Below, in pieces: positions 1 through 64,000 of a stretch of DNA of 64,000 nt. Position 1 is the stretch's first letter. Each line of letters starts with the position of its first letter. The stretch covers positions 1-64,000 of the forward strand of contig PGXO01000001.1 of the NCBI GenBank assembly GCA_002839185.1, written 5' to 3'. Below the pieces are notes generated by a model. The model had not been told where the DNA came from. It did no database searches and saw only the letters and a program-made list of their open reading frames with translations. Both the position numbers and the translations under genes were made by a program. The stretch is from Synergistetes bacterium HGW-Synergistetes-1. Lineage in GTDB: Bacteria; Synergistota; Synergistia; Synergistales; Synergistaceae.

Positions 1-2
1 AC

Positions 3-37
3 AAAAAAGCTCCGTGCATAAGCACGGGGTTTTTTTG
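3..37. terminator. Intrinsic terminator, probably bidirectional
   Basis: A stem CCGTGC / GCACGG (12-17 / 22-27, loop ATAA) is flanked by an A-run on the left and a T-run on the right, so it could end transcription from either side. It probably closes the gene to the left of the window. Confidence 0.85.
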
Positions 38-39
38 TT

Positions 40-282
40 GGGAAGCTGCCGTAAGAACACCGGCGCGAAGTGCGACATAAACATGTCGCGGAAAGCGGTG
101 GCTTAGGGAATGGGAATTGCGGCCAGTGTCATGCCGCGGGGAATTCGCGGACTTCGTCCTCTGGTGAATATGCGACATAAAGCGTCGCGGTGAATGAGAC
201 ACTAATGCTGCATCTCCGTCATCCAGGATCTATAGGTTTTGGTTTTAACAATTGCTTCCCAACCGCTTCCCAATTGCTTCCC
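40..282. repeat. Hairpin-rich intergenic repeat element with an 11-bp unit array
   Basis: Three tandem 11-bp units lie at 250-260, 261-271 and 272-282. Read on the minus strand they are GGGAAGCAATT, GGGAAGCGGTT and GGGAAGCAATT. They match in spacing and core (AAGC then two purines then TT) the units of the element at 33837-34261. A possible single left-end unit, GGGAAGCTGCC, lies at 40-50 and is followed by GTAAGAACACCGG, which resembles the left inner junction of the other element. Inside are two related hairpins: GCGACAT / ATGTCGC at 72-89 and GCGAC / GTCGC at 172-188. I read it as a degraded or variant copy of the same family; the left boundary is uncertain. Confidence 0.55.
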
Positions 283-442
283 GCGGCTCACTTTTAGCCG
301 CACTTCGCCGGCGGACCTTCTTTTCGCTGTCCGCGGGAATTATCCCCCTATAGTCTGTTATTGAGTGATAAACAATGCTAAAATGTAATACTGTGAGCGG
401 TCAGGTTATAAATATCACGTCGTGATGGCAGGTGAGAAGCGA
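283..442. other. Intergenic hairpins upstream of pilC
   Basis: No gene is visible. Two more hairpins follow the 11-bp array: GCGGCT / AGCCGC at 284-302 and GCGGAC / GTCCGC near 312-336. A -10-like TAAAAT occurs at 379-384 but no convincing -35 is placed to match it. AGGTGA at 430-435 is the ribosome binding site for pilC. Confidence 0.45.
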
Positions 443-1684
443 ATGAATTATCAATATTGGGCCAAGGCTGCCAACGGTAAGACTGTCAGGGGCAGAAGAG
501 CCGCAGATAATGAAAGTGAGCTTCTCGAGTGGATAAGGGACAAAGGCTGGATACCTATCAATGTTGTCAGGACGTATGAAACTGTTGCGAGGATCGGGGA
601 TTCGTTTGGAAAGAATATCGACTGGAAAGAAGTATTTGACTTTTCTCCCAGAGTAAAGCTCAGGGATAAGGCTATTTTCATAAGACAGCTTTCTACGATG
701 ATAGCGGCCGGCGTGCCTATAGGCGGAGCACTGCAGATATTGATCGAACAGACAAACCAAAAGAGGCTGAAAAAGATAATCCAAAAAATTTACGCAAGGG
801 TAAGTTCAGGATCTACTTTGAGCTCTGCGATAGCTGAACATCCTAAATTTTTTGACGTACTTATCTCATCGCTTATCAGGTCAGGAGAAGAGTCAGGTAC
901 CCTGGACAGTACATTGGCACAGTTGGCAAACTTCATTGAAGACCAGGAAGTCCTTAAGAAAAAAATCATATCTGCAATGACTTACCCTGCTGTTGTAATA
1001 ACCATAGCCGTCTTTGTCCTTGGTATTATGGTAGTTGTCGTTATTCCGCAGTTTCAGAAAGCATTTTCAAGCATGAATGTTGAACTCCCCAGACTGACCA
1101 GAATGATATTTGAATTTGGAACATGGGCACAGAGCTATTGGTACTATGCCATTGCAGTCATTGGACTGATAATTTTACTGCTCAATTTTTTAAGAAAAGT
1201 CCCCGGATTGAGGATATATATCGACACAGGGATACTTAAAGTGCCAGTCTTTGGAGACATTCTTTACAAGGCGGCGCTGTCCAGATCATTCAGGACTATG
1301 TCAGCTTTGCTCAGGTCAGGCGTTCCTATTCTGAAAGCACTTGAAATGGCAGGGGAAGTTGCATCCAACAGCAAGATAAACAACAACTTTTTGCTGATGA
1401 GGGATGCTGCTGCTATGGGAGCTCCGATGAACATTGTTATTAAGGAAAGAAAACTTTTTCCTCCTATGATCGCTCATATGATCGCAGTCGGAGAAGAAAC
1501 AGGACGTACAGATGAAATGCTCCAGAAGATATCTGACTGGTATGACAACGAACTGTCAGAGAAGATAAAGCGCCTCAGTTCTGTCCTTGAGCCAATCATG
1601 GTCGTCCTTGTGGGTATAATCGTGGGATTTATGGTCCTGGCAATATTTCTGCCGATAATATCTGCAATACAGCAGTTTATGTAA
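443..1684 (+). CDS. pilC: Type IV pilus inner-membrane platform protein PilC
   Basis: Polytopic inner-membrane platform protein of the PilC/GspF family; it couples the cytoplasmic ATPases PilB and PilT to insertion and removal of pilin subunits. The 413-residue protein has two T2SSF repeats (about residues 65-190 and 270-395), with hydrophobic segments near 176-200, 231-250 and 381-406. Its start (MNYQYWAKAANGK) fits the family's short aromatic lead-in before a Gly-Lys. ATG 443 is preferred over in-frame GTG 422 and ATG 425 because AGGTGA at 430-435 lies 7 nt before it. It stands apart from pilM-pilT: the pilin gene with its own leader and terminator lies between. An upstream ATPase gene is not next to it; pilB and pilT are 6-9 kb downstream. 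Confidence 0.93.
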   Translation: MNYQYWAKAANGKTVRGRRAADNESELLEWIRDKGWIPINVVRTYETVARIGDSFGKNIDWKEVFDFSPRVKLRDKAIFIRQLSTMIAAGVPIGGALQILIEQTNQKRLKKIIQKIYARVSSGSTLSSAIAEHPKFFDVLISSLIRSGEESGTLDSTLAQLANFIEDQEVLKKKIISAMTYPAVVITIAVFVLGIMVVVVIPQFQKAFSSMNVELPRLTRMIFEFGTWAQSYWYYAIAVIGLIILLLNFLRKVPGLRIYIDTGILKVPVFGDILYKAALSRSFRTMSALLRSGVPILKALEMAGEVASNSKINNNFLLMRDAAAMGAPMNIVIKERKLFPPMIAHMIAVGEETGRTDEMLQKISDWYDNELSEKIKRLSSVLEPIMVVLVGIIVGFMVLAIFLPIISAIQQFM

Positions 1685-1721
1685 GAAAAGAAAAACATAG
1701 AAAGGTTGATCAGTTCATAAA

Positions 1722-1799
1722 ATTACGAGATAACAACTCGTTGTCTCGTAATCCGGAGCAAAATACGATCAGCAAATATTGCCAATATAATACTCCGGA
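1722..1799 (+). other. Nested hairpins after pilC
   Basis: ATTACGAGA (1722-1730) pairs perfectly with TCTCGTAAT (1744-1752), and TCCGGAG (1752-1758) pairs with CTCCGGA (1793-1799). Neither is followed by a T-run, so they may be mRNA-end structures rather than classical terminators. Confidence 0.4.
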
Positions 1800-1921
1800 A
1801 AATAGAATAACCAAATTGAAACACCAAATTGAAGTAATTATTCAATATGGCCATTTAGTCTTGACAAACTTTACTCAAGGTGAAAAAATACAGAGTCAGT
1901 ATAGAAATTATTAGTGTGTAA

Positions 1922-1951
1922 CTCAAAGTTTTAGTTTGAGACCTTATTTTT
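1922..1951 (+). terminator. Weak intrinsic terminator upstream of the pilin gene
   Basis: CTCAAA (1922-1927) and TTTGAG (1935-1940) form a 6-bp stem followed by ACCTTATTTTT. It would insulate the pilin gene from pilC transcription. A TTGACA at 1861-1866 has no good -10 at the expected spacing. Confidence 0.45.
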
Positions 1952-1984
1952 CTGTTGCTTTTCATTTTTTATCGTCTTTCTATT

Positions 1985-2147
1985 ATTGTAAAATTAAATA
2001 TTAAAGGGGGAATTGAAAGAAACATCCTTTCAATAAACTTTAAAGGGGAACCGGGGGCGCCCGGTTCGGTAGGGTGGGGCAAGCGCAAATTGTTTGTGGA
2101 TGAAATATAGAGTAATACGAATATGGATGAGAAGAGGAGATATTAAC
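1985..2147 (+). promoter_or_regulatory. Structured 5' leader of the major pilin gene
   Basis: An AT-rich stretch ending in TAAAAT near 1988-1993 is a possible -10. Downstream are two perfect 8-bp hairpins: ATTGAAAG / CTTTCAAT (2012-2034) and GAACCGGG / CCCGGTTC (2048-2067). Each is preceded by TTAAAGGGG. The leader then runs about 80 nt to AGGAG (2135-2139), which fixes the TTG start at 2148. I compared it with c-di-GMP riboswitch motifs and found no match. Stable 5' hairpins could protect an abundant pilin mRNA, but that is inference. Confidence 0.45.
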
Positions 2148-2597
2148 TTGAAGAAAATGCTTAAGAGAAAATCAAAAGGTTTCACACTGGTAGAACTTCT
2201 GATCGTAGTTATCATCATTGGTATCCTTGCCGGAATGATGATGCTTTCAACAGGCAGCGCAACAGCCAAAGCAGAAGCAGCAAAAATAGTTGCGAACATG
2301 CGCAACATGAAGTCAGCTGCAGTAATGGTATACGCAGACTCAAACGAATGGCCAACAGCGATAGCCAGCTTGGATGAATATATTGACCAGAAACTCGAAG
2401 GCACAAATTATACACTTGAACCGGATGGAGCTTATATAAAATTTGATGTTTCAAAAGTTGATGATAAAGTTCAAGAGAGTCTAGGTAAGCTTGCAAGTAC
2501 AGGAGTTGCTCTCTATACTTCAGCTAAAAGTGGTGATATAACTTCTAGCGACATTTACAAAGATGGAGATACAGGAATTTATATGCCAGTGAAATAA
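2148..2597 (+). CDS. pilA: Major type IV prepilin
   Basis: Prepilin of 149 residues. The leader is short and basic, and the prepilin peptidase site Gly-Phe-Thr-Leu-Val-Glu (GFTLVELL) follows about 11 residues in, so cleavage would be between Gly and Phe. A long hydrophobic helix follows (LLIVVIIIGILAGMMML), which is the polymerisation core. The conserved Glu5 of the mature protein is present. The remaining ~110 residues form the globular head; I see no Cys pair there. Start: TTG 2148 has AGGAG 8 nt upstream; ATG 2094 would add an 18-residue non-leader extension and ATG 2157 is too far from the ribosome binding site. Own leader and strong terminator imply monocistronic, high expression; calling it the major pilin is inferred from this. 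Confidence 0.85.
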   Translation: MKKMLKRKSKGFTLVELLIVVIIIGILAGMMMLSTGSATAKAEAAKIVANMRNMKSAAVMVYADSNEWPTAIASLDEYIDQKLEGTNYTLEPDGAYIKFDVSKVDDKVQESLGKLASTGVALYTSAKSGDITSSDIYKDGDTGIYMPVK

Positions 2598-2618
2598 CCA
2601 GAGTCTGTAAATAAAATT

Positions 2619-2666
2619 AAAAGGGTCTGTGTAGAATCATACGATTCCACGCAGACCCTTTTTTAT
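2619..2666 (+). terminator. Strong intrinsic terminator after the pilin gene
   Basis: A long stem of about 18 bp (AAGGGTCTGTGTAGAATC against GATTCCACGCAGACCCTT, with a few wobble or mismatched pairs) is followed by TTTTTT. It ends the pilin transcript. Confidence 0.92.
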
Positions 2667-2865
2667 GTTGAAATCACTAGTTATCTATGATATTTCAACT
2701 GTTAATATATACTAAAACTCAGCTATTAATTTAAAACTGAAACTACTTTGATTGAAATAAGTTTTTCTCCACTTACACAACTCAAACATTTCATACTTTT
2801 TACATATACATCAGCATACAAGAATCAAATCAATAAAAAATAAATTGAAAATACTTCAAAAATCA

Positions 2866-2895
2866 TTGTTATAATCTAATATTCTGGGTTATAAT
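2866..2895 (+). promoter_or_regulatory. Candidate sigma-70 promoter for the pilM operon
   Basis: TTGTTA (2866-2871), an 18-nt spacer and TATAAT (2890-2895). An alternative pair is TTGAAA (2845-2850) with TATAAT (2870-2875) at 19 nt. The surrounding ~300 bases (2667-2969) are AT-rich and hold no convincing gene. Confidence 0.5.
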
Positions 2896-2969
2896 GGCAA
2901 TGGAAATCTTGCCCTTTTGTTTTCCTCTGGTTATTTATTTAATTTTTATTTATCGAAAAGGGGAAATAT

Positions 2970-3929
2970 ATGGCTTTATTCGGGCTAAAAAGACAAAAGA
3001 AAAAACGAGCCGGGCTATTTATCGACAGGGGATACTTCAGGTATCTTACTGTTGTTGGTTTGCCGGGCAGTTATATTGTGACTGATGCCGTTTCCGGGGA
3101 GATATCCGAAGAAGTGACACAGGGTGGAGACCCTTTTACAAATAATGGCATGTATCTTTATCAGGTAATGAACGAGATCCTGCACAATGTAGGAAGTATA
3201 GATGTTCCTGTGCGCCTCTCGCTCCCAACGACTGATTCGCTTCTCAGGGTAGTAAATTTTCCTAACATGTCCTTGTACGAAGCAAAACTGGCTTTCAGGT
3301 ATGAATTCGAAAATTATTTTCCATTTCCGATCGAAGAAGGAGTTTATGATCTGGGAGAGATACTCTACCCTCTTCAAAACGGTTCAGAAGAATCGAGATA
3401 TCTGGTTGCTGCGACGAGAAAGACTCTGATAGAAAACATAACCAAGGCTGCCAAAGCTAACGGGATCGAGATCACTGCCATAGAACCGGCACAGATAGCA
3501 CTTGAAAGGGCTGTTGCCCCTTTGACCCCGGTCTCTGACGCTTCTGTTTACATATACGCAGGCAAGACAAGGTCTGTCCTTATTTTCTCGTGGAAGGGCA
3601 ACGGTATTTTTTATCGTACGATGTCCATCGGCTTTACGGGGATATCTTTTGTAAATGAATCTTTTAACGAACAATTGAACGCTGAATATAACGCATTTGC
3701 AAGGGAGGTCCATTCCTCGCTGCAGTTTGCTCTCTCTCAGATGAGAGGTTTCAAGCCGGATATGTTCTTCATTTTTGGCCCCGGAGCGACCCAGGACCTT
3801 TGTGAATTTTTAAAGGAATCCCTTTCGATTACTGAAATTATGCTGTCTGATCCGATCTCTCTGCATGGACTTGATTTTGACAGTACTGCGGGTTCATGGG
3901 ATATCCCCATAGGCTTGGCGCTGAGGTAA
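2970..3929 (+). CDS. pilM: Type IV pilus alignment protein PilM
   Basis: Cytoplasmic actin-like ATPase-fold protein that caps the PilN/PilO inner-membrane alignment complex. The 319-residue product has a basic start, then GLFIDRGYFRYL, a divergent first phosphate strand of the actin fold, and no membrane segment. It heads pilM-pilN-pilO-pilP-pilQ, the order used throughout type IV pilus systems, which is the main support for the assignment because sequence in this family is poorly conserved. AAGGGGA 7 nt upstream selects ATG 2970. The gene ends 5 nt before pilN. Confidence 0.82.
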   Translation: MALFGLKRQKKKRAGLFIDRGYFRYLTVVGLPGSYIVTDAVSGEISEEVTQGGDPFTNNGMYLYQVMNEILHNVGSIDVPVRLSLPTTDSLLRVVNFPNMSLYEAKLAFRYEFENYFPFPIEEGVYDLGEILYPLQNGSEESRYLVAATRKTLIENITKAAKANGIEITAIEPAQIALERAVAPLTPVSDASVYIYAGKTRSVLIFSWKGNGIFYRTMSIGFTGISFVNESFNEQLNAEYNAFAREVHSSLQFALSQMRGFKPDMFFIFGPGATQDLCEFLKESLSITEIMLSDPISLHGLDFDSTAGSWDIPIGLALR

Positions 3930-3934
3930 TCTGT

Positions 3935-4555
3935 ATGGTCGTTAAACTTGATCTTAGGCTTCCGGGAAAAGAGACCAGAGAAGAGCGCGAATCGGGTTAC
4001 AAGCATTTGCTGCTCTTTACTTCTGTATTTCTTTTTGCTATCGCTGGCACTCTTGTTTTCATAATAGGCGGGTGGCAGCTTTATTCTTTAAGGAGCCAGA
4101 GACTTGTATTAAAGGAGGACGCTCGCTCAAACAGTCAGAAGATCGCCATCATGGATAAGGAACTTGCAAGAATTACCGGTGATATGTCCATACTTGAGTC
4201 AAAACTTGACTACATGCTCTCTGACATTCCTTCGGTAGAGCTTTTGACAGTGATTGCAAAGATGCTGCCTGAGGGCATAACCATAGAAGCTCTTTCCATG
4301 ACGTCCGGAAGACTTAGTCTTTCCGGAATAGGAAGGAACGAGGAAGAGATCCTGCAGTTTGCCAATAATCTCCATCTGACGCCGTTTGCAAATATTGTAA
4401 GTGTACCCGTGATCTCACCGGGAAGCAGAAATGGTGTGAACATGAGGACCTTTAAGCTTGAGTGTACATTGTTCCCTCTCGATCAGATAATTCAGAGGAG
4501 CGATGTGAAAGAGCTTAAGCAGCAAAAAGCCGTCTCTGAGGATGCAGTATTATGA
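3935..4555 (+). CDS. pilN: Type IV pilus alignment protein PilN
   Basis: Bitopic inner-membrane protein of 206 residues. The cytoplasmic N-terminus starts MVVKLDLRLPGK, equivalent to the PilM-binding INLLP-type motif of the family. One membrane helix at about residues 25-50 is followed by a coiled coil (about 55-95) and a small ferredoxin-like periplasmic domain. ATG 3935 is chosen because GAGG (3923-3926) precedes it inside the end of pilM; longer in-frame starts lack a binding site. Its stop overlaps the start of pilO (ATGA), implying coupled translation of the PilN-PilO heterodimer. Confidence 0.82.
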   Translation: MVVKLDLRLPGKETREERESGYKHLLLFTSVFLFAIAGTLVFIIGGWQLYSLRSQRLVLKEDARSNSQKIAIMDKELARITGDMSILESKLDYMLSDIPSVELLTVIAKMLPEGITIEALSMTSGRLSLSGIGRNEEEILQFANNLHLTPFANIVSVPVISPGSRNGVNMRTFKLECTLFPLDQIIQRSDVKELKQQKAVSEDAVL

Positions 4556-5094
4556 CAAGGGTAGATTTTGAAGAGCTGACTAAGAAACAGATAGCACTGG
4601 CTTTTCTGTTAGTTATTCTGATAATCTCTGTCCAGATTCTGTTTATAAGACATATCAGAAATGTGCGGAGCGAGATAGATGCTGCTGCTCGGGAAAATCA
4701 GCTTACGGAGAGGATATTCAGGGCCAAAACAGATGCCGTATCAAGATACAAGGCCGGGTTCAACATTGACAACGCTTCAGCGCCTGCAGAGGTAGAATCT
4801 GCGACCAGATTCTATTCGATTCTGATAAATGTACTTTCAACGACCGGTTTTGAGGATGCTTCTGTAATAAAAGTGGCAGAGAGCAAGGACAGTGTCAGCT
4901 TTAAAGTAAGCGGGGAAGCAGGCTATTTTTCACTGCTCGAGCTGCTTTCTTCGTTCAGGCAAAGCTCCCACCTTATTAGGATATTAAATCTTGAGCTGGC
5001 AGGCCAGACAGATGGTTATGTCGGTTATTCATTTGCGGTAGAATGCAAAATATCTGTACCGGAACCGTTAAAGACAGAGAAGAAGAATAACTGA
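4552..5094 (+). CDS. pilO: Type IV pilus alignment protein PilO
   Basis: A 180-residue bitopic inner-membrane protein with the same architecture as PilN: short cytoplasmic tail, membrane helix at about 14-34 (rich in Leu/Ile), coiled coil to about residue 65, then a periplasmic alpha/beta domain. In characterised systems PilN and PilO form a dimer that bridges PilM in the cytoplasm to PilP in the periplasm. The call depends on size, topology and position between pilN and the pilP-like gene; the sequence alone is weakly conserved. Confidence 0.75.
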   Translation: MTRVDFEELTKKQIALAFLLVILIISVQILFIRHIRNVRSEIDAAARENQLTERIFRAKTDAVSRYKAGFNIDNASAPAEVESATRFYSILINVLSTTGFEDASVIKVAESKDSVSFKVSGEAGYFSLLELLSSFRQSSHLIRILNLELAGQTDGYVGYSFAVECKISVPEPLKTEKKNN

Positions 5095-5107
5095 AGAGGC
5101 TAAATGG

Positions 5108-5689
5108 ATGAATCTTTCTGAGCTGAGGGCAAAACTGAACAGATCCAATTTGCTGTCAAATTTAAAGGCTCCTGTCTCTCCGGAAGAGAAGAAGGAACTG
5201 ATATATTTTCTTTTGCTTTTCTTCCTCTTTACTGGAGCTGCAGTGACTAGTGTAGTAAACTTTTGGTGGCTGAACACTTCCAAAGATGAAGTTAATGCCA
5301 TGCCTGTACCACAAATGCCGGCAGGCAGTGAAATCAACACAAGGCTCAGTGAATTTACCAGAAAGTACGACGTATTCATGAGATACCGTAATGAGAGCAG
5401 ACAACTGGTGGAATTAGCCGAGACGGTAGGCAGGTATCCTGTGGCATTACTGTCCAAGCCGATAGCTCAGGAGTTCTCTGTTCCTGACTTCGCACCGCAA
5501 ATACAGATAAAGGCCCTGGTAGTCATGGGAAACGGAGGAGTTGCAACCCTTGACATCGAAAATGAAACACCTGGAATGTTGGTAAGACCGGGCACTGTTT
5601 TTGGCGGAGGAAAGGGTAAAATAACAGCAATAGATACTAAAGGGGTGAGTTGGACATGGTCAAACAAAAAATACCGCACAGATCTATGA
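5108..5689 (+). CDS. pilP: PilP-like type IV pilus periplasmic protein
   Basis: Product of 193 residues with one membrane helix (about residues 34-58, IYFLLLFFLFTGAAV) and a periplasmic C-terminal beta domain ending in GTVFGGGKGKITAIDTKGV, the pattern of PilP/GspC homology-region domains that dock on the secretin. Canonical PilP is a lipoprotein; here a membrane anchor replaces the lipobox, so it is topologically closer to GspC. GAAGAGG (5093-5099) supports ATG 5108. Its 3' end overlaps the start of pilQ by 34 nt. Confidence 0.68.
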   Translation: MNLSELRAKLNRSNLLSNLKAPVSPEEKKELIYFLLLFFLFTGAAVTSVVNFWWLNTSKDEVNAMPVPQMPAGSEINTRLSEFTRKYDVFMRYRNESRQLVELAETVGRYPVALLSKPIAQEFSVPDFAPQIQIKALVVMGNGGVATLDIENETPGMLVRPGTVFGGGKGKITAIDTKGVSWTWSNKKYRTDL

Positions 5690-7506
5690 TCAATTTATTC
5701 ATGACGCTCACTATCATTGTGTCAACGGCTTTATACATGACAGTTTGTTCTGTATGTCCTGCGTATGCTGTGACGACTACTGCAAAGACAGGTGAGCTCA
5801 CCTCTGTCATCGAAGGCATGAAGGTCAGACAGGTAGGCAGCAGCCAGGTAATGCTGGAACTCAGGGGTACTTCGGTGAGCCTGCCGGTGTCTGGAGCTGC
5901 TACCGGCAGCGCAATAACACTGATATGGAAAGGTATTCGTTTTCCCAGAAATACAGACAAGAAGGACTGGTGGGACGAATACGGCTGGGATATCCTCAGG
6001 TTAAAAGAGAAAGAGAGTGAAGAGTGGCATCAGGAGTATGAATACAACCTTGTGCAGAGGATCAGCGTAATTTCCAACGATCAACAGGGACTTACAATGG
6101 AAGTCATCGGTGAAAAACCGCTCGTCCTTAAAAAAATCAGCGGTATGTCAGGGTCAGACAGGATCACACTTACTCTGGAAACAGTTAATGACATTGTGCC
6201 GTCGACACCTCCAAAACCCCGTGCCACTGTTCAGGGAGATCCCCTAGGTATGTACACACCTGTGACACTCGAGCTGAGGGACATATCAGTCAGGGAGGTT
6301 TTCAGGATGCTTGCAGATCTTCGCAACCTTAATTTAGTGATAGACAGCTCGGTGCCTGACAATTTGATGACTTTTTCATTCAAGAATGCCAAATTCAGTG
6401 AAGTATTTGCATACATGCTCAGGATGAATGATCTCACTTATGCACTTATGGGAAATACTCTGGTCGTAGGAACAGCGGAGAGCATCGGAAAGACCCTGGG
6501 CAAAAACATTACTAAGGAATATAAGGTTGCTTACGGAGATATTAAAAAAATGCCAGCGATAATAATGAGCCTGGTAACGCTCCCCAAACCTCCGGTAGTT
6601 GATGAGCGCCTGAGAGCGCTCTATGTTACCGGAACAGCAGAACAGCACATTGAAGTTGAATCGTTGATGAACAGGATAGATCACCCTGGAAAACAGATAA
6701 TGCTTGAAGCGAGGCTCATTGAAATTACCGATGGCGCACAGCAGGAGATAGAGACGCTTATATCCTCTGTTTATAACGGCTGGCTTTTCACATACGGTGC
6801 TCAGGGGCTGACTTCAGAGTACACATACGCTAATGGTCTTATTAAACCAAACGTTAACCCTACAGGAACAACTACGACGGGAGGACTTCCGATCGTTGGC
6901 TCTGACTCAACGATGCCGGTAAATATTATTGATCCTACGATGAAAATGCTGGATGCGGGGTTAAGAGCCATGGAATCGGACAACAAAGGAAAGATACTTG
7001 CCAATCCTTCTGTGGTAGCACTTGACGGACAGAAAGCTACGATAAAGCTTACTCATAATTATCTATACCAGTCAGGGCTGGACGAAAGCGGCAATCCTGA
7101 GTTTACTGAGCAGCAAACTGGTCCAACCCTGGATATTACTCCTACGATCGGAAGAGACGGTTTTGTAACGCTGAAACTGAAGATATCGACAGGAGAGATA
7201 GTACAGTTCAGAGACAGCGGTATCTCAGAAGTGCCTGAAACTACAAAACGCGAAGTTGACACTCAGATAAGAGTCAGAGACGGAGAGCTTTTTGTGATCG
7301 GAGGACTATACCAGGAGAACAAAACAAAAGGCGTGACAAGAGTGCCGATCCTTAGTTATATCCCACTGATAGGCGAACTGTTCAAGAGCAAGACGGACAA
7401 ACACTCCAAGTCTGAAATGGCTTTTATCGTAATGCCGCATATATTGGATGTACCGACAGGAGCAGCTGAGATCTTCGACATGCCCGGTAAAAGCTTAATA
7501 CAGTAA
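5656..7506 (+). CDS. pilQ: Type IV pilus outer-membrane secretin PilQ
   Basis: Secretin that forms the outer-membrane pore for the pilus; its presence shows a diderm envelope. The 616-residue protein has a signal peptide (about 1-38, ending CPAYA), an N-terminal region resembling AMIN-type domains, an STN-type domain from about residue 200 (TLELRDISVREVFRML), an N1/NolW domain (about 285-345) and the secretin core at about 430-610. The core carries the signature DGELFVIGGLYQ then VPILSYIPLIGELF. ATG 5656 is chosen because AGGGGTGAG (5641-5649) gives workable spacing; TTG 5650 would abut the binding site. Confidence 0.93.
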   Translation: MVKQKIPHRSMINLFMTLTIIVSTALYMTVCSVCPAYAVTTTAKTGELTSVIEGMKVRQVGSSQVMLELRGTSVSLPVSGAATGSAITLIWKGIRFPRNTDKKDWWDEYGWDILRLKEKESEEWHQEYEYNLVQRISVISNDQQGLTMEVIGEKPLVLKKISGMSGSDRITLTLETVNDIVPSTPPKPRATVQGDPLGMYTPVTLELRDISVREVFRMLADLRNLNLVIDSSVPDNLMTFSFKNAKFSEVFAYMLRMNDLTYALMGNTLVVGTAESIGKTLGKNITKEYKVAYGDIKKMPAIIMSLVTLPKPPVVDERLRALYVTGTAEQHIEVESLMNRIDHPGKQIMLEARLIEITDGAQQEIETLISSVYNGWLFTYGAQGLTSEYTYANGLIKPNVNPTGTTTTGGLPIVGSDSTMPVNIIDPTMKMLDAGLRAMESDNKGKILANPSVVALDGQKATIKLTHNYLYQSGLDESGNPEFTEQQTGPTLDITPTIGRDGFVTLKLKISTGEIVQFRDSGISEVPETTKREVDTQIRVRDGELFVIGGLYQENKTKGVTRVPILSYIPLIGELFKSKTDKHSKSEMAFIVMPHILDVPTGAAEIFDMPGKSLIQ

Positions 7507-7559
7507 ACATAAGTTACAGTGAATAAAAACACATATCTCTTTCGGGATGGGGGAGAGTC

Positions 7560-9266
7560 ATGAAACCTATAAGGACATTAAAGCTAGGGGAACTTCTTGT
7601 TAATGCGGGTGCAATTTCACCTGCCAACCTTCAGGCGGCGCTTGGAGAACAGAAGGTCTCTCATATGCGTCTTGGAGAAGTCCTCATAAAAAACGGATAT
7701 CTTACAGAGATGCATCTTGCAGAAGCGCTGAGTGCCCAGCTTGGGATCCCATTCATATCCCTTGTGAAAGAAAGGCCAAGTCAGAACGCTCTCTCCATGA
7801 TACCCGAAAACGTTGCCGTCAGGCTCAACATAATACCGCTTTCTCTCACCTACGACGGACGTATCACTGTAGTAATGTCGGATCCGATGGATACTCTCGC
7901 CATAGATGAGATCTGCATGCTTACCAACAGGGAAGTGGATATACGGATAGCTACGGCAAGTGATATCAACAAGGCCCTTTCTACTTACTACCGAGTTCAG
8001 TCAAGTGTGGAAGATGCTGTGCAGGATGTAATGAAACAGTCAGCAAACATATCCGGCTCGACTCAGATAATGTCCTCGACTGTTGCTCAGGATATAGCAA
8101 CTGTTAATTCTGATGATGCGCCTGTTGTACGCCTCGTAAACAGTATTCTTGAACAGTCTGTCAAGGAGAAGGCCTCTGACATACACATTGAACCATCCGA
8201 TTCAACAACGAGTGTAAGGATGAGGATAGACGGAACGCTTTTCCTTACAACTGAGATACCCAAAAATCTGCATATGCCTCTGATTGCGAGGATAAAAATT
8301 CTTGCAGGCATGGACATCGCAGAAAAAAGGCGGCCACAGGACGGCAGGATCCTTATTAAAGTAAGCGGTAAAAAAATGGATATGCGTGTATCGACTCTCC
8401 CTTCTATTTTTGGAGAAAAAGCTGTCCTACGTCTCCTTGATCAGGACAATGAACACATAGGCATCGAAAAACTGGGTTTTGATCATGACCAGGCGGAAAA
8501 ATTGAAACAGGTAGTAACTGCTCCTCATGGCATCATACTTGTTACAGGGCCGACGGGAAGTGGAAAATCCACTACTCTCTACTCACTTCTTGAACTGATC
8601 AATAAGCCGGAGGTCAACATTATCACTATAGAAGATCCTGTTGAATATACGATAGCCGGGATAACCCAGATCCAGGTAAACGAGAAGATCGATGTCACTT
8701 TCGGAAGTGCACTGAGGTCGATATTGAGACAGGATCCGGACAAGTTAATGGTAGGAGAAATAAGGGACCAGGAAACGGCACATCTTGCAGTAAGGGTAGC
8801 TTTGACAGGACACCTTGTATTGAGTACCCTCCATACAAACGATGCGACTGCTTCCATAAACAGGCTTGTCGATATGGGAGTCCCGAATTTCCTGATCGCA
8901 TCGTCGCTGAGATGTATAGTGGCTCAGAGGCTTGTAAGGAAGCTCTGCAACAACTGTAAAAAAGAGATAGAAGTAACAGAGGAGATGTCACGGGACATAA
9001 ACATCCCTGCCGGGTCAAAAATATACAGCCCTGTAGGATGTGCTTCCTGCCGTTTTACCGGTCACAGCGGCAGGACTGTAATAGCCGAATTGATGATAAT
9101 AGACCCAACCTTAAGGGAAATGATTAACAACGCAAGGCCTCAGCAGGAAATAAAGGATTACGCAGTAAATAACGGCATGTCTACGCTGAGAGACGTCGCA
9201 ATGAAAAAAGTACTCGACGGCACTATCAGTGTAGAAGAGATGCTTATAACAACAATGTTCGATTAA
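7560..9266 (+). CDS. pilB: Type IV pilus extension ATPase PilB
   Basis: Hexameric secretion-type ATPase that powers pilin polymerisation. The N-terminal MshEN domain (about residues 1-150), the type known to bind c-di-GMP in some PilB/MshE proteins, is followed by the N2 and catalytic domains. Walker A is GPTGSGKSTT near residue 330, followed by IITIEDPVEY (Asp box), a Walker B in LMVGEIRD and the His box LSTLHTNDA. A zinc-binding insertion uses CNNC (about 463) and CASC (about 495), typical of PilB and GspE. GGGGGAG lies just before ATG 7560. The 568-residue length is normal for the family. Confidence 0.95.
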   Translation: MKPIRTLKLGELLVNAGAISPANLQAALGEQKVSHMRLGEVLIKNGYLTEMHLAEALSAQLGIPFISLVKERPSQNALSMIPENVAVRLNIIPLSLTYDGRITVVMSDPMDTLAIDEICMLTNREVDIRIATASDINKALSTYYRVQSSVEDAVQDVMKQSANISGSTQIMSSTVAQDIATVNSDDAPVVRLVNSILEQSVKEKASDIHIEPSDSTTSVRMRIDGTLFLTTEIPKNLHMPLIARIKILAGMDIAEKRRPQDGRILIKVSGKKMDMRVSTLPSIFGEKAVLRLLDQDNEHIGIEKLGFDHDQAEKLKQVVTAPHGIILVTGPTGSGKSTTLYSLLELINKPEVNIITIEDPVEYTIAGITQIQVNEKIDVTFGSALRSILRQDPDKLMVGEIRDQETAHLAVRVALTGHLVLSTLHTNDATASINRLVDMGVPNFLIASSLRCIVAQRLVRKLCNNCKKEIEVTEEMSRDINIPAGSKIYSPVGCASCRFTGHSGRTVIAELMIIDPTLREMINNARPQQEIKDYAVNNGMSTLRDVAMKKVLDGTISVEEMLITTMFD

Positions 9267-9282
9267 TCGGAGGCTGCATACT

Positions 9283-10362
9283 TTGCCAATTTTTGACATT
9301 AACAACCTTCTGCTCGACGGTGTAATGAGCAGTGCAAGCGACATACATATTTGTGCGGGAGCAAAACCCGCACTAAGGATCAACGGTACACTCGTAAGAC
9401 GTCCATATGCTGAACAAATTACGAAAGAAGGCATGGACAACGTTATCAACACTCTTCTCTCTCCGGAACAGCTCAGCAGGTTCAACGAAGAGAGAGAATT
9501 CGATTTCAGTTTCAACTTCTCAAGCGGGCCTGATTTCAAACAGCGATTCAGGGGAAATTTCTCTTTTGAAAGAGGTAACCCTGTTCTCGCGCTCAGGATA
9601 ATCACACCGATAATCAGGACCGTCAAACAACTTATGCTGCCGGAAGAGGTCAGAAACATTTCCCACAAAAACAACGGGCTGTTTATAGTTACAGGACCTA
9701 CCGGATCGGGAAAATCAACAACGCTTGCAGCTATGATCCAGGAGATAAATCTGACGCGGCCGACTCATATAATCACGATAGAAGACCCTATCGAATACAT
9801 ATACAGCTCTGCTGAATCAATGATCCACCAGCGTGAAGTCGGAAGCGACACCAAAAGCTTTTCAGAAGCGCTCCGGCGAGCAATGAGACAGGACCCTGAC
9901 GTTATAATGATAGGAGAACTCAGGGACCTTGAGACCATCTCTGCGGCAGTTACGGCAGCAGAGACAGGACATCTTGTGCTGACTACGCTTCACACGCCCG
10001 ACGCACCTCAAAGCATAGACAGGATAATAGACGTGTTTCCTTCAGGGCAGCAGCAGCAGATCAGGATACAGTTGTCGTCGATCCTCATCGGTATCCTCTC
10101 GCAGCAGCTCGTACCCCTTGTTACTGAAACAGGACGAATGGTGGCTACAGAACTTCTGATAGCAAACAATGCCGTAAAGAACTACATAAGAGAGGCCAAG
10201 ACCTCTCAGATCAAAAACGCTATTCAGACAGGTTCCGCCCTCGGCATGCATACCATGGACCAGGATCTGGCACGAATGTACAGAGAAGGTCTCATAAGCA
10301 GAAAAAATGCGATCGCTTATGCTTATGACTTAAAAGATCTTGAAAGATTCATGGGAGATTGA
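9283..10362 (+). CDS. pilT: Type IV pilus retraction ATPase PilT
   Basis: Hexameric ATPase that depolymerises pili and drives twitching. At 359 residues it lacks the long N-terminal and zinc regions of PilB. Motifs: ASDIHICAGAKP at the start, Walker A GPTGSGKSTT near residue 138, IITIEDPIEY, Walker B IMIGELRD, His box TTLHTPDA, and the PilT-type AIRE-box region near the C-terminus, here REGLISRKNAIAYA. The start is TTG 9283 with CGGAGG (9268-9273) 9 nt upstream. It follows pilB by 16 nt, so extension and retraction motors are co-transcribed. Confidence 0.95.
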   Translation: MPIFDINNLLLDGVMSSASDIHICAGAKPALRINGTLVRRPYAEQITKEGMDNVINTLLSPEQLSRFNEEREFDFSFNFSSGPDFKQRFRGNFSFERGNPVLALRIITPIIRTVKQLMLPEEVRNISHKNNGLFIVTGPTGSGKSTTLAAMIQEINLTRPTHIITIEDPIEYIYSSAESMIHQREVGSDTKSFSEALRRAMRQDPDVIMIGELRDLETISAAVTAAETGHLVLTTLHTPDAPQSIDRIIDVFPSGQQQQIRIQLSSILIGILSQQLVPLVTETGRMVATELLIANNAVKNYIREAKTSQIKNAIQTGSALGMHTMDQDLARMYREGLISRKNAIAYAYDLKDLERFMGD

Positions 10363-10379
10363 GATCCAGAAAGGGAACT

Positions 10380-10685
10380 ATGCTTACAGGAACACTGGCG
10401 GCCTGTTTTATTGCCGTGATAGTTACCGGTATTTTTGCATGTCTCTTTCGTACAAGTGTTATGCTCGTAAAAACACCATATGAAATCCTTGATATTGAGA
10501 GAGCTAAGCACGATGCACTTTCTGTTTTATCTTCGGGCAGTATCCCCGAGCAGGTCAACTTCAATAACGTTCGAATTAACTTTGACAACACTTCAGATGA
10601 CAAAAATTTAATTCTTCTGATCGAGAAAGATGGTTTTCAGGAAATCAGAGGATCTTATCTTGTATGGCCAAATGAAACGCCATAA
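10380..10685 (+). CDS. Small membrane-anchored protein, possible minor pilin
   Basis: A 101-residue product with one N-terminal hydrophobic helix (MLTGTLAACFIAVIVTGIF) and a small hydrophilic domain. No clear prepilin cleavage motif or Glu5 is visible, so it may be a divergent minor pilin or an assembly accessory. It lies between pilT and two minor-pilin-like genes, and its end overlaps the start of the next by 14 nt. The start is uncertain: ATG 10380 has AAGGGA a few nt upstream, while TTG 10359 overlaps the pilT stop but lacks good spacing. I do not recognise the family. Confidence 0.5.
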   Translation: MLTGTLAACFIAVIVTGIFACLFRTSVMLVKTPYEILDIERAKHDALSVLSSGSIPEQVNFNNVRINFDNTSDDKNLILLIEKDGFQEIRGSYLVWPNETP

Positions 10686-11622
10686 GAATAAGGCTTTTTC
10701 CCTAATAGAACTGGTTGTCAGCATCGGTATTATGCTGATCATGACCCCGATGTTTATCTCTACTGTAAAAATTGCCGTGGACAGGATCGATATAGACACC
10801 GAACAGTTGAAGGCACATAAAAGGATATCAAGAGCAGAGTCACTTCTTAAAGCCCCTCTTTTCTATTGTGGATTTGGAATGCCGGTCGATGCGTCAATAT
10901 ATAAGGTGGCTTTCGGCAGCCAGAAGTATGATCCCTTCAGGTGGGACGGCCCTATAAGCGTTAAAAAGGGACCAAGCGGTTTTGATAACAGCGAATTAAG
11001 GGTCTCTTTTGCCCGGCCTGGAAGCGCAAAGCTAACCCGGATGACACAGAGTGAAACGCCTGACGGAGTTGTAAATCTTCACAAATACCCTGATCAGAAC
11101 GAAATAGGTGATACTTATTCCAACAATTCACCCGATGTCAGAAACTGGGTCCTATTCCCAACATCCTTCCCGCCTTCGACACCCTTTTGTGTAACAGGCC
11201 TCACTGGAAAAACAATGTCTGTAAATAACAATATGGGAAGATCTTTTAGTATTTCCGGGGGCGACAGGGTACATCATATGAGGGCAATGTGCGTCTACTC
11301 ACTTAACGACTGCCTTTATACAAAGGATTTTCGAGCTCCCGGTGCACAGCCAAGGATAAAGGGAATCATGGATATTAGGTTCGACCTTGATATTGAGAAA
11401 AGGCTTGTTAAGGTCTATATCCTTGCAAGAGGCGACAGACTGTACGATACGCCAAAGGAGATAGAGGGCAGAGAAGAATGGCCTGAAGAATATATTCGGC
11501 AATGGGATGAAAAAGGATCGAAATATAAGCTCTTTGCGTCAAAAACTGTATGGTACCTTCCAAACCTGATAGGAAGCGATATAATATGCGAAGAATACAT
11601 AAACGCGACGGAGCAGTTCTGA
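10672..11622 (+). CDS. Minor pilin, PilW/GspJ-like
   Basis: A 316-residue product with a clear type IV prepilin N-terminus: basic leader MKRHKNKA, then FSLIELVVSIGIMLIM with Glu at mature position 5. The residue before the cleavage site is Ala rather than the usual Gly, a tolerated but less common variant. The large C-terminal region has no family I can name; its size matches PilW/GspJ-like minor pilins that prime the pilus tip. ATG 10672 is within the end of the upstream gene, suggesting coupling. Two longer in-frame starts would put a hydrophilic extension before the leader and are rejected. Confidence 0.7.
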   Translation: MKRHKNKAFSLIELVVSIGIMLIMTPMFISTVKIAVDRIDIDTEQLKAHKRISRAESLLKAPLFYCGFGMPVDASIYKVAFGSQKYDPFRWDGPISVKKGPSGFDNSELRVSFARPGSAKLTRMTQSETPDGVVNLHKYPDQNEIGDTYSNNSPDVRNWVLFPTSFPPSTPFCVTGLTGKTMSVNNNMGRSFSISGGDRVHHMRAMCVYSLNDCLYTKDFRAPGAQPRIKGIMDIRFDLDIEKRLVKVYILARGDRLYDTPKEIEGREEWPEEYIRQWDEKGSKYKLFASKTVWYLPNLIGSDIICEEYINATEQF

Positions 11623-12185
11623 TAACAGCCATTTATTGTTCTGTTGCTATACTCACAGCTGTCCTGCTCTATTTTACTCTGGCAAATAAGATCCACGGTT
11701 CCGTTAACTGGGAGTGTAACCTTCTGAAAAGGGAAAACGCCGCAATACAGGCAGAAGCCATTGTGAAATGCTGGTTCGGTTCATCAGTATCAGGAGATGG
11801 TTTTATCAACACTTCAGAGTTCATTCCGGGATCTGAACCTAAAGATGATCCCTACATGGATCTCCCCGAAGACCTTCTGCAGGAGATCAGAAACCAATAT
11901 AAAGATATCTGCATCCAGGCAACGATCATCGATCAGAATTATGGTGACTCATTTGTGTCTGAGGCAGATAAGATGAATGTCCCAAGGGGAGAGCCTTCTA
12001 TGCTTTTGATCGGAGCTGAAGGAGAAAGTCGCGACGTATGCTTTATTAAGAGATACCACATCAGGATAACTTCAGCATATTCCAATGAAGAAGGCGAGCC
12101 CATAGTTCTTTCTGAAAATGTACTTGTCCTTAAGGAGCCCTCGGGAACGATAAGAGCGATACCTCTATACACAAAAAAACAATAG
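11586..12185 (+). CDS. Minor pilin-like protein, PilX/GspK type
   Basis: Product of 199 residues starting MRRIHKRDGAVLITAIYCSVAIL: a basic leader, Gly at the expected cleavage position and a hydrophobic helix, but with Ala-Val-Leu-Ile-Thr instead of Phe-Thr-Leu-Ile-Glu. Loss of Glu5 and a GAVLI-type start are features of PilX/GspK minor pilins that occupy the filament tip. The rest is a soluble domain with no recognised motif. The start lies 37 nt inside the preceding minor-pilin gene. It is the last pilus gene before efp. Confidence 0.6.
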   Translation: MRRIHKRDGAVLITAIYCSVAILTAVLLYFTLANKIHGSVNWECNLLKRENAAIQAEAIVKCWFGSSVSGDGFINTSEFIPGSEPKDDPYMDLPEDLLQEIRNQYKDICIQATIIDQNYGDSFVSEADKMNVPRGEPSMLLIGAEGESRDVCFIKRYHIRITSAYSNEEGEPIVLSENVLVLKEPSGTIRAIPLYTKKQ

Positions 12186-12288
12186 CAGATAAAGACAAAC
12201 AAGCTTTCTTTATGTTATGATAATGCGGCGTATCCATGGCAAATGAATGCGCATGATGTTTTGTGAGAGAGTACAGGGAGGTTTTTCA

Positions 12289-12861
12289 ATGGCACAAATT
12301 GTGGACACTAGCGATTTCCGTCCGGGACTTAAGATCAAATGGGAAGGCGGGATGTGGGTCATTCTTGAATGTTCCCATCACAAGATGGGAAGGGGAGGCG
12401 CGATCGTAAGGGGAAAACTTCGCAACCTTGAGACCGGATCTTCTGTTGACCAATCTTTTAAGTCAGGAGAACGCTTTGAAAGGATAATTTTTGACGAAAG
12501 ACCTGCCCAGTACCAATACAAAGATGGCGACAGCTATGTTTTTATGGACATGGAGTCATATGATCAGGTATACCTTACCGAAGATATCCTGGGAGATGCT
12601 GTGAAATACTTGATCGATGACCTTGAAGTAAGTTTTGACATGTACGAAGAACGGGTCATGGGCATCGAGCTTCCAAACTCGGTTGCAATGCAGATAACGG
12701 ACACACCTCCCGGATTCAAGGGAGATACAGCTTCAGGCGGTGGCAAACCTGCCACTACGGAGACAGGCCTTGCCATCACGGTGCCGTTCTTTGTTGAGAA
12801 CGAGGAGATAGTCCTTGTTGATACGAGGACCGGCGAATACCTTGAAAGAGCAAAGAAATAG
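12289..12861 (+). CDS. efp: Translation elongation factor P
   Basis: EF-P (190 residues) rescues ribosomes stalled at consecutive prolines. Domain I spans about 1-65, followed by two OB folds; the C-terminal signature appears as VPFFVENEEIVLVDTRTGEYLERA. The loop that enters the peptidyl-transferase centre reads HHKMGRGGA: the tip residue, usually the modified Lys of PGKG, is Arg35 (codon 12391-12393), and the usual Pro is Met. Arg at this place is rhamnosylated by EarP in some proteobacteria; no modification enzyme is visible in this window. GGGAGG (12276-12281) supports ATG 12289. Confidence 0.95.
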   Translation: MAQIVDTSDFRPGLKIKWEGGMWVILECSHHKMGRGGAIVRGKLRNLETGSSVDQSFKSGERFERIIFDERPAQYQYKDGDSYVFMDMESYDQVYLTEDILGDAVKYLIDDLEVSFDMYEERVMGIELPNSVAMQITDTPPGFKGDTASGGGKPATTETGLAITVPFFVENEEIVLVDTRTGEYLERAKK

Positions 12862-12877
12862 AAAGGGAGGGTTCCTG

Positions 12878-13282
12878 ATGAGCTCACGTGAAAAGATAGC
12901 GTACCTTAGGGGATTGATCGACGGGCAGAAAGTAGCTGATACGCCTGAGAAGGAGAAGTTTTTTGCTGCATTGGTAGACGCCCTTGACTCATTGGCTGAG
13001 GCAATGGAAGAGCACGAAGAAGTCCACAATGAGCTTAATGACTACCTCGAACAGCTTGATGAGGATGTAAGTGAGCTTGAGGATGATCTCGACGCACTTA
13101 TCGAGGATGAGTACGATGATGAAGACGACGAAGATTACGAGGACTTTGATGAGGAAGAGTACGCCTCAGTGACATGTCCCGAGTGCGGTAAGGATTTCTA
13201 CTATGAGCCGGCTGCCTACGAAGAAGACGAGGATCTTCTCTGTCCTCATTGCGGTAAGCCTTTCAAATATCCTGAAGATTAA
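12878..13282 (+). CDS. Acidic coiled-coil / zinc-ribbon protein (CD1247 N-terminal domain type)
   Basis: A 134-residue protein in three parts: a helical N-terminus (EKIAYLRGLIDG, then a Leu/Glu-rich coil to about residue 75) resembling the CD1247-type domain of Firmicutes proteins; a stretch of almost unbroken Asp/Glu (about 78-103); and a C-terminal zinc ribbon, CPECGKDFYY then CPHCGKPFKY, giving two CxxC knuckles. Function is unknown. It lies 16 nt after efp and before the Asp23-family gene, hinting at a role tied to translation or cell surface, but that is inference. GGGAGGG precedes ATG 12878. Confidence 0.65.
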   Translation: MSSREKIAYLRGLIDGQKVADTPEKEKFFAALVDALDSLAEAMEEHEEVHNELNDYLEQLDEDVSELEDDLDALIEDEYDDEDDEDYEDFDEEEYASVTCPECGKDFYYEPAAYEEDEDLLCPHCGKPFKYPED

Positions 13283-13335
13283 ATTTATATCAGAAAATAA
13301 TATACAGTTAGTTGTCGATAAGGAGGAATAACCGC

Positions 13336-13818
13336 ATGGTCGCGAACAATAAAGAGGAATTTGTAGTAAGCGAAACCGGTGAGACCGAAGAGATCGCTGC
13401 TGGGAACACTATCGATCAGTCTAACCTTGAAGGAAAGATCCGGATCTCGGAAGACGTGATAGCCCAGCTTGCTACAAAGGCTCTGAACAGCGTTGAAGGT
13501 GTTACTCCTGCAAATCCAGGGCTTATGGCCAACCTGCGTCTTGGAAGAAAAACAGTCAACGGTGTAAGGATAACTATCTCTGACGGAGATGCGCCTGAGA
13601 TAGTTGTAGATGCATATATTGCTGTCAAGTACGGACTTCGTATCCCTGATGTATGCTGGGACGTTCAGGAGGCAGTAAAGGAACAGATAGAACGCTTTAC
13701 AGGCTATACTATCAAGGGCGTAAATGTTTACGTACAGGGAGTAACTTTCGGTGATAAAAAAGAGACTTCTGCAGCTCATGCAGAGGCCGTTTACAACACA
13801 TTTACCGAAGAGGCCTGA
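13336..13818 (+). CDS. Asp23/Gls24 family envelope stress-type protein
   Basis: Asp23-family protein of 160 residues. The core (about 40-145) contains ISEDVIAQLATKALNSVEGV and a conserved VQEAVKEQIERFTGY stretch followed by VNVYVQGVTF, diagnostic of the family. In Gram-positive bacteria the family localises to the membrane via partner proteins and affects envelope homeostasis; the YqhY member sits next to nusB, and here nusB is two genes downstream. AAGGAGG upstream supports ATG 13336. A perfect 14-bp hairpin follows the stop. Confidence 0.88.
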   Translation: MVANNKEEFVVSETGETEEIAAGNTIDQSNLEGKIRISEDVIAQLATKALNSVEGVTPANPGLMANLRLGRKTVNGVRITISDGDAPEIVVDAYIAVKYGLRIPDVCWDVQEAVKEQIERFTGYTIKGVNVYVQGVTFGDKKETSAAHAEAVYNTFTEEA

Positions 13819-13836
13819 TCCAACCGAAATTACGAA

Positions 13837-13872
13837 AGAAGGCCGGTTTCCTGGATGAGAAACCGGCCTTCT
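13837..13872 (+). other. Perfect 14-bp hairpin between the Asp23 gene and the next gene
   Basis: AGAAGGCCGGTTTC (13837-13850) pairs without mismatch to GAAACCGGCCTTCT (13859-13872), loop 8 nt. No T-run follows (CAATTAAG), and the ribosome binding site of the next gene starts 5 nt later, so it may be a processing or attenuation site rather than a simple terminator. Confidence 0.7.
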
Positions 13873-13891
13873 CAATTAAGAGGTGAATAAG

Positions 13892-14365
13892 ATGCTCTTT
13901 TTATGGACGACAACCAAGCTGGGCAAAATTTGGGTCGACGGAGACTCGTTACGCCACATCATCTCCAAGAGACTGCCGGAAGGTTTTTACTGCCAGGAAA
14001 TTTCTTTTATCGGAGATCAAAACCTTTTGAATATTTATATTACCATGCCTGAGGGTGACAATGAAGAAGACAAGGTAAGACTGGAAAAGAAGTTTACCGA
14101 CATCTTCACCAAGTCAGGAATGGCGGTCCATATAAACTGGATAAACATAGCACCTCAGGACAATCCCAAAATTAATCCCGTATGGACTCTGCCATTATTC
14201 TGGGCCGGCGCAGCGGCTGCACTGACCGCAATAGTGCACCTTGGGCTCAAGGGCATCCTGTGGTCACTTTTTGCTGCGTTGATCGGCTATGGGATCTCTT
14301 GGATACTGCTCACCGAGGACGGCAAAAAACAGGTTTCAACTCTGATGCAGCAATTCAGGAGATGA
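13892..14365 (+). CDS. Uncharacterised membrane protein between Asp23-family gene and nusB
   Basis: Product of 157 residues. The N-terminal ~95 residues are soluble alpha/beta; the C-terminus carries two hydrophobic helices (about 102-120 and 124-143, with a LGLKGILWSLFAALIGYG hairpin) and a short basic tail. The helical hairpin recalls small two-helix proteins that accompany Asp23/AmaP genes in Firmicutes, so a membrane anchor for the Asp23-family neighbour is possible, but I do not recognise the family. GAGGTG (13879-13884) selects ATG 13892 over GTG 13883. It ends 3 nt before nusB. Confidence 0.7.
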   Translation: MLFLWTTTKLGKIWVDGDSLRHIISKRLPEGFYCQEISFIGDQNLLNIYITMPEGDNEEDKVRLEKKFTDIFTKSGMAVHINWINIAPQDNPKINPVWTLPLFWAGAAAALTAIVHLGLKGILWSLFAALIGYGISWILLTEDGKKQVSTLMQQFRR

Positions 14366-14368
14366 TAT

Positions 14369-14803
14369 TTGAAGATGTCGTCTAAGTCACAAATGCGCCA
14401 CAGATCACGTGAAATTGCGCTCCAATTAATCTACCAGCTGGATGTGAGACCTTCCGCAAATATTGATGAAGCCATTGAGCTTTACCCTTCAGAGGGAGAG
14501 GCTGATGGTGTATTTGATTATGCATGTGAGCTGGTAAGGGGAGTAATGGAAAACATGGATGCTATCTCAGATTTGCTAAGGGAAAACATTATTGGCTGGA
14601 GGCCGGAAAGAATGGTTGCCGTCGATAAGGTAGCTATATCAATGGCTCTCTATGAGGGGATCATATCTAAAAAGGTGCCGGTCGCGGTCTCAATTTCTGA
14701 GGCAGTTCAGCTTGCCAAAGTTTTTGGTACAGAAGAATCCGGACGCTTCGTAAATGGTGTTCTGGGGAGGATCGTCAGAAAGGAAGAGTCTCTCTCGAAC
14801 TGA
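14369..14803 (+). CDS. nusB: Transcription antitermination factor NusB
   Basis: NusB binds boxA RNA with NusE (S10) in rRNA antitermination complexes. The 144-residue all-helical protein starts with RHRSREIALQLIYQLDV, the conserved Arg-rich RNA-binding helix, and ends with VSISEAVQLAKVFGTEESGRFVNGVLGRI, the family's C-terminal signature. Start TTG 14369 has AGGAG (14357-14361) 7 nt upstream; ATG 14375 is possible but too far from it. Its position next to an Asp23-family gene and xseA parallels many Gram-positive genomes. Confidence 0.93.
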   Translation: MKMSSKSQMRHRSREIALQLIYQLDVRPSANIDEAIELYPSEGEADGVFDYACELVRGVMENMDAISDLLRENIIGWRPERMVAVDKVAISMALYEGIISKKVPVAVSISEAVQLAKVFGTEESGRFVNGVLGRIVRKEESLSN

Positions 14804-14809
14804 GCAGCC

Positions 14810-16030
14810 ATGTTTAAATATGAAAAAGATGCGATATTTACAGTTGATGAGGTCACAAACAAGATCCGAGAAGCTATATATGCTTCCGGTGAACTTCAGA
14901 ATATCTCCGTAAAAGGAGAGCTTCTTGGATTCAAGAAACACTCCAGCGGTCATGCATATTTTACAATAATCGGTGCAGAGGCACGGATATCCTGTGTCCT
15001 CTTCCGTTCTAACGCTTCCTCTGTAATCCTCTGGCCCAAAGACGGAGATGAGGTGCTTGTCCGCGGCAAAGTTGACGTCTACGGAGCAAGGGGCTCATAC
15101 CAGATATATGCTTCGACCCTTCTGCCGCTTGGCGAAGGAGCAAAAACAAGGGCTAAGGAGATCCTCTTCAAACAGCTTACAGCAGAAGGGATCTTCGATG
15201 TCAGACATAAGAGGGAACTCCCTCTCTTTCCCGTAAAAGTAGCTCTCATTACCTCACCCACAAGCGCAGCGGTACAGGATGTAATAAAGATCGCATCAAT
15301 AAGATACCCTGCTTCGGAGCTGCTTGTGATCCCAAGTCTTATGCAGGGCGCGGCAGCTTCTTCGGAAATAAGGGATGCTTTCTCAAAGTGCGCCTCTTTT
15401 CAGGACATCTCACTCGTGATGCTTGTAAGGGGAGGGGGAAGCCGGGACGACCTGGATATTTTTGACAGCGAAGAAGTTGTCAGGTCTGTCAGGTCATGTC
15501 CTGTTCCTGTAATTACGGGACTTGGTCATCAAATTGACAAGACTCTTTCTGATCTGGCAGCTGATGCGTACGCGCCGACACCATCAGGAGCTGCAGAGAG
15601 AGTTTTTCCAGATTCCAAAGAACTCACAGCCTACTTAAAAAGTTCTATGCGGACGATGCATGCCCATATGAACAAGAGAGCTGCAAAGATCAGCTCGGAA
15701 TTGATCGATTCAAAGAGAAGGCTCCTTTTCAGCATCACCAGAGGAGTGTGCCTCCCTGCGTCGGAATTTTTGAACAATGTTCAGGGTTCTCTCACGTCGA
15801 ATATCACATACAAGATGTCAGAGGCAGAAGCGAAGCTCACTTCTGCAGCCGGTACCTTAAACAACCTTTCGCCACTAAGCGTAATGTCAAGAGGCTTTGC
15901 GATATGCAGGGACTCTGAAGGAAATATGATCAAAGATGCATCCTCACTTGCTGAGCATCAGAGAGTAGGCATATACTTCAGGGACGGACATGCAGAGACA
16001 GAAGTAAAAAGCATCTGCATAGAGAACTGA
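14810..16030 (+). CDS. xseA: Exodeoxyribonuclease VII large subunit
   Basis: XseA (406 residues) is the catalytic subunit of exonuclease VII, which degrades single-stranded DNA. An OB-fold (about 8-105, with VKGELLGFKKHSSGHAYF and LVRGKVDVYGARGSYQIY) is followed by the catalytic domain with VALITSPTSAAVQDV, LVRGGGSRDDLDIFDSE and GHQIDKTLSDLAAD. A helical region and a C-terminal segment SPLSVMSRGFAI, where the small subunits dock, complete the family layout. The small subunit gene xseB, usually next door, is not found in the 100 nt downstream or elsewhere in the window. Confidence 0.95.
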   Translation: MFKYEKDAIFTVDEVTNKIREAIYASGELQNISVKGELLGFKKHSSGHAYFTIIGAEARISCVLFRSNASSVILWPKDGDEVLVRGKVDVYGARGSYQIYASTLLPLGEGAKTRAKEILFKQLTAEGIFDVRHKRELPLFPVKVALITSPTSAAVQDVIKIASIRYPASELLVIPSLMQGAAASSEIRDAFSKCASFQDISLVMLVRGGGSRDDLDIFDSEEVVRSVRSCPVPVITGLGHQIDKTLSDLAADAYAPTPSGAAERVFPDSKELTAYLKSSMRTMHAHMNKRAAKISSELIDSKRRLLFSITRGVCLPASEFLNNVQGSLTSNITYKMSEAEAKLTSAAGTLNNLSPLSVMSRGFAICRDSEGNMIKDASSLAEHQRVGIYFRDGHAETEVKSICIEN

Positions 16031-16132
16031 TGATCGGGGAGGACTCCCCGGAACTCACTGGAAAAACTGCTGTTATTTACTGTAAAACATTATTTAAACA
16101 GTTAACGAATAAGTACATAAGAGGTGAGCCTG

Positions 16133-17134
16133 TTGCTGCCTGAAACAATAGAATGGATCAGCGAAGCCCCGATGCTCCGGCTTCTTGACCAGAGAAAAAT
16201 ACCGGCTTCTGTGGGATTTGTGGACTGTCGTACTTATGAGGAGACAGCCAGGGCAATAGAGGACATGACAGTAAGAGGTGCCCCTGCCATAGGAGTAGCT
16301 GCGGCTTATGGCGTCGTATTGGCAGCGCATTCAGGCCTGTCAATTATCGATGATGCACTTTCAAGGCTTTCTGCAACAAGACCGACAGCAGTCAACCTCT
16401 TTTGGTCCATTGAAAAAATGCGTTTTGTTTACAACGAACACAAAAATTCCCCGGAATTATATTCATTGCTTGAATCAGAGGCAATAATGATCGATAGAGA
16501 AGACCGTGAGATCAACAGAAGGATCGGTGCTCATGGAGCTGTGCTGCTTCCGGATAAAGCTTCTGTCATAACTCACTGCAACGCCGGAGCACTTGCCACT
16601 TCCGGTTACGGCACGGCTCTTGGTGTTTTCAGGGCCGCAAGGGATGCCGGCAAGCAGATAAAAGTCTACGCAGATGAGACAAGGCCGCGTTTTCAGGGAG
16701 GAAGGCTCACTGCTTTTGAATTGTGTGAGGATGGATTTGACGTAACAGTCATATGCGATTCTATGTCAGCCTTTCTAATGTCAAGGGAGAAGATAGACGC
16801 TGTAATTACCGGTGCAGACAGAATAGCACTTAACGGAGACACGGCAAATAAGATCGGCACCTATGGGCTTGCAATTTCGGCAAAATGGCATAATGTTCCT
16901 TTTTATATTGCTGCTCCTATCAGTACTGTAGATTTTAACTGCCCCAATGGAAATTCTATCCCCATTGAAGAGAGAGACCACATGGAAGTTAAGATGATCG
17001 GCAGTGAAATTCTGGTCCACGAGGGTGCCAAGGTATGGAACCCGGCCTTTGACGTTACTCCTGCAGATCTGATAAAAGGGATAATAACCGAGGCCGGCAT
17101 AATTGAACCGTCAAGAATAAAAGAGCTACAATAA
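16133..17134 (+). CDS. mtnA: S-methyl-5-thioribose-1-phosphate isomerase
   Basis: MtnA (333 residues) converts 5-methylthioribose-1-phosphate to the ribulose form in methionine salvage. Motifs include VRGAPAIGVAAAYG, the catalytic Cys region THCNAGALATSGYGTALG, and the Asp region GADRIALNGDTANKIGTYG, all typical. Start TTG 16133 follows GAGGTGAG (16121-16128); GTG 16124 lies inside that site. The next two genes process the other SAM by-products (AhcY, MtaD). No other mtn gene is visible here, so the downstream route of salvage is unknown; MtnA family members also include ribose-1,5-bisphosphate isomerases. Confidence 0.9.
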   Translation: MLPETIEWISEAPMLRLLDQRKIPASVGFVDCRTYEETARAIEDMTVRGAPAIGVAAAYGVVLAAHSGLSIIDDALSRLSATRPTAVNLFWSIEKMRFVYNEHKNSPELYSLLESEAIMIDREDREINRRIGAHGAVLLPDKASVITHCNAGALATSGYGTALGVFRAARDAGKQIKVYADETRPRFQGGRLTAFELCEDGFDVTVICDSMSAFLMSREKIDAVITGADRIALNGDTANKIGTYGLAISAKWHNVPFYIAAPISTVDFNCPNGNSIPIEERDHMEVKMIGSEILVHEGAKVWNPAFDVTPADLIKGIITEAGIIEPSRIKELQ

Positions 17135-17135
17135 A

Positions 17136-17156
17136 CAACAGCTTAACATGCTGTTG
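17136..17156 (+). other. Hairpin just after mtnA stop
   Basis: CAACAGC (17136-17142) pairs perfectly with GCTGTTG (17150-17156) around a 7-nt loop, 1 nt after the mtnA stop. No T-run follows. Confidence 0.5.
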
Positions 17157-17164
17157 AGTGGTAA

Positions 17165-17198
17165 TATTAAAGCAAGGCAATGCTTTGATATGTTTTTG
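17165..17198 (+). terminator. Probable intrinsic terminator after mtnA
   Basis: TATTAAAGCA (17165-17174) pairs with TGCTTTGATA (17181-17190) over 10 bp with one G-U, followed by TGTTTTTGG. It would separate mtnA from ahcY. Confidence 0.6.
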
Positions 17199-17324
17199 GA
17201 TGATTTCATTCACTTTATGGCAATAGTGTAGGAGTGGTGCCCTTGGTCTATATAAATCCACGCGGCGTATATGTGTTGTTTTTCTTGAAAGGGGCGAAAT
17301 GCCCGGCAGGAAGGAGGCAGTATT
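17199..17324 (+). promoter_or_regulatory. Structured leader of ahcY, class not recognised
   Basis: The ~125-nt leader holds mutually exclusive pairings: GTGCCCTT (near 17236-17243) can pair with AAGGGGC (near 17289-17295), while GGGGC can instead pair with the following GCCC, close to AAGGAGG (17311-17317). This could gate the ribosome binding site. I compared it with the SAH, SAM-II and THF riboswitch cores from memory and did not find a match. Confidence 0.35.
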
Positions 17325-18575
17325 GTGAAAAACGAATTTAGGATTGCTGACATGAGCCTGGCTCCGGAAGGACACAGAAGGATAGAGTGGGCATGGGAGT
17401 ATATGCCTGTGCTAAGGCTTATTGCTGAGAGGGAAGAAAAATACAGGCCGCTTGACGGGCTTGTAATAGGATGCTGCCTGCATCTTGAGGCTAAGACAGC
17501 CTGTCTTTTAAAAGTAATGAACAAACTTGGAGCAACTGTAGCAGTAGCCGGAAGCAATCCGCTTTCAACACAGGACACGATCTGCGCGGCCCTGGCTGAG
17601 GAAGGAATACATGTATTCAGCCGCAGAGGCATGACTCCTCAGGAATACTCCGAAAACATAGTGGAAATGCTCAAATGGGATCCTCAGATAATAATTGATG
17701 ACGGCGGCGACGTCGTTTCGATGATAATAGACAAGAGAAGGGACCTAATTCCAAACTTGCTTGGCGGATGCGAAGAGACCACTACGGGGATAAAGCGTCT
17801 TAAAGCCATGCATTGTGAAGGAGTATTGCCTTTCCCGATGCTGGCAGTAAATGATGCCCAGAGCAAATACCTTTTCGATAACAGGTACGGAACAGGTCAG
17901 TCTGTCTGGGATGCGATCCTCAGGACCACCAACCTTATCGTGGCAGGCAAAAATGTTGTCATTGCAGGATATGGCTGGTGCGGAAAGGGCGCTGCCAAGA
18001 GAGCGGCAGGTCTGGGTGCAAGGGTCATAGTTGTAGAGGTAGATCCCCACAGGGCACTTGAGGCGCTGATGGATGGTTTTGATGTTATGGACATGCTTGA
18101 TGCTTCAAAGGTCGGGGATGTTTTCATTACAGTCACAGGCAACACAAAAGTCATCCGCAAAGAACACTTTATGCGCATGAAAGACGGAGTGCTCCTCTGC
18201 AACGCGGGCCACTTTGACGTGGAGGTCTGCATTCCCGATCTTGCCGAACTCGCTGTTGACGTGAAGGCATCGCGTGACAATATCCAGACTTACATACTTC
18301 CGGTAGGCCGCAGGATCCACCTTCTAGGTGAAGGAAGACTGGTCAACCTGGCAGCAGGGGACGGGCATCCTGTCGAAATAATGGATCTGAGTTTTGCTAT
18401 GCAGCTGCTCTCTTGCCTTTATATAAGCTGCAACAAACTGGAACCGGGTCTATACAACGTTCCGGCAGAGCTTGACAAGAGGGTGGCCGAGCTAAAGCTT
18501 GAATCGCTCGGCATAAGCATTGAACGGCTTACACAGGAGCAAAAGGAATACCTGGCAGCATGGAGAGAGATTTAA
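17325..18575 (+). CDS. ahcY: Adenosylhomocysteinase family enzyme, archaeal type (SAH or S-inosylhomocysteine hydrolase)
   Basis: NAD-dependent hydrolase (416 residues) that splits the thioether by-product of SAM-dependent methylation to homocysteine and a nucleoside. The NAD-binding Rossmann motif is GYGWCGKGAAKRAAGLGA (about residues 214-231); DDGGDVVSMI, EETTTGIKRL and CNAGHFDVEV are also present. The purine-site segment reads HLEAKT (residues 53-58) where classical enzymes have HMTVET or HMTVQT, so the Thr and Gln/Glu that contact adenine are Glu and Lys here. It lacks the C-terminal Lys-Tyr extension of bacterial/eukaryotic forms. GTG 17325 has AAGGAGG 7 nt upstream. The stop overlaps the start of mtaD. 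Confidence 0.9.
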   Translation: MKNEFRIADMSLAPEGHRRIEWAWEYMPVLRLIAEREEKYRPLDGLVIGCCLHLEAKTACLLKVMNKLGATVAVAGSNPLSTQDTICAALAEEGIHVFSRRGMTPQEYSENIVEMLKWDPQIIIDDGGDVVSMIIDKRRDLIPNLLGGCEETTTGIKRLKAMHCEGVLPFPMLAVNDAQSKYLFDNRYGTGQSVWDAILRTTNLIVAGKNVVIAGYGWCGKGAAKRAAGLGARVIVVEVDPHRALEALMDGFDVMDMLDASKVGDVFITVTGNTKVIRKEHFMRMKDGVLLCNAGHFDVEVCIPDLAELAVDVKASRDNIQTYILPVGRRIHLLGEGRLVNLAAGDGHPVEIMDLSFAMQLLSCLYISCNKLEPGLYNVPAELDKRVAELKLESLGISIERLTQEQKEYLAAWREI

Positions 18576-19855
18576 TGAAACAGCAATACAGAAATGTCGT
18601 TGTCTGGGACTCTGAGAGCTCTTCCGCCAAACTGTGCGATGTCGCGACCGAAGGTGACAGGATATCCTCCATCCTCCCGGCCGGGGCCCTCAGTTCCGGA
18701 TGTGCATACGAGGGAAGAGGCAATACAGCTCTGATCCCCGGTTTTGTGAATGCACACGGGCATGCTGCGATGACTCTGCTGAGAGGACTTGGAGAAGAAC
18801 TGCCTCTTATGGAATGGCTTCAGAAACGCATCTGGCCGGTTGAAAACAACCTTGACGGAGATCTTGTCAAAGCAGGGACCGCACTGGGTATATTGGAGAT
18901 GCTCTCTACAGGTACCACCTGTTTTGCAGACATGTACTTTTTCATGGACAAAGTTGCGGAGGCTGCCCTTGAAAACGGAATGAGATGCGGACTTTCGCGG
19001 GGCATAGTAGGTGACAGCGACAGAAGCAAGTTAAAGGAAAACCTTAAGTTCGCAGAGGACTACAACGGCAGGGATGGATTGATCAACGTCCAGCTCGGCC
19101 CACACGCTCCGTATACAGTTCCTTTCGACCTGATGACAGAGATTGCAGATAGAGCGAAAGAGACCGGACTGGGGGTCCAGCTCCACTGGCTCGAAACGTC
19201 TTCTGAGTGGAGCATAAGCGGCCTGGAAGGGAAAATGACTCCTGAGGAGTATCTTTCCGAAACAGGCATGATCGATGTGCCTAACCTCCTGCTGGCGCAT
19301 TGTGTATGGGTGGAGAAGGGTTCTGCAGCTTTCTATGCGAGGAACAACGTTACTTTCGCTCACAACCCCGAAAGTAATCTCAAACTGGGCAGCGGTATAG
19401 CCCCTCTTCCTGAATTCCTCAAAGCCGGGGTCAGAATCGCTATCGGTACAGACGGTGCCGCAAGCAACAACAGGCTGGACATTTGGGATGAGCTTCGCTG
19501 TGCGGCATTGATCCACAAGGGTGTGACTAATGATCCGACCCTTGTGACATCTGCCGAGGTCCTTAAGATGGCTACGGTAAACGGAGCAAAGGCACTTGGA
19601 TTCAGAGATACAGGACTTATTAAAGAGGGATACAAGGCGGATATGATACTTATTGACCTCGACCAACCGCATTATGTAGGCTGGGACAATGATAATCTTC
19701 CCGGTTTTCTTGTTTATGCGGGATCTTCTTCAGATGTTAAGGCTACTGTTGTGGCAGGAAGAATACTTTATGAAAATGGAACGTTCACAGAAATCGACAA
19801 GGACAGGGTAATTTCTGAAGCAAAATCGGCGCGCAGAAAACTTACCGGCTGCTGA
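18575..19855 (+). CDS. mtaD: 5-methylthioadenosine / S-adenosylhomocysteine deaminase
   Basis: Amidohydrolase-superfamily deaminase (426 residues) converting SAH to S-inosylhomocysteine and methylthioadenosine to its inosine form. Metal ligands: HGH (residues 61-63, in NAHGHAAMTLLRGLGE), the His of LHWLET, the His of LLAHCVW and the Asp of AIGTDGAASNN. The region before the HGH is the beta-sandwich common to this branch. GGAGAGA upstream and the TAATG overlap with the ahcY stop select ATG 18575. Tight coupling to ahcY suggests the two enzymes act in sequence. A guanine or adenosine deaminase role cannot be ruled out by sequence alone. Confidence 0.88.
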   Translation: MKQQYRNVVVWDSESSSAKLCDVATEGDRISSILPAGALSSGCAYEGRGNTALIPGFVNAHGHAAMTLLRGLGEELPLMEWLQKRIWPVENNLDGDLVKAGTALGILEMLSTGTTCFADMYFFMDKVAEAALENGMRCGLSRGIVGDSDRSKLKENLKFAEDYNGRDGLINVQLGPHAPYTVPFDLMTEIADRAKETGLGVQLHWLETSSEWSISGLEGKMTPEEYLSETGMIDVPNLLLAHCVWVEKGSAAFYARNNVTFAHNPESNLKLGSGIAPLPEFLKAGVRIAIGTDGAASNNRLDIWDELRCAALIHKGVTNDPTLVTSAEVLKMATVNGAKALGFRDTGLIKEGYKADMILIDLDQPHYVGWDNDNLPGFLVYAGSSSDVKATVVAGRILYENGTFTEIDKDRVISEAKSARRKLTGC

Positions 19856-19885
19856 TATTTTTATAGGACGGTCGTTTTTCCTTAA

Positions 19886-19917
19886 CGTGGATCTGGCACA
19901 AAAACCCCAGATCCGCG
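19886..19917 (+). terminator. Hairpin after mtaD, possible terminator
   Basis: CGTGGATCTGG (19886-19896) and CCAGATCCGCG (19907-19917) form an 11-bp stem with one G-U. The following sequence, TATAATTATTT, is not a pure T-run and also reads as a -10 box (19918-19923), possibly serving alaS. Confidence 0.5.
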
Positions 19918-20010
19918 TATAATTATTTGATGCAAAAATTACAAAGACCTTACGCCTTTCTTATCCGGATGGAATACGGCTTTGATCTTTTATTACAGGG
20001 GGCAGCTTAA

Positions 20011-22659
20011 ATGCAATACAGAAGCGGAAAAGAATTAAGGGAACTATTTCTTTCATATTTCGAGGAAAAGGGATGCAAAAGGTACCGCAGTTTTTCACTG
20101 GTGCCGGATGATCCTACGCTGCTTTTCACAATTGCGGGAATGGTCCCTTTCAAACAATACTTCCTTGGACTGAAGACCCCTGAGGTGAAAAGAGCTACTA
20201 CGGCACAGAAGTGCGTAAGGACCAACGACATTGAGAATGTCGGACGCACTGCGAGGCATCACACATTTTTCGAGATGCTGGGAAACTTCAGTTTTGGAGA
20301 TTACTTTAAAGAGGAAATAATCCCATGGGCGTGGGAATTTCTTACAGAACGTGTAGGACTCGAACCGGACAGGCTTTATGCAACGATCTATCTTGACGAT
20401 GATGAAGCACACGATATATGGCGCGACAAAGTAGGGCTTCCTGAAAACAGGATAGTACGACTCGGAGCGGATGATAATTTCTGGGCTGCCGGACCTGTCG
20501 GTCCGTGCGGACCATGCTCTGAAATAATATACGATCAAGGACCGGAATTTTCGTGCGGAAAACCCACATGCACTGTGGGATGCGACTGTGACCGCTACCT
20601 GGAGATATGGAACCTCGTCTTTATGCAGTACAACAGGGATGAAGCAGGGAACCTTACTCCTCTTCCCAACAAGAATATCGATACAGGAATGGGGCTTGAG
20701 AGACTGTCATCAGTTGTCCAGAGAGTGCCGAACGACTTCGAGACGGACCTTTTCCGTCCGATAATCGACAAGGCATGCGAGCTTGGCGGAGTCAAATATG
20801 GAGAAGATCCTAAAAAAGATATGGCGGTAAAGGTCATTTCAGACCATATAAGGGCATCAGCATTTATGATAGCAGATGGAATACTGCCCACAAACGATGG
20901 CGGAGGATATGTCCTAAGGCGCCTTATCAGGCGTAGCGCCCGCTACGGGAAACTGCTCGGAATAGACAGGCCCTTCCTTACCGAACTTCTTCCCGCCGTT
21001 CGAAAATCGATCGGCGACGAATACACTGAACTCGTCGAACAGGCCTGTGCCATCGAGCAGATACTGAAGACAGAAGAGGAACGTTTTACTAAGACACTTT
21101 CACAGGGAAGCGACCTTCTTGAATCAGAGATCAGGCAGCTTAAGAAAAAAGATATCAACACACTTCCCGGCAGCGTTGCCTTTGTCCTTTACGATACTTA
21201 CGGATTCCCGCTTGAACTCACAGAAGAGATGTGCGAAGAAGAGGGCATCGGCGTTGATAAGGAAGGTTTCAACAAAGCGATGGACGACCAGCGTGAGCGT
21301 GCAAGGGCCTCGAGTAAGCAGACCAGTTCAGTCATTTCAAAAAATGCTTATACTGAATTAGCAGACATATTGGGTCCAAGCAGTTTTTGTGGTTACGATC
21401 GAACGTCCTGTGACGCTAAAGTAATAGCGATAATTTTTGAAGGGAAAGAAAAGGATTTCATTGCGGAAGGTGAAAGTGCGGACATAGTTCTCTCTGACAC
21501 ACCTTTCTACGGCGAAAAGGGCGGACAGGTTGGCGACACCGGTGTAATTACAGCAGAAAATGTAATTTTCGAGGTAGAGGACACCATTTATCCTGTAAAC
21601 GACCTCATCGTCCACAGAGGCAGACTGCTTAAGGGAAGTATCAAGAAAAACCAGACAGTGACAGCGTCTATTGATGTTGCAAGAAGAAAAAACATTCAGA
21701 GACACCATACGGCGACACACCTTGTACACGAGGCCCTTTCCAAAGTCCTCGGACAGCATGTGAGGCAGGCCGGATCTATCGTGACTCCTACGTTCCTGCG
21801 TTTCGACTTCAACCATTTTGCTCCGCTTACGACAGATCAGCTGCGTGAGGTCGAATCCATTGTCTATGAGCAGGTCCTTTCAAATCTGCCCGTAAATACG
21901 TCCATCATGCCTATTGAAGATGCAAAAAAGACCGGAGCAAAGGCGCTCTTTGACGAAAAATACGGTGACGAGGTAAGGGTGCTCGAAATACCCGGATACT
22001 CATCTGAACTTTGCGGAGGTACACATGTAAAAGCAACAGGTGAGATCGGGGTGGTCAAGATCATACGTGAAGAGGGAATAGGCTCAGGCGTTAGGCGTAT
22101 CAACGCAATAGCGGGACAAAATGCCCTACAGACCTTTCAGCGTTTCAGCTACCTGTCAGGAACTATGATGTCGATGCTGGGCGAAGATCTTGATTCAGTC
22201 CTTGGCAGAGTAGAAGATCTTCTCGATGAAAAAAAGATACTTGAGAGAAAAAACAGGGAGCTGCAGGTCAAAGCAGCCATGTCCGATATTGAAGAGAGCA
22301 TCAAACCTTGTGCCAGCGTCAACGGAGTAGATCTCATAATGGAAAAGTTTGAAAACATGAACCCTGATCTTCTGAGGCAGGTCGGCGACAGGATAAAGCA
22401 GAAATACCCGGTCGCGGTGATACTGCTTGCAGGAATAGGGGAAGAAAAACACGTGACGCTGACCTCCATGGCAAGTGAAGAAGCTGTGAGCAAAGGGATC
22501 AGGGCGGATGAGTTCCTGAAGGAAATAGCTGACCTTATTGGCGGAAGAGGGGGAGGAAGACCCACTCTCGCGCAGGGCAGGGCTCCTGATGCCGGCAGAC
22601 TTAACGAGGCTATTACAAAAGCCCCTGAAATTTTTGCCAGACTTGCTGCAAAAGGCTGA
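20011..22659 (+). CDS. alaS: Alanyl-tRNA synthetase
   Basis: AlaRS (882 residues) charges tRNA-Ala and edits mischarged Ser/Gly. The class II core starts at once (GKELRELFLSYFEEKGC) and contains RHHTFFEMLGNFSFGDYFK (motif 2). The editing domain has HHTATHLVHEAL (about residue 565) and CGGTHV (about 668), giving the zinc ligands. The C-terminal C-Ala domain follows and ends in GGRGGGRPTLAQG. Full length for the family. GGGGG upstream supports ATG 20011. No T-box leader was found in the 155 nt upstream. Confidence 0.98.
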   Translation: MQYRSGKELRELFLSYFEEKGCKRYRSFSLVPDDPTLLFTIAGMVPFKQYFLGLKTPEVKRATTAQKCVRTNDIENVGRTARHHTFFEMLGNFSFGDYFKEEIIPWAWEFLTERVGLEPDRLYATIYLDDDEAHDIWRDKVGLPENRIVRLGADDNFWAAGPVGPCGPCSEIIYDQGPEFSCGKPTCTVGCDCDRYLEIWNLVFMQYNRDEAGNLTPLPNKNIDTGMGLERLSSVVQRVPNDFETDLFRPIIDKACELGGVKYGEDPKKDMAVKVISDHIRASAFMIADGILPTNDGGGYVLRRLIRRSARYGKLLGIDRPFLTELLPAVRKSIGDEYTELVEQACAIEQILKTEEERFTKTLSQGSDLLESEIRQLKKKDINTLPGSVAFVLYDTYGFPLELTEEMCEEEGIGVDKEGFNKAMDDQRERARASSKQTSSVISKNAYTELADILGPSSFCGYDRTSCDAKVIAIIFEGKEKDFIAEGESADIVLSDTPFYGEKGGQVGDTGVITAENVIFEVEDTIYPVNDLIVHRGRLLKGSIKKNQTVTASIDVARRKNIQRHHTATHLVHEALSKVLGQHVRQAGSIVTPTFLRFDFNHFAPLTTDQLREVESIVYEQVLSNLPVNTSIMPIEDAKKTGAKALFDEKYGDEVRVLEIPGYSSELCGGTHVKATGEIGVVKIIREEGIGSGVRRINAIAGQNALQTFQRFSYLSGTMMSMLGEDLDSVLGRVEDLLDEKKILERKNRELQVKAAMSDIEESIKPCASVNGVDLIMEKFENMNPDLLRQVGDRIKQKYPVAVILLAGIGEEKHVTLTSMASEEAVSKGIRADEFLKEIADLIGGRGGGRPTLAQGRAPDAGRLNEAITKAPEIFARLAAKG

Positions 22660-22669
22660 GGCCATATAG

Positions 22670-23086
22670 TTGGAGAGGATAGTTGCAGTTGATATAGGAT
22701 CTGTAAGGGTCGGTGTCGCTGTAAGTGATCCATTTGGATCTTTTGCGCAGGCTCTGACCGTTCTCAGCACAAAGAACGACTGGATAGAGGAACTCAAAAA
22801 AATCATGGATACCTACCGGACGACAAAACTTCTGGTGGGTCTTCCACTCAGGACCGGCGGAAATGAGGGGCCTGAAGCTCTGAATATAAGAGAAGTTGCT
22901 GATACTATCGTCGGCAGATATCCCGGTTTAGAAATAATTTTTTTGGATGAGCGCTTTACAACAGTAATAGCGCAGCAGTCCCTCATAGAGGGAGATGTCT
23001 CGAGGAAAGGCCGAAAACAAAGGGTAGACATGGTCGCAGCCTCTCTTCTCCTTCAGAGTTACCTAGACAAGGGGAGGACTGTATAG
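22670..23086 (+). CDS. ruvX: Holliday junction resolvase-like / pre-16S rRNA nuclease YqgF
   Basis: A 138-residue RNase H-fold protein of the YqgF/RuvX family, linked to 16S rRNA 5'-end maturation. VDIGSVRVGVAVSDPFG carries the first catalytic Asp, VGLPLRTGG and DERFTTV the other conserved strands, and RKQRVDMVAASLLLQSYLD the last Asp. Start TTG 22670 has GAGG (22658-22661) 8 nt before it. It lies 10 nt after alaS, a common pairing, and 2 nt before the mutS start chosen here. Confidence 0.92.
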   Translation: MERIVAVDIGSVRVGVAVSDPFGSFAQALTVLSTKNDWIEELKKIMDTYRTTKLLVGLPLRTGGNEGPEALNIREVADTIVGRYPGLEIIFLDERFTTVIAQQSLIEGDVSRKGRKQRVDMVAASLLLQSYLDKGRTV

Positions 23087-23088
23087 AC

Positions 23089-25671
23089 TTGGAACTTCCG
23101 CAGGGGACTAAAATGACCCCCATGCTGGAACAGTACATGTACTGGAAAGAGCAGTACCCTGACTCTCTTCTTTTTTTTCGCATGGGTGATTTCTATGAAA
23201 TGTTTTTTGAGGATGCACAGATCGCATCCTCAGTTCTTGATATTGCCCTCACATCACGTTCCCGTGAAGCAGAGAACGCCATCCCTATGGCAGGCGTTCC
23301 CTTCCACTCGGTCGATCCTTATCTTGGAAGGCTGGTAGCCGCAGGGTACAGGGTCGCCATATGCGAGCAGGTAACAGTTCCTGACGGAAAGACTCTGGTC
23401 AGGAGAGAAGTAACAAGATTAGTGACACCCGGTACTTGGCTGTCAGACAGCTCAGAGTCAGACGGAAACCTTGCCGCCTGTTTTTTTGACGGGAAAAATG
23501 TCTCACTGGCTCTCCTCACTACGGCAACAGGCAGTTTAAAAGCCGGTACCTTCAATACTGAAGAGGCATCATCTCTCCTCTGTTCTTTCCGCCCTGATGA
23601 AATACTGATCCGAAAGGGACAGATCAACTGTCTTTCTGAAATTTATCCCGACCAGGGCCGCCTCAATATATTTGAAAGAGAAAAGGGAGAATTCGACCCA
23701 AGGGCAGGCTCAGAATGGCTCTGCAGAAAGTGGGGGATAGCCTCCCTCAGCTGTATGGGAATCGACGACAGGGATCCTTCCGCAGGCGCATCAGCGGCAG
23801 TTTTGAGATATCTGGAAGAGACCCAGTTTTCCCAGGCCCTGCATGTTACGTGTATCACGCCCATCATGCCGGCGCAATCGCTCATTCTTGACAGGAACAC
23901 AGTAAACAACCTTGAACTGACGGAACCATCTGACATCTCGCTTTTTTCTGTCCTGAACAGATGCCGTACTGCAATGGGCAGGAGAACTCTCAAAGAATGG
24001 ATACTCTCTCCCCTTCAGGACATAGGTACAATTGAACAAAGACAGGATTCCATTGAAGAGCTTGTAAATGACCATTCTACGCGTGGGGAACTGCAGCGTC
24101 GCCTCTCATCGTGCGGAGACATGGAAAAGGCGATAAGCAGGCTGACCCTGAAGATGGGATCTCCATCTGATCTTGTAACTATAAGGGAAACTATCCGTGC
24201 GCTGCCTATGCTGAAATCATTGATGTCCCAAAATGATAGACTGAGGAGATGGACTCTGGGTGTGGATGATCTGGAAGGACTTTTCTCTCTTCTAGAATCT
24301 TCGATCGCAGAAACCGTTCCTCGTTTCGCCAGGGACGGAGGAGTTATTAGAGAAGGGTATGACAAGGATCTGGACGAATGGAGAGACAAGGCGGCCCATT
24401 CCTCCGAATGGCTTCATAGATTTGAGGAAAGCGAAAGACAGAGGACGGGCATAAAAAACCTGAAGGCCGGAGTAAACAAGGTCTTCGGTTATTACATAGA
24501 GATACCCAAAGGCGGGCTGGATAAAGCTCCTGCAGAATATATCAGAAAACAGACACTCGTAAACGCAGAACGCTTCATTACCGAAGAGCTCAAAATATTT
24601 GAAAAAGAGATGTTCAGATCCGAAGAAGAAATTCTCTCAATAGAGGAAAGGATATACTCCGAGATCGTTGAAGCAGCTCTTTCAAAGAGTCTGGATATTC
24701 TTAACGCAGCAAAATTCATCGCCGCAGCAGACCTTTTTTCTTCGCTGGCTGAAATTGCTTCAGAACGAAGGTATGTAAGGCCGGTCATGGAAATGGGTAC
24801 AGACTTTATCGTAAAGAACGGAAGGCACCCTGTAATAGAGGTAATGCTTGGGAACCGTCCCTTCACGCCGAATGATCTTTCACTGAGCATGGTTTCAGGA
24901 AAAAGGATAGCTATAATCACAGGCCCGAACATGGCCGGAAAGTCGACCTATCTTCGAATGGCAGCCCTTATTGCCATAATGGCTCATATGGGTTCCTTCG
25001 TCCCTGCAGAGAGTGCAAAGATCGGGATAATTGACCGTGTATTTACGAGAATAGGCGCGCGCGATGAACTTGCAAGAGGGCAGAGTACCTTCATGGTGGA
25101 AATGGTGGAGACCGCGAATATCCTTCGAAATGCAACAGACAGGAGCCTTGTCATACTTGACGAGGTCGGAAGGGGCACCTCTACTTATGATGGACTCAGC
25201 ATCGCCTGGTCAGTCATAGAATACCTTCAGGGACAGGAAGGAAGAATGGCTGCTGTACTTTTTGCTACTCATTATCACGAACTTACGAAACTTGCCGGAA
25301 AGCTTCCCGGAGTAACAAACCTCAGTATGGCGGTAGAAGAGGGCAAAGAGGGAGTCACCTTCCTCCATAAAGTTGTCGAGTCCCCCTCTGACAGGTCCTA
25401 CGGCATAGAGGTAGCGAGGCTTGCAGGAGTACCGTCCCTGGTTCTCAGGAGATCAAAAGAACTGCTTGCAGGTTTTGAGGCTGCTGCAAATGAACAGAAG
25501 TCTTCTTTGCCGGTCAACGAAGAGAGTCAGATGAAGCTGTTTGATGTGGGGCATGAGGCCATACTTGAAGAACTCGCTGCTTCGGATCCGGATGAAATGA
25601 CCCCTATGGAAGCTCTTCAGATCGTTTACAGGCTAAGAAAAGAGAGCCGGAAGGTGCTGGGATTCAAATGA
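23089..25671 (+). CDS. mutS: DNA mismatch repair protein MutS
   Basis: Mismatch-recognition ATPase. Domain I carries MGDFYEMFFEDA, with the Phe-x-Glu (FYE) that wedges into mismatches. Connector, lever and clamp domains follow. The ATPase has Walker A GPNMAGKST near residue 612, VEMVETANILRNATDRSLVILDEVGRGTSTYDG (Walker B and signature), and FATHYHELT. The C-terminal helix-turn-helix dimer region ends the 860-residue protein. Start TTG 23089 is 11 nt from GGGGAGG; in-frame ATG 23113 with AGGGGA 5 nt upstream is an equally good start and would give 852 residues. It overlaps mutL by ATGA. Confidence 0.96.
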   Translation: MELPQGTKMTPMLEQYMYWKEQYPDSLLFFRMGDFYEMFFEDAQIASSVLDIALTSRSREAENAIPMAGVPFHSVDPYLGRLVAAGYRVAICEQVTVPDGKTLVRREVTRLVTPGTWLSDSSESDGNLAACFFDGKNVSLALLTTATGSLKAGTFNTEEASSLLCSFRPDEILIRKGQINCLSEIYPDQGRLNIFEREKGEFDPRAGSEWLCRKWGIASLSCMGIDDRDPSAGASAAVLRYLEETQFSQALHVTCITPIMPAQSLILDRNTVNNLELTEPSDISLFSVLNRCRTAMGRRTLKEWILSPLQDIGTIEQRQDSIEELVNDHSTRGELQRRLSSCGDMEKAISRLTLKMGSPSDLVTIRETIRALPMLKSLMSQNDRLRRWTLGVDDLEGLFSLLESSIAETVPRFARDGGVIREGYDKDLDEWRDKAAHSSEWLHRFEESERQRTGIKNLKAGVNKVFGYYIEIPKGGLDKAPAEYIRKQTLVNAERFITEELKIFEKEMFRSEEEILSIEERIYSEIVEAALSKSLDILNAAKFIAAADLFSSLAEIASERRYVRPVMEMGTDFIVKNGRHPVIEVMLGNRPFTPNDLSLSMVSGKRIAIITGPNMAGKSTYLRMAALIAIMAHMGSFVPAESAKIGIIDRVFTRIGARDELARGQSTFMVEMVETANILRNATDRSLVILDEVGRGTSTYDGLSIAWSVIEYLQGQEGRMAAVLFATHYHELTKLAGKLPGVTNLSMAVEEGKEGVTFLHKVVESPSDRSYGIEVARLAGVPSLVLRRSKELLAGFEAAANEQKSSLPVNEESQMKLFDVGHEAILEELAASDPDEMTPMEALQIVYRLRKESRKVLGFK

Positions 25672-27395
25672 TAAAACGTCTTGACAGCGAAGTATCAAGC
25701 AGGATAGCCGCGGGTGAGGTGATCGAACGGCCCTCGTCAGTTGCCAAGGAGCTTATTGAAAACTCAATAGACGCCTCAGCGCAAAATATAACCCTTTACA
25801 TTGAGCAGGGGGGGAAGTCATCTTTCGTCATAGAAGATGACGGATGCGGCATTCCCTTTGAGGAACTTCCCCTTGCGCTGGAACGGTATGCAACCAGCAA
25901 AATTTCTACACTTGATGACTTGGAAAGGATATCAACCCTCGGCTACAGGGGAGAGGCCCTTTCAAGCGTTGCCGCTGTGAGCAGGATGGAGATCCGCAGC
26001 AGGGAACGGACATCTGAAACCGGTGGAATAATTAAGTGTGAGGGGGGTGCGGTAATTCTACACACGGAAAGCCCTACCCACCCCGGAACAAGGATCCAGG
26101 TAGACGATCTCTTTTACAACCTTCCCGCGAGGCGCAAGTTCCTCAAAACCGCATCTGCTGAACTCAGGAGGATACTGCAGGTCGTAAACGATTACGCGCT
26201 TGTCAATCCGGAACTGACCTTCAGGGTCTTCTCTGACGGAAAGAGGATACTGGAGCTGCTGCCGCCGGGATCGACAGACAAAGCGCTTGAAAGGCGCTGG
26301 GGTGACGAAACGCCCATATACAGCTCAGCGACATCCTTTAACTCCAACAATGTGAAAATATGGTGGAATCCGATCCCGGACAGCAGACGCACGGTGATTA
26401 CTATCTTTGTCAACGCAAGAAGGATCCAGGATCCTACTATAAGATCAGCAGTGTGCGGAGGAGAATCGGCTGCTTACGGTGAGTGGCTGGTAATATTGGA
26501 GATGCCTCCCGAAGACCTTGATGTGAATATACATCCTGCCAAGGAAGAGGTCCGCTTCAGAAGATCCGGGGACATTTACAAATTAATACTGCAAACGACC
26601 CGTAAAATATTTTCCCGAAAATATGCCTTCACGTCGGAGGGTACGCCTCAAATGGAGGAAAAGGCTCCGTTTCCTTTTTCAGAGACGAGGCGCACAGGAT
26701 GGTTCGACAGAACGGATCCAATGTTCAGCCAAACTCCGTGGAAACCTGTTTCAGAGATAACACAGACTCCTGAAAGGGTCTCCTCACCTGAGACGGCAGT
26801 CTTTATACCTGCAGGGAGGCCAGATCCCGTCACTGTTGACGACCGCAAAAATTACATAGGACAGACTGCAAAGGGTTTTCTCATCTTTGACCTTCCCAAC
26901 GGGATCGCCATAGTTGACCCGCACGCTGCCCATGAGAGGATACTGTACGAGGAGATCGCAGAAAGCTTTAAAGAGGGCATAGCTACACAAAATCTGACAA
27001 TACCTTTTGAAGTGCCAGCTTCTTTACTGCCCGAGATTAATATATTTTCAAAAGAACTTAACGATCTGGCCTTTATATTTGAGGAAGACCGCCTTGCAGG
27101 AGTCCCAATGCTCAGAGGAAGATCTAAACTCTCTCCGCTGGACATGCTTCGTTCAGCTCTTAGGGGCATTGAAGTTGAAAAAGACCCGGAAAAGCGTGAC
27201 CGGGAGGTATGGTGGAGGATGGCAAGGCTTGCATGCAGGGATGCTGTAAAGCTTGGCAGACGTTTCGAAAGGGAAGAGGCCGAAACGCTTATGGATAAGC
27301 TTCAAGCCTGTTCAAGCCCTTTTACGTGTCCTCACGGAAGGCCAACCATTTTTCTTATAGAAAACAGGAAATTAGAGGATTGGTTTGAACGATGA
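25668..27395 (+). CDS. mutL: DNA mismatch repair protein MutL, endonuclease type
   Basis: MutL (575 residues). The GHKL ATPase motifs are ELIENSIDA (catalytic Glu), DDGCGI and GYRGEAL. After a linker (about 320-390) the C-terminal dimerisation domain contains DPHAAHERILYEE (about residue 417), the DxHA(x)2E(x)4E metal motif of nicking MutL proteins, plus ACRDAVKLG and CPHGRP near residue 555. This fits an organism lacking MutH, where MutL itself makes the strand nick. The start overlaps the mutS stop and its own stop overlaps miaA, so the three genes are translationally coupled. Confidence 0.97.
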   Translation: MIKRLDSEVSSRIAAGEVIERPSSVAKELIENSIDASAQNITLYIEQGGKSSFVIEDDGCGIPFEELPLALERYATSKISTLDDLERISTLGYRGEALSSVAAVSRMEIRSRERTSETGGIIKCEGGAVILHTESPTHPGTRIQVDDLFYNLPARRKFLKTASAELRRILQVVNDYALVNPELTFRVFSDGKRILELLPPGSTDKALERRWGDETPIYSSATSFNSNNVKIWWNPIPDSRRTVITIFVNARRIQDPTIRSAVCGGESAAYGEWLVILEMPPEDLDVNIHPAKEEVRFRRSGDIYKLILQTTRKIFSRKYAFTSEGTPQMEEKAPFPFSETRRTGWFDRTDPMFSQTPWKPVSEITQTPERVSSPETAVFIPAGRPDPVTVDDRKNYIGQTAKGFLIFDLPNGIAIVDPHAAHERILYEEIAESFKEGIATQNLTIPFEVPASLLPEINIFSKELNDLAFIFEEDRLAGVPMLRGRSKLSPLDMLRSALRGIEVEKDPEKRDREVWWRMARLACRDAVKLGRRFEREEAETLMDKLQACSSPFTCPHGRPTIFLIENRKLEDWFER

Positions 27396-28360
27396 CGGAA
27401 AACATGCCTATAAAAAAAATACCTGTAATAGCAATAATTGGACCGACAGCTGTCGGCAAGACCAAATTCAGCCTTGAACTGGCACGAAATCTGAATGCTG
27501 AGGTCATTTCCGTAGATTCCAGACAGGTCTACAGATACCTTGACGTAGGTACTGATAAAGTTTCACCGGAGATCAGGCATGAGATCCTACATCATCTTAT
27601 AGATGTAGCTGACCCGGATCAGGTCTATTCTGCGGCGGATTTTGCCTCACAGGCAACAGACGCGATCGACAGAATAAAAAAGAGGAATAGGGTGCCATTG
27701 CTGATCGGCGGAACACCTTTTTATTACAAGGCTCTCTGCGGTACGCTCTCTGAAGATCTGCCGAAGGATCCCGCAGTAAGGAAGATCCTTGAAGAAGAGA
27801 TCAACGAGAGAGGACTTGCTGAACTCCACAGCGAACTAAGGGCTGTCGATCCAACAGCTGCGGAAAAGATACACCCTAACGATCCAGTAAGGACGATGAG
27901 GGCACTCGAAATTTACCGTATAACCGGAAGACCGGCAACGTGGTGGTATAAAAACCAGGCAAAAATGGAATCCTCCTTCGACATTTTATACATCGGACTG
28001 ATAAGGGAGAGATCCAACCTTTACAAAAATATTGCAACTAGGGTAAGGGAGCAGTTTTCCAATGGGTATCCCGAAGAAGTCGAGTGGCTCCTTGCTCAGG
28101 GGTATTCTCCATCCCTGCCTGCTCTCCAGGGGTTTGGGTACAGGGAGTTGGTCCGGTATGTCAAAGGCAGTTGTTCTTACGAAGAGGCGCTTGAAGGCGA
28201 CATACGGTCAACCAAGGCTTTTTCAAGAAGGCAGATGACATGGTTCAAGCACTTTGAGCCTGCCCTGTGGTATGATTTTGACAAATACGAAATGTCTGAA
28301 GCAATGGAAAACGTACTGCCTCATTGCATCAGGCATTTGGAACAAGAGGACAAAGAGTGA
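27392..28360 (+). CDS. miaA: tRNA dimethylallyltransferase MiaA
   Basis: MiaA (322 residues) adds a dimethylallyl group to A37 of tRNAs reading UNN codons. Walker A GPTAVGKTKFSLELA near residue 15, then VISVDSRQVYRYLDVGTDK (general-base Asp), LLIGGTPFYYKAL and the tRNA-binding insertion with HPNDPVRTMRALEI. The C-terminal FSRRQMTWFKH is the family's anticodon-contact signature. Starts with ATGA overlap to mutL. Mismatch-repair genes next to miaA is a widespread arrangement. Confidence 0.96.
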   Translation: MTENMPIKKIPVIAIIGPTAVGKTKFSLELARNLNAEVISVDSRQVYRYLDVGTDKVSPEIRHEILHHLIDVADPDQVYSAADFASQATDAIDRIKKRNRVPLLIGGTPFYYKALCGTLSEDLPKDPAVRKILEEEINERGLAELHSELRAVDPTAAEKIHPNDPVRTMRALEIYRITGRPATWWYKNQAKMESSFDILYIGLIRERSNLYKNIATRVREQFSNGYPEEVEWLLAQGYSPSLPALQGFGYRELVRYVKGSCSYEEALEGDIRSTKAFSRRQMTWFKHFEPALWYDFDKYEMSEAMENVLPHCIRHLEQEDKE

Positions 28361-28361
28361 A

Positions 28362-29195
28362 TTGAAGATCCACATTGCCGACCCGACAGGGCTATGTTTT
28401 GGCGTAAGAAGGGCGATATCCAAGCTCGAAGAAGAACTGCTGCGTTCAGAGAAAGTTTATTCTCTGGGAAGCCCGATCCATAACCCTCAGGAGATAGAGC
28501 GGCTGGCAAAGATGGGGCTTCTTGTGGTCGAATCAGCTGAAGATGTACCCTTGGGTTCAGTGGCTTTTATCAGAGCCCATGGAGTTACCCCTGTTCAGGC
28601 TGAAACTCTTAGGAAAAAATGTATGAAAGTTGTGGACGGTACATGCCCATTTGTCAAAACAGCTCAAAAAAGGGCAAAAGACCTTTCTTCTGAGGGCTAT
28701 ATTGTGGTAATATCAGGAGACAGGGAACACCCCGAAGTAAGGGGAATAATGGGTTATGTTGACGGAGAGGTAGTTGTTATCTCTTCTGATGAGGATATAC
28801 CTGAAAACCTGAAGGGACGAAAGTGCGGGATACTGAGCCAGACGACACAAAAGGTCGCCTCTTTTATTGCGCTCGTAAGTTCGTTTGTAACATTATCACC
28901 GGAGATCAAGGTGTATAATACTATTTGCAAAGCTACTCTTGCCCGCCAGGATTCTGTATGCAGACTTGCTTCAAAAGTCGACGGAATGATAATACTTGGC
29001 GGCAGGAACAGTGCCAATACAAAAAAACTTGCCGAGATATCCATGGATGTCGGAGTTTCAACATTATGGATCGAGCATGCAGGAGAAATCGACAGGGGGT
29101 GGCTGCAAAACAAAGAAAACATAGGAATAGCTGCGGGAGGCAGTACTCCTGACTGGCTAATAAAAGATCTGATCCAAAATTTAAACATGATGTAA
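28362..29195 (+). CDS. ispH: 4-hydroxy-3-methylbut-2-enyl diphosphate reductase
   Basis: IspH (277 residues) is the last enzyme of the MEP isoprenoid pathway, an iron-sulfur enzyme releasing IPP and DMAPP. Cluster ligands: Cys in [10 protein letters not shown], Cys in GTCPFVK and Cys in [20 protein letters not shown] and [13 protein letters not shown] are the C-terminal conserved parts. Start TTG 28362 gives the standard N-terminus ([15 protein letters not shown]); longer in-frame starts would overlap miaA by over 100 nt. IspDF (61423-62592) supplies two other pathway steps. It lies directly before rpsA, an order seen widely, though in some Firmicutes the two are fused. Confidence 0.96.
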
Positions 29196-29212
29196 GCAGG
29201 AGGATGTTGGGT

Positions 29213-30775
29213 ATGGTTGACGAGCTTCGCACAGAAGACGGACTTGAAACACAGGCAGCACCGGAAAAAGAAGAAACAATGGAAGAAATGATGCAGCAGT
29301 TTGACGTGATGGGTGATTTCCATCGCGGAAAGATCCTTGAAGGCACAATAGTTGACGCACGTGAAGACGGATGGCTTGTTGATGTGGGCTACAAATGCGA
29401 AGGATTCCTTCCCCGCAAAGAGTGGACACACAAGGTCCTGGTCGAAGAGACCCCGGAGCCGGAAAACGGCGCTAAAGTCAAAGTACAGGTCACAAACATC
29501 GGTCAGGGCGAAGATGCACAGCTCAGCCTCAGCCGTTGGCGCTGTGAGTTTGACGAGCGCTGGAACAAGCTTGAAGAAGAAGCTGCAAAGAATGAAACTG
29601 TGACCGTAAAGGGCATCCGCAAGGTAAAGGGCGGCCTTATTGTAAGCTGCTACGGGATAGAGGGTTTTATCCCTATATCACACCTTGCCGAGGAAGGGCG
29701 TAATGTCAATCCTACGCGCCTCCTTGAACAGGATTTCCAGGTAAAGCTGATCGAAAAGGACCGCCGCAAGCGTCGCCTGGTGCTATCACGCCGCAGCCTT
29801 ATGGAAGCGGAGATGTCAGAGATCAGACAGTCATTCTATGAGCAGGTCAACGAAGGAGATGTCCTTGAAGGGGATGTAAGCAGCATTACCTCTTTCGGTG
29901 TTTTTGTAAATCTTGGTGCAATGGAAGGCCTTGTTCATGTCAGCGAGCTCTCATGGCAGCGCAACGCCAAGGCTAAGGATATTGTCTCTAAAGGCGATCA
30001 CATCAAAGTCAAAGTGATCGGCATAGACAAGGAGAACAATAGGATCTCCCTCAGCCTGAAACAGACTCTGTCTGATCCCTGGGATACAGCGGCAGAACGC
30101 TGGAAACCCGGTGTTGTTGTAGAAGGAACTGTTTCAAACCTGACAGAATTCGGCGCTTTTGTTGAAATAGAACCCGGCATTGAAGGCCTGGTGCATATAG
30201 GAGACCTCAGCTGGACAAGAATCAAGCATCCTAAAGAAGTACTCAAGAGGGGCCAGAAGATCGAAGTCTCAGTCCTTGAAGTAGATTCTGACCGCAAACG
30301 TATCAGCCTGGGTTACAAACAGCTTTCAGATCCTTGGAAGGATGTTGCGGAGAAATATACCAAAGACATGGAAGTTCCTGTTAAGGTCGTCAGAATCGCT
30401 GACTTTGGCGCATTTGTCGAACTTGAAGACGGCATCGAGGGACTGATCCATATATCGCAGATAAGCCAGCAAAGGATAGAGAACCCAAGAGAAGTTCTCT
30501 CTGAGGGACAGGAAGTTACAGCCAGGGTACTGGATGTAACTCCGGCAGAACGCAGGATGCGTCTCAGCCTCCGTCCGGCACATGAGGAACCGATCAGAAG
30601 GCCGAAATCAGAGGAGACGCCTCAGGCTGACGGCCAGAAAAATGATGACCGTCCGCGCCGCCGCCGCTCAGATTCCGACAAGAGAAGAAACGACAGTCAC
30701 AGCAATCAGCTTCCTCAGGAAGAGACAAACGTGACGATCGGTGAATTCTTAAAACAGGCAGAAGATTCAGAGTAA
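29213..30775 (+). CDS. rpsA: S1-domain protein, ribosomal protein S1 homologue
   Basis: A 520-residue protein with five S1 RNA-binding domains, at roughly 30-100, 120-180, 205-275, 290-365 and 380-450; the last three have the FGVFVNL/FGAFVEI-type core and GLVHISEL-type loops. Escherichia S1 has six, so this is a shorter bacterial type. The C-terminal 70 residues are basic and disordered ([13 protein letters not shown]). ATG 29213 is chosen because AGGAGG (29198-29203) would abut the upstream ATG 29204. Acts in mRNA loading on the 30S subunit; a general RNA-binding role is possible in species using strong Shine-Dalgarno sites, as here. Confidence 0.9.
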
Positions 30776-30810
30776 ACTCTTTTAAGAGTATTACCAGAAT
30801 AAATTTCATC

Positions 30811-30850
30811 TTCCCCATGTCTTTTAATGATAGGCATGGGGATTTTCTGT
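30811..30850 (+). terminator. Weak terminator after rpsA
   Basis: CCCCATG (30813-30819) and CATGGGG (30835-30841) form a 7-bp stem with a 15-nt loop, followed by ATTTTCTGTT. Confidence 0.55.
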
Positions 30851-30884
30851 TAAAATATTTATAGTATTATTTGGAGGCGATCTG

Positions 30885-31385
30885 ATGTCTGTCAGAAAAA
30901 TATGTGTCTATCCGGATCCCATTCTCAGGGAACCGACAGAGGAAATAACTTTGTTTGATGAGGAGCTTGGGATACTCGTCAGCGATATGTGGGAAACCAT
31001 GCACGTTTCTGATGGTATCGGCCTTGCGGGACCTCAGGTGGGCATAGCAAAAAAAATAGCCGTAATAGAATATAACGGTGAAAAATATGTTCTGATCAAC
31101 CCAGAAATATCCGAAAGGGAAAATATCAAAACAGTGGAAGAGGGATGCCTGAGCTTCCCCGGGATCTATGAGAAGGTAGAGTCGCCGGAATATATTAAGG
31201 TCAGGTATTTCAATGAGAACGGGGAACTCATCGAGAAAGAGATAGAGGGATTCCTTGCATGTGTCTTTTCTCACGAAATTGATCACTTGAACGGAAAACT
31301 GCTCATTGACAGGGTCTCGCCGCTAAAAAGACAGTTCCTTAAAAAAAAGATGGCGAAGCAGGCAAAAGAGAATAGCAATGGCTGA
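30885..31385 (+). CDS. def: Peptide deformylase
   Basis: Def (166 residues) removes the N-formyl group from nascent proteins. All three metal motifs are present: GIGLAGPQVG, EGCLSFPGIY (metal Cys) and FSHEIDHLNGKL (HExxH, here His-Glu-Ile-Asp-His). It overlaps fmt by 8 nt, so the enzymes that add and remove formyl groups are coupled. ATG 30885 has GGAGG 9 nt upstream. An AT-rich stretch at 30842-30870 may hold the promoter of the def-fmt-nudix-xer run. Confidence 0.97.
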   Translation: MSVRKICVYPDPILREPTEEITLFDEELGILVSDMWETMHVSDGIGLAGPQVGIAKKIAVIEYNGEKYVLINPEISERENIKTVEEGCLSFPGIYEKVESPEYIKVRYFNENGELIEKEIEGFLACVFSHEIDHLNGKLLIDRVSPLKRQFLKKKMAKQAKENSNG

Positions 31386-32313
31386 AAAACTGCGGTTTGG
31401 GTTTTGCGGTTCCGGAAGATTTGCTGCGGAGTGCCTCTCCATTATCACCCAAAAAGCAATGCCGGAATGGGTAGTAACAAATGCACCCAGGCCATCCGGC
31501 AGAGGGCTTCATCTCCAGAATACCCCGGTATTTGAAAAAGCAGAGGGACTTGGAATAATAACGAGGACCACATCAAAACTTTCTGCAGACGTAGAAACTA
31601 TAGAATGGATCAGGAGAGATGTCCCTGATCTTATACTTGTAATAGATTTTGGGCATATGATCAAAGAACCCCTTTTGAATATAGCACCGCTGGGCTGTAT
31701 AAATATCCACCCCTCTATGCTTCCGGCATACAGAGGATCGGCCCCGGTACAGAGGGCGATCATGGATGGACTCAAAGAGACCGGGGTAACAATATTCAGG
31801 CTTGATGAGGGAATGGATTCAGGCCCCATACTTTCACAGATACCTGTTATTATCAGTGATGAAGACGACACAGGATCCCTTCTTATCAAAACATGCAGTG
31901 CAGGCTGTGAAAAACTCCAGGAGTATTTGCTTGATATTCCCGCTGAAAGATGGACGTTTGTTGCCCAAACTGAAGATGGAGCGAGCACAGCTCCCAAGAT
32001 AGACAAGTCCGAGGGAAAGATCGAGTGGAAAAACAGCTCGATAAATTTATTCAACAGGATAAGGGCACTGTGCATTGCACCGGGTACATACTGTGACCAT
32101 GACGGCAAAAGGCTGCGGATCCACAAAGCAGTACCTGCTTCAGGATCAGGTTCACCGGGTAAACTGATAGAAACAGATGACGGTTTCCCTGTTATAGCAT
32201 GCGGCAGCGGTTCTCTGAAATTAATGACCGTCCAGCCTGAGGGCAAAAAAGTGCAAAAAGCTGACGAGTGGCTAAGGGGCAGCAGGATGAAGGTCGGCGA
32301 TATCCTTCACTGA
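31378..32313 (+). CDS. fmt: Methionyl-tRNA formyltransferase
   Basis: Fmt (311 residues) formylates initiator Met-tRNA with 10-formyl-THF. The catalytic region INIHPSMLPAYRGSAPVQRAI contains the conserved Asn-x-His and the SLLP-type motif (here SMLP); VTIFRLDEGMDSGPI carries the catalytic Asp. A C-terminal OB-like tRNA-binding domain starts near residue 205. The N-terminal strand FGFCGSGRFAAECL is more divergent than the usual FxGTPxFA. Start ATG 31378 lies inside def. Confidence 0.93.
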   Translation: MAEKLRFGFCGSGRFAAECLSIITQKAMPEWVVTNAPRPSGRGLHLQNTPVFEKAEGLGIITRTTSKLSADVETIEWIRRDVPDLILVIDFGHMIKEPLLNIAPLGCINIHPSMLPAYRGSAPVQRAIMDGLKETGVTIFRLDEGMDSGPILSQIPVIISDEDDTGSLLIKTCSAGCEKLQEYLLDIPAERWTFVAQTEDGASTAPKIDKSEGKIEWKNSSINLFNRIRALCIAPGTYCDHDGKRLRIHKAVPASGSGSPGKLIETDDGFPVIACGSGSLKLMTVQPEGKKVQKADEWLRGSRMKVGDILH

Positions 32314-32326
32314 GGAGTGGTAAGCT

Positions 32327-32890
32327 GTGGAAAGACCGCAAAGACATGCCTTGAGAAACATAATAAATACGGAAAACATCTACAAAGGCGCGATACTGGA
32401 CCTGAATATCGACCGTGTACTTTTCCCTTCGGGCTGTGAAAAGATAAGGGAAGTAGTAAGGCATAAATCAGCAGTGACAGTCCTTCCTGTCCACTCTGAC
32501 GGCAAAATCTCCCTGGTCCGTCAATATCGGCATGCCGTAGATGAGGATCTGTACGAGATCCCCGCCGGACTGATCGAACCTGGCGAAGCTCCCTCGGAGA
32601 CAGCTGTAAGGGAGCTACAGGAAGAAATCGGTTATAAACCGGGCACCATAGAAAAAATATTTGAATTTTATACATCGCCCGGTTACTCTACAGAACGTAT
32701 CATTTTCTTTTATGCAACAGACCTCACCCCCTCAAAACTTGCCGAAGACGACGATGAATATATAAAAGTATACGATTTTACCCTTGAAGAAATAAAAAGC
32801 ATGATCAGATCAGGAGATATCAAAGACGGCAAGACTATAATGGCCTACTGCTGGTATACGACGAAAAAGGCAGAAGAAAATGCAATTTGA
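32327..32890 (+). CDS. Nudix hydrolase, ADP-ribose pyrophosphatase type
   Basis: A 187-residue Nudix enzyme. The Nudix box Gx5Ex7REUxEExGU is intact: GLIEPGEAPSETAVRELQEE followed by IGY. The upstream residues (LVRQYRHAVDEDLYEIPAG) match the ADP-ribose pyrophosphatase (NudF/YqkG) group, which hydrolyses ADP-ribose and related sugars. Exact substrate cannot be fixed by sequence. GTG 32327 is preceded by GAGGAG. The 3' end overlaps the tyrosine recombinase gene by 11 nt, an arrangement (nudF-xer) seen in several Firmicutes-like genomes. Confidence 0.9.
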   Translation: MERPQRHALRNIINTENIYKGAILDLNIDRVLFPSGCEKIREVVRHKSAVTVLPVHSDGKISLVRQYRHAVDEDLYEIPAGLIEPGEAPSETAVRELQEEIGYKPGTIEKIFEFYTSPGYSTERIIFFYATDLTPSKLAEDDDEYIKVYDFTLEEIKSMIRSGDIKDGKTIMAYCWYTTKKAEENAI

Positions 32891-33788
32891 AGGTATTGAT
32901 CATCCTATCTTTTTAAATGCATTAAGCAGGTTCGAGGATTACATCATGCTTGAGAGAGGATGCAGCGAAAACACACTGAAAGCCTATTCATCTGATCTCA
33001 AACAGTGGTATTTTTATTGCCAAAAGATGGAATTTGACCCGCTGGTCCTTAATTCGGACAATATTGCCAGATTTTTGAGAGAACAGTCTGCAAGGGGAAT
33101 GTCAAAGAGCACCGTCCAAAGAAACGGAGCGGTATTAAATTCCTTTGCCAGATATCTTGTTTATGACGGTGTAACTGAAAATATGCCAATGCTCGACCCT
33201 CTCCCCGCAAGAGATAAAATTCTTCCCCAGATAATGACAGAAGGAGAGATACAGCGCCTTATAAATGCATGTGAGGACAACACACCTATCGGAAAAAGGG
33301 ACAGGATTGCCATTGAACTCGCTTACGGTACAGGAATGAGGGCGTCAGAACTTTGCTCCCTGAAGCTTAAGGACATAGACAGAGGCGGAGGGCTTATCTT
33401 TACAAGAGGCAAAGGGGACAAGGAAAGATGTATACCCTATGTCGGCGGAGTAAGAAAAGTAGTTGATGAATACATAGACGAACACAGATCAAAACTTGAT
33501 AAACTCAAACAGCCCTGGCTCCTTCTGACCAAATCCGGGAGAAAAATGCGAAGGGAGTTTCTCTGGAGGCTCCTAAGGAAAAGAGGTCTCATCGCTGGAA
33601 TATCACCTTCACGTCTACATCCCCATGTATTGAGGCACACCTTTGCGACCCATCTTCTGAGAAAAGGAATGGATCAGAGGACTCTCCAGGAACTGCTCGG
33701 CCATTCTTCAATACTGACAACAGAAAAATATACTCACCTGGATCTTGAGATGAGAGATTTTTACGATAAATATTTTCCAAGAAGTTGA
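32880..33788 (+). CDS. xerD: XerC/XerD-family tyrosine recombinase
   Basis: A 302-residue tyrosine recombinase for chromosome dimer resolution. The N-terminal SAM-like domain (about 12-95; YIMLERGCSENTLKAYSSDL) precedes the catalytic domain with YGTGMRASELCSL (Arg I), LHPHVLRHTFATHLL (His-x-x-Arg), LLGHSSILTTEKYTHL (His and the Tyr nucleophile). Full-length and colinear with XerC/XerD; no transposase or phage neighbours, so a housekeeping role is likely. Whether it is the C or D partner, or a single-recombinase XerH-like system, cannot be told here. It ends 48 nt before the 11-bp repeat element. Confidence 0.9.
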   Translation: MQFEGIDHPIFLNALSRFEDYIMLERGCSENTLKAYSSDLKQWYFYCQKMEFDPLVLNSDNIARFLREQSARGMSKSTVQRNGAVLNSFARYLVYDGVTENMPMLDPLPARDKILPQIMTEGEIQRLINACEDNTPIGKRDRIAIELAYGTGMRASELCSLKLKDIDRGGGLIFTRGKGDKERCIPYVGGVRKVVDEYIDEHRSKLDKLKQPWLLLTKSGRKMRREFLWRLLRKRGLIAGISPSRLHPHVLRHTFATHLLRKGMDQRTLQELLGHSSILTTEKYTHLDLEMRDFYDKYFPRS

Positions 33789-33796
33789 AATAGCGC

Positions 33797-33830
33797 TGCG
33801 GCTTAGATCATGCCACGTGAAGTTGCCGCA
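33797..33830 (+). other. Hairpin between the recombinase gene and the repeat element
   Basis: TGCGGC (33797-33802) pairs with GCCGCA (33825-33830) across a 22-nt loop. No T-run follows. Confidence 0.35.
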
Positions 33831-33836
33831 GGAGCG

Positions 33837-34261
33837 GGCGAGCAATAGGCAAGCGGTCGGCTAGCAATTGGCAAGTAATTGTTTCAGGACAAAGCTAAGC
33901 AATTGCTAAGCGGTCGCTAAGCGATTGTAGAACCTTAAGAACCGGTCACTCTCTTTCGTTCCCGCACGTATCGGGAATCAAGAGTCTTGTAACTTATGCC
34001 ATTACTAGCATTTATAGATTTAAACAGAAGACACTGGATCCCGGCTCACGGCCAGAGAGCCAACGAGTTGCGAGTTGCGCGAATCGGCTGGTAGTTACAC
34101 CAGGTGCATACCGGGAAGACAGGAAGAGAAGCATACCGGGATAACAGAATATGGAAGCATAGTTGGATAATGAGGTAAAATTTTATAAGGTTCTACAACT
34201 GCTCAGCAACTGCTTAGCCATCGCTCAGCAACTGCTCAGCCGATTTTAACGACTGCTTGCC
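33837..34261. repeat. Intergenic element with inverted ends made of 11-bp tandem units
   Basis: Left end: four units GGC(G/A/T)AG(C/T)... at 33837-33880, a 13-nt break, three GCTAAGC units at 33894-33926 (GCTAAGCAATT, GCTAAGCGGTC, GCTAAGCGATT), then GTAGAACCTTA (33927-33937). Right end, read on the minus strand: one outer GGCAAGCAGTC unit (34251-34261), a 10-nt break, four inner GCTGAGC/GCTAAGC units (34197-34240), then GTAGAACCTTA (34186-34196). Both ends thus run outer units, break, inner units, junction, in mirror image. The 248-nt interior has a TTCCCG / CGGGAA hairpin (33959-33977), a GGCTC / GAGCC hairpin (34043-34061) and GCATACCGGGA twice (34106, 34131). No open reading frame of note. 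I read it as a non-autonomous mobile or structural repeat. Confidence 0.75.
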
Positions 34262-34288
34262 GGTCTTTAAAACTAAGGAGTGAAGGAT

Positions 34289-35113
34289 ATGCTTTATTCA
34301 GAGAAAATGTCCGAGGCGATCAAATTCCTTTCAGCAAAGACAGGCCAAAAACCAGAGAGAGCAATAATACTTGGTTCCGGGCTTGGCAGCCTTGCGGAAA
34401 GCATAGAAGACCCTATAGTGATATCATATCAGGATATTCCATACTGGCCGAGGTCGACAGCTCCGGGGCATGCAGGAAAACTGATCTTCGGGACCCTTGA
34501 GGGCACACCTACAGTTATTATGCAGGGGAGGGTACATTATTACGAAGGATATACGATGGAAGAAGTCGTCTTCCCCGTAAGAGTACTTGGCGAACTTGGC
34601 ATAAAGTCTTTGATAGTTACAAACGCGTCCGGCGGGATAAATACCGACATACCTCCCGGTGGTATAGTAGCTATCCAGGATCACATCAATCTTATGGGCA
34701 CGAATCCCCTTATCGGAGAGAACGATGATGATATGGGACCGCGTTTTCCCGACATGACCGAGGCATACGACAGGGAATATATCCAAAAACTTGAGGCTGC
34801 TGCGGAAAAAGAAAACATTAGTCTTAATAAGGGTACATATATTGCTTTTTCAGGCCCATCATTCGAGACCCCTGCAGAAATAAGGATGGCCGAAGCCCTC
34901 GGAGCCGACATCGTCGGCATGTCGACAGTCCCTGAAGTTATCACTGCAAACCACATGGGGATAAGGGTATGCGGCATATCCTGTGTTGCGAACGCCGCGG
35001 CAGGCATATCCAAAAACAAGCTCACCCATCAGGAAGTCCTTGATACAATGAAAAACAGCTCTGCTTCAATATGCAGGCTGATATCCGCCTTTCTGAGGGA
35101 GATCAGCGAATGA
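34289..35113 (+). CDS. punA: Purine-nucleoside phosphorylase
   Basis: PNP (274 residues) of the trimeric family; phosphorolysis of guanosine, inosine and deoxy forms. Motifs: GSGLGSLAE (phosphate Ser), GHAGKLIFG, VMQGRVHYYEGY, TNASGGI, and purine-site GPSFETPAEIRM followed by VGMSTVPEVITANHMG with the base-binding Asn. AAGGAG (34275-34280) selects ATG 34289 rather than GTG 34280. It overlaps the next gene (ATGA) in a nucleoside-salvage pair. Members of this family also include methylthioadenosine phosphorylases, but the Asn and Glu pattern favours 6-oxopurines. Confidence 0.94.
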   Translation: MLYSEKMSEAIKFLSAKTGQKPERAIILGSGLGSLAESIEDPIVISYQDIPYWPRSTAPGHAGKLIFGTLEGTPTVIMQGRVHYYEGYTMEEVVFPVRVLGELGIKSLIVTNASGGINTDIPPGGIVAIQDHINLMGTNPLIGENDDDMGPRFPDMTEAYDREYIQKLEAAAEKENISLNKGTYIAFSGPSFETPAEIRMAEALGADIVGMSTVPEVITANHMGIRVCGISCVANAAAGISKNKLTHQEVLDTMKNSSASICRLISAFLREISE

Positions 35114-36417
35114 CCTTCAACGTTATCGAATTCATAGAAAAGAAAAGGGACGGACTGAGACACTCGGAGAAAGAACTGCAGGCTTTTATAAATACAGTTA
35201 TGCTTGGTGGAATCCCGGATTATCAGATCTCTGCCTGGCTGATGGCCGCTTTTCTGAACGGGCTGGACGATGATGAACTGATGCATTTCACACAGGCACT
35301 TGCTCATTCAGGGGAGACTCTGAACTACCCGCCGGAGGAGAGGATCATAGACAAGCACAGCACGGGCGGAGTAGGAGACAAAACCACCCTTGTCCTTATC
35401 CCTCTTGTTGCTGCCTGCGGTTCCAGGATCTCGAAGCTAAGCGGTCCCGGCCTTGGATATACCGGGGGAACTATAGACAAGCTTGAGTCGATCCCGGGAA
35501 TGAATATGCACCTAACCGAAACTGAGTTCAGAGATCAGGTCAACAGCATCGGATGTGCTATCTCCGGCCATTCTCACAAGCTTGCGCCTGCTGAAGGAAA
35601 ATTTTACAAACTTAGGGACGTAACAGGGACTGTCCCCTCGATCCCTCTGATAACAGCCAGCATTGTCAGCAAGAAACTGGCCGGCGGAGCTTACGGTTAT
35701 CTTTTCGATGTCAAGTGCGGAAGCGGTGCCTTTATGAAAGACATCGGTGAGGCCAGAAAGCTGGCACAAAAACTTGTCGATATTTCCAAAAAGCTGGGAA
35801 AGGTATGCGTCTCGGTCATTACTGATATGGAACAGCCTCTTGGCGAGTGGGTGGGAAATTCAGCGGAAGTCTGTGAGGCGATAGAGGTCCTTTCCGGAAA
35901 GGGGCCGTCGGATACCCGTGAACTCTGCTTAACTCTTGCGGCTTACATGTTAAATATGTCAGGCAGGGCAAACACATTCGAGGAAGGTTTAAAGATCTCT
36001 TCAAAAGCCCTTGATGACGGATCAGCCCTTAAAAAATTTGAAGAGCTGATAATCGCGCAAAAGGGAGACAGCGCAGTGATAAGCGAACCTGAAAAGGTAC
36101 TCCCAAAAGCATCTTCAACTTATGATATAAGGTCAGACAGAGATGGATATCTCTCAAAACTTGACGCCCTTCTTGTTGGGGAAGGACTAAGGGCATTGGG
36201 CGGAGGCAGGCTTACCCAGGAGGATACGATCGATCCGTCTGTAGCGATCCGTCTGCTCCACAAGGTCGGAGACAAGATGTCCGAAGATGATGTTCTTCTG
36301 AAGATATACTATAATCAGGAAAAACAGCTCCGGGAATCTCTCCCTTATGTTGAAAAATGCTGGAAAGTAAGCGACAGCGCCGAGATAAGAAAGCTTATAA
36401 TTGACACGGTGCGTTAA
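35110..36417 (+). CDS. pdp: Pyrimidine-nucleoside phosphorylase
   Basis: Product of 435 residues of the thymidine/pyrimidine phosphorylase family. The N-terminal helical domain (about 1-70) is followed by KHSTGGVGDKTTLVLIPL, the phosphate-binding signature, then KLSGPGLGYTGGTIDKLESI and DVKCGSGAFM. The C-terminal domain (about 340-430) completes the fold. Sequence around the Lys/Arg/Ser base site does not let me separate DeoA (thymidine-specific) from Pdp (uridine plus thymidine); the 435-residue length fits Pdp. Coupled to punA by ATGA overlap, giving a two-gene nucleoside salvage unit. Confidence 0.9.
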   Translation: MTFNVIEFIEKKRDGLRHSEKELQAFINTVMLGGIPDYQISAWLMAAFLNGLDDDELMHFTQALAHSGETLNYPPEERIIDKHSTGGVGDKTTLVLIPLVAACGSRISKLSGPGLGYTGGTIDKLESIPGMNMHLTETEFRDQVNSIGCAISGHSHKLAPAEGKFYKLRDVTGTVPSIPLITASIVSKKLAGGAYGYLFDVKCGSGAFMKDIGEARKLAQKLVDISKKLGKVCVSVITDMEQPLGEWVGNSAEVCEAIEVLSGKGPSDTRELCLTLAAYMLNMSGRANTFEEGLKISSKALDDGSALKKFEELIIAQKGDSAVISEPEKVLPKASSTYDIRSDRDGYLSKLDALLVGEGLRALGGGRLTQEDTIDPSVAIRLLHKVGDKMSEDDVLLKIYYNQEKQLRESLPYVEKCWKVSDSAEIRKLIIDTVR

Positions 36418-36467
36418 TTCGAAGTTGAAATTAATGGCTGTTTCTGCTAATCTACGACAGTCCACAT

Positions 36468-36564
36468 GGAGGCGAGTTTCAGCTGGTGCTGGGCCCGGAC
36501 TTCAAATCCGGTGGGGGTCGGTAACGCCGGTCCCGGTGTGTTCGATTCGCACACGCCTCCGCCA
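36468..36564 (+). tRNA. selC: tRNA-Sec, anticodon TCA
   Basis: A 97-nt tRNA with the anticodon loop CTTCAAA (36500-36506; TCA at 36502-36504), a 6-bp D stem (TTCAGC / GCTGGG), a long variable arm, TTCGATT T-loop and encoded GCCA end. These are the marks of bacterial tRNA-Sec. The acceptor pairs GGAGGCG with CGCCTCC; the eighth pair typical of this tRNA would be A75-A53 opposed, an apparent mismatch. It implies UGA recoding to selenocysteine in this organism. No selA/selB or clear selenoprotein is seen in this window. Confidence 0.93.
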
Positions 36565-36574
36565 TGTATATTAT

Positions 36575-36602
36575 GCCCTGCACTCAGTGCGGGGCTTTTT
36601 GT
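36575..36602 (+). terminator. Terminator after tRNA-Sec
   Basis: GCCCTGCAC and GTGCGGGGC form a 9-bp stem with loop TCA, followed by TTTTT. Confidence 0.9.
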
Positions 36603-36634
36603 GTTATTATAAATTCTCGTAAGGGTGGGATATT

Positions 36635-37255
36635 ATGTTTATAACCTTTGAGGGAATAGACGGTTCAGGAAAATCGACTCAGGCATCTTTATTCTGGAAA
36701 TGGCTGGTCGAAGATAAAAAACGTGATGCCCTCCTTACCAGAGAACCTGGAGGATGGCCCGGCGGTGATGTGCTTCGCGAGATCGTGATCAGCGGAAAAC
36801 TGAAACACGACTGGAGCGAGGCTTACTTGTTCATGCTTGACAGGGCAGAACACATTGCTTCTGTAATACAGCCCGCCATTGACTCAGGCAGGGACATAGT
36901 CTGCGAAAGGTACCACGATTCGACCCTTGCATATCAGATATGGGGCAGGGGACTGCCTCTTGAGATATTTGACGAACTTGCAAGGTTATCAGCTTTCCCT
37001 GTACCAGACCTTACCATCCTCTTCGACATAACTCCCGTGAGTGCTTTGAAGAGGGCAAAGTCAAGGGGAGACCTGGATTCGTTCGAGAGTGAAGGAGTAT
37101 CCTTCATGACGAAAATTCGTGATGGATATCTTGCCCTTTCGAAACGTGACCCTAAAAGATGGATCGTTATTGAATGCGCTGAAAAGAACACTGCTGAGAT
37201 TTTTGAAGAGATCACAAGATCTGTCATCTCAAGGGGGCTCTTCTGTGATCAATGA
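36635..37255 (+). CDS. tmk: Thymidylate kinase
   Basis: Tmk (206 residues) phosphorylates dTMP. P-loop FEGIDGSGKSTQ at residues 4-15, the DRX-type motif as RYHDSTLAYQIWGRGLP, and LTREPGGWPGG. The LID region is short. AGGGTGGG upstream supports ATG 36635. It overlaps holB by 11 nt, the usual tmk-holB arrangement, followed by ricT and then ftsY. Confidence 0.93.
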   Translation: MFITFEGIDGSGKSTQASLFWKWLVEDKKRDALLTREPGGWPGGDVLREIVISGKLKHDWSEAYLFMLDRAEHIASVIQPAIDSGRDIVCERYHDSTLAYQIWGRGLPLEIFDELARLSAFPVPDLTILFDITPVSALKRAKSRGDLDSFESEGVSFMTKIRDGYLALSKRDPKRWIVIECAEKNTAEIFEEITRSVISRGLFCDQ

Positions 37256-37988
37256 CGCCATCTCTATCCTTGAGTCTTCACAGGGATGGAAAGACATAAC
37301 TTCTGCTGTAGGAATGAAAAGGTGTCCGCAGTCGGTGGCTGTTGCTCTTCCTGAGATAATGCAGAAAATGTTTGTAGAGAATTACGGCAGGCTGATACTT
37401 GGCGATAGTCCTGTCTGGAAAGAAGGAAGCCACCCTGATCTTATACATGCCGGCAAACACCTTGTCCCTCCTTCAATTGACGAATGCAGGACCCTGCAGG
37501 GGGAACTCGCACTCCATCCTCTGGTATCAGACAGAAGGATGGCAGTAATATGGTGTGCGGAGAAACTCTCTCTTGAGGCTTCAAACAGCCTCCTGAAACT
37601 TACGGAGGAACCTCCTGAACATGGTTGTATCCTGTTTGTTTCTGATGAAGATAAACTTATACCTACGATAAAAAGCCGGGTATGGTCTGTTCGTATTGAA
37701 TTGCCGGTAGAAATTGCACAAGCAAAGCCGTACCCGCTTTCTGACGAAGAATGGGCAGAATGGATAGCCTCAGGAAGAAAAAAGGATCCTGAGATATTAT
37801 ATCTTGAGATAGGAAGCTGGATAAGGGATCTTTCGGAAAAAGGAAAATTCAGAGAGGCGGCAGACCTTGATTCCCTTGTACGGCTGATGGGATCAAAGAG
37901 GCTTTCTGTGCCGATGATACAGGATCTGACCTACATGGTCATAAAGGAGGGTGTTCCCTGTGAACAAATATTTAGCAATTTACGGTAA
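37245..37988 (+). CDS. holB: DNA polymerase III delta-prime-like subunit
   Basis: Product of 247 residues resembling the C-terminal AAA+ portion of the clamp-loader delta' subunit: EKLSLEASNSLLKLTEEPPEHGC is the diagnostic stretch (SNALLKTLEEPP in other species), followed by FVSDEDKLIPTIKSRVW (sensor 1 and SRC-like region, here SRV). It is shorter than typical HolB (about 330) and lacks a recognisable Walker A and zinc module; delta' is catalytically inactive in any case. GTG 37245 has AAGGGGG 7 nt upstream and gives a start inside tmk. Position between tmk and ricT supports the call. Confidence 0.83.
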   Translation: MINDAISILESSQGWKDITSAVGMKRCPQSVAVALPEIMQKMFVENYGRLILGDSPVWKEGSHPDLIHAGKHLVPPSIDECRTLQGELALHPLVSDRRMAVIWCAEKLSLEASNSLLKLTEEPPEHGCILFVSDEDKLIPTIKSRVWSVRIELPVEIAQAKPYPLSDEEWAEWIASGRKKDPEILYLEIGSWIRDLSEKGKFREAADLDSLVRLMGSKRLSVPMIQDLTYMVIKEGVPCEQIFSNLR

Positions 37989-39228
37989 GCCAAGGTATCT
38001 TGGCATTTTAGAATACAGTACCGAAGAGCCTATCGCGAAAGGCGAGACAGTAGTGGCAGAATCACACAGGGGAGAGGAACTGGCAGTAATAGCAGGCATT
38101 TTGACCCCTGAGCAGGAGGCCGAATACAGACTTCTGAGAAACGCTGCAGAACATGGGGATTCTGCATCCAAGACAGCGGAACCGCTTGTCACAGATCTTA
38201 CTTTCATATCCTTTGCATCTGATGAGGATATTGAGACAGGCGACCTCTACAGGGAAGAAGAAAAGGGCATCCTGAAAAGTGCTATTGAGTTACTCAAACC
38301 GCACGAGCTGGAAATGAAACTGATCGACGTTGAGTTCTTACGGCACAGAAGGAAGCTGTTTTTTTATTTTTCTTCTGAACAAAGGGTGGATTTCAGGGCA
38401 TACGTCCGTGATCTTGCAAGGGAGTTCAAAACAAGGATAGAACTCAGGCAGATAGGCGTTCGTGATGAAGCCAAAATCATCAAGGGCATAGGACCTTGCG
38501 GTCAGCCGTGCTGCTGCAGCTACTGGCTCAACCAGTTCGCTCCCATATGCATAAAAATGGTCAAGGAACAAAACCTTGCCCTTAACCCTGCAAAGATTTC
38601 GGGCATTTGCGGCAGGCTGATGTGCTGCATGTGCTATGAACACAATGTTTACAGGGAACTGTGGGAAAAACTTCCAAATCCGGGCACAAAAATAAAGACC
38701 CCGAACGGGAACGTCGTCGTATCAGGAGTTGAAATACACACAAACAGCGTCCGGTGCTACGTGCCTTCAAGAGGAGAGATAAAGATCCCTATCGAGAAGT
38801 TTGATGAATTCAAGGAGACTGTCGTCTCCGGCAAGGACTGGATAATAGCAGGTGAAACGGAAGATGTCGCACAGCCCAGGTCAAGCATGAAACTGCCTGA
38901 AAGTTATGCCGGCACTGATACAAAAGTTCGCAGGGGAAAAGATGACGGCAGGAAAGAAAAGAGAAAAGAGAAAGAAGATAAAGATCAGACTCCTTCCGTA
39001 GAAGGCAAAACTTTCAAAAAGAAGAGAAGACCGCGAAAGCTTCCTGCAGGACTTAAAGATCAGCCAAAAGAGGCAGTAAATAAGGAAAGCATCAAAAAAC
39101 CACCTGTCTCACCAATAAAAGAAAAAGAGGGCGAAAAAACAGAAACTGTGAAACAAAAACCACGACGCCCCAGGCGGAGAAGATCCGGAGCAAAAAAATC
39201 TGAAAGACCCGCCGTTGTTGAGGAATAG
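37960..39228 (+). CDS. ricT: PSP1-domain protein RicT (YaaT family)
   Basis: Product of 422 residues. The PSP1 domain (about 60-150) is followed by a Cys-rich part, GPCGQPCCCSYWL and GRLMCCMCYEHN (about 176-232), which in RicT binds iron-sulfur clusters with RicA and RicF to promote RNase Y-dependent mRNA maturation. Residues from about 300 are Lys/Arg-rich and low-complexity (KDQTPSVEGKTFKKKRRPRK and more), a tail much longer than in Bacillus and likely to contact RNA or ribosomes (inference). GTG 37960 has AAGGAGG 9 nt upstream. holB-ricT adjacency is the classical context. Confidence 0.9.
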   Translation: MNKYLAIYGKPRYLGILEYSTEEPIAKGETVVAESHRGEELAVIAGILTPEQEAEYRLLRNAAEHGDSASKTAEPLVTDLTFISFASDEDIETGDLYREEEKGILKSAIELLKPHELEMKLIDVEFLRHRRKLFFYFSSEQRVDFRAYVRDLAREFKTRIELRQIGVRDEAKIIKGIGPCGQPCCCSYWLNQFAPICIKMVKEQNLALNPAKISGICGRLMCCMCYEHNVYRELWEKLPNPGTKIKTPNGNVVVSGVEIHTNSVRCYVPSRGEIKIPIEKFDEFKETVVSGKDWIIAGETEDVAQPRSSMKLPESYAGTDTKVRRGKDDGRKEKRKEKEDKDQTPSVEGKTFKKKRRPRKLPAGLKDQPKEAVNKESIKKPPVSPIKEKEGEKTETVKQKPRRPRRRRSGAKKSERPAVVEE

Positions 39229-39239
39229 GAGGCAAGCAA

Positions 39240-40169
39240 TTGGATCTTTTTAAAAACCTGGCAAATAAGCTTAAAAATACAGGAAATAAATGGACACAGG
39301 GCATATCGAACCTATTTTCAGATGAACCGATATCTGATGTATTCTGGGATGATCTGGAAGAATTGCTGATCCTTGGTGATGTTGGGATAGACCTTACGGA
39401 AACACTGATAAAGAGGCTCAAACAAAGGGCAATAGACGAGAGAATATCAAAGACATCTGAGCTTAGGGCAGTTTTTTCTAAGTTACTTATAGACCAGCTC
39501 CAGGAAGTTAAAGGAATGGGAGCCCCGCTGGACGTAAGCAGCAAACCGGCGGTAATACTAATGATCGGCGTTAACGGAAGCGGAAAAACGACGACTGCGG
39601 GAAAGCTTGCTGCGCAGTTTAAAAAAGAAGGAAAAAAGGTCCTGCTCGCTGCTGCCGATACATTCAGAGCGGCAGCTATCGAACAGCTCAAGGCATGGGG
39701 CGAAAGGACCGATGTCCGCGTTATAGCACAAAGTCAGGACAGCGATCCTGCGGCTGTGGTCTTTGACGCTATAATGGCGGCAAAGGCAGGCAGCTACGAT
39801 GTTATCATTGCAGATACTGCCGGAAGGCTCCACACAAAATCCAACCTCATGGAAGAGCTTGCCAAAGTCTACAGGATAGTTAAACGCGAAATACCTGAAG
39901 GACCCGCAGAAGCGTTAATAGTCCTTGACGCTGTAACGGGTCAGAACGGTTTCATGCAGGCTGAGACTTTCAGTAAAGTTATGCCGGTGACAGGAGTTGT
40001 CCTTACAAAATTCGACAATACATCGAAGGGCGGAATAATACTCGCAATCGCCGAAAAACTCAGGATGCCGATCAGGTATGTTGGGTTGGGCGAGGGAGTC
40101 GACGACCTTCAGCTCTTTGACCCAAAGACCTTCATAGAGACACTCCTCGACGTAGAAAACCATGACTGA
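39240..40169 (+). CDS. ftsY: Signal recognition particle receptor FtsY
   Basis: FtsY (309 residues), the membrane-associated SRP receptor GTPase. It consists of the NG domain only, without the acidic A domain of Escherichia. N domain about 1-90; G1 GVNGSGKTTTAGKLA near 108, then AADTFRAAAIEQLK, DTAGRLHTKSNLM and TKFDNTSKGG. An amphipathic N-terminal helix (LFKNLANKLKN) is present for membrane contact. TTG 39240 has AGGAGG 7-8 nt before it. The end overlaps the DUF4416 gene by 8 nt. Confidence 0.96.
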   Translation: MDLFKNLANKLKNTGNKWTQGISNLFSDEPISDVFWDDLEELLILGDVGIDLTETLIKRLKQRAIDERISKTSELRAVFSKLLIDQLQEVKGMGAPLDVSSKPAVILMIGVNGSGKTTTAGKLAAQFKKEGKKVLLAAADTFRAAAIEQLKAWGERTDVRVIAQSQDSDPAAVVFDAIMAAKAGSYDVIIADTAGRLHTKSNLMEELAKVYRIVKREIPEGPAEALIVLDAVTGQNGFMQAETFSKVMPVTGVVLTKFDNTSKGGIILAIAEKLRMPIRYVGLGEGVDDLQLFDPKTFIETLLDVENHD

Positions 40170-40725
40170 TCAGGAATGCGGCAGGAGTGAAAGGAAAGAT
40201 AGACATCCAAGAGATCCCCTTGTAAAAAAGATCGTAGCGCTTCTGGTCCCCAGGGGAGAAATGGATATATTCAACAACGCGAGGGAACTCCTTTTTGATG
40301 CATGGGGAGAACCTGAGCGCATGAGTCCCTTAATACCGTTCACATGGACTAATTATTATGAAGATATCGCTCCGGAACTCGACAGGTGTTTCTTTTCTTA
40401 TCCCGGCCTTTTCAACATGTCAGACCTTCCCGACTGGAAGATCCTGACATGCAGTCTTGAAAAGGCGACCGGATCAACAAGAAGGGTGAACCTTGACCCG
40501 GGGACAATTGACGGAGCAAGATTGCTGCTTGCTTCAACGAAAGGTCAGGCACACAGGATATACCTCAGGGACGGTATTTTTGCAGAGGTCACACTTTGCA
40601 GAAGGAAGGGCAGATGGGAAAGCTTTTTCTATACCTTCCCTGACTTTAAAAGCGGAGCTTATTTTGAATGGCTTGAAACAGTGCGCGAAGACTGGAAAAA
40701 AGAAAAGAAAAGCGTTGATTTATAG
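40162..40725 (+). CDS. DUF4416 family protein
   Basis: A 187-residue protein of the DUF4416 family, function unknown. The conserved core is seen as PFTWTNYYEDIAPELDRCFFSY, RRVNLDPGTIDGARLLLAS, and KGQAHRIYLRDGIFAEVTL, ending with FFYTFPDFKSGAYFEWL. It has no membrane segment. It overlaps ftsY at the start and lies 11 nt before purB, so it is in the same transcript. The organisms that carry it are mostly anaerobes, but no function follows from that. Confidence 0.85.
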   Translation: MTDQECGRSERKDRHPRDPLVKKIVALLVPRGEMDIFNNARELLFDAWGEPERMSPLIPFTWTNYYEDIAPELDRCFFSYPGLFNMSDLPDWKILTCSLEKATGSTRRVNLDPGTIDGARLLLASTKGQAHRIYLRDGIFAEVTLCRRKGRWESFFYTFPDFKSGAYFEWLETVREDWKKEKKSVDL

Positions 40726-40736
40726 GGGGTATTTAA

Positions 40737-42053
40737 ATGATAGAACGTTACGAAACTCCAGAGATAAAGGCGATCTGGAACGACAAGAACCGTTTCCAAA
40801 AATGGCTTGATGTTGAACTTGCAGTATGTAAGGCCTGGAACGAGGCAGGAAAGATACCTGATGAAGACTACAGGAATATCGTTGAAAAAGCCTCTTTCAG
40901 CGTTGAGAGGATACGCGAGATAGAAGAGGTTACACAGCATGACGTCATCGCATTTGTTTCGAGCGTTGCCGAATGCATAGGAGAGTCAGGCCGCTATGTC
41001 CACCTTGGGCTGACAAGCAGCGATGTGATCGATACAGCCTCCTCTCTCCTTCTTTCAGAGAGCATGAAAACTGTGCTGGATGCACTTTATGCCCTTCATA
41101 AAATGATCGGAGAAAAGGCCTTGGAGTACAAGATGACACCTTGTGCGGGAAGGACTCATGGCATACATGCAGAGCCAACGACCTTTGGCCTTAAAATGCT
41201 CAACCACTACGCTGAGATAGGTCGGGATATAGAGAGGATCACTCAGACCAAGAAAGAGATGATGGTAGGCGGCCTCTCCGGAGCAGTTGGTACTTATGCC
41301 AACTGCCCTCCCTCGATAGAAGCAAGGACCTGCGAACTTCTCGGGCTTAACGTAGATCCGGTATCGACCCAGGTTATCCAGAGGGACAGGCACGCCCGCA
41401 TCGTAACCGACCTTGCTATTTGCGGAGCATCGCTGGAAAGACTGGCTTTGGAGGTACGTCATCTTCAAAGGACTGAGGTTCTGGAGGCCCTTGAACCTTT
41501 CAAAAAAGGTCAGAAAGGGTCGTCTGCAATGCCTCACAAGAAAAACCCCATACTAAGTGAAAGGGTATGCGGAATGGCCAGACTTCTGAGAGGCTATACT
41601 ATTCCCGCCATTGAAAATATAGCCCTCTGGCATGAACGTGACATCAGCCATTCTTCTGTTGAAAGGGTAATGTGGCCTGATGTCTTTCACCTGATACTTT
41701 ACATGACCAAGACAATGACAAAAATTATAAATGGAATTACTGTAAATAAACAAAATATGAAAAATAACATAGATATTACGAAAGGCCTTCTTTTCTCAGG
41801 CAGGATACTGATTGCACTTGTAGAAAGAGAAGGAATTAGCAGAGAAGAGGCATACACAATAGCACAAAGCAATGCAATGAGGTGCTGGAACGAAAAAGTA
41901 CCTCTTCTTGAGCTGCTCAAAAATGACCCAAGGATCAAGAAAATGAGTGAGAGTGAGCTGGAATCTTTATTTGATTTGGAGTATTATCTTAAACATATAG
42001 AAGAGGTCTTCAACAGATTTCCTGAACTGGAGGAGAACTCGACTATAAAATAA
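40737..42053 (+). CDS. purB: Adenylosuccinate lyase
   Basis: PurB (438 residues) acts twice in purine synthesis, releasing fumarate from SAICAR and adenylosuccinate. Fumarase/aspartase-fold motifs: [27 protein letters not shown] (catalytic His) and the signature [11 protein letters not shown] with the mobile catalytic Ser. The C-terminal ADSL_C domain ends at 430. GGGGG lies 8 nt before ATG 40737. It is the only purine-synthesis gene in the run besides guaB at the right end. Confidence 0.96.
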
Positions 42054-42079
42054 TACATAATAATATGGAGGATTTGCAA

Positions 42080-43090
42080 ATGGCTGCTCCAGACAGAAAC
42101 ATGGCTCTCGAAATGGTTCGTGCTACGGAAGCTGCGGCTATGGCCGCTGGACGGTGGATGGGACGCGGGGATAAGAACGGAGTTGACGGTGCCGCAGTTA
42201 ATGCGATGCGTTTCATGCTCAACAACGTCAACATGGACGGTCAGGTCGTTATCGGCGAAGGGGAGAAAGACGAAGCTCCAATGCTTTTTAACGGAGAAAA
42301 ACTTGGTACGGGATGTGATCCACAGGTCGACATCGCAGTAGACCCGATCGACGGGACCCGTCTTACTGCACAGGGCCTTCCGAACGCAGTCAGCGTAGTC
42401 GCATTTGCAGAGCGTGGTTCTATGTTTGACCCACAGCATATTTTCTATATGGACAAGATAGCAACCGGTCCCTTTGCGGCACATGCGATCAACATTGACG
42501 CCTCTCCGTCGGACAACATCAGAGCGGTCGCAAGAGCGTTAAGAAAATCTGTTGAAGACGTAACCGTAATAATCCTCGACAGGCCAAGGCACGAAGAACT
42601 TATTAAAGAGATCCGTTCTATGCATGCCCGTATCAGGCTTATACCTGACGGTGACGTAGCAGGCGCCCTCTCAACATGCAAGCCGAATGCCGGTATCGAC
42701 CTCCTCATGGGGGTCGGAGGATCTCCCGAAGCCGTTATCACAGCATGCGCCGTAAAGTGTGTCGGCGGAAACATGCAGTGCAAACTTTGGCCGCGCAACG
42801 ACGAAGAGAGAGAAAAGTGCAAAGAGAAGGGAATGGACATCAACAAAGTCCTTCATTTAAACGACCTTGTAGCGTGCGACAATGTATTCTTCGCTGCTAC
42901 CGGCGTAACTGACGGAGACTGGCTCAAGGGCGTACGTTACTCCGGAGATGTCGTACACACATCCTCACTTGTCATGAGGGCAAAGAGCGGAACTATCCGT
43001 TACATAGACGCAATACACAATGTGCAGAAACTGGATGAGATAAGCGGCATAAAATATGGAGCACAGTCCAACGCAGTTTCATTCCTGTAA
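42080..43090 (+). CDS. glpX: Fructose-1,6-bisphosphatase class II
   Basis: GlpX (336 residues), a metal-dependent phosphatase of gluconeogenesis. Motifs: [13 protein letters not shown] (metal Glu/Asp), [20 protein letters not shown], and [11 protein letters not shown] with the [12 protein letters not shown] segment. It has no membrane part. GGAGGA (42067-42072) sets ATG 42080. Family members can also act on sedoheptulose-1,7-bisphosphate. A strong terminator follows. Confidence 0.95.
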
Positions 43091-43121
43091 TATCTGACAT
43101 ATAGATCAGACGGTCCTTACT

Positions 43122-43168
43122 TTAAGGCAGCTTCTTCGCTCTAAGCGATTATTAGCTGCCTTTTTTGT
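43122..43168 (+). terminator. Terminator after glpX
   Basis: AAGGCAGCT (43124-43132) and AGCTGCCTT (43154-43162) form a 9-bp stem with a long internal loop, followed by TTTTTTG. It closes the ftsY-purB-glpX stretch. Confidence 0.88.
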
Positions 43169-43421
43169 TATCTTTAGAATAAATAACGGACAACGATATC
43201 CATTATTTAATATGTTGACATTCAATATGTCGATTGTTTCTAAAAGATATTCACAGATCATAATATTTACTTTGATATTACGATTTGTTTTTTAAATTTC
43301 AACAAATTTACAGCAGTTACATTGTTAAAATTATTTGAATATTGCGGCTTGACTTTCAATGAGCCAGTGCTAATCTTTATACGTAAGTTAAATGATCCAC
43401 ATACGCGAGGGGGCGGTCTTT
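43169..43421 (+). promoter_or_regulatory. AT-rich upstream region of the aldehyde oxidoreductase operon
   Basis: No gene. A possible promoter is TTGACT (43349-43354), 16 nt, TAATCT (43371-43376). Another TTGACA at 43215-43220 has no good -10. TTGTTAA (43322-43328) equals a half-site of the Rex redox repressor, but the second half-site is poor. AGGGGG (43408-43413) sets the TTG start at 43422. Confidence 0.35.
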
Positions 43422-43883
43422 TTGGGGGAGATCGATCGAATCGCTGAGATTTTGCATAAACATAAGCAAGATCCCAGATATTTGCTTGCAATTCTTCTCG
43501 ATATCCAGGAATCAGAAAACTGCATTTCAATTGAAGCTATGCGTGCCGCTGCAGAGTACCTTGGCGTTTCCGAAAGCCGTGTATTTGCTGTTGTTACTTT
43601 CTATCGCACTCTGAGCCAGAAGAAAAAAGGACGCAGAATAATTAGAGTCTGTACAGGAACAGCATGTCACCTGCGCGGTTCTGCCGCAGTTCTTCAGGAA
43701 CTTGAAAAACAGCTTGCCATCAAGATAGGCGGAGTTACAGAAGACGGCGAATATACTCTTGAAACAGTTAACTGTGTCGGTGCCTGCGCGCTTGCGCCGG
43801 TCATAACATCCGGCGAAAATTCTTTTGGCAGGATGGACCCATCCAAAGCAGCAGAGCTTCTGGCAAAGGGGGCTTTTGCATGA
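43422..43883 (+). CDS. NuoE/HydC-like [2Fe-2S] subunit
   Basis: Thioredoxin-fold [2Fe-2S] protein of 153 residues of the NuoE family. Cluster ligands are in CTGTACHL and CVGACALAP, the C-x4-C ... C-x3-C pattern. In bifurcating hydrogenases and related complexes this subunit docks on the NuoF-like flavoprotein. TTG 43422 is preferred over ATG 43392 because AGGGGG lies 8 nt before it. It overlaps the next gene by ATGA. Given the operon, it is probably a subunit of an NAD/ferredoxin-linked aldehyde oxidoreductase rather than of complex I, as no other nuo genes are present. Confidence 0.88.
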
Positions 43884-45814
43884 GATTTGATACTCTTTCT
43901 GATTTGAAAAATTACAAAAATAAGATTTCACAAAAGCAAGATAAGAGGAAAGAGATCTGGATATGCGGAGGCCCGGGATGTGTTGCAAACGGCAGCATTA
44001 TTCTTGCTGAAGAATTTGCCAAAGCTTTAGGCAAAAAAGCATCTTCTGATGAGAGCCCATCATTCTGGCACAGCATCAAAGTCCTTATACGACCTGAAGA
44101 AAATGAAAAAGAAAAATTGATCAGGACAGGTATCACAGGCTGCATGGGACCATGCGAGAATGGTCCTATCGTGCATATCGAACCTGGCGGGCTATATTAT
44201 CAGAAAGTAACAATTGATGACATTGAGGGTATCCTTGGATCAATAAAGGAGAACATTCCTTATAAGGCTAAAGCGATGTCCGGACATGACGGTAAGCCTG
44301 CTGAAGTTCCTTCTGCAGAAAATATACCTTTCCTTGCAAAACAGAAAAAACTTGTTCTTGGCAAAATGACTGCTATGTCCCCGCTTGACCTCGAAGATTA
44401 CATTGCCCACGGCGGATATTCAGGTCTCATAAAATCATTAGATTCGATGACCCCCGAGGAAGTTTGCAACGAAGTTAAAGTCTCGGGACTAAGAGGCAGA
44501 GGCGGCGGCGGTTTCCCGACAGGAGTAAAGTGGGAATCCTGTCGTAATTCAGCTTCAGAGATGCGCTATGTGCTTGTCAACGGTGACGAGGGTGACCCGG
44601 GTGCATTTATGGACAGGGCGCTTATGGAGGGTGATCCCTATTCTGTTATAGAGGGACTTACCATCGGTGCCTACGCGATCGGTTCCAGCGAAGGCATCAT
44701 ATATGTAAGGCATGAATATCCGCTGGCTGTCAAGAGGCTTGCAAACGCGATAAAAAACCTCGAAGAAGCCGGACTGCTCGGTACAAACATACTCGGCACA
44801 GGTTTTGATTTTCATGTTGAGATCTGCAAAGGCGGAGGAGCTTTTGTCTGCGGCGAGTCTACTGCACTCATGACCTCTATAGAGGGAAAGCCGGGTGTCC
44901 CCAGGGTCAAGTACATAAGATCTACAGAAAGGGGCCTCTGGGAGTCTCCTACAGTGCTCAACAACGTAGAAACATGGGCAAACGTGCCCCATATCATTAC
45001 AAACGGTTCAGAATGGTTCAGGAGTATTGGATCTGAAAACAATTCAGGCACGAAGGTTTTCGCCATTGTAGGCAAAGTCAAAAATACTGGACTTGTCGAG
45101 GTGCCAATGGGAACAACACTGAGGCAGATAATTTACGATATAGGCGGAGGAGTAGCCCAAAATCGTCCTTTCAAAGCCGTCCAGACTGGGGGACCATCAG
45201 GCGGATGCCTTCCTGCCTCGATGCTTGACACCCCGGTAGACTTCGACAGCCTCACAGAGGCAGGGTCGATGATGGGTTCGGGCGGCATGATAGTAATGGA
45301 CGACAGGACCTGTATGGTAGATATAGCCCGTTATTTCATCGATTTCCTTGTTGGAGAATCATGCGGCAAATGTGTTCCCTGCAGAGAAGGCCTGAAAAAA
45401 ATGCAGATGATCCTGCACGACCTGACAAGCGGAAAAGGCCGGGAGGGCGATACTAAGGCACTCGAAGATCTTGCCGAGGGAATCTCAGACACCTCTCTTT
45501 GTGCATTGGGGCAGTCTGCAGCAAATCCGGTACTGTCTACAATCAAATATTTTAAAGAGGAATATATTGAGCACGAAAAGGAGCATTTTTGCAGATCAGG
45601 AGTTTGCCCCGGAATGTTCAGGGTGACGATCGATGAAGAGAAATGTAAGAGTTGCGGCTTATGCTCTAAAAATTGTCCTGCAGACACGATAGAAAAACTT
45701 GACAATGGTAAGTACCGCATTAAACAGGATGGCTGCATAAAGTGCGGAGCATGTTTTGAGGTATGTCCATTCTCCTCTGTGGAAATAGTAAAAGAGGTGA
45801 GCAAAGATGATTGA
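43880..45814 (+). CDS. NuoF/HydB-like NAD- and FMN-binding flavoprotein
   Basis: A 644-residue subunit that exchanges electrons with NAD(H). The N-terminal thioredoxin-like domain (about 25-125) holds a [2Fe-2S]-type Cys set ([20 protein letters not shown]). The FMN/NADH core has [14 protein letters not shown] (about 206) and [31 protein letters not shown] (about 493) is the [4Fe-4S] site. The C-terminus adds two [4Fe-4S] clusters, [11 protein letters not shown] and [12 protein letters not shown], as in HydB of electron-bifurcating hydrogenases. It overlaps its neighbours on both sides (4 and 8 nt). Confidence 0.93.
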
Positions 45815-46544
45815 TATAACTATAAACGGGATACCAATTAAAGTTGAAAAAGGGGCAACGATCCTTCATGCGGCCCAGGAAAGCAACATCGATATCCCCA
45901 CCCTCTGCAACCACGAAGGATTGGTGCCCGATGGCAACTGCAGGATATGTTCTGTAGAAATAGATGACAGGGGAAGCAAAAAGATAGTAGCATCTTGTAT
46001 GTTCCCTATCACAAGGAGCATATCTGTAGAGACTGAGACAGAGAGAGTACAAAGGGCCAGAAATACAGTCCTTCAGCTTCTAATAAACAGAAACCCAAAA
46101 TCACCTATCATCCAGCAGCTGTGTGATAAATACGGTGTGATACGCGAGGAGAGGTTTGCCTTGGAGCCTGATCTCTGCATCAGGTGCGGTCGCTGCGTCA
46201 GGGCATGCGAAGCTAACGGGACTAAGGCGATAGAGCTTGTTGACAGAGGTTTTGACCGGCATGTAGCGCCCCCGTACGAACTTGAGACCGACGCCTGCAT
46301 AGGCTGCCTTTCATGTGCGACAGTATGTCCGACCGGAAAAATTACCTACGAAGAATCGCCGGGAAAGAGAACAATATGGCACAAAGATTTTGATGTTCTT
46401 CAGTGTAAGAGGTGTGGCATTTACTTTGCTACAAAAGAGATGCTCGACTGGGCAGGCAGGCCTGAAAATGACCGGGATTACTGTGATCACTGCCAGAAGT
46501 ACATTGAAAGCGTAAAGTTCTTAACAGAGTCTCAAAAGAAATAA
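45807..46544 (+). CDS. NuoG/HydA N-terminal-like iron-sulfur subunit, no catalytic domain
   Basis: Product of 245 residues. The N-terminal plant-type [2Fe-2S] domain has [15 protein letters not shown] plus a later Cys. Where NuoG and HydA have the His-Cys3 [4Fe-4S] motif, this protein has [16 protein letters not shown], so that cluster is missing. Two [4Fe-4S] motifs follow ([23 protein letters not shown]). It then stops short of any H-cluster or molybdopterin domain and ends with a four-Cys module (CKRCG near 200, YCDHCQ near 230), probably a metal site. It would link the flavoprotein to the catalytic half encoded downstream. Confidence 0.85.
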
Positions 46545-46567
46545 CAGCCCCATTAATATTCGTCCTT

Positions 46568-46675
46568 CGACCCGGCGTATCTCACGCAGAAACTCCGGGC
46601 ATTGGGCAGCAGGAGCGATCCCGCCGCCTGCCGATTAGCAAAGAAGGAGGCCCTGAGCGGGTCTCCTTTTGTCTT
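46568..46675 (+). promoter_or_regulatory. Moco/Tuco-type cofactor riboswitch with terminator-like 3' hairpin
   Basis: The 184-nt gap between the iron-sulfur subunit and ferredoxin genes holds a structured RNA. ACTCCGGGCATTGGGC, then GATCCCGCCGCCTGCC, then GCAAAG match, from memory, the conserved core of the Moco RNA motif, which controls molybdenum and (Tuco variant) tungsten cofactor genes. CCCGG (46571-46575) can pair with CCGGG (46595-46599). The 3' part, AAGGAGGCCC (46644-46653) with GGGTCTCCTT (46659-46668) then TTG, is a 10-bp stem with a short T-run, plausible as a terminator platform. The downstream AOR-family gene fits the ligand. Confidence 0.72.
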
Positions 46676-46727
46676 TACAACACCCGTAAGATGCGGGAAT
46701 CACAAAAAGTACAGGGAGGAATGTGGC

Positions 46728-47204
46728 ATGGAAATGATACTTTTAACATCGCCGGAAAAATGTATTGGCTGCGGGACCTGTGAACTGGCCTGTTCACTGG
46801 CTCAAAACGGAGAGTGCAGGCCAGCTATTTCAAGAGTCAATGTCTTTAGATTCGACAGGGGCAGCAATGTCCCTATGATGTGCTTCCAGTGTGAAGAGGC
46901 AGCATGCATGGCGGTCTGCAAGACCAAAGCCCTTGTCCGTGACGAGGAGACCGGAGTTGTGCAGGTTGAAGAGGACAAGTGTATCGGATGCAGAATGTGC
47001 GTTATGGCATGTCCTTTCGGAAATATCGCTTTCGACAGGGTCGCTAAAGTAGCAATAAAGTGCAACCATTGTGACGGAGAGCCTCTTTGTGCTGAATTCT
47101 GTCCCACGGCAGCGATCGAATATGTCCCCGCGGATACCGCTACACTTAACAGGAAAAAAGCATTTTCAGCCAAAATGAAACAGGCACTTGAGGAGGTGAA
47201 GTAA
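46728..47204 (+). CDS. Four-cluster ferredoxin subunit of the aldehyde oxidoreductase
   Basis: A polyferredoxin of 158 residues (HycB/DmsB type). Four Cys groups: [36 protein letters not shown] and [15 protein letters not shown], enough for four [4Fe-4S] clusters. It carries electrons between the tungstopterin subunit and the NAD/flavin subunits. GGGAGG (46714-46719) 8 nt before ATG 46728 sets the start; longer readings run back through the riboswitch. It ends 1 nt before the catalytic gene, with which it probably forms a stable pair. Confidence 0.92.
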
Positions 47205-47205
47205 T

Positions 47206-49020
47206 ATGGCAGGCTGGACAGAAACAATTCTGAGGGTAAACCTCACTGAAGGAACTGTTAAAAAAGAAGCTCTGGACATGGAGGCGGCAAAGAAATACCT
47301 CGGGTGCAGAGGGCTGGGTGTCTATTACTACATGAAAGAAGTCAAACCGGGCGTAGATCCTCTCGGACCCGAGAACAACCTGATATTTGCAACTGGTGTG
47401 CTCACAGGCACCATGGGTTCGAGCACAGGCAGATATGAAGTAGTAACCCGTGCGCCTCTCAACGGTACGCTTGCCGGATCCAATTCTGGCGGATACTGGG
47501 GACCGGAACTTAAATACGCCGGATATGACATGATCATTTTTGAGGGACAGTCTTCAAAACCGGTATATCTCAACATCTACAACGGAACTGCGGAACTTTG
47601 CGACGCGTCCGGCCTATGGGGGAAGACTGTGCCTGAAACAACTGCAGCCCTGCTTGCAATGCATGACCCAGATGCGAAAGTAACATGCATAGGACCCGCC
47701 GGAGAAAACAAAGTTTTATTCGCCAGCGTAATGAATGATGACCACAGGGCAGCCGGACGAAGCGGAGTAGGAGCCGTAATGGGTTCCAAGAACCTTAAAG
47801 CTATTGTTGTCCGAGGCACTAAAGGAGTAAAGATCGGAGATAAGGATAAATTCCTTGCTGCGGTCAGGGCAAGCAAAAAACTGCTTAAAGAAAATGCAGT
47901 CACAAGCGGCGGGCTTCCGGCTTTTGGAACGAACGTCCTCGTAAACATCCTCAACTCAGTGGGCTCTCTCCCAACCAGGAATTTTCGGGAATCTCATTTT
48001 GAGACGGCGGATAAGGTTGGCGGAGAATCTCTCGCTGCAACTAGATTGCACAAGAATAAGGCATGTGCCTATTGTTCGATCGGATGCGGAAGGGTTGCAT
48101 GGAGTGAAGGCAAATATGCAGGAGAGGGCGAAGGCCCTGAATATGAAACAGTCTGGTGCTTTGGTCCTGACTGCGGCATAGACAACATCGATGTTGTAAA
48201 CAAGGCCAACTTCATCTGCAACGAACTCGGACTCGATACGATCACAATGGGCAGTACAATGGCAGCAGCTATGGAACTATATGAAACGGGTGCCATAGGA
48301 AAAGATGAAGTTGGACACGAACTCAAGTTCGGCAGCGAAGATGCTCTTATAGCTCTCGTTGAGGCCACCGCTTACAGAAAAGGCTTCGGAAACGAGCTTG
48401 CAGAGGGTTCATTCAGGATGGCAAGCAAATTTGGACATCCCGAATTCTCCATGACAGCCAAAAAACAGGAGATGCCGGCATATGACCCGCGCGGCATCCA
48501 GGGAATAGGACTCAACTATGCTACCTCAAACAGGGGTGGCTGCCACGTCCGCGGATATACAATATCTCCTGAGATCCTTGGCCTGCCGGAAAAACTTGAC
48601 CAGCAGTCCATTGTTGAAAAGCCGGCATGGGTAAAGGGATTCCAGGATCTGACGGCAGCAGTTGACTCCGCAGGCATGTGCCTCTTTACAACATTCGCAC
48701 TCGGAGCCCCAGCTATCGCAGACGAGATCACAGGTGCATCAGGAATTGAATTCTCCGGTGACGAGGTGGCATTGGCAGGCGAGAGGATATACAACCTTGA
48801 AAGGCTGTACAATCTCAGCGTCGGATATACAAAAGCAGATGACACTCTGCCTGCAAGGATGTTCAACGATCCTATCAGCTCAGGCCCGATGAAGGGCAAC
48901 GTAAGCCGCGTTCCCGAAATGCTCCCTCATTACTATGAGGCAAGGGGCTGGGATGAAAACGGAGTGCCGACACCGGAAAGGCTTGAAGCGCTGGGACTCA
49001 GGGAGTTTATGACTATTTAA
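47206..49020 (+). CDS. AOR-family tungsten (or molybdenum) aldehyde oxidoreductase
   Basis: Catalytic subunit of 604 residues, full length for the aldehyde:ferredoxin oxidoreductase family, which oxidises aldehydes to acids at a tungsto-bispterin. The N-terminal domain contains [18 protein letters not shown] and [16 protein letters not shown]. The [4Fe-4S] ligands are CAYCSIGC (about 287-294) with a fourth Cys near residue 492 (GMCLFTTF). [18 protein letters not shown] is the pterin-contact region. AGGAGGTGA upstream is a near-ideal ribosome site. Tungsten is inferred from the family. Substrate range cannot be told from sequence. Confidence 0.93.
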
Positions 49021-49074
49021 GGACCATTTGTACAAAACAATAACCTGATCTTCACAGCGTAAGGAGGCGAGCCC

Positions 49075-49347
49075 TTGATAAAAGTCGGTTTTTTCGCAGA
49101 TATAAGGACTATGGTCGGCACCAAGGAGATAACAATGCCTTTAAGACCGACTCTTGGACTCCTCATGGAGGACCTTAACGCGAAGTTCGGGAAAAGTTTC
49201 CGTGATTTCTGCATGGACGGAGACAAAATATCCAAAAGGGTCAACATCCTTGTCAACGGTCACCATATGCTCCACCTCCAAAAGGACGATACCCCGCTTA
49301 AAGACGGCGACGACGTAAGGATATTTCCGCTCATCGGCGGAGGCTAG
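49075..49347 (+). CDS. MoaD/ThiS-family sulfur carrier
   Basis: Ubiquitin-fold protein of 90 residues ending in Gly-Gly-Gly (FPLIGGG), the C-terminus that is thiocarboxylated to donate sulfur. MoaD-like proteins are often encoded next to AOR genes and supply dithiolene sulfur for the pterin. Some AOR-linked MoaD proteins may serve the cofactor of that enzyme alone; this is inference. TTG 49075 has AAGGAGG 7 nt upstream. It is the last gene of the operon. Confidence 0.88.
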   Translation: MIKVGFFADIRTMVGTKEITMPLRPTLGLLMEDLNAKFGKSFRDFCMDGDKISKRVNILVNGHHMLHLQKDDTPLKDGDDVRIFPLIGGG

Positions 49348-49372
49348 AGAATAGCAGCCAAGGTGTCATACA

Positions 49373-49425
49373 AAAAAACAGAGCCACGGACATTAAACAC
49401 GTGTCCGGGGCTCTGTTTAAAAATA
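49373..49425. terminator. Shared terminator between convergent genes
   Basis: AAACAGAGCCACGGACA and TGTCCGGGGCTCTGTTT form a long stem with A-run and T-run on either side, serving both the aldehyde oxidoreductase operon (plus) and cysS (minus). Confidence 0.92.
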
Positions 49426-49437
49426 ATGTATTTGAAG

Positions 49438-50835
49438 CTAGATCTGTCTTTTCCAGCGTGCGCCCTGCGGCGTATCTTCGATTATTATCCCTTTTGCCGC
49501 CAGCAGATCCCTGATTTCGTCCGATCTTTTGAAATTCTTGGATTTTCTGGCCTCGACCCTCTCAGCAAGAAGTGCGTCTATTTCAGCATCAGAGCCTTCC
49601 TCAGTCTGAAAGAATCCAAATACCCTGTTCACTTCATCAAAGAAATCCTTTGCAGCCTTTATGCCCTCCCGGCATAGCCCCTCGTTTTCCGTCAGATGGA
49701 CATTAACAGCCCTGATCAAGTCAAATATGCTCCCAAGAGCCCCGGCTGTGTTGAAATCATCTTCCATAGCATCTTTATAGCCTTGCCTGGCACGGGTCAC
49801 AGCCTCGGCAAGCGAGTCATCCTTCTCACAGGGGTTACGGTTTGCCACTGCGAAATTAAGGTCAGCATAGCAGTTGTTGATCCTTTCAAGCGCGCTCTGA
49901 GCCTGGTCCAGACCCTCTTTAGAAAAATTGATGGGGGAGCGGTAGTGCGCGCTCAGGAGGAAGTAGCGAAGCACCAGCGGATTAAATTTATTCCTTATGT
50001 CTCTTACCGTCATGAAATTGCCAAGGGATTTCGACATCTTTTCTTTGTCGATCATTATGTATGCGTTGTGGAGCCAGTATTTTACAAACTGGCACCCGGA
50101 AGCGCACTCAGACTGAGCTATCTCGTTTTCGTGGTGGGGGAATACAAGGTCGCTGCCTCCGCCGTGGATATCTATCGAGTCTCCAAGATACTTAGTGGAC
50201 ATTGCGCTGCATTCGATGTGCCAGCCCGGTCGGCCGTTGCCCCACGGGCTCTCCCAGAAAGGCTCTCCGGGTTTGCTGGCCTTCCAGAGCGCAAAATCAA
50301 GCGGATTGTTCTTTCTTTCATCCACTTCGATCCTTGCTCCGCTCACAAGCTCGTCTATGCTCTGTTTTGAAAGTTTGCCGTATTCTGGGAAACTTACTAC
50401 AGAGAAGTAGACATCCCCCTCTTTTTCATAGGCGTGGCCTTTCTCTATGAGTGTCTTAACGATCTTGATGATCTCCTCTATTTCGTGGGTAGCCCTGGGG
50501 TGGACATCCGCTCTTTTGATACCAAGAGCGTCAGCATCCTCAAAATATTCTGCAATGAATCTTTCCGCCAATTCAGGGACAGTTATTCCCATCTCGTTTG
50601 CACGTCTGATCATTTTGTCGTCTATGTCGGTGAAATTCTGGACAAACGTCACCTCGTAGCCGGTCGCCTCAAGATATCTCCTAAAGAGGTCAAAGAGAAC
50701 GAAAGGCCTAGCGTTGCCGATGTGGAAAAAATCATATACAGTAGGTCCGCAGACGTAAAATCTGACCTTGTTTTTTTCTATTGGTTCAAATGGTTCTTTT
50801 TTTCTCGTTAGATCGTTATAAACTACCAGAGCCAT
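49438..50835 (-). CDS. cysS: Cysteinyl-tRNA synthetase
   Basis: CysRS (465 residues), the only convincing minus-strand gene. HIGH-type motif in YVCGPTVYDFFHIGNARPF (with the zinc Cys), the other zinc ligands in WHIECSAM and HHENEIAQSE, and KMSKSLGNF near residue 265. The anticodon-binding C-terminus is normal. The start ATG (reverse complement of 50833-50835) has GGAGGTG upstream. It is flanked by the shared terminator at its 3' end and faces away from uvrC, with an 88-nt gap. Confidence 0.97.
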   Translation of the reverse strand: MALVVYNDLTRKKEPFEPIEKNKVRFYVCGPTVYDFFHIGNARPFVLFDLFRRYLEATGYEVTFVQNFTDIDDKMIRRANEMGITVPELAERFIAEYFEDADALGIKRADVHPRATHEIEEIIKIVKTLIEKGHAYEKEGDVYFSVVSFPEYGKLSKQSIDELVSGARIEVDERKNNPLDFALWKASKPGEPFWESPWGNGRPGWHIECSAMSTKYLGDSIDIHGGGSDLVFPHHENEIAQSECASGCQFVKYWLHNAYIMIDKEKMSKSLGNFMTVRDIRNKFNPLVLRYFLLSAHYRSPINFSKEGLDQAQSALERINNCYADLNFAVANRNPCEKDDSLAEAVTRARQGYKDAMEDDFNTAGALGSIFDLIRAVNVHLTENEGLCREGIKAAKDFFDEVNRVFGFFQTEEGSDAEIDALLAERVEARKSKNFKRSDEIRDLLAAKGIIIEDTPQGARWKRQI

Positions 50836-50923
50836 TGTGGCACCTCCTGAATGCTACTTTAACCATACTATGATATCCTATACCATGAGCCTGACATCAG
50901 CAATCACGGAAAGGAATTTTTTT

Positions 50924-52399
50924 TTGAAAAGAGAAGACCTTCTTAATCATATAAAAGCATTCCCGGATAAACCCGGAGTGTATATGATGCGTGATCCGGA
51001 CGGCAAAATAATTTACGTCGGCAAGGCGAAATCTCTCAAGAAGAGGGTATCTTCATATTTTCGCCATTCCAACTTCGCTTCGCCCAGGCTGAGGAAACTG
51101 GTAGATACGATATCAGATATTTCGACTATCAGGACAGAGACGGAGATAGAGGCCCTTATACTCGAAAACAGACTGATAAAATTATATCAGCCCTTCTTCA
51201 ATGTAGACCTCAAAATGAACGAACGGTACGCATATATAAAGGTCACATCAGAAAAATTTCCGCGTATTGTGGTAACCAGACAAAAGCAGGATGACTGTGC
51301 AGTTTATATAGGCCCGTTCGTAAGAGTCTCCGAAGTGAGGGAACTCCTTCGACTAATAGAGCGCTATCTACCTCTGCGTTACTGCAAGGGGGAAATAAAA
51401 GAGCCAAATAGAAAGGTCCGTCCATGCATGAGGCATTCCCTTGGACACTGCCTTGCGCCCTGTGCCGGGCTTTGCACTGAAAATGAGTACAGGGAAAGGG
51501 CAGCGGATGTAATAATGATGCTGCAGGGCAAAGGTCTTGAGCTAGTCGAAAAGCTTAGAAAAAAAATGGACAGGTCGGCACAGAACCTTGAATTTGAAGA
51601 GGCAGCGGCACTTCGGGACACCATAAGGGCTATCTGGAGGGTCAGCCGCCAGCGAAACAACATTCCGGAGATCGAGGCAGGCAGGGACAACTTCTGGGAG
51701 ACGCTGAACCGCCTCCAGGATATTTTAAAACTGCCCATGCTTCCATGGAGGATAGATGGTTTCGATATATCACACACTGCCGGCAAAGAGACAGTAGGTG
51801 TAGTTGTTGTCTTTGAACAGGGATACCCGAACACCTCCCTGTACAGAAGGTTCAACATAAAGACTGTCGAGGGCATAGATGACTTCAGGTCTATGAAAGA
51901 GACTCTGCTTAGAAGATACAAAAGGTGCATGGACGGACAGGAGCCGATGCCCCAGCTTATCCTGATCGACGGAGGTCCGGTACAGCTTGAATTTGCAATG
52001 GAGGCGTTGAAGGAACTTGAGATCATCGGCATACCGATAATTTCCCTGGCCAAGGAAAATGAGGAGATATACATACCGGATCAAAAGGAACCCATACGTC
52101 TCGATCACACAGATCCTGCACTGAGACTCCTGCAGCACGTAAGGGACGAATCTCATAGATATGCGATAACATCCCACAGGGCAGCCAGGGGCAAAAATTT
52201 CAGGAGAAGCAAACTCGAAGATATCCCCGGAGTAGGAAGAACCAAAGCTGCTCAGCTCATAACAAAATTTGGAAGCACAAGAGCTATAATGGATACCGCC
52301 GAGGAAGATCTGGCTTCATCTCCGGGAATAGGCAGGACACTGGCTAAAAGGATACAGGAACATCTCAGGCAGGCAGATGAAGGGAGTCCGGAAAATTGA
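50924..52399 (+). CDS. uvrC: Excinuclease ABC subunit C, shortened form
   Basis: UvrC makes both incisions in nucleotide excision repair. GIY-YIG domain at about 10-95 (PGVYMMRDPDGKIIYVGKAK), UVR motif at about 210-245, RNase H-like nuclease from about 277 (GFDISHTAGKETVGVVVVF, LILIDGGPVQLEFA) and two helix-hairpin-helices near the end (IPGVGRTKAAQL, SPGIGRTLAKRI). At 491 residues it is about 100 shorter than common UvrC; the spacer between UVR motif and RNase H domain is what is missing. TTG 50924 has GGAAAGGA 8-9 nt upstream; ATG 50885 is the alternative. Confidence 0.93.
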   Translation: MKREDLLNHIKAFPDKPGVYMMRDPDGKIIYVGKAKSLKKRVSSYFRHSNFASPRLRKLVDTISDISTIRTETEIEALILENRLIKLYQPFFNVDLKMNERYAYIKVTSEKFPRIVVTRQKQDDCAVYIGPFVRVSEVRELLRLIERYLPLRYCKGEIKEPNRKVRPCMRHSLGHCLAPCAGLCTENEYRERAADVIMMLQGKGLELVEKLRKKMDRSAQNLEFEEAAALRDTIRAIWRVSRQRNNIPEIEAGRDNFWETLNRLQDILKLPMLPWRIDGFDISHTAGKETVGVVVVFEQGYPNTSLYRRFNIKTVEGIDDFRSMKETLLRRYKRCMDGQEPMPQLILIDGGPVQLEFAMEALKELEIIGIPIISLAKENEEIYIPDQKEPIRLDHTDPALRLLQHVRDESHRYAITSHRAARGKNFRRSKLEDIPGVGRTKAAQLITKFGSTRAIMDTAEEDLASSPGIGRTLAKRIQEHLRQADEGSPEN

Positions 52400-53502
52400 C
52401 CTCTCATGATCAGAAGATGCAGGATGAACACTATATGAGGATGGCACTATCCTTAGCTTTGAACGGAACAGGTTCTGTCAGCCCCAACCCGCGGGTCGGT
52501 TGCGTTATTGTGCGTGATTCAGAAATAATCGGTACAGGTTGGCATAAGTGCTGCGGAGAACCTCACGCGGAGGTAGAAGCGGTCAGGAATGCAGGCGGGA
52601 ATGTAAAAGGTTCCACCGTATACGTAAACCTTGAACCATGCTGTCATCAGGGAAGGACGCCTCCGTGTGCGCCAATGCTGATCGAAAAAGAAGTTTCGCG
52701 TGTCGTGATCGGAATGACAGACCCTAACCCTATAGTGGACTGCCGTGGAGAAAACATGCTCAGGGATGCCGGGGTAGAGGTAACAAGCGGAGTTCTTGAA
52801 AAAGAGTCAAAATGGATGAACAGGGGATTCATAAGAAGGATGAGGAACGGACGTCCATGGATCACCATAAAAATTGCAGCCTCAATAGACGGGAACATTG
52901 CGCTGAAGGACGGATCAAGCAAATGGATCACGAGTGAAAGCTCAAGACAGAAAGTCCACATGATCAGGGCTGAAAACGACGCACTGCTTAGCGGAGCAGG
53001 AACTGTCCTTGCAGACGACCCGACTTTTACTGTCAGAGAAGCTGACGGAAGGACGCCTAAAAGGGTGGTCCTTGACAGAAGGCTGAGTACCCCTCTGTCA
53101 GCAGCTCTTTTTAAAGAGAAGGATCTTATCTTCTTCACCGCCAGTGATGCGTCAACTGAAAAAATCGCCGGGATCAGAGAACTTGGTGCTGAGGTCTACA
53201 CTATTGATGCGCATGAATGCAGTGAGTTGGAATTTGTTATGGCTAAATTGTGTGAAATAGGTGTAAACTATCTGATGATCGAATGCGGAGCTAAACTGAC
53301 AAGCTCACTGCTCAGATCCGGTATGGCTGATGAGATATCACTGTTTTTGGCACCAAAGATCCTGGGCAGCGGCATACACTTTACCGAATACCTGGAACTT
53401 GGCGCGCTGAATGATGCAATTATAATTAAAGATATCAAAACCTCCGCCTGCGGGGATGACATATGGATCAGGGGGGTGTTTTCATGTTCACCGGACTTAT
53501 AG
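52396..53502 (+). CDS. ribD: Bifunctional pyrimidine deaminase/reductase RibD
   Basis: RibD (368 residues) performs the second and third steps of riboflavin synthesis. The N-terminal deaminase has HAEVEAV and the zinc ligands in PCCHQGRTPPCAP. The C-terminal reductase starts near residue 150 (PWITIKIAASIDGNIA) with AGAGTVLADDPTFTVR-like and IECGAKLTSSLL segments. TTG 52396 overlaps the uvrC stop. No FMN riboswitch lies between uvrC and ribD, so the rib genes seem to be read from upstream transcription. Confidence 0.95.
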   Translation: MTSHDQKMQDEHYMRMALSLALNGTGSVSPNPRVGCVIVRDSEIIGTGWHKCCGEPHAEVEAVRNAGGNVKGSTVYVNLEPCCHQGRTPPCAPMLIEKEVSRVVIGMTDPNPIVDCRGENMLRDAGVEVTSGVLEKESKWMNRGFIRRMRNGRPWITIKIAASIDGNIALKDGSSKWITSESSRQKVHMIRAENDALLSGAGTVLADDPTFTVREADGRTPKRVVLDRRLSTPLSAALFKEKDLIFFTASDASTEKIAGIRELGAEVYTIDAHECSELEFVMAKLCEIGVNYLMIECGAKLTSSLLRSGMADEISLFLAPKILGSGIHFTEYLELGALNDAIIIKDIKTSACGDDIWIRGVFSCSPDL

Positions 53503-54149
53503 AGACTATAGGCAAAGTTTCCGCAATACATCCCAGGGGCGATGTCTGGCAGCTCGATATTGAAGCGCCAAAGATAGCCGGAGAGCTGCGTATCGGCGAT
53601 TCTGTATCGATCTCAGGTGCGTGCAGCACAGTAGTTAGGTCCGACAACAGATCCTTCAGCATAGAGATAATGGAAGAGACAAGAAATAAAACAAAACTCG
53701 GTGACTTAAAAAACGGCTCACGGGTAAACCTTGAAAGGGCTATGAGACTGGATTCAAGACTTGACGGTCACATCGTTTCCGGTCATATTGACGGGCTTGC
53801 CAAGGTCGATAAAATAGAAACATATTCCGAGACAATGAAATATTTTTTCAATGCAGGTCCTGATATCCTATCCGGGATCGTTCACAAAGGCTCAGTCGCA
53901 ATAGACGGAATAAGCCTCACTGTAATAGATGTCACCACGGATACCTTTTCAGTCGGCATCATTCCGACAACTATCTCGGAAACTACACTTTCAGAACTCA
54001 GAGAGGGCGATGCCGTAAATATCGAAACAGATATCCTTGGTAAATATATAACAAAATTTTTGAATACTCGTTTTTCCGATGCCGATAATGGCGGAGAGAT
54101 GAAAAGTTCTCTTACTTGGGATAAACTTGTAAAATATGGTTGGGTCTAG
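53484..54149 (+). CDS. ribE: Riboflavin synthase alpha chain
   Basis: RibE (221 residues) joins two lumazines to give riboflavin. It consists of two lumazine-binding repeats: the first starts MFTGLIETIGKV, the second near residue 95 (SRLDGHIVSGHIDGLAKV, with GSVAIDGISLTV). It overlaps ribD by 19 nt. GGGGGG upstream supports ATG 53484. Confidence 0.95.
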   Translation: MFTGLIETIGKVSAIHPRGDVWQLDIEAPKIAGELRIGDSVSISGACSTVVRSDNRSFSIEIMEETRNKTKLGDLKNGSRVNLERAMRLDSRLDGHIVSGHIDGLAKVDKIETYSETMKYFFNAGPDILSGIVHKGSVAIDGISLTVIDVTTDTFSVGIIPTTISETTLSELREGDAVNIETDILGKYITKFLNTRFSDADNGGEMKSSLTWDKLVKYGWV

Positions 54150-54164
54150 GGGGATCAGCAGAGA

Positions 54165-55409
54165 ATGTTCAACACTATAGAAGAAGCAATAAATGATATA
54201 AAGCAGGGAAAAATGATAATCGTCGTAGACGACGAAAACAGGGAAAATGAGGGTGACCTTGTAATGGCGGCAGACTGCTGCAGGACCGAGGACATCAATT
54301 TTATGATAAAAAATGCCAGAGGGCTTGTCTGTGTGCCTATAGGAGCCGAACAGGCAAAAAAACTCCAGCTCAATCCGATGGTTGAACACAACACCGATTC
54401 ACACGGAACAGCATTCACAGTCTCAGTAGACCACGTAAAAGATACAACGACAGGAATATCAGCCGCGGAAAGAGCAATAACAGCCAAAGCGTTAGCAAAC
54501 CCGCTTTCAAGGTCTGATGATTTTCACAGACCTGGACATATTTTTCCATTGGTGGCACGTCATGGAGGAGTACTTAAAAGAGCAGGGCACACTGAGGCGG
54601 CGGTAGACCTCTCACGTATGGCTGGATTCAACGAAGGCGGAGTGATATGTGAGATCATGAACGAGGACGGAAGCATGGCAAGGCTGCCGCAGCTTCTTGA
54701 GTTTGCGAAAAATCATGAAATGAAGATCATTACAGTTGAAAATCTTATCCGTTACCGTGTAATAAGGGAAAAATTCGTTCGCAGGGAAGCCACAGTCCAC
54801 ATGCCGACAGCCTGGGGAGATTTTGTATGTCATGCATACACCAGCCCTTACGGTGACAACCCGGGTGCACTGCATCTTGCCCTTGTCAAAGGGGAGATAG
54901 ACGGAGTGGATGACGTGCTGGTGCGTGTACATTCAGAGTGTTTCACGGGAGACCTTCTCGGTTCCCTGAGATGCGACTGCGGACCACAGCTCCACAAAGC
55001 AATGATGATGATAGAAAAAGCCGGAAGCGGAGTCCTTCTCTACATGAGACAGGAGGGACGTGGCATCGGACTTCTTGCCAAACTAAAAGCCTATGAGCTT
55101 CAGGAAAAGGGCATGGACACTGTCGAGGCTAACGTTGCCCTTGGCTACGCTCCTGATTCCAGGGATTACGGAGTTGGTGCCCAGATACTGGCAGATCTCG
55201 GACTTAGAAAGATCAGGCTCATGACCAACAATCCTGTTAAGATAACAGGACTTAAAGGATATGGGCTTGAAATAACGGAAAGGGTACCGATCGAGGTCGA
55301 TTCAAACCCGTTCAACGAAAAATATCTCAATACAAAGGTCCGCAAAATGGGACACGTACTTAGCAACTCTATGTGCAAAGAGATGGAAAAAGAAGAAACA
55401 AAACTATAA
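54165..55409 (+). CDS. ribBA: Bifunctional RibBA (DHBP synthase / GTP cyclohydrolase II)
   Basis: RibBA (414 residues) makes both precursors of lumazine. The N-terminal DHBP synthase (about 1-200) has [16 protein letters not shown] and [13 protein letters not shown]. The C-terminal GTP cyclohydrolase II has [18 protein letters not shown] (three zinc Cys) and [10 protein letters not shown]. Both catalytic halves appear intact. It starts 15 nt after ribE. Confidence 0.96.
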
Positions 55410-55446
55410 TATCGATTCATTAAAACTTTTGAAGGGGAGAATTCAA

Positions 55447-55932
55447 ATGAAAATAGTCCAGGGAAATATGATCGGGAGCGGTCTTCGTTTCGCAATTATA
55501 GCGTCCAGATTCAACGAGCTTATTACCTCAAAACTTATAGAAGGCGCAAAAGACGCGCTTTCACGTCATGATGTACGCCACCAGGACATAGATGTCTACT
55601 GGACACCGGGAGCTTGGGAACAGCCTGTAGTGGCAAAAGAGATCGCAATGAGCGGCAAATATGACGCCATCATAACTTTGGGCGCTGTCATCCGCGGCGA
55701 CACCACACATCACGAATACGTAGCAGGTGAGGCTGCGAAGGGACTGGCCCATGTAGGACTTGAGCATCGCATCCCTGTAGCGTTTGGGATAATCACATGT
55801 GATAACCTCGAACAGGCTCTTGCCCGCTCAGGCAGCAAAGCCGGAAACAAGGGCGCTGACGCTGCACTTGCAGCGCTTGAGACAGCCAATCTTCTCAGGG
55901 AAGTGCGTAAGGACAGAGGAGCTGATGCATAA
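55447..55932 (+). CDS. ribH: 6,7-dimethyl-8-ribityllumazine synthase
   Basis: RibH (161 residues) condenses ribitylaminouracil with DHBP. Motifs: ASRFNELITSKLIEGA, TPGAWEQPVVA, GAVIRGDTTHHEYVAGEAAKG (catalytic His) and PVAFGIITCDNLEQALARSG. AGGGGAGA selects ATG 55447 over ATG 55429. Its stop overlaps serS (TAATG). Confidence 0.96.
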   Translation: MKIVQGNMIGSGLRFAIIASRFNELITSKLIEGAKDALSRHDVRHQDIDVYWTPGAWEQPVVAKEIAMSGKYDAIITLGAVIRGDTTHHEYVAGEAAKGLAHVGLEHRIPVAFGIITCDNLEQALARSGSKAGNKGADAALAALETANLLREVRKDRGADA

Positions 55933-57203
55933 TGCTTGATATCAAATGGGTGAGGGAGAACACAGAAGAATTTGCCGCGATGCTGGCAAACAGGAATTAC
56001 TCCTTCCCACTTGAACGCTTTATAGAGCTTGACTCCATGCGCAGAGAGACCCTTCTTGAAGCTGAGGCCCTTAAAGAAAAGCGAAACGCAGGGGCAAAAG
56101 AAGTCGGCATGAAGAAGAAAGCCGGGAAAAACGCCGACGAACTGATGGAAGAGATGCGCCTTATCGGTGAAAAGGTCAAAGAACTAGACGAAAAGGTTGG
56201 AATCATCGAAGCTGAACTTGACGACCTTGCGATGAGGATACCCAACAAACCTCATGATTCTGTTCCTATAGGAGCGGATGAAAACGACAACGTTGAAATA
56301 AGGAAGCACGGCAAACCCCGTGAATTCACTTTTGAACCAAAAGCCCACTGGGATCTGGGTGAGCCTCTTGGAATAATGGACTTTGAAAAGGGAGTCCAGC
56401 TTGCTGAAAGCCGTTTTACAGTCCTCAAAGGTCCAGGTGCAAGACTCGAAAGAGCTCTTATGAACTTCATGCTTGATCTTCATACGACCCAGCATGGATT
56501 TACTGAGATCGCACCTCCGATACTGGTAAACACAGGTACGATGAGCGGAACAGGACAGCTTCCCAAGTTTGCCGAGGACCTTTATAAATGTGCCAATGAC
56601 GACCTCTGGCTGATCCCCACAGCTGAAGTGCCTCTGACAAATCTGCATGCCGGCGAAATTATGAACGAGTCCGACCTGCCTAAATATTACTGTGCTTTTA
56701 CACCATGCTTCAGGCGCGAGGCAGGCAGCTACGGCCGCGATATGAGGGGCATGCTTAGGCAGCATCAGTTTGACAAGGTCGAAATGGTAAAGCTGAGCAC
56801 TCCTGAAAAAAGCTATGATGAGCTTGAGCACATGACGAACTGCGCAGAAAAAGTCCTTCAGCTTCTGGGTATTCCGTATAGGGTCATTTGCCTCTGCACA
56901 GGTGATATGGGTTTTGGTGCGGCGAAAACGTATGATATCGAAGTATGGCTCCCAAGTCAGAACTGCTACCGCGAAATCAGCTCCTGCAGCAACTGTGAAG
57001 ATTTCCAGGCAAGAAGGATGGGTACCAAGTACCGTCCAGCAACCGGGACCAAGCCGCGATTTGTACACACACTTAACGGATCCGGAATCGCAATAGGCAG
57101 ATGCCTCATCGCTCTGATGGAAAATTATCAGAACGCGGACGGTAGCATAACCGTTCCGGAAGTACTCCGCCCTTACGCCGGAGGCATGGAACTTGTAAAA
57201 TAA
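55932..57203 (+). CDS. serS: Seryl-tRNA synthetase
   Basis: SerRS (423 residues). N-terminal long coiled coil (about 25-105), then the class II core with LIPTAEVPLTNLHAGEI, CFRREAGSYGRDMRGMLRQH (motif 2) and the C-terminal motif 3 LNGSGIAIGRCLIALMENYQ. SerRS also charges tRNA-Sec with serine, the first step of selenocysteine formation, relevant to the tRNA-Sec at 36468. Coupled to ribH by TAATG. Confidence 0.97.
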   Translation: MLDIKWVRENTEEFAAMLANRNYSFPLERFIELDSMRRETLLEAEALKEKRNAGAKEVGMKKKAGKNADELMEEMRLIGEKVKELDEKVGIIEAELDDLAMRIPNKPHDSVPIGADENDNVEIRKHGKPREFTFEPKAHWDLGEPLGIMDFEKGVQLAESRFTVLKGPGARLERALMNFMLDLHTTQHGFTEIAPPILVNTGTMSGTGQLPKFAEDLYKCANDDLWLIPTAEVPLTNLHAGEIMNESDLPKYYCAFTPCFRREAGSYGRDMRGMLRQHQFDKVEMVKLSTPEKSYDELEHMTNCAEKVLQLLGIPYRVICLCTGDMGFGAAKTYDIEVWLPSQNCYREISSCSNCEDFQARRMGTKYRPATGTKPRFVHTLNGSGIAIGRCLIALMENYQNADGSITVPEVLRPYAGGMELVK

Positions 57204-57232
57204 GCATCAATTGCGTTTTGATGGACCAATCT

Positions 57233-57265
57233 AGTCAGGGGAGGGCATTACCCCTGACTTTTATT
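57233..57265 (+). terminator. Terminator after serS
   Basis: AGTCAGGGG (57233-57241) and CCCCTGACT (57251-57259) form a 9-bp stem with a 9-nt loop, followed by TTTATT. Confidence 0.88.
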
Positions 57266-57357
57266 CTGTCTCCCTTTTTTAATAAAGGCAAACATGGTAG
57301 GATAGACAGTGGAAAGAGACTCACTCTGCCTATATTCAAATGGAGGAACGACCATTA

Positions 57358-59112
57358 ATGTCTGACAGCAATTACACCATGACGTTTTTTTTGGTTCTCT
57401 TTGTCGCCGTTATCTGTATTTTTATACAGAAATTCTTTAAAAAATATCTTGAGAGCGATCAGTACTATTATCTCAAGGATATTACACTGGTCGCTGCCTG
57501 GGCCCTCTGTGGCATCTGGGCGCCTGACAGGCCTCTCAAGATAACGATAGCCGCCGGTGTCGCAGCTGCATGTGTAGGATTCTGCCAAAAGGTGACCAGA
57601 GGCAAAAACCTCAGGTTTCTCTATTTCATAGTAGGTCTTGGCTTTTCACTTTTTGGACCAAGAATAGCTTTCATTGAGTTTGCCCAGGGGGAGTACTACT
57701 ACCTTTCATACTTTGCATCGATCGCAATCAGCACCCTCTGGATAGGAATATTCCCTATCTTCTTTCAGGAGATCGATGAGATACCCGGTATGTGCGGACT
57801 GCTTCTCTCCGTCAGCTGGACACTTGTCTCCATAGTCATAATGCTCTCATCTCAAAACTTACAGGAAGCTGTCCAGCTGTGCATCATAGGCATGGTGCTG
57901 ATACTCGTCTTCTGGAGCAGGCACATACACGCATACAGAAGGCTGACAGAACCTCTTACCGCCCTTTGGGGAACACTTTTTGCAGGGCTTTCTATCTTTG
58001 GAGTAAGCAAAGGTGTCGCATTTTATACTCTTGCTGTACTGCCGCTGGGGCTCTTCATGCTTCCTCTGGTCGAGACATCCATAAGCGTAGTAAGTGCAGC
58101 CTTCTCGACTAAACCTACAGGCAACCTGATCCTATACAGGAAGCTTCTGAGTAAAGGAATGGACCACGCTACATCAGTCCATACAGTAGTAATGATCTGC
58201 GCCCTTATCGGCTGCATTGCCGCTTTTATACAAACAGGAGCCACCAGCTTCCTGGTCCTAATGGCGGCAGCTGTTGCTCTCTTCACTGTCACCTGGATCT
58301 TTTTCAAATATGCCGCACGGTCAGACAACAGTCAGTCCAGAAAGCCGGGACTGTGGGGGATCAGCGTCGACAACATCTCTCTAAATTACGCCCTTACTCA
58401 GGTACAGCACTGGATAAACAAGGGAACTGACCATTCCATGATCGTAACCCCCGACGCGCTGGCTGCATTGAGAAGCAGAACTGACGCAAGGTACAGAAGA
58501 ATAGTAAGAAACGCGGCACTAGTCCTGCCTGACGGAGCCGGATTAATCGCAGCCCTCAAAATCCTCCATACGCCTATCCAGGAAAGGATTCCGGGAGTTG
58601 AATTTACAGAACATATATGCAAGAGGGCATCTTATGAAGGATGGGGAATATGGCTACTTGGAGGCGCTCCCGAAATTGCTGAGACCGCGGCTCAAAAACT
58701 AATTGAAAAATATCCGGGCCTCATTATATCCGGCACAAGGAACGGATACTTCAAAGACGAAGAGACAGATGGAATTTGCAAAAATATCCGGGAAAGCGGT
58801 GCCAGGATCCTTTTCGTTGGTTTGGGTGTTCCCAAGCAAGAATACTGGCTTGAAGAAAACCTCGCAAAATCAGGTGCAACTGTTGGCATGGGAATAGGCG
58901 GAACTATGGACGTGATCTCAGGAAAATTAGTAAGAGCGCCAATAATATGGCAGAAACTCTGCCTTGAATGGCTCTACCGTACCATACAGGAACCCTGGAG
59001 GTGGCGGAGAATACTCAAGCTGCCGGTCTTTGCCTTTTATGTTATCTTGACCGCCCTCCATATCGACAATTTCAATCCTGACCAACCTAATGAAGATCCG
59101 GAAACAGTTTAA
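57358..59112 (+). CDS. WecG/TagA/CpsF glycosyltransferase fused to a degenerate MraY/WecA-like membrane domain
   Basis: A 584-residue two-part protein. Residues 1-330 hold about ten hydrophobic helices. Their order and loops resemble the WecA/MraY prenyl-phosphate sugar transferases: GLGFSLFGPRIAFI, then STLWIGIFPIFFQEIDEIPG, where active enzymes have LWIVGITNAxNLIDGxDG, and finally NLILYRKLLSKGMDHATSV where they have a His-rich RxHLHHRLLxxG loop. The catalytic Asn/Asp and His residues are gone. Residues 331-584 are a GT26 (WecG/TagA) domain: GISVDNISL, TPDALAAL, LPDGAGLI, LLGGAPEIAETAAQKL, FVGLGVPKQEYW, GIGGTMDVISGKLVRAP. It probably adds a sugar to a lipid-linked glycan. ATG 57358 follows GGAGG by 10 nt. 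Confidence 0.88.
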   Translation: MSDSNYTMTFFLVLFVAVICIFIQKFFKKYLESDQYYYLKDITLVAAWALCGIWAPDRPLKITIAAGVAAACVGFCQKVTRGKNLRFLYFIVGLGFSLFGPRIAFIEFAQGEYYYLSYFASIAISTLWIGIFPIFFQEIDEIPGMCGLLLSVSWTLVSIVIMLSSQNLQEAVQLCIIGMVLILVFWSRHIHAYRRLTEPLTALWGTLFAGLSIFGVSKGVAFYTLAVLPLGLFMLPLVETSISVVSAAFSTKPTGNLILYRKLLSKGMDHATSVHTVVMICALIGCIAAFIQTGATSFLVLMAAAVALFTVTWIFFKYAARSDNSQSRKPGLWGISVDNISLNYALTQVQHWINKGTDHSMIVTPDALAALRSRTDARYRRIVRNAALVLPDGAGLIAALKILHTPIQERIPGVEFTEHICKRASYEGWGIWLLGGAPEIAETAAQKLIEKYPGLIISGTRNGYFKDEETDGICKNIRESGARILFVGLGVPKQEYWLEENLAKSGATVGMGIGGTMDVISGKLVRAPIIWQKLCLEWLYRTIQEPWRWRRILKLPVFAFYVILTALHIDNFNPDQPNEDPETV

Positions 59113-59252
59113 TGGCTCATTGAGCAAATTATACTTTTAATGAATATTTCTTTGCTTTCATACGCATTTTCATGTGGCGCTTATAATAATATCGTTGTAT
59201 ACTTTATGTTTAATCAAACAAATAACGTCTTTATCGAAAGGAAGATATTTTT

Positions 59253-59564
59253 ATGAAAATGGACAAGCTCTTGAAGCAGGCACAGCGTATGCAGGCAGAA
59301 ATGGCGTTGGCCCAGGAACAGCTTGCCGGCACTGTGGTCGAGGGAGTTTCAGGAGGCGGCATGGTCAAGGCAAAGGTGAACGGACACGGAGACGTTCTCT
59401 CTGTCTCTATCTCCCCTGAGGTCGTTGATCCAAAGGATGTTGAAATGCTGGAAGACCTGATAATCTCCGCCATAAAGGAAGCGCTCAAACAGAGCAAAGA
59501 AATGGCGAACAGCAAAATGAATTCTATTACCGGGGGAATGGGCGGATTTCCCGGTCTGATGTAA
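59253..59564 (+). CDS. ybaB: YbaB/EbfC nucleoid-associated protein
   Basis: A 103-residue YbaB-family DNA-binding protein. MDKLLKQAQRMQAEMALAQEQL is the coiled helix, followed by VSGGGMVKAKVNGHGDVLSVSI. It is next to recR, the standard arrangement. AAAGGAAG upstream supports ATG 59253. A TATAAT at 59182-59187 in the 140-nt gap could be part of its promoter, though no good -35 is placed. Confidence 0.93.
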   Translation: MKMDKLLKQAQRMQAEMALAQEQLAGTVVEGVSGGGMVKAKVNGHGDVLSVSISPEVVDPKDVEMLEDLIISAIKEALKQSKEMANSKMNSITGGMGGFPGLM

Positions 59565-59571
59565 TTAGAGC

Positions 59572-60186
59572 ATGTCAGCCACTTCACTGCCCGGCTCAGT
59601 ATATAAACTTATAAAACTTTGGAGTAAGTTACCTGGCGTAGGTGAAAAAACTGCCCGGCGTATGGTGTTTTTTATCTTAAAACAGGATAGCAGCTGGGTA
59701 ACTGAGTTTATCGGCACCATAAAACAGGTCAAAGATGAAACTCACCACTGCAGCGAATGCGGCAATATAACAGATATTGAGCCATGTTCCATCTGCAGGG
59801 ACAAAATGAGGAACCGTAAAATAATGTGTGTAGTAGAAAGCGACGAAGACTGTATTTCAATAGAACAGGCAGGTATATTCAACGGACTGTATCATGTTCT
59901 TGGAGGTCAGGTTTCGCCCCTTGATGAGCAGGACATACCGGAAGAAAGCATCACAAAGTTACGGGAAAGGGTATGTGACCTTAAAATTGAGGAAATCGTA
60001 CTTGCAACTGCTCCAAGGATAGAGGGAGATCTTACCGCTTTTGCAATACAGGAAGCGCTGGAAGGAATACCCGTTATGATATCAAGGCTTTCATACGGCC
60101 TGCCCGTAGGAGGAAGCATAGGCTATGCAGACAGAGTCACACTGCATATGGCTATGGAATCAAGAAAGGAGATGCCTGGAAAATAG
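59572..60186 (+). CDS. recR: Recombination protein RecR
   Basis: RecR (204 residues), with RecO and RecF, loads RecA at gaps. N-terminal helix-hairpin-helix (LWSKLPGVGEKTARRM), C4 zinc finger (CSECGNITDIEPCSIC), Toprim domain (CVVESDEDCISIEQAG, then YHVLGGQVSPLD) and a Walker B-like C-terminus (SRLSYGLPVGGSIGYADRVT). Full length. It starts 7 nt after ybaB. Confidence 0.97.
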   Translation: MSATSLPGSVYKLIKLWSKLPGVGEKTARRMVFFILKQDSSWVTEFIGTIKQVKDETHHCSECGNITDIEPCSICRDKMRNRKIMCVVESDEDCISIEQAGIFNGLYHVLGGQVSPLDEQDIPEESITKLRERVCDLKIEEIVLATAPRIEGDLTAFAIQEALEGIPVMISRLSYGLPVGGSIGYADRVTLHMAMESRKEMPGK

Positions 60187-60257
60187 AAACCAAAGAGAAC
60201 CACACAAACCAAGTAACCCAACAGAACCCAATAAATAATATGAAGGGAGAACACAAA

Positions 60258-61421
60258 ATGTCATCCGGATCCGGTCTTTCAGCTGTTATGAAAAGATTGG
60301 TCAGAGCAGTGATGGTTTTTATATGCGCCGCTGCCGGCTATCAGATATCAAAGATAGTCATAGAGCAGAACTGGTGGCCCTCAATTACACTGCTTCACCC
60401 AATAGCAACAACCGTATTTATTATTATTGTTTCAGCATGTTTCGGCTTTATCCTTGCACCTTTATTCTGGTTAAGCGTAAGCAAATTCGCACAATTTACA
60501 GAATCCAAACTCCAGAATACGAGTGTACCGGAACTTACAGTGAGCCTGCTTGGTTTGATTCTGGGTCTGCTGCTTGCTAACCTCATCGCTATGCCGATGT
60601 CAAGAATTCCAGGAGGGATAGGGGTATACATTGCGGTACTGCTGAACGTCGCCCTCGGCTACCTGGGACTGCGTTTCTTCGCAAAAAGAAAAGATGACAT
60701 ATGGAGCGTAATAACAAATATTGGTGATATCAGGCTTCGGCTACCCAAGCGCAAAAAGAAAAATGAAAACGGGGAAGATGGAAAAGAGACAGATCTTGAA
60801 GTTGCTCCGGAATTTTTCTACTCCATACCCAAGATACTTGATACAAGCGCAATAATTGACGGCAGGATACTTGATGTGGCACAAAGCGGCTTCATTGAGG
60901 GTACTATTGTTCTGCCGAGGTTCATACTCGCTGAGCTTCAGGGGGTAGCTGACTCAACAGATCCCCTCAGAAGGACCCGTGGAAGGCGCGGGCTTGCTGT
61001 TGTAACTGAACTTCAGAAGATCAGGACCCTGAACATTGAGATCCCCGAGACTACCCTCAAGGACCTTGAAAGAGAAAAGGTGGATGAAGCCCTGGTCGTA
61101 CTTGCGCGCCAGCTCAACGGCAAAGTCATAACGACTGACTACAACCTCAATCAGATCGCCCAGATCGAAGGAGTATCTGTTCTTAACGTAAACGACCTGG
61201 CCAACTCTCTCAAGCCTATGCTGCTTCCGGGAGAGAACGTAGAGATCGACATAATACGTGTTGGAAAAGAGGCCCATCAGGGCGTCGGCTACCTTGATGA
61301 CGGAACTATGCTCGTTGTCGAAGACGGTTATAAGCGCATTGGAGAAAGAGTCAAGGTCACAGTTACTTCCATGCTCCAGACGTCTGCCGGAAGAATGGTC
61401 TTCGGAAGAATACGTCCTTAA
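60258..61421 (+). CDS. Membrane-anchored PIN-TRAM protein (YacL family)
   Basis: A 387-residue integral membrane nuclease-like protein. Four hydrophobic helices in residues 1-150, a charged linker (about 160-180), a PIN domain from 190 (KILDTSAIIDGR with the first Asp, later VITTDYNL) and a C-terminal TRAM domain (about 325-387, HQGVGYLDDGTMLVVEDG). YacL-type proteins are widespread in Firmicutes-like bacteria and function is poorly known; RNase activity is inferred from the PIN fold. It lies just before ispDF, a common neighbour. ATG 60258 is chosen over 60240 on ribosome-site spacing. Confidence 0.9.
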   Translation: MSSGSGLSAVMKRLVRAVMVFICAAAGYQISKIVIEQNWWPSITLLHPIATTVFIIIVSACFGFILAPLFWLSVSKFAQFTESKLQNTSVPELTVSLLGLILGLLLANLIAMPMSRIPGGIGVYIAVLLNVALGYLGLRFFAKRKDDIWSVITNIGDIRLRLPKRKKKNENGEDGKETDLEVAPEFFYSIPKILDTSAIIDGRILDVAQSGFIEGTIVLPRFILAELQGVADSTDPLRRTRGRRGLAVVTELQKIRTLNIEIPETTLKDLEREKVDEALVVLARQLNGKVITTDYNLNQIAQIEGVSVLNVNDLANSLKPMLLPGENVEIDIIRVGKEAHQGVGYLDDGTMLVVEDGYKRIGERVKVTVTSMLQTSAGRMVFGRIRP

Positions 61422-61422
61422 A

Positions 61423-62592
61423 ATGAACAGAGAGACCTGGTCCTTCATAATAGTAGCAGGGGGCACAGGTACCCGCCTTGGCGGAATTCCGAAGCAGTTC
61501 AGGCTCCTTGATGGATGTCCTGTCTGGAAGTGGTCTGCTAAAATTGCAGAAGAATTATTTAAGGACGGGATGGTAGATGAACTGGTAATTGTCGTTCCTG
61601 AGGAGAGTCTGGCAGAGGTTAAGGGTCGGTGTGACCTGAAGATCCCTACACGTCTTGCTGCCGGAGGAACCACAAGATCTCAGTCAGTAATGAACGGATT
61701 AAAGAATTCATGCGGGTCTCACGTGCTTGTGCACGATGCGGCCCGCCCTTTTATAACAAAGGAGCTTTGCCTCGAACTGATAAAAAACACGGCCATTCAC
61801 GGAGCTTCCATTCCTCTTATTGGATCCAGCGATTCACTCAAGAGGCTGGACTCAGGAAAGATGGTCTGTGCAGACAGAAAAAAATTCTTCCGGACCCAAA
61901 CTCCGCAGGCATTTGAAAAATTAACACTGATAGATGCAATCAGATCATTTGGCTTTCAAGGCACTGACGAAGCAGAAGCATGGATCGCTTCAGGAAGGGA
62001 TATCTTTGCCACAGAAGGACCGGAGTCAAACTTTAAGATCACAACTAAATTTGACTGGGAGGTCGCATCATCGATGACCGGAGGCAGAAAGATACAAAGA
62101 ACAGGGCACGGTTTCGACATCCATCAGCTTGTGAAAGGCAGAAAACTCATACTTGCCGGTGTTAAGATAGAAAATGCTGAGTTCGGCCTTCTTGGGCATT
62201 CTGATGCTGATATTGTCCTGCATACTGTAATGGACGCAATACTCGGAGCCGCCGGCCTTCCGGATATTGGGACACTCTTTCCTGCGTCTGACGCAAAATG
62301 GAAAGACGCGGACAGCAGGGAACTTCTTAATACCGTGATAAGCAAAGTTCGCTCAGAGGGATGGAATATTGACTGGGTAGATGTTACTTTACAGGCGCAG
62401 TCTCCTAAGCTGGGGGACATGATACCAAACTTCATTTTAAGCGTTGTATCTTTTATTGCTGAAAATGAGAGCGAAACAAATTTCAACATGAAGATCAAGT
62501 CGGGCGAAGGCTGCGGTACTGTGGGACGCAATGAATGTATGATCTGCCACGGAGTAGCAACCCTTTCAAAGTACGATTGGAATCAAGGCTGA
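61423..62592 (+). CDS. ispDF: Bifunctional IspD-IspF, MEP isoprenoid pathway
   Basis: A 389-residue fusion. Residues 1-220 are IspD (CDP-ME synthesis): IIVAGGTGTRLGGIPKQF, VHDAARPFI and TQTPQAF. Residues 225-389 are IspF (cyclodiphosphate formation): GHGFDIHQLVKGRKLILAGV (metal Asp-x-His), GHSDADIVLHTVMDAILGAAG and GTLFPASD. Both active sites look intact. The start follows the PIN-TRAM stop by 1 nt. Fused ispDF is known in several bacterial groups and lets two non-consecutive enzymes be co-produced. IspH is at 28362. Confidence 0.96.
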   Translation: MNRETWSFIIVAGGTGTRLGGIPKQFRLLDGCPVWKWSAKIAEELFKDGMVDELVIVVPEESLAEVKGRCDLKIPTRLAAGGTTRSQSVMNGLKNSCGSHVLVHDAARPFITKELCLELIKNTAIHGASIPLIGSSDSLKRLDSGKMVCADRKKFFRTQTPQAFEKLTLIDAIRSFGFQGTDEAEAWIASGRDIFATEGPESNFKITTKFDWEVASSMTGGRKIQRTGHGFDIHQLVKGRKLILAGVKIENAEFGLLGHSDADIVLHTVMDAILGAAGLPDIGTLFPASDAKWKDADSRELLNTVISKVRSEGWNIDWVDVTLQAQSPKLGDMIPNFILSVVSFIAENESETNFNMKIKSGEGCGTVGRNECMICHGVATLSKYDWNQG

Positions 62593-62653
62593 ACAGGTAC
62601 CTGAAAAGATCTGAGATCAGCCGGAACATATATCATCAAACGGAGGCATCGAT

Positions 62654-64000
62654 ATGACAAAAAAGAGATCTGAAGATAAGTTCGTTGAATACAGGGGCTT
62701 CACATTTGACGACGTACTGCTCGTTCCGGGATACAGCGAAGTTGTCCCTGCCCAGGTAGACGTATCTACTATGCTCACACCACAGATATCCCTTAATATA
62801 CCCATTTGCAGTGCTGCAATGGATACTGTTACAGAGGGCAGGCTGGCTATAGCGCTTGCACGTGAGGGAGGGATCGGCATACTTCACAGGAACCTGCCGA
62901 TCGAAAACCAGGCTGTTGAAGTTGACAAGGTCAAAAGGTCTGAATCAGGCGTCATAGTTGACCCCTTCTACCGCCATCCGGAAGATATGGTCAGGGAAGC
63001 TGTTGCGCTAATGGAGCACTATCACATCTCGGGAGTGCCCGTAGTAGACAAGGACATAAGGCTTGTTGGGATAATAACAAACAGGGACCTCAGGTTCGTC
63101 ACAAACCTTGACCAGCCAATATCCAACGTTATGACGAAAGAAAACCTGATAACAGCTCCGATGGGTACAACACTTGAAGACGCAAAGACCATTCTTATGG
63201 GTACAAAAGTAGAAAAACTGCCCATAGTTGACAAAGACGGAAAACTTAAAGGACTCATTACTATCAAGGACATCCTGAAGGCCAGAGCATTTCCTAACGC
63301 AACCAAGGATTCAAGAGGCCGTCTGCGTGTAGGAGCAGCCATCGGTGTAGGCACTGATGCTTTTGACAGGGCAGATGCCCTTGTCAAGGCCGGAGTAGAC
63401 ACAATAGTTGTCGATACAGCCCACGGACATTCAAAAATGGTTATCGACACAGTTGCCAAGCTTAGGAAATTGTATCCCGACCTGCCGCTTATCGCCGGAA
63501 ACATCGCAACCGCAGGTGCAGCAGAAGCCCTGATGGATGCAGGAGCTGACGCTGTAAAGATAGGAATAGGTCCGGGATCTATATGCACGACCAGGATCGT
63601 TGCAGGAATAGGCGTGCCGCAGGTCGCAGCTGTCATGAACGTGGCCGATGTCGTTCATAAAAGAGGCAAAATGGCCATCGCAGACGGGGGCATCAGGTAT
63701 TCGGGAGACATAGTTAAGGCCCTTGCCGCCGGTGCGGACGTTGTCATGATCGGATCCCTTTTTGCAGGCACAGAAGAAAGCCCAGGAGAAGCTGTAATAT
63801 ACAGGGGGCGCTCATTCAAGAGCTACAGAGGAATGGGTTCACTCGGAGCAATGAAGGGCGGCTGCAGCAAGGACAGATACTTCCAGGAGGGCACTACGGA
63901 AGACAAACTTGTTCCTGAAGGCATAGAGGGAATGGTCGCACACAAAGGATCGATCTCGGGAGTTGTCTATCAGATGGTTGGCGGTATCCGCTCCGGAATG
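62654..64000 (+). CDS. guaB: IMP dehydrogenase, cut by window edge
   Basis: GuaB; 449 codons visible, with about 40 residues missing at the right edge. It oxidises IMP to XMP in GMP synthesis. N-terminal [13 protein letters not shown], two CBS domains (about 95-205), the IMP loop [11 protein letters not shown] with catalytic Cys about 311, [20 protein letters not shown], and the flap region RGMGSLGAM. The open frame runs to base 64000 with no stop. CGGAGG precedes ATG 62654. Confidence 0.97.

Follow-up and report, generated by a model that had tools for sequence, protein, structure and literature searches.

A gap between two genes in the window (the whole 64,000-nt stretch of DNA from Synergistetes bacterium HGW-Synergistetes-1 analyzed here) holds one copy of an array-framed, non-coding element, and the arrays that frame it belong to a family restricted to one genus of the Synergistaceae and one sister genus (g5). 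These arrays are built from variable 11-nt units that share one grammar and fall into several classes; they face inward, commonly in class-matched pairs, and often surround a dimer of CGTC-type REP units. In related genomes the sites of the elements are conserved while their content turns over. We interpret the family as genus-restricted, non-autonomous mosaic repeats in which frames would nest at palindrome centers and the arrays would be phased, putatively protein-binding ends, a reading to which we give about an even chance.

The element in the window lies between open reading frames that look like those of a XerC/D-type recombinase and a purine nucleoside phosphorylase, and the open reading frames between its arrays include no real gene. 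The mirror-image 11-bp arrays that a first-pass annotation had described at both ends are present (Table 1), as are the breaks of 10 to 13 nt that it placed between outer and inner arrays; the outer arrays that it had seen at both ends proved to be an array on the left but a single unit on the right. When the intergenic region that holds the element was shuffled 2,000 times with its dinucleotides preserved, no array appeared, and the real arrays exceed the scan threshold by 12-36 bits. The inner arms (33894-33937 versus 34186-34229) are 82% complementary. As annotated, GTAGAACCTTA occurs as two exact 11-mers on opposite strands, with no others in the window, but it is not a constant hallmark of the family: a linker of the form GTARRRNC... 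comes after most arrays, and GTAGAACCTTA is one variant of it. In a related genome, G006, the outer left array has an ortholog at the same place and the 13-nt break has a nearly identical counterpart (GTTTCAGGACAGA); spacers resembling the 10-nt break on the right are found in G006 and at G000:C4:322308 in the source genome (G000). The window contains a second array (250-282, minus strand, three GGGAAGC units), which adjoins a GCGGC..GCCGC hairpin, and also a selenocysteine tRNA gene at 36468-36560 (Rfam RF01852, 76 bits).

Table 1. Anatomy of the element in window coordinates; array scores are those of the position-weight scan.
Feature	Positions	Strand	Score or basis
Outer left array, class GGCRAGC, four phased 11-nt units, of which the third and fourth are degenerate (GGCTAGC, GGCAAGT)	33837..33880	+	31.8
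Break between outer and inner left arrays, 13 nt, GTTTCAGGACAAA	33881..33893	.	
Inner left array, class GCTRAGC, three units (GCTAAGC)	33894..33926	+	42.9
Left linker GTAGAACCTTA, variant of the general GTARRRNC linker	33927..33937	+	
Left REP-like unit, degenerate CGTC type, CTTTCGTTCCCGCACGTATCGGGAATCAAG	33953..33982	+	compared with intact units
Right REP-like unit, CACTGGATCCCGGCTCA ... GGTGCATACCGGGAAGACAGG, split by the 54-nt insert	34032..34123	-	
Insert of 54 nt in the right REP loop, cloverleaf-forming	34049..34102	.	9 copies
Right linker GTAGAACCTTA, mirror copy	34186..34196	-	
Inner right array, class GCTRAGC, four units (GCTNAGC)	34197..34240	-	55.8
Right break, 10 nt, CGATTTTAAC	34241..34250	.	
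Outer right "array", class GGCAAGC, single unit	34251..34261	-	

The array unit follows the 11-nt grammar G-N-N-R-A-K-C-N-R-T-N, in which a class-setting 7-mer is joined to a shared 4-nt spacer, NRTN. The core proposed at first, G-x-x-A-G-C-R-R-T-T, captured an 11-nt grammar but is better written in this form, as the final T is present in only about half of the units. About 1.16 Mb of G000 was sampled as stretches; the regular expression G..[AG]A[GT]C.[AG]T. found 46 arrays of three or four units and none in reversed sequence, and a weight-matrix scan found 103 arrays against none in the reversed control. The per-position frequencies come from regex-found units, so that positions 1, 4, 5, 7, 9, and 10 are imposed in them; the significance of the scan and of its reversed control is independent of this. 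Autocorrelation peaks at lags of 11 and 22 nt are present in the intergenic DNA of the same sample and absent from its coding DNA. The 7-mers define the classes GCTRAGC, GGCAAGC, G[GC]GAAGC, GTGAARC, GTCAAAC, and GNNAATC, and most arrays from the weight-matrix scan are class-pure. Units within one array differ at several of the 11 positions, yet grammar and exact 11-nt step are kept; the arrays are thus not ordinary tandem repeats, in which near-identical copies of one unit follow each other, and the original view of an exact period that does not stem from recent duplication is borne out. Between orthologous arrays of G000 and a relative about 93% identical to it, G001 (15 arrays, 43 units), positions 1, 4, 5, 7, and 10 changed in 5 of 215 cases (2.3%) and positions 2, 3, 8, 9, and 11 in 31 of 214 (14.5%; p = 3e-6 for the contrast), with most of the changes in five arrays; being clustered, they may reflect unit replacement as readily as purifying selection.

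The order of neighboring arrays at most 700 bp apart (+- 41, ++ 21, -- 26, -+ 3) shows that arrays face inward and nest. Innermost pairs are matched in class in 27 of 41 cases, against a permutation mean of 11.7 (0 of 10,000 permutations reach the observed value); the other 14 are mismatched, and some arrays have no visible partner. Layers sit class inside class with short hairpins interleaved. Stems of at least 5 bp are found in 67% of the distinct class-G spacers and 44% of the class C/D spacers, compared with about 2% after shuffling, and upstream of the arrays a hairpin with a stem of at least 6 bp is found for 73% of class C and 47% of class D (3.5% after shuffling). In a second type of module, copies of a constant 7-9-mer (GGNGAATTN; GTGAAGC or GCGAAGY) are separated by hairpins that vary in sequence and keep their stem. 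Frames also occur empty, as in the bare, guestless GCTRAGC palindrome at G000:C4:191686-191736, and those lacking REP units include several GNNAATC elements. A mini-element roughly 60 bp long, in which a GGGAAGC pair and a GGGAATC pair flank a similar center of about 17 nt (GTTAAGAGCCAAGTACC or close variants), is repeated at G000:C4:204081-204141, 210173-210233, and 226635-226695 and at C6:56223-56285. Another dispersed intergenic repeat, GAGTGATAACGACGCA...TACGTCGAAGCGAAGGACCTTGAG...GCTAAGTTAGCGC, often adjoins arrays (L004, L009, L011; for example, L004:1615-1900).

The interior of the element had been described as hairpins and a direct repeat without a gene. It is free of genes, and beyond mere hairpins it consists of a CGTC-type REP dimer, which is degenerate and carries an insert of 54 nt. 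Such a dimer forms the center of many elements. We counted 24 pattern-matching REP units in the 1.16 Mb of G000, nearly all with clear stems; their cores carry a CGTC (or TGTC/CCTC) tag, a stem of 8-9 bp, and a CCA tail, as CGTC REPs do in their core, and the window's own copy is degenerate, with a TTTC tag. Adjacent units mostly form the inverted dimers of CGTC REPs (+- 6, ++ 1). All but two of the 24 lie within 450 bp of an array, compared with 17% of random intergenic positions, and the arrays beside a REP unit point toward it, with a single exception. The 54-nt insert is a tiny element nested in the REP: all nine copies, that of the window included, occupy the same position in the loop of the right-hand REP, and insert and REP stem together fold as a three-hairpin cloverleaf. 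A REP core is also present without arrays, as an insert of about 210 bp at G001:C27:15652-15878 with the ends CAACTTTCCCACC/GGTGGGAAAGTTG and a direct duplication of about 14 bp, AATAAATTATGCTC, at its borders; the corresponding empty site is G000:C4:347103-347116.

Between relatives, the sites are conserved and what they hold turns over. In G001, an 18-nt gap stands in place of the 442-nt window element. The more distant G006 (85% identity) shares the outer GGCAAGC and left GCTAAGC arrays with the window site, whereas its core is different and the arrays within are of class GTCAAAC, indicating that the site was occupied before the lineages split; the short site in G001 is thus probably a loss, and not the empty site that had been sought in a close strain. 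About 13 of 16 array-bearing gap sites hold arrays in both G000 and G001, with contents that cannot be aligned, and the same sites usually carry arrays of different classes. One tRNA-terminator site, for instance, has a GNNAATC element in G000 and a GCTRAGC element in G001, each starting right after the T-run. G002 and G007 are more than 99% identical over most of their shared DNA; one of their elements has a common outer GCTRAGC frame around unrelated interiors of 254 and 308 nt, a swap that could partly be misassembly at repeats, as these are metagenome assemblies. No target-site duplication could be defined for array-bounded elements at the G000/G001 sites compared.

All genomes compared are draft or metagenome assemblies. 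With a 501-bp region of the window as query, blastn returned 24 scattered matches in its own genome. A three-unit GCTNAGC pattern is found in all eight members of the genus and both g5 genomes, with none in the backward control. Of 188 genomes across the phylum, eight carry a generic four-unit pattern: seven of the eight genus members and one of the two from the sister genus. The approximately 178 genomes outside these two genera lack this pattern. True arrays in the GTDB contig collection come from the Synergistaceae MAGs UBA6101, UBA1037, UBA1358, AS07, AS09, and STF1, and those look-alikes in other phyla that we examined are mostly runs of identical or near-identical units, that is, ordinary tandem repeats. 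IMG/VR contigs gave three short array matches. The first-pass annotation had named two ways in which it could be wrong, a lack of other copies in the genome or relatives and low-information chance matches. Neither applies: the copies are many, and the shuffles and the reversed control speak against chance. Arrays are denser in one region (G000:C4:180000-360000, approximately 30 per 100 kb) than in contigs C1 and C5 (2-3 per 100 kb). Clustering at the replication terminus is unsupported, with few arrays near the C1 skew switch (about 190 kb) and the dense region at C4 180-360 kb. Arrays avoid divergent-promoter gaps (2 of 44 versus 67 of 361, p = 0.018).

Anatomy and comparison together point to a likely mechanism of protein-bound phased ends, with new layers added at palindrome centers. 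Each layer is a palindromic frame, composed of an inward array plus its mirror, with 2-4 or sometimes more degenerate units of 11 nt to an array, and usually including a small hairpin and a 10-nt linker; the 11-nt step corresponds to approximately one helical turn. Frames nest, as GGCAAGC does around GCTRAGC in the window, with a CGTC-type REP dimer as the innermost guest, the loop of which can in turn carry the insert of 54 nt. A new layer most likely arrives by insertion at the center of an existing palindrome or by replacing that center. The arrays could then be phased sites bound by a protein, probably the layer's own recombinase or transposase, and would act as the ends used in movement, each array class with its own protein specificity. 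If this is right, the family would show in compact, natural form how the ends of nested elements can be marked by several DNA-binding specificities that share one 11-bp grammar, and REP/BIME-type repeats could be organized by phased protein arrays and nest at palindrome centers.

Neither a transposase or recombinase gene consistently inside or beside arrays nor an autonomous parent with the same ends was found in the 1.16 Mb of G000 sampled. A Y1/RAYT transposase was rejected as the driver, there being no PF01797 match in G000 or G001. The sole open reading frame inside an element encodes a GIY-YIG nuclease (Pfam PF01541; about G000:C4:221093-221485) and lies between CGTC REP dimers. We rejected the idea that it moved recently as a unit between G000 and G006, because the two genomes match at 97% over the whole 2.5-kb region, flanks included, at one and the same site. 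Related GIY-YIG genes have CGTC REPs within about 700 bp at 9 of 10 loci, compared with none of 45 control windows taken from those replicons, and these REPs are often 30-130 nt from the gene, on both sides. The ten loci come from alpha- and gammaproteobacteria (Photobacterium, Sinorhizobium, Neorhizobium, Rhizobium, Aeromonas, Shinella, and Azospirillum), where they lie on plasmids and secondary replicons; six GIY-YIG genes of the Synergistaceae genus that are more distantly related had no CGTC REPs around them. The enzyme for CGTC REPs has been reported missing (Di Nocera et al. 2013, PMC3733652), and our literature search found no description of a link between GIY-YIG proteins and REPs. From this correlative association the GIY-YIG nuclease is a candidate for the missing enzyme, and GIY-YIG genes beside CGTC REPs in several phyla would make it a testable one.

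The first-pass annotation proposed selection for either a protein-binding or a pairing geometry. Were pairing selected, the arrays would form the opposite sides of a long hairpin, in RNA or as a cruciform (an mRNA stabilizer, a terminator-like structure, or a cruciform), and the whole element does fold as one long hairpin (z = -5.5), its arms are class-matched, and the interleaved small hairpins keep complementary stems despite varied sequence. A test for covariation between left and right arms, however, gave no support for a stem: identity at spacer positions 8, 9, and 11 is 0.36-0.59 for matched arms and 0.38-0.52 for arms of different elements, so paired arms are no more alike at variable positions than unrelated ones. 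The arms are also unequal in unit number (three versus four in the window element), several elements start directly after a terminator T-run and would thus often go untranscribed, and the Rfam 15 covariance models gave no element match even at E <= 1. The lack of covariation between the arms disfavors selection for pairing and favors a protein-binding geometry; we consider the hairpin explanation unlikely and putative protein binding of double-stranded DNA the better reading. In a further reading, the arrays would be operators of a host regulator. OmpR/PhoB-type response regulators bind head-to-tail boxes of a 7-bp element and a 4-bp spacer, and the 7 + 4 = 11 arrangement and direct-repeat orientation of the units resemble these. 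That the arrays are operators of such a regulator is nonetheless very unlikely, given that they avoid divergent promoter regions, always form inverted pairs around a REP core or short center, comprise at least six 7-mer classes, and differ in class between species at a given site.

A reading that dispenses with a binding protein would take the arrays as mutational by-products (slippage, snap-back, or template switching at palindromes) that are tolerated without SbcCD. SbcD attacks palindromes in other bacteria, no family-level match to it was found in any of the eight genus members, three of which are at least 99% complete, and a 62-nt supra-unit is duplicated in tandem at G000:C4:309386/309448. 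SbcD is likewise missing from most array-free Synergistaceae relatives, and we therefore rejected its loss as a specific cause; moreover, slippage arrays elsewhere have identical or near-identical units, unlike these, and class purity, a fixed grammar, and constraint at conserved positions are not expected from slippage. We regard this origin as quite improbable. Somewhat unlikely, too, is an extension of our preferred reading to a new class of selfish DNA, in which frames of interchangeable specificity would insert center-in-center through a novel, diversified recombinase family, and REP guests would be spread by a dedicated GIY-YIG nuclease. Our preferred reading remains that of mosaic repeats with phased, putatively protein-binding ends.

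Several known systems share part of this design. The subterminal transposase-binding arrays of Tn7 ends and of plant CACTA/hAT elements likewise have repeated sites facing inward at both ends, if the arrays described here are bound as we infer; unlike them, the Synergistaceae family has an exact 11-nt step, several coexisting classes, and no associated transposase that we could find. BOX elements of Streptococcus pneumoniae are likewise non-coding intergenic repeats of modular build with a variable number of modules, but their three modules are fixed and share one orientation, and they are without 11-nt phased units or mirrored classes. MITEs (Nezha, Correia-type) resemble the family in being short, non-coding, intergenic, multicopy, and species-restricted, with terminal inverted repeats; the ends here, however, are degenerate phased arrays rather than fixed TIRs, and no autonomous partner was found in the 1.16 Mb sampled. 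BIMEs (bacterial interspersed mosaic elements) and GTAG REPs are similarly mosaic intergenic repeats of alternating orientation downstream of genes, but are moved by RAYT Y1 enzymes, a family with no match in G000 or G001, and the arrays are not REPs. Closest are the CGTC REPs (PMC3733652), which share core units with a CGTC tag, palindromic stem, and CCA tail, mostly in intergenic +- dimers. REP dimers lie within longer palindromes in both, as in A. variabilis GTAG-15 and H. neapolitanus CGTC-1 (PMC3733652, which makes no mention of Synergistaceae); the frames described here differ in being multi-class phased 11-mer arrays that are layered, far longer, and also present free of REPs. The initial impression of a design outside any named family therefore applies to the frame, of which our literature search found no account, and not to the center, which belongs to a named superfamily. 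Thus, interspersed mosaic REP/MITE-like DNA is a known kind, and the phased, multi-class array frame is, as far as we have searched, new.
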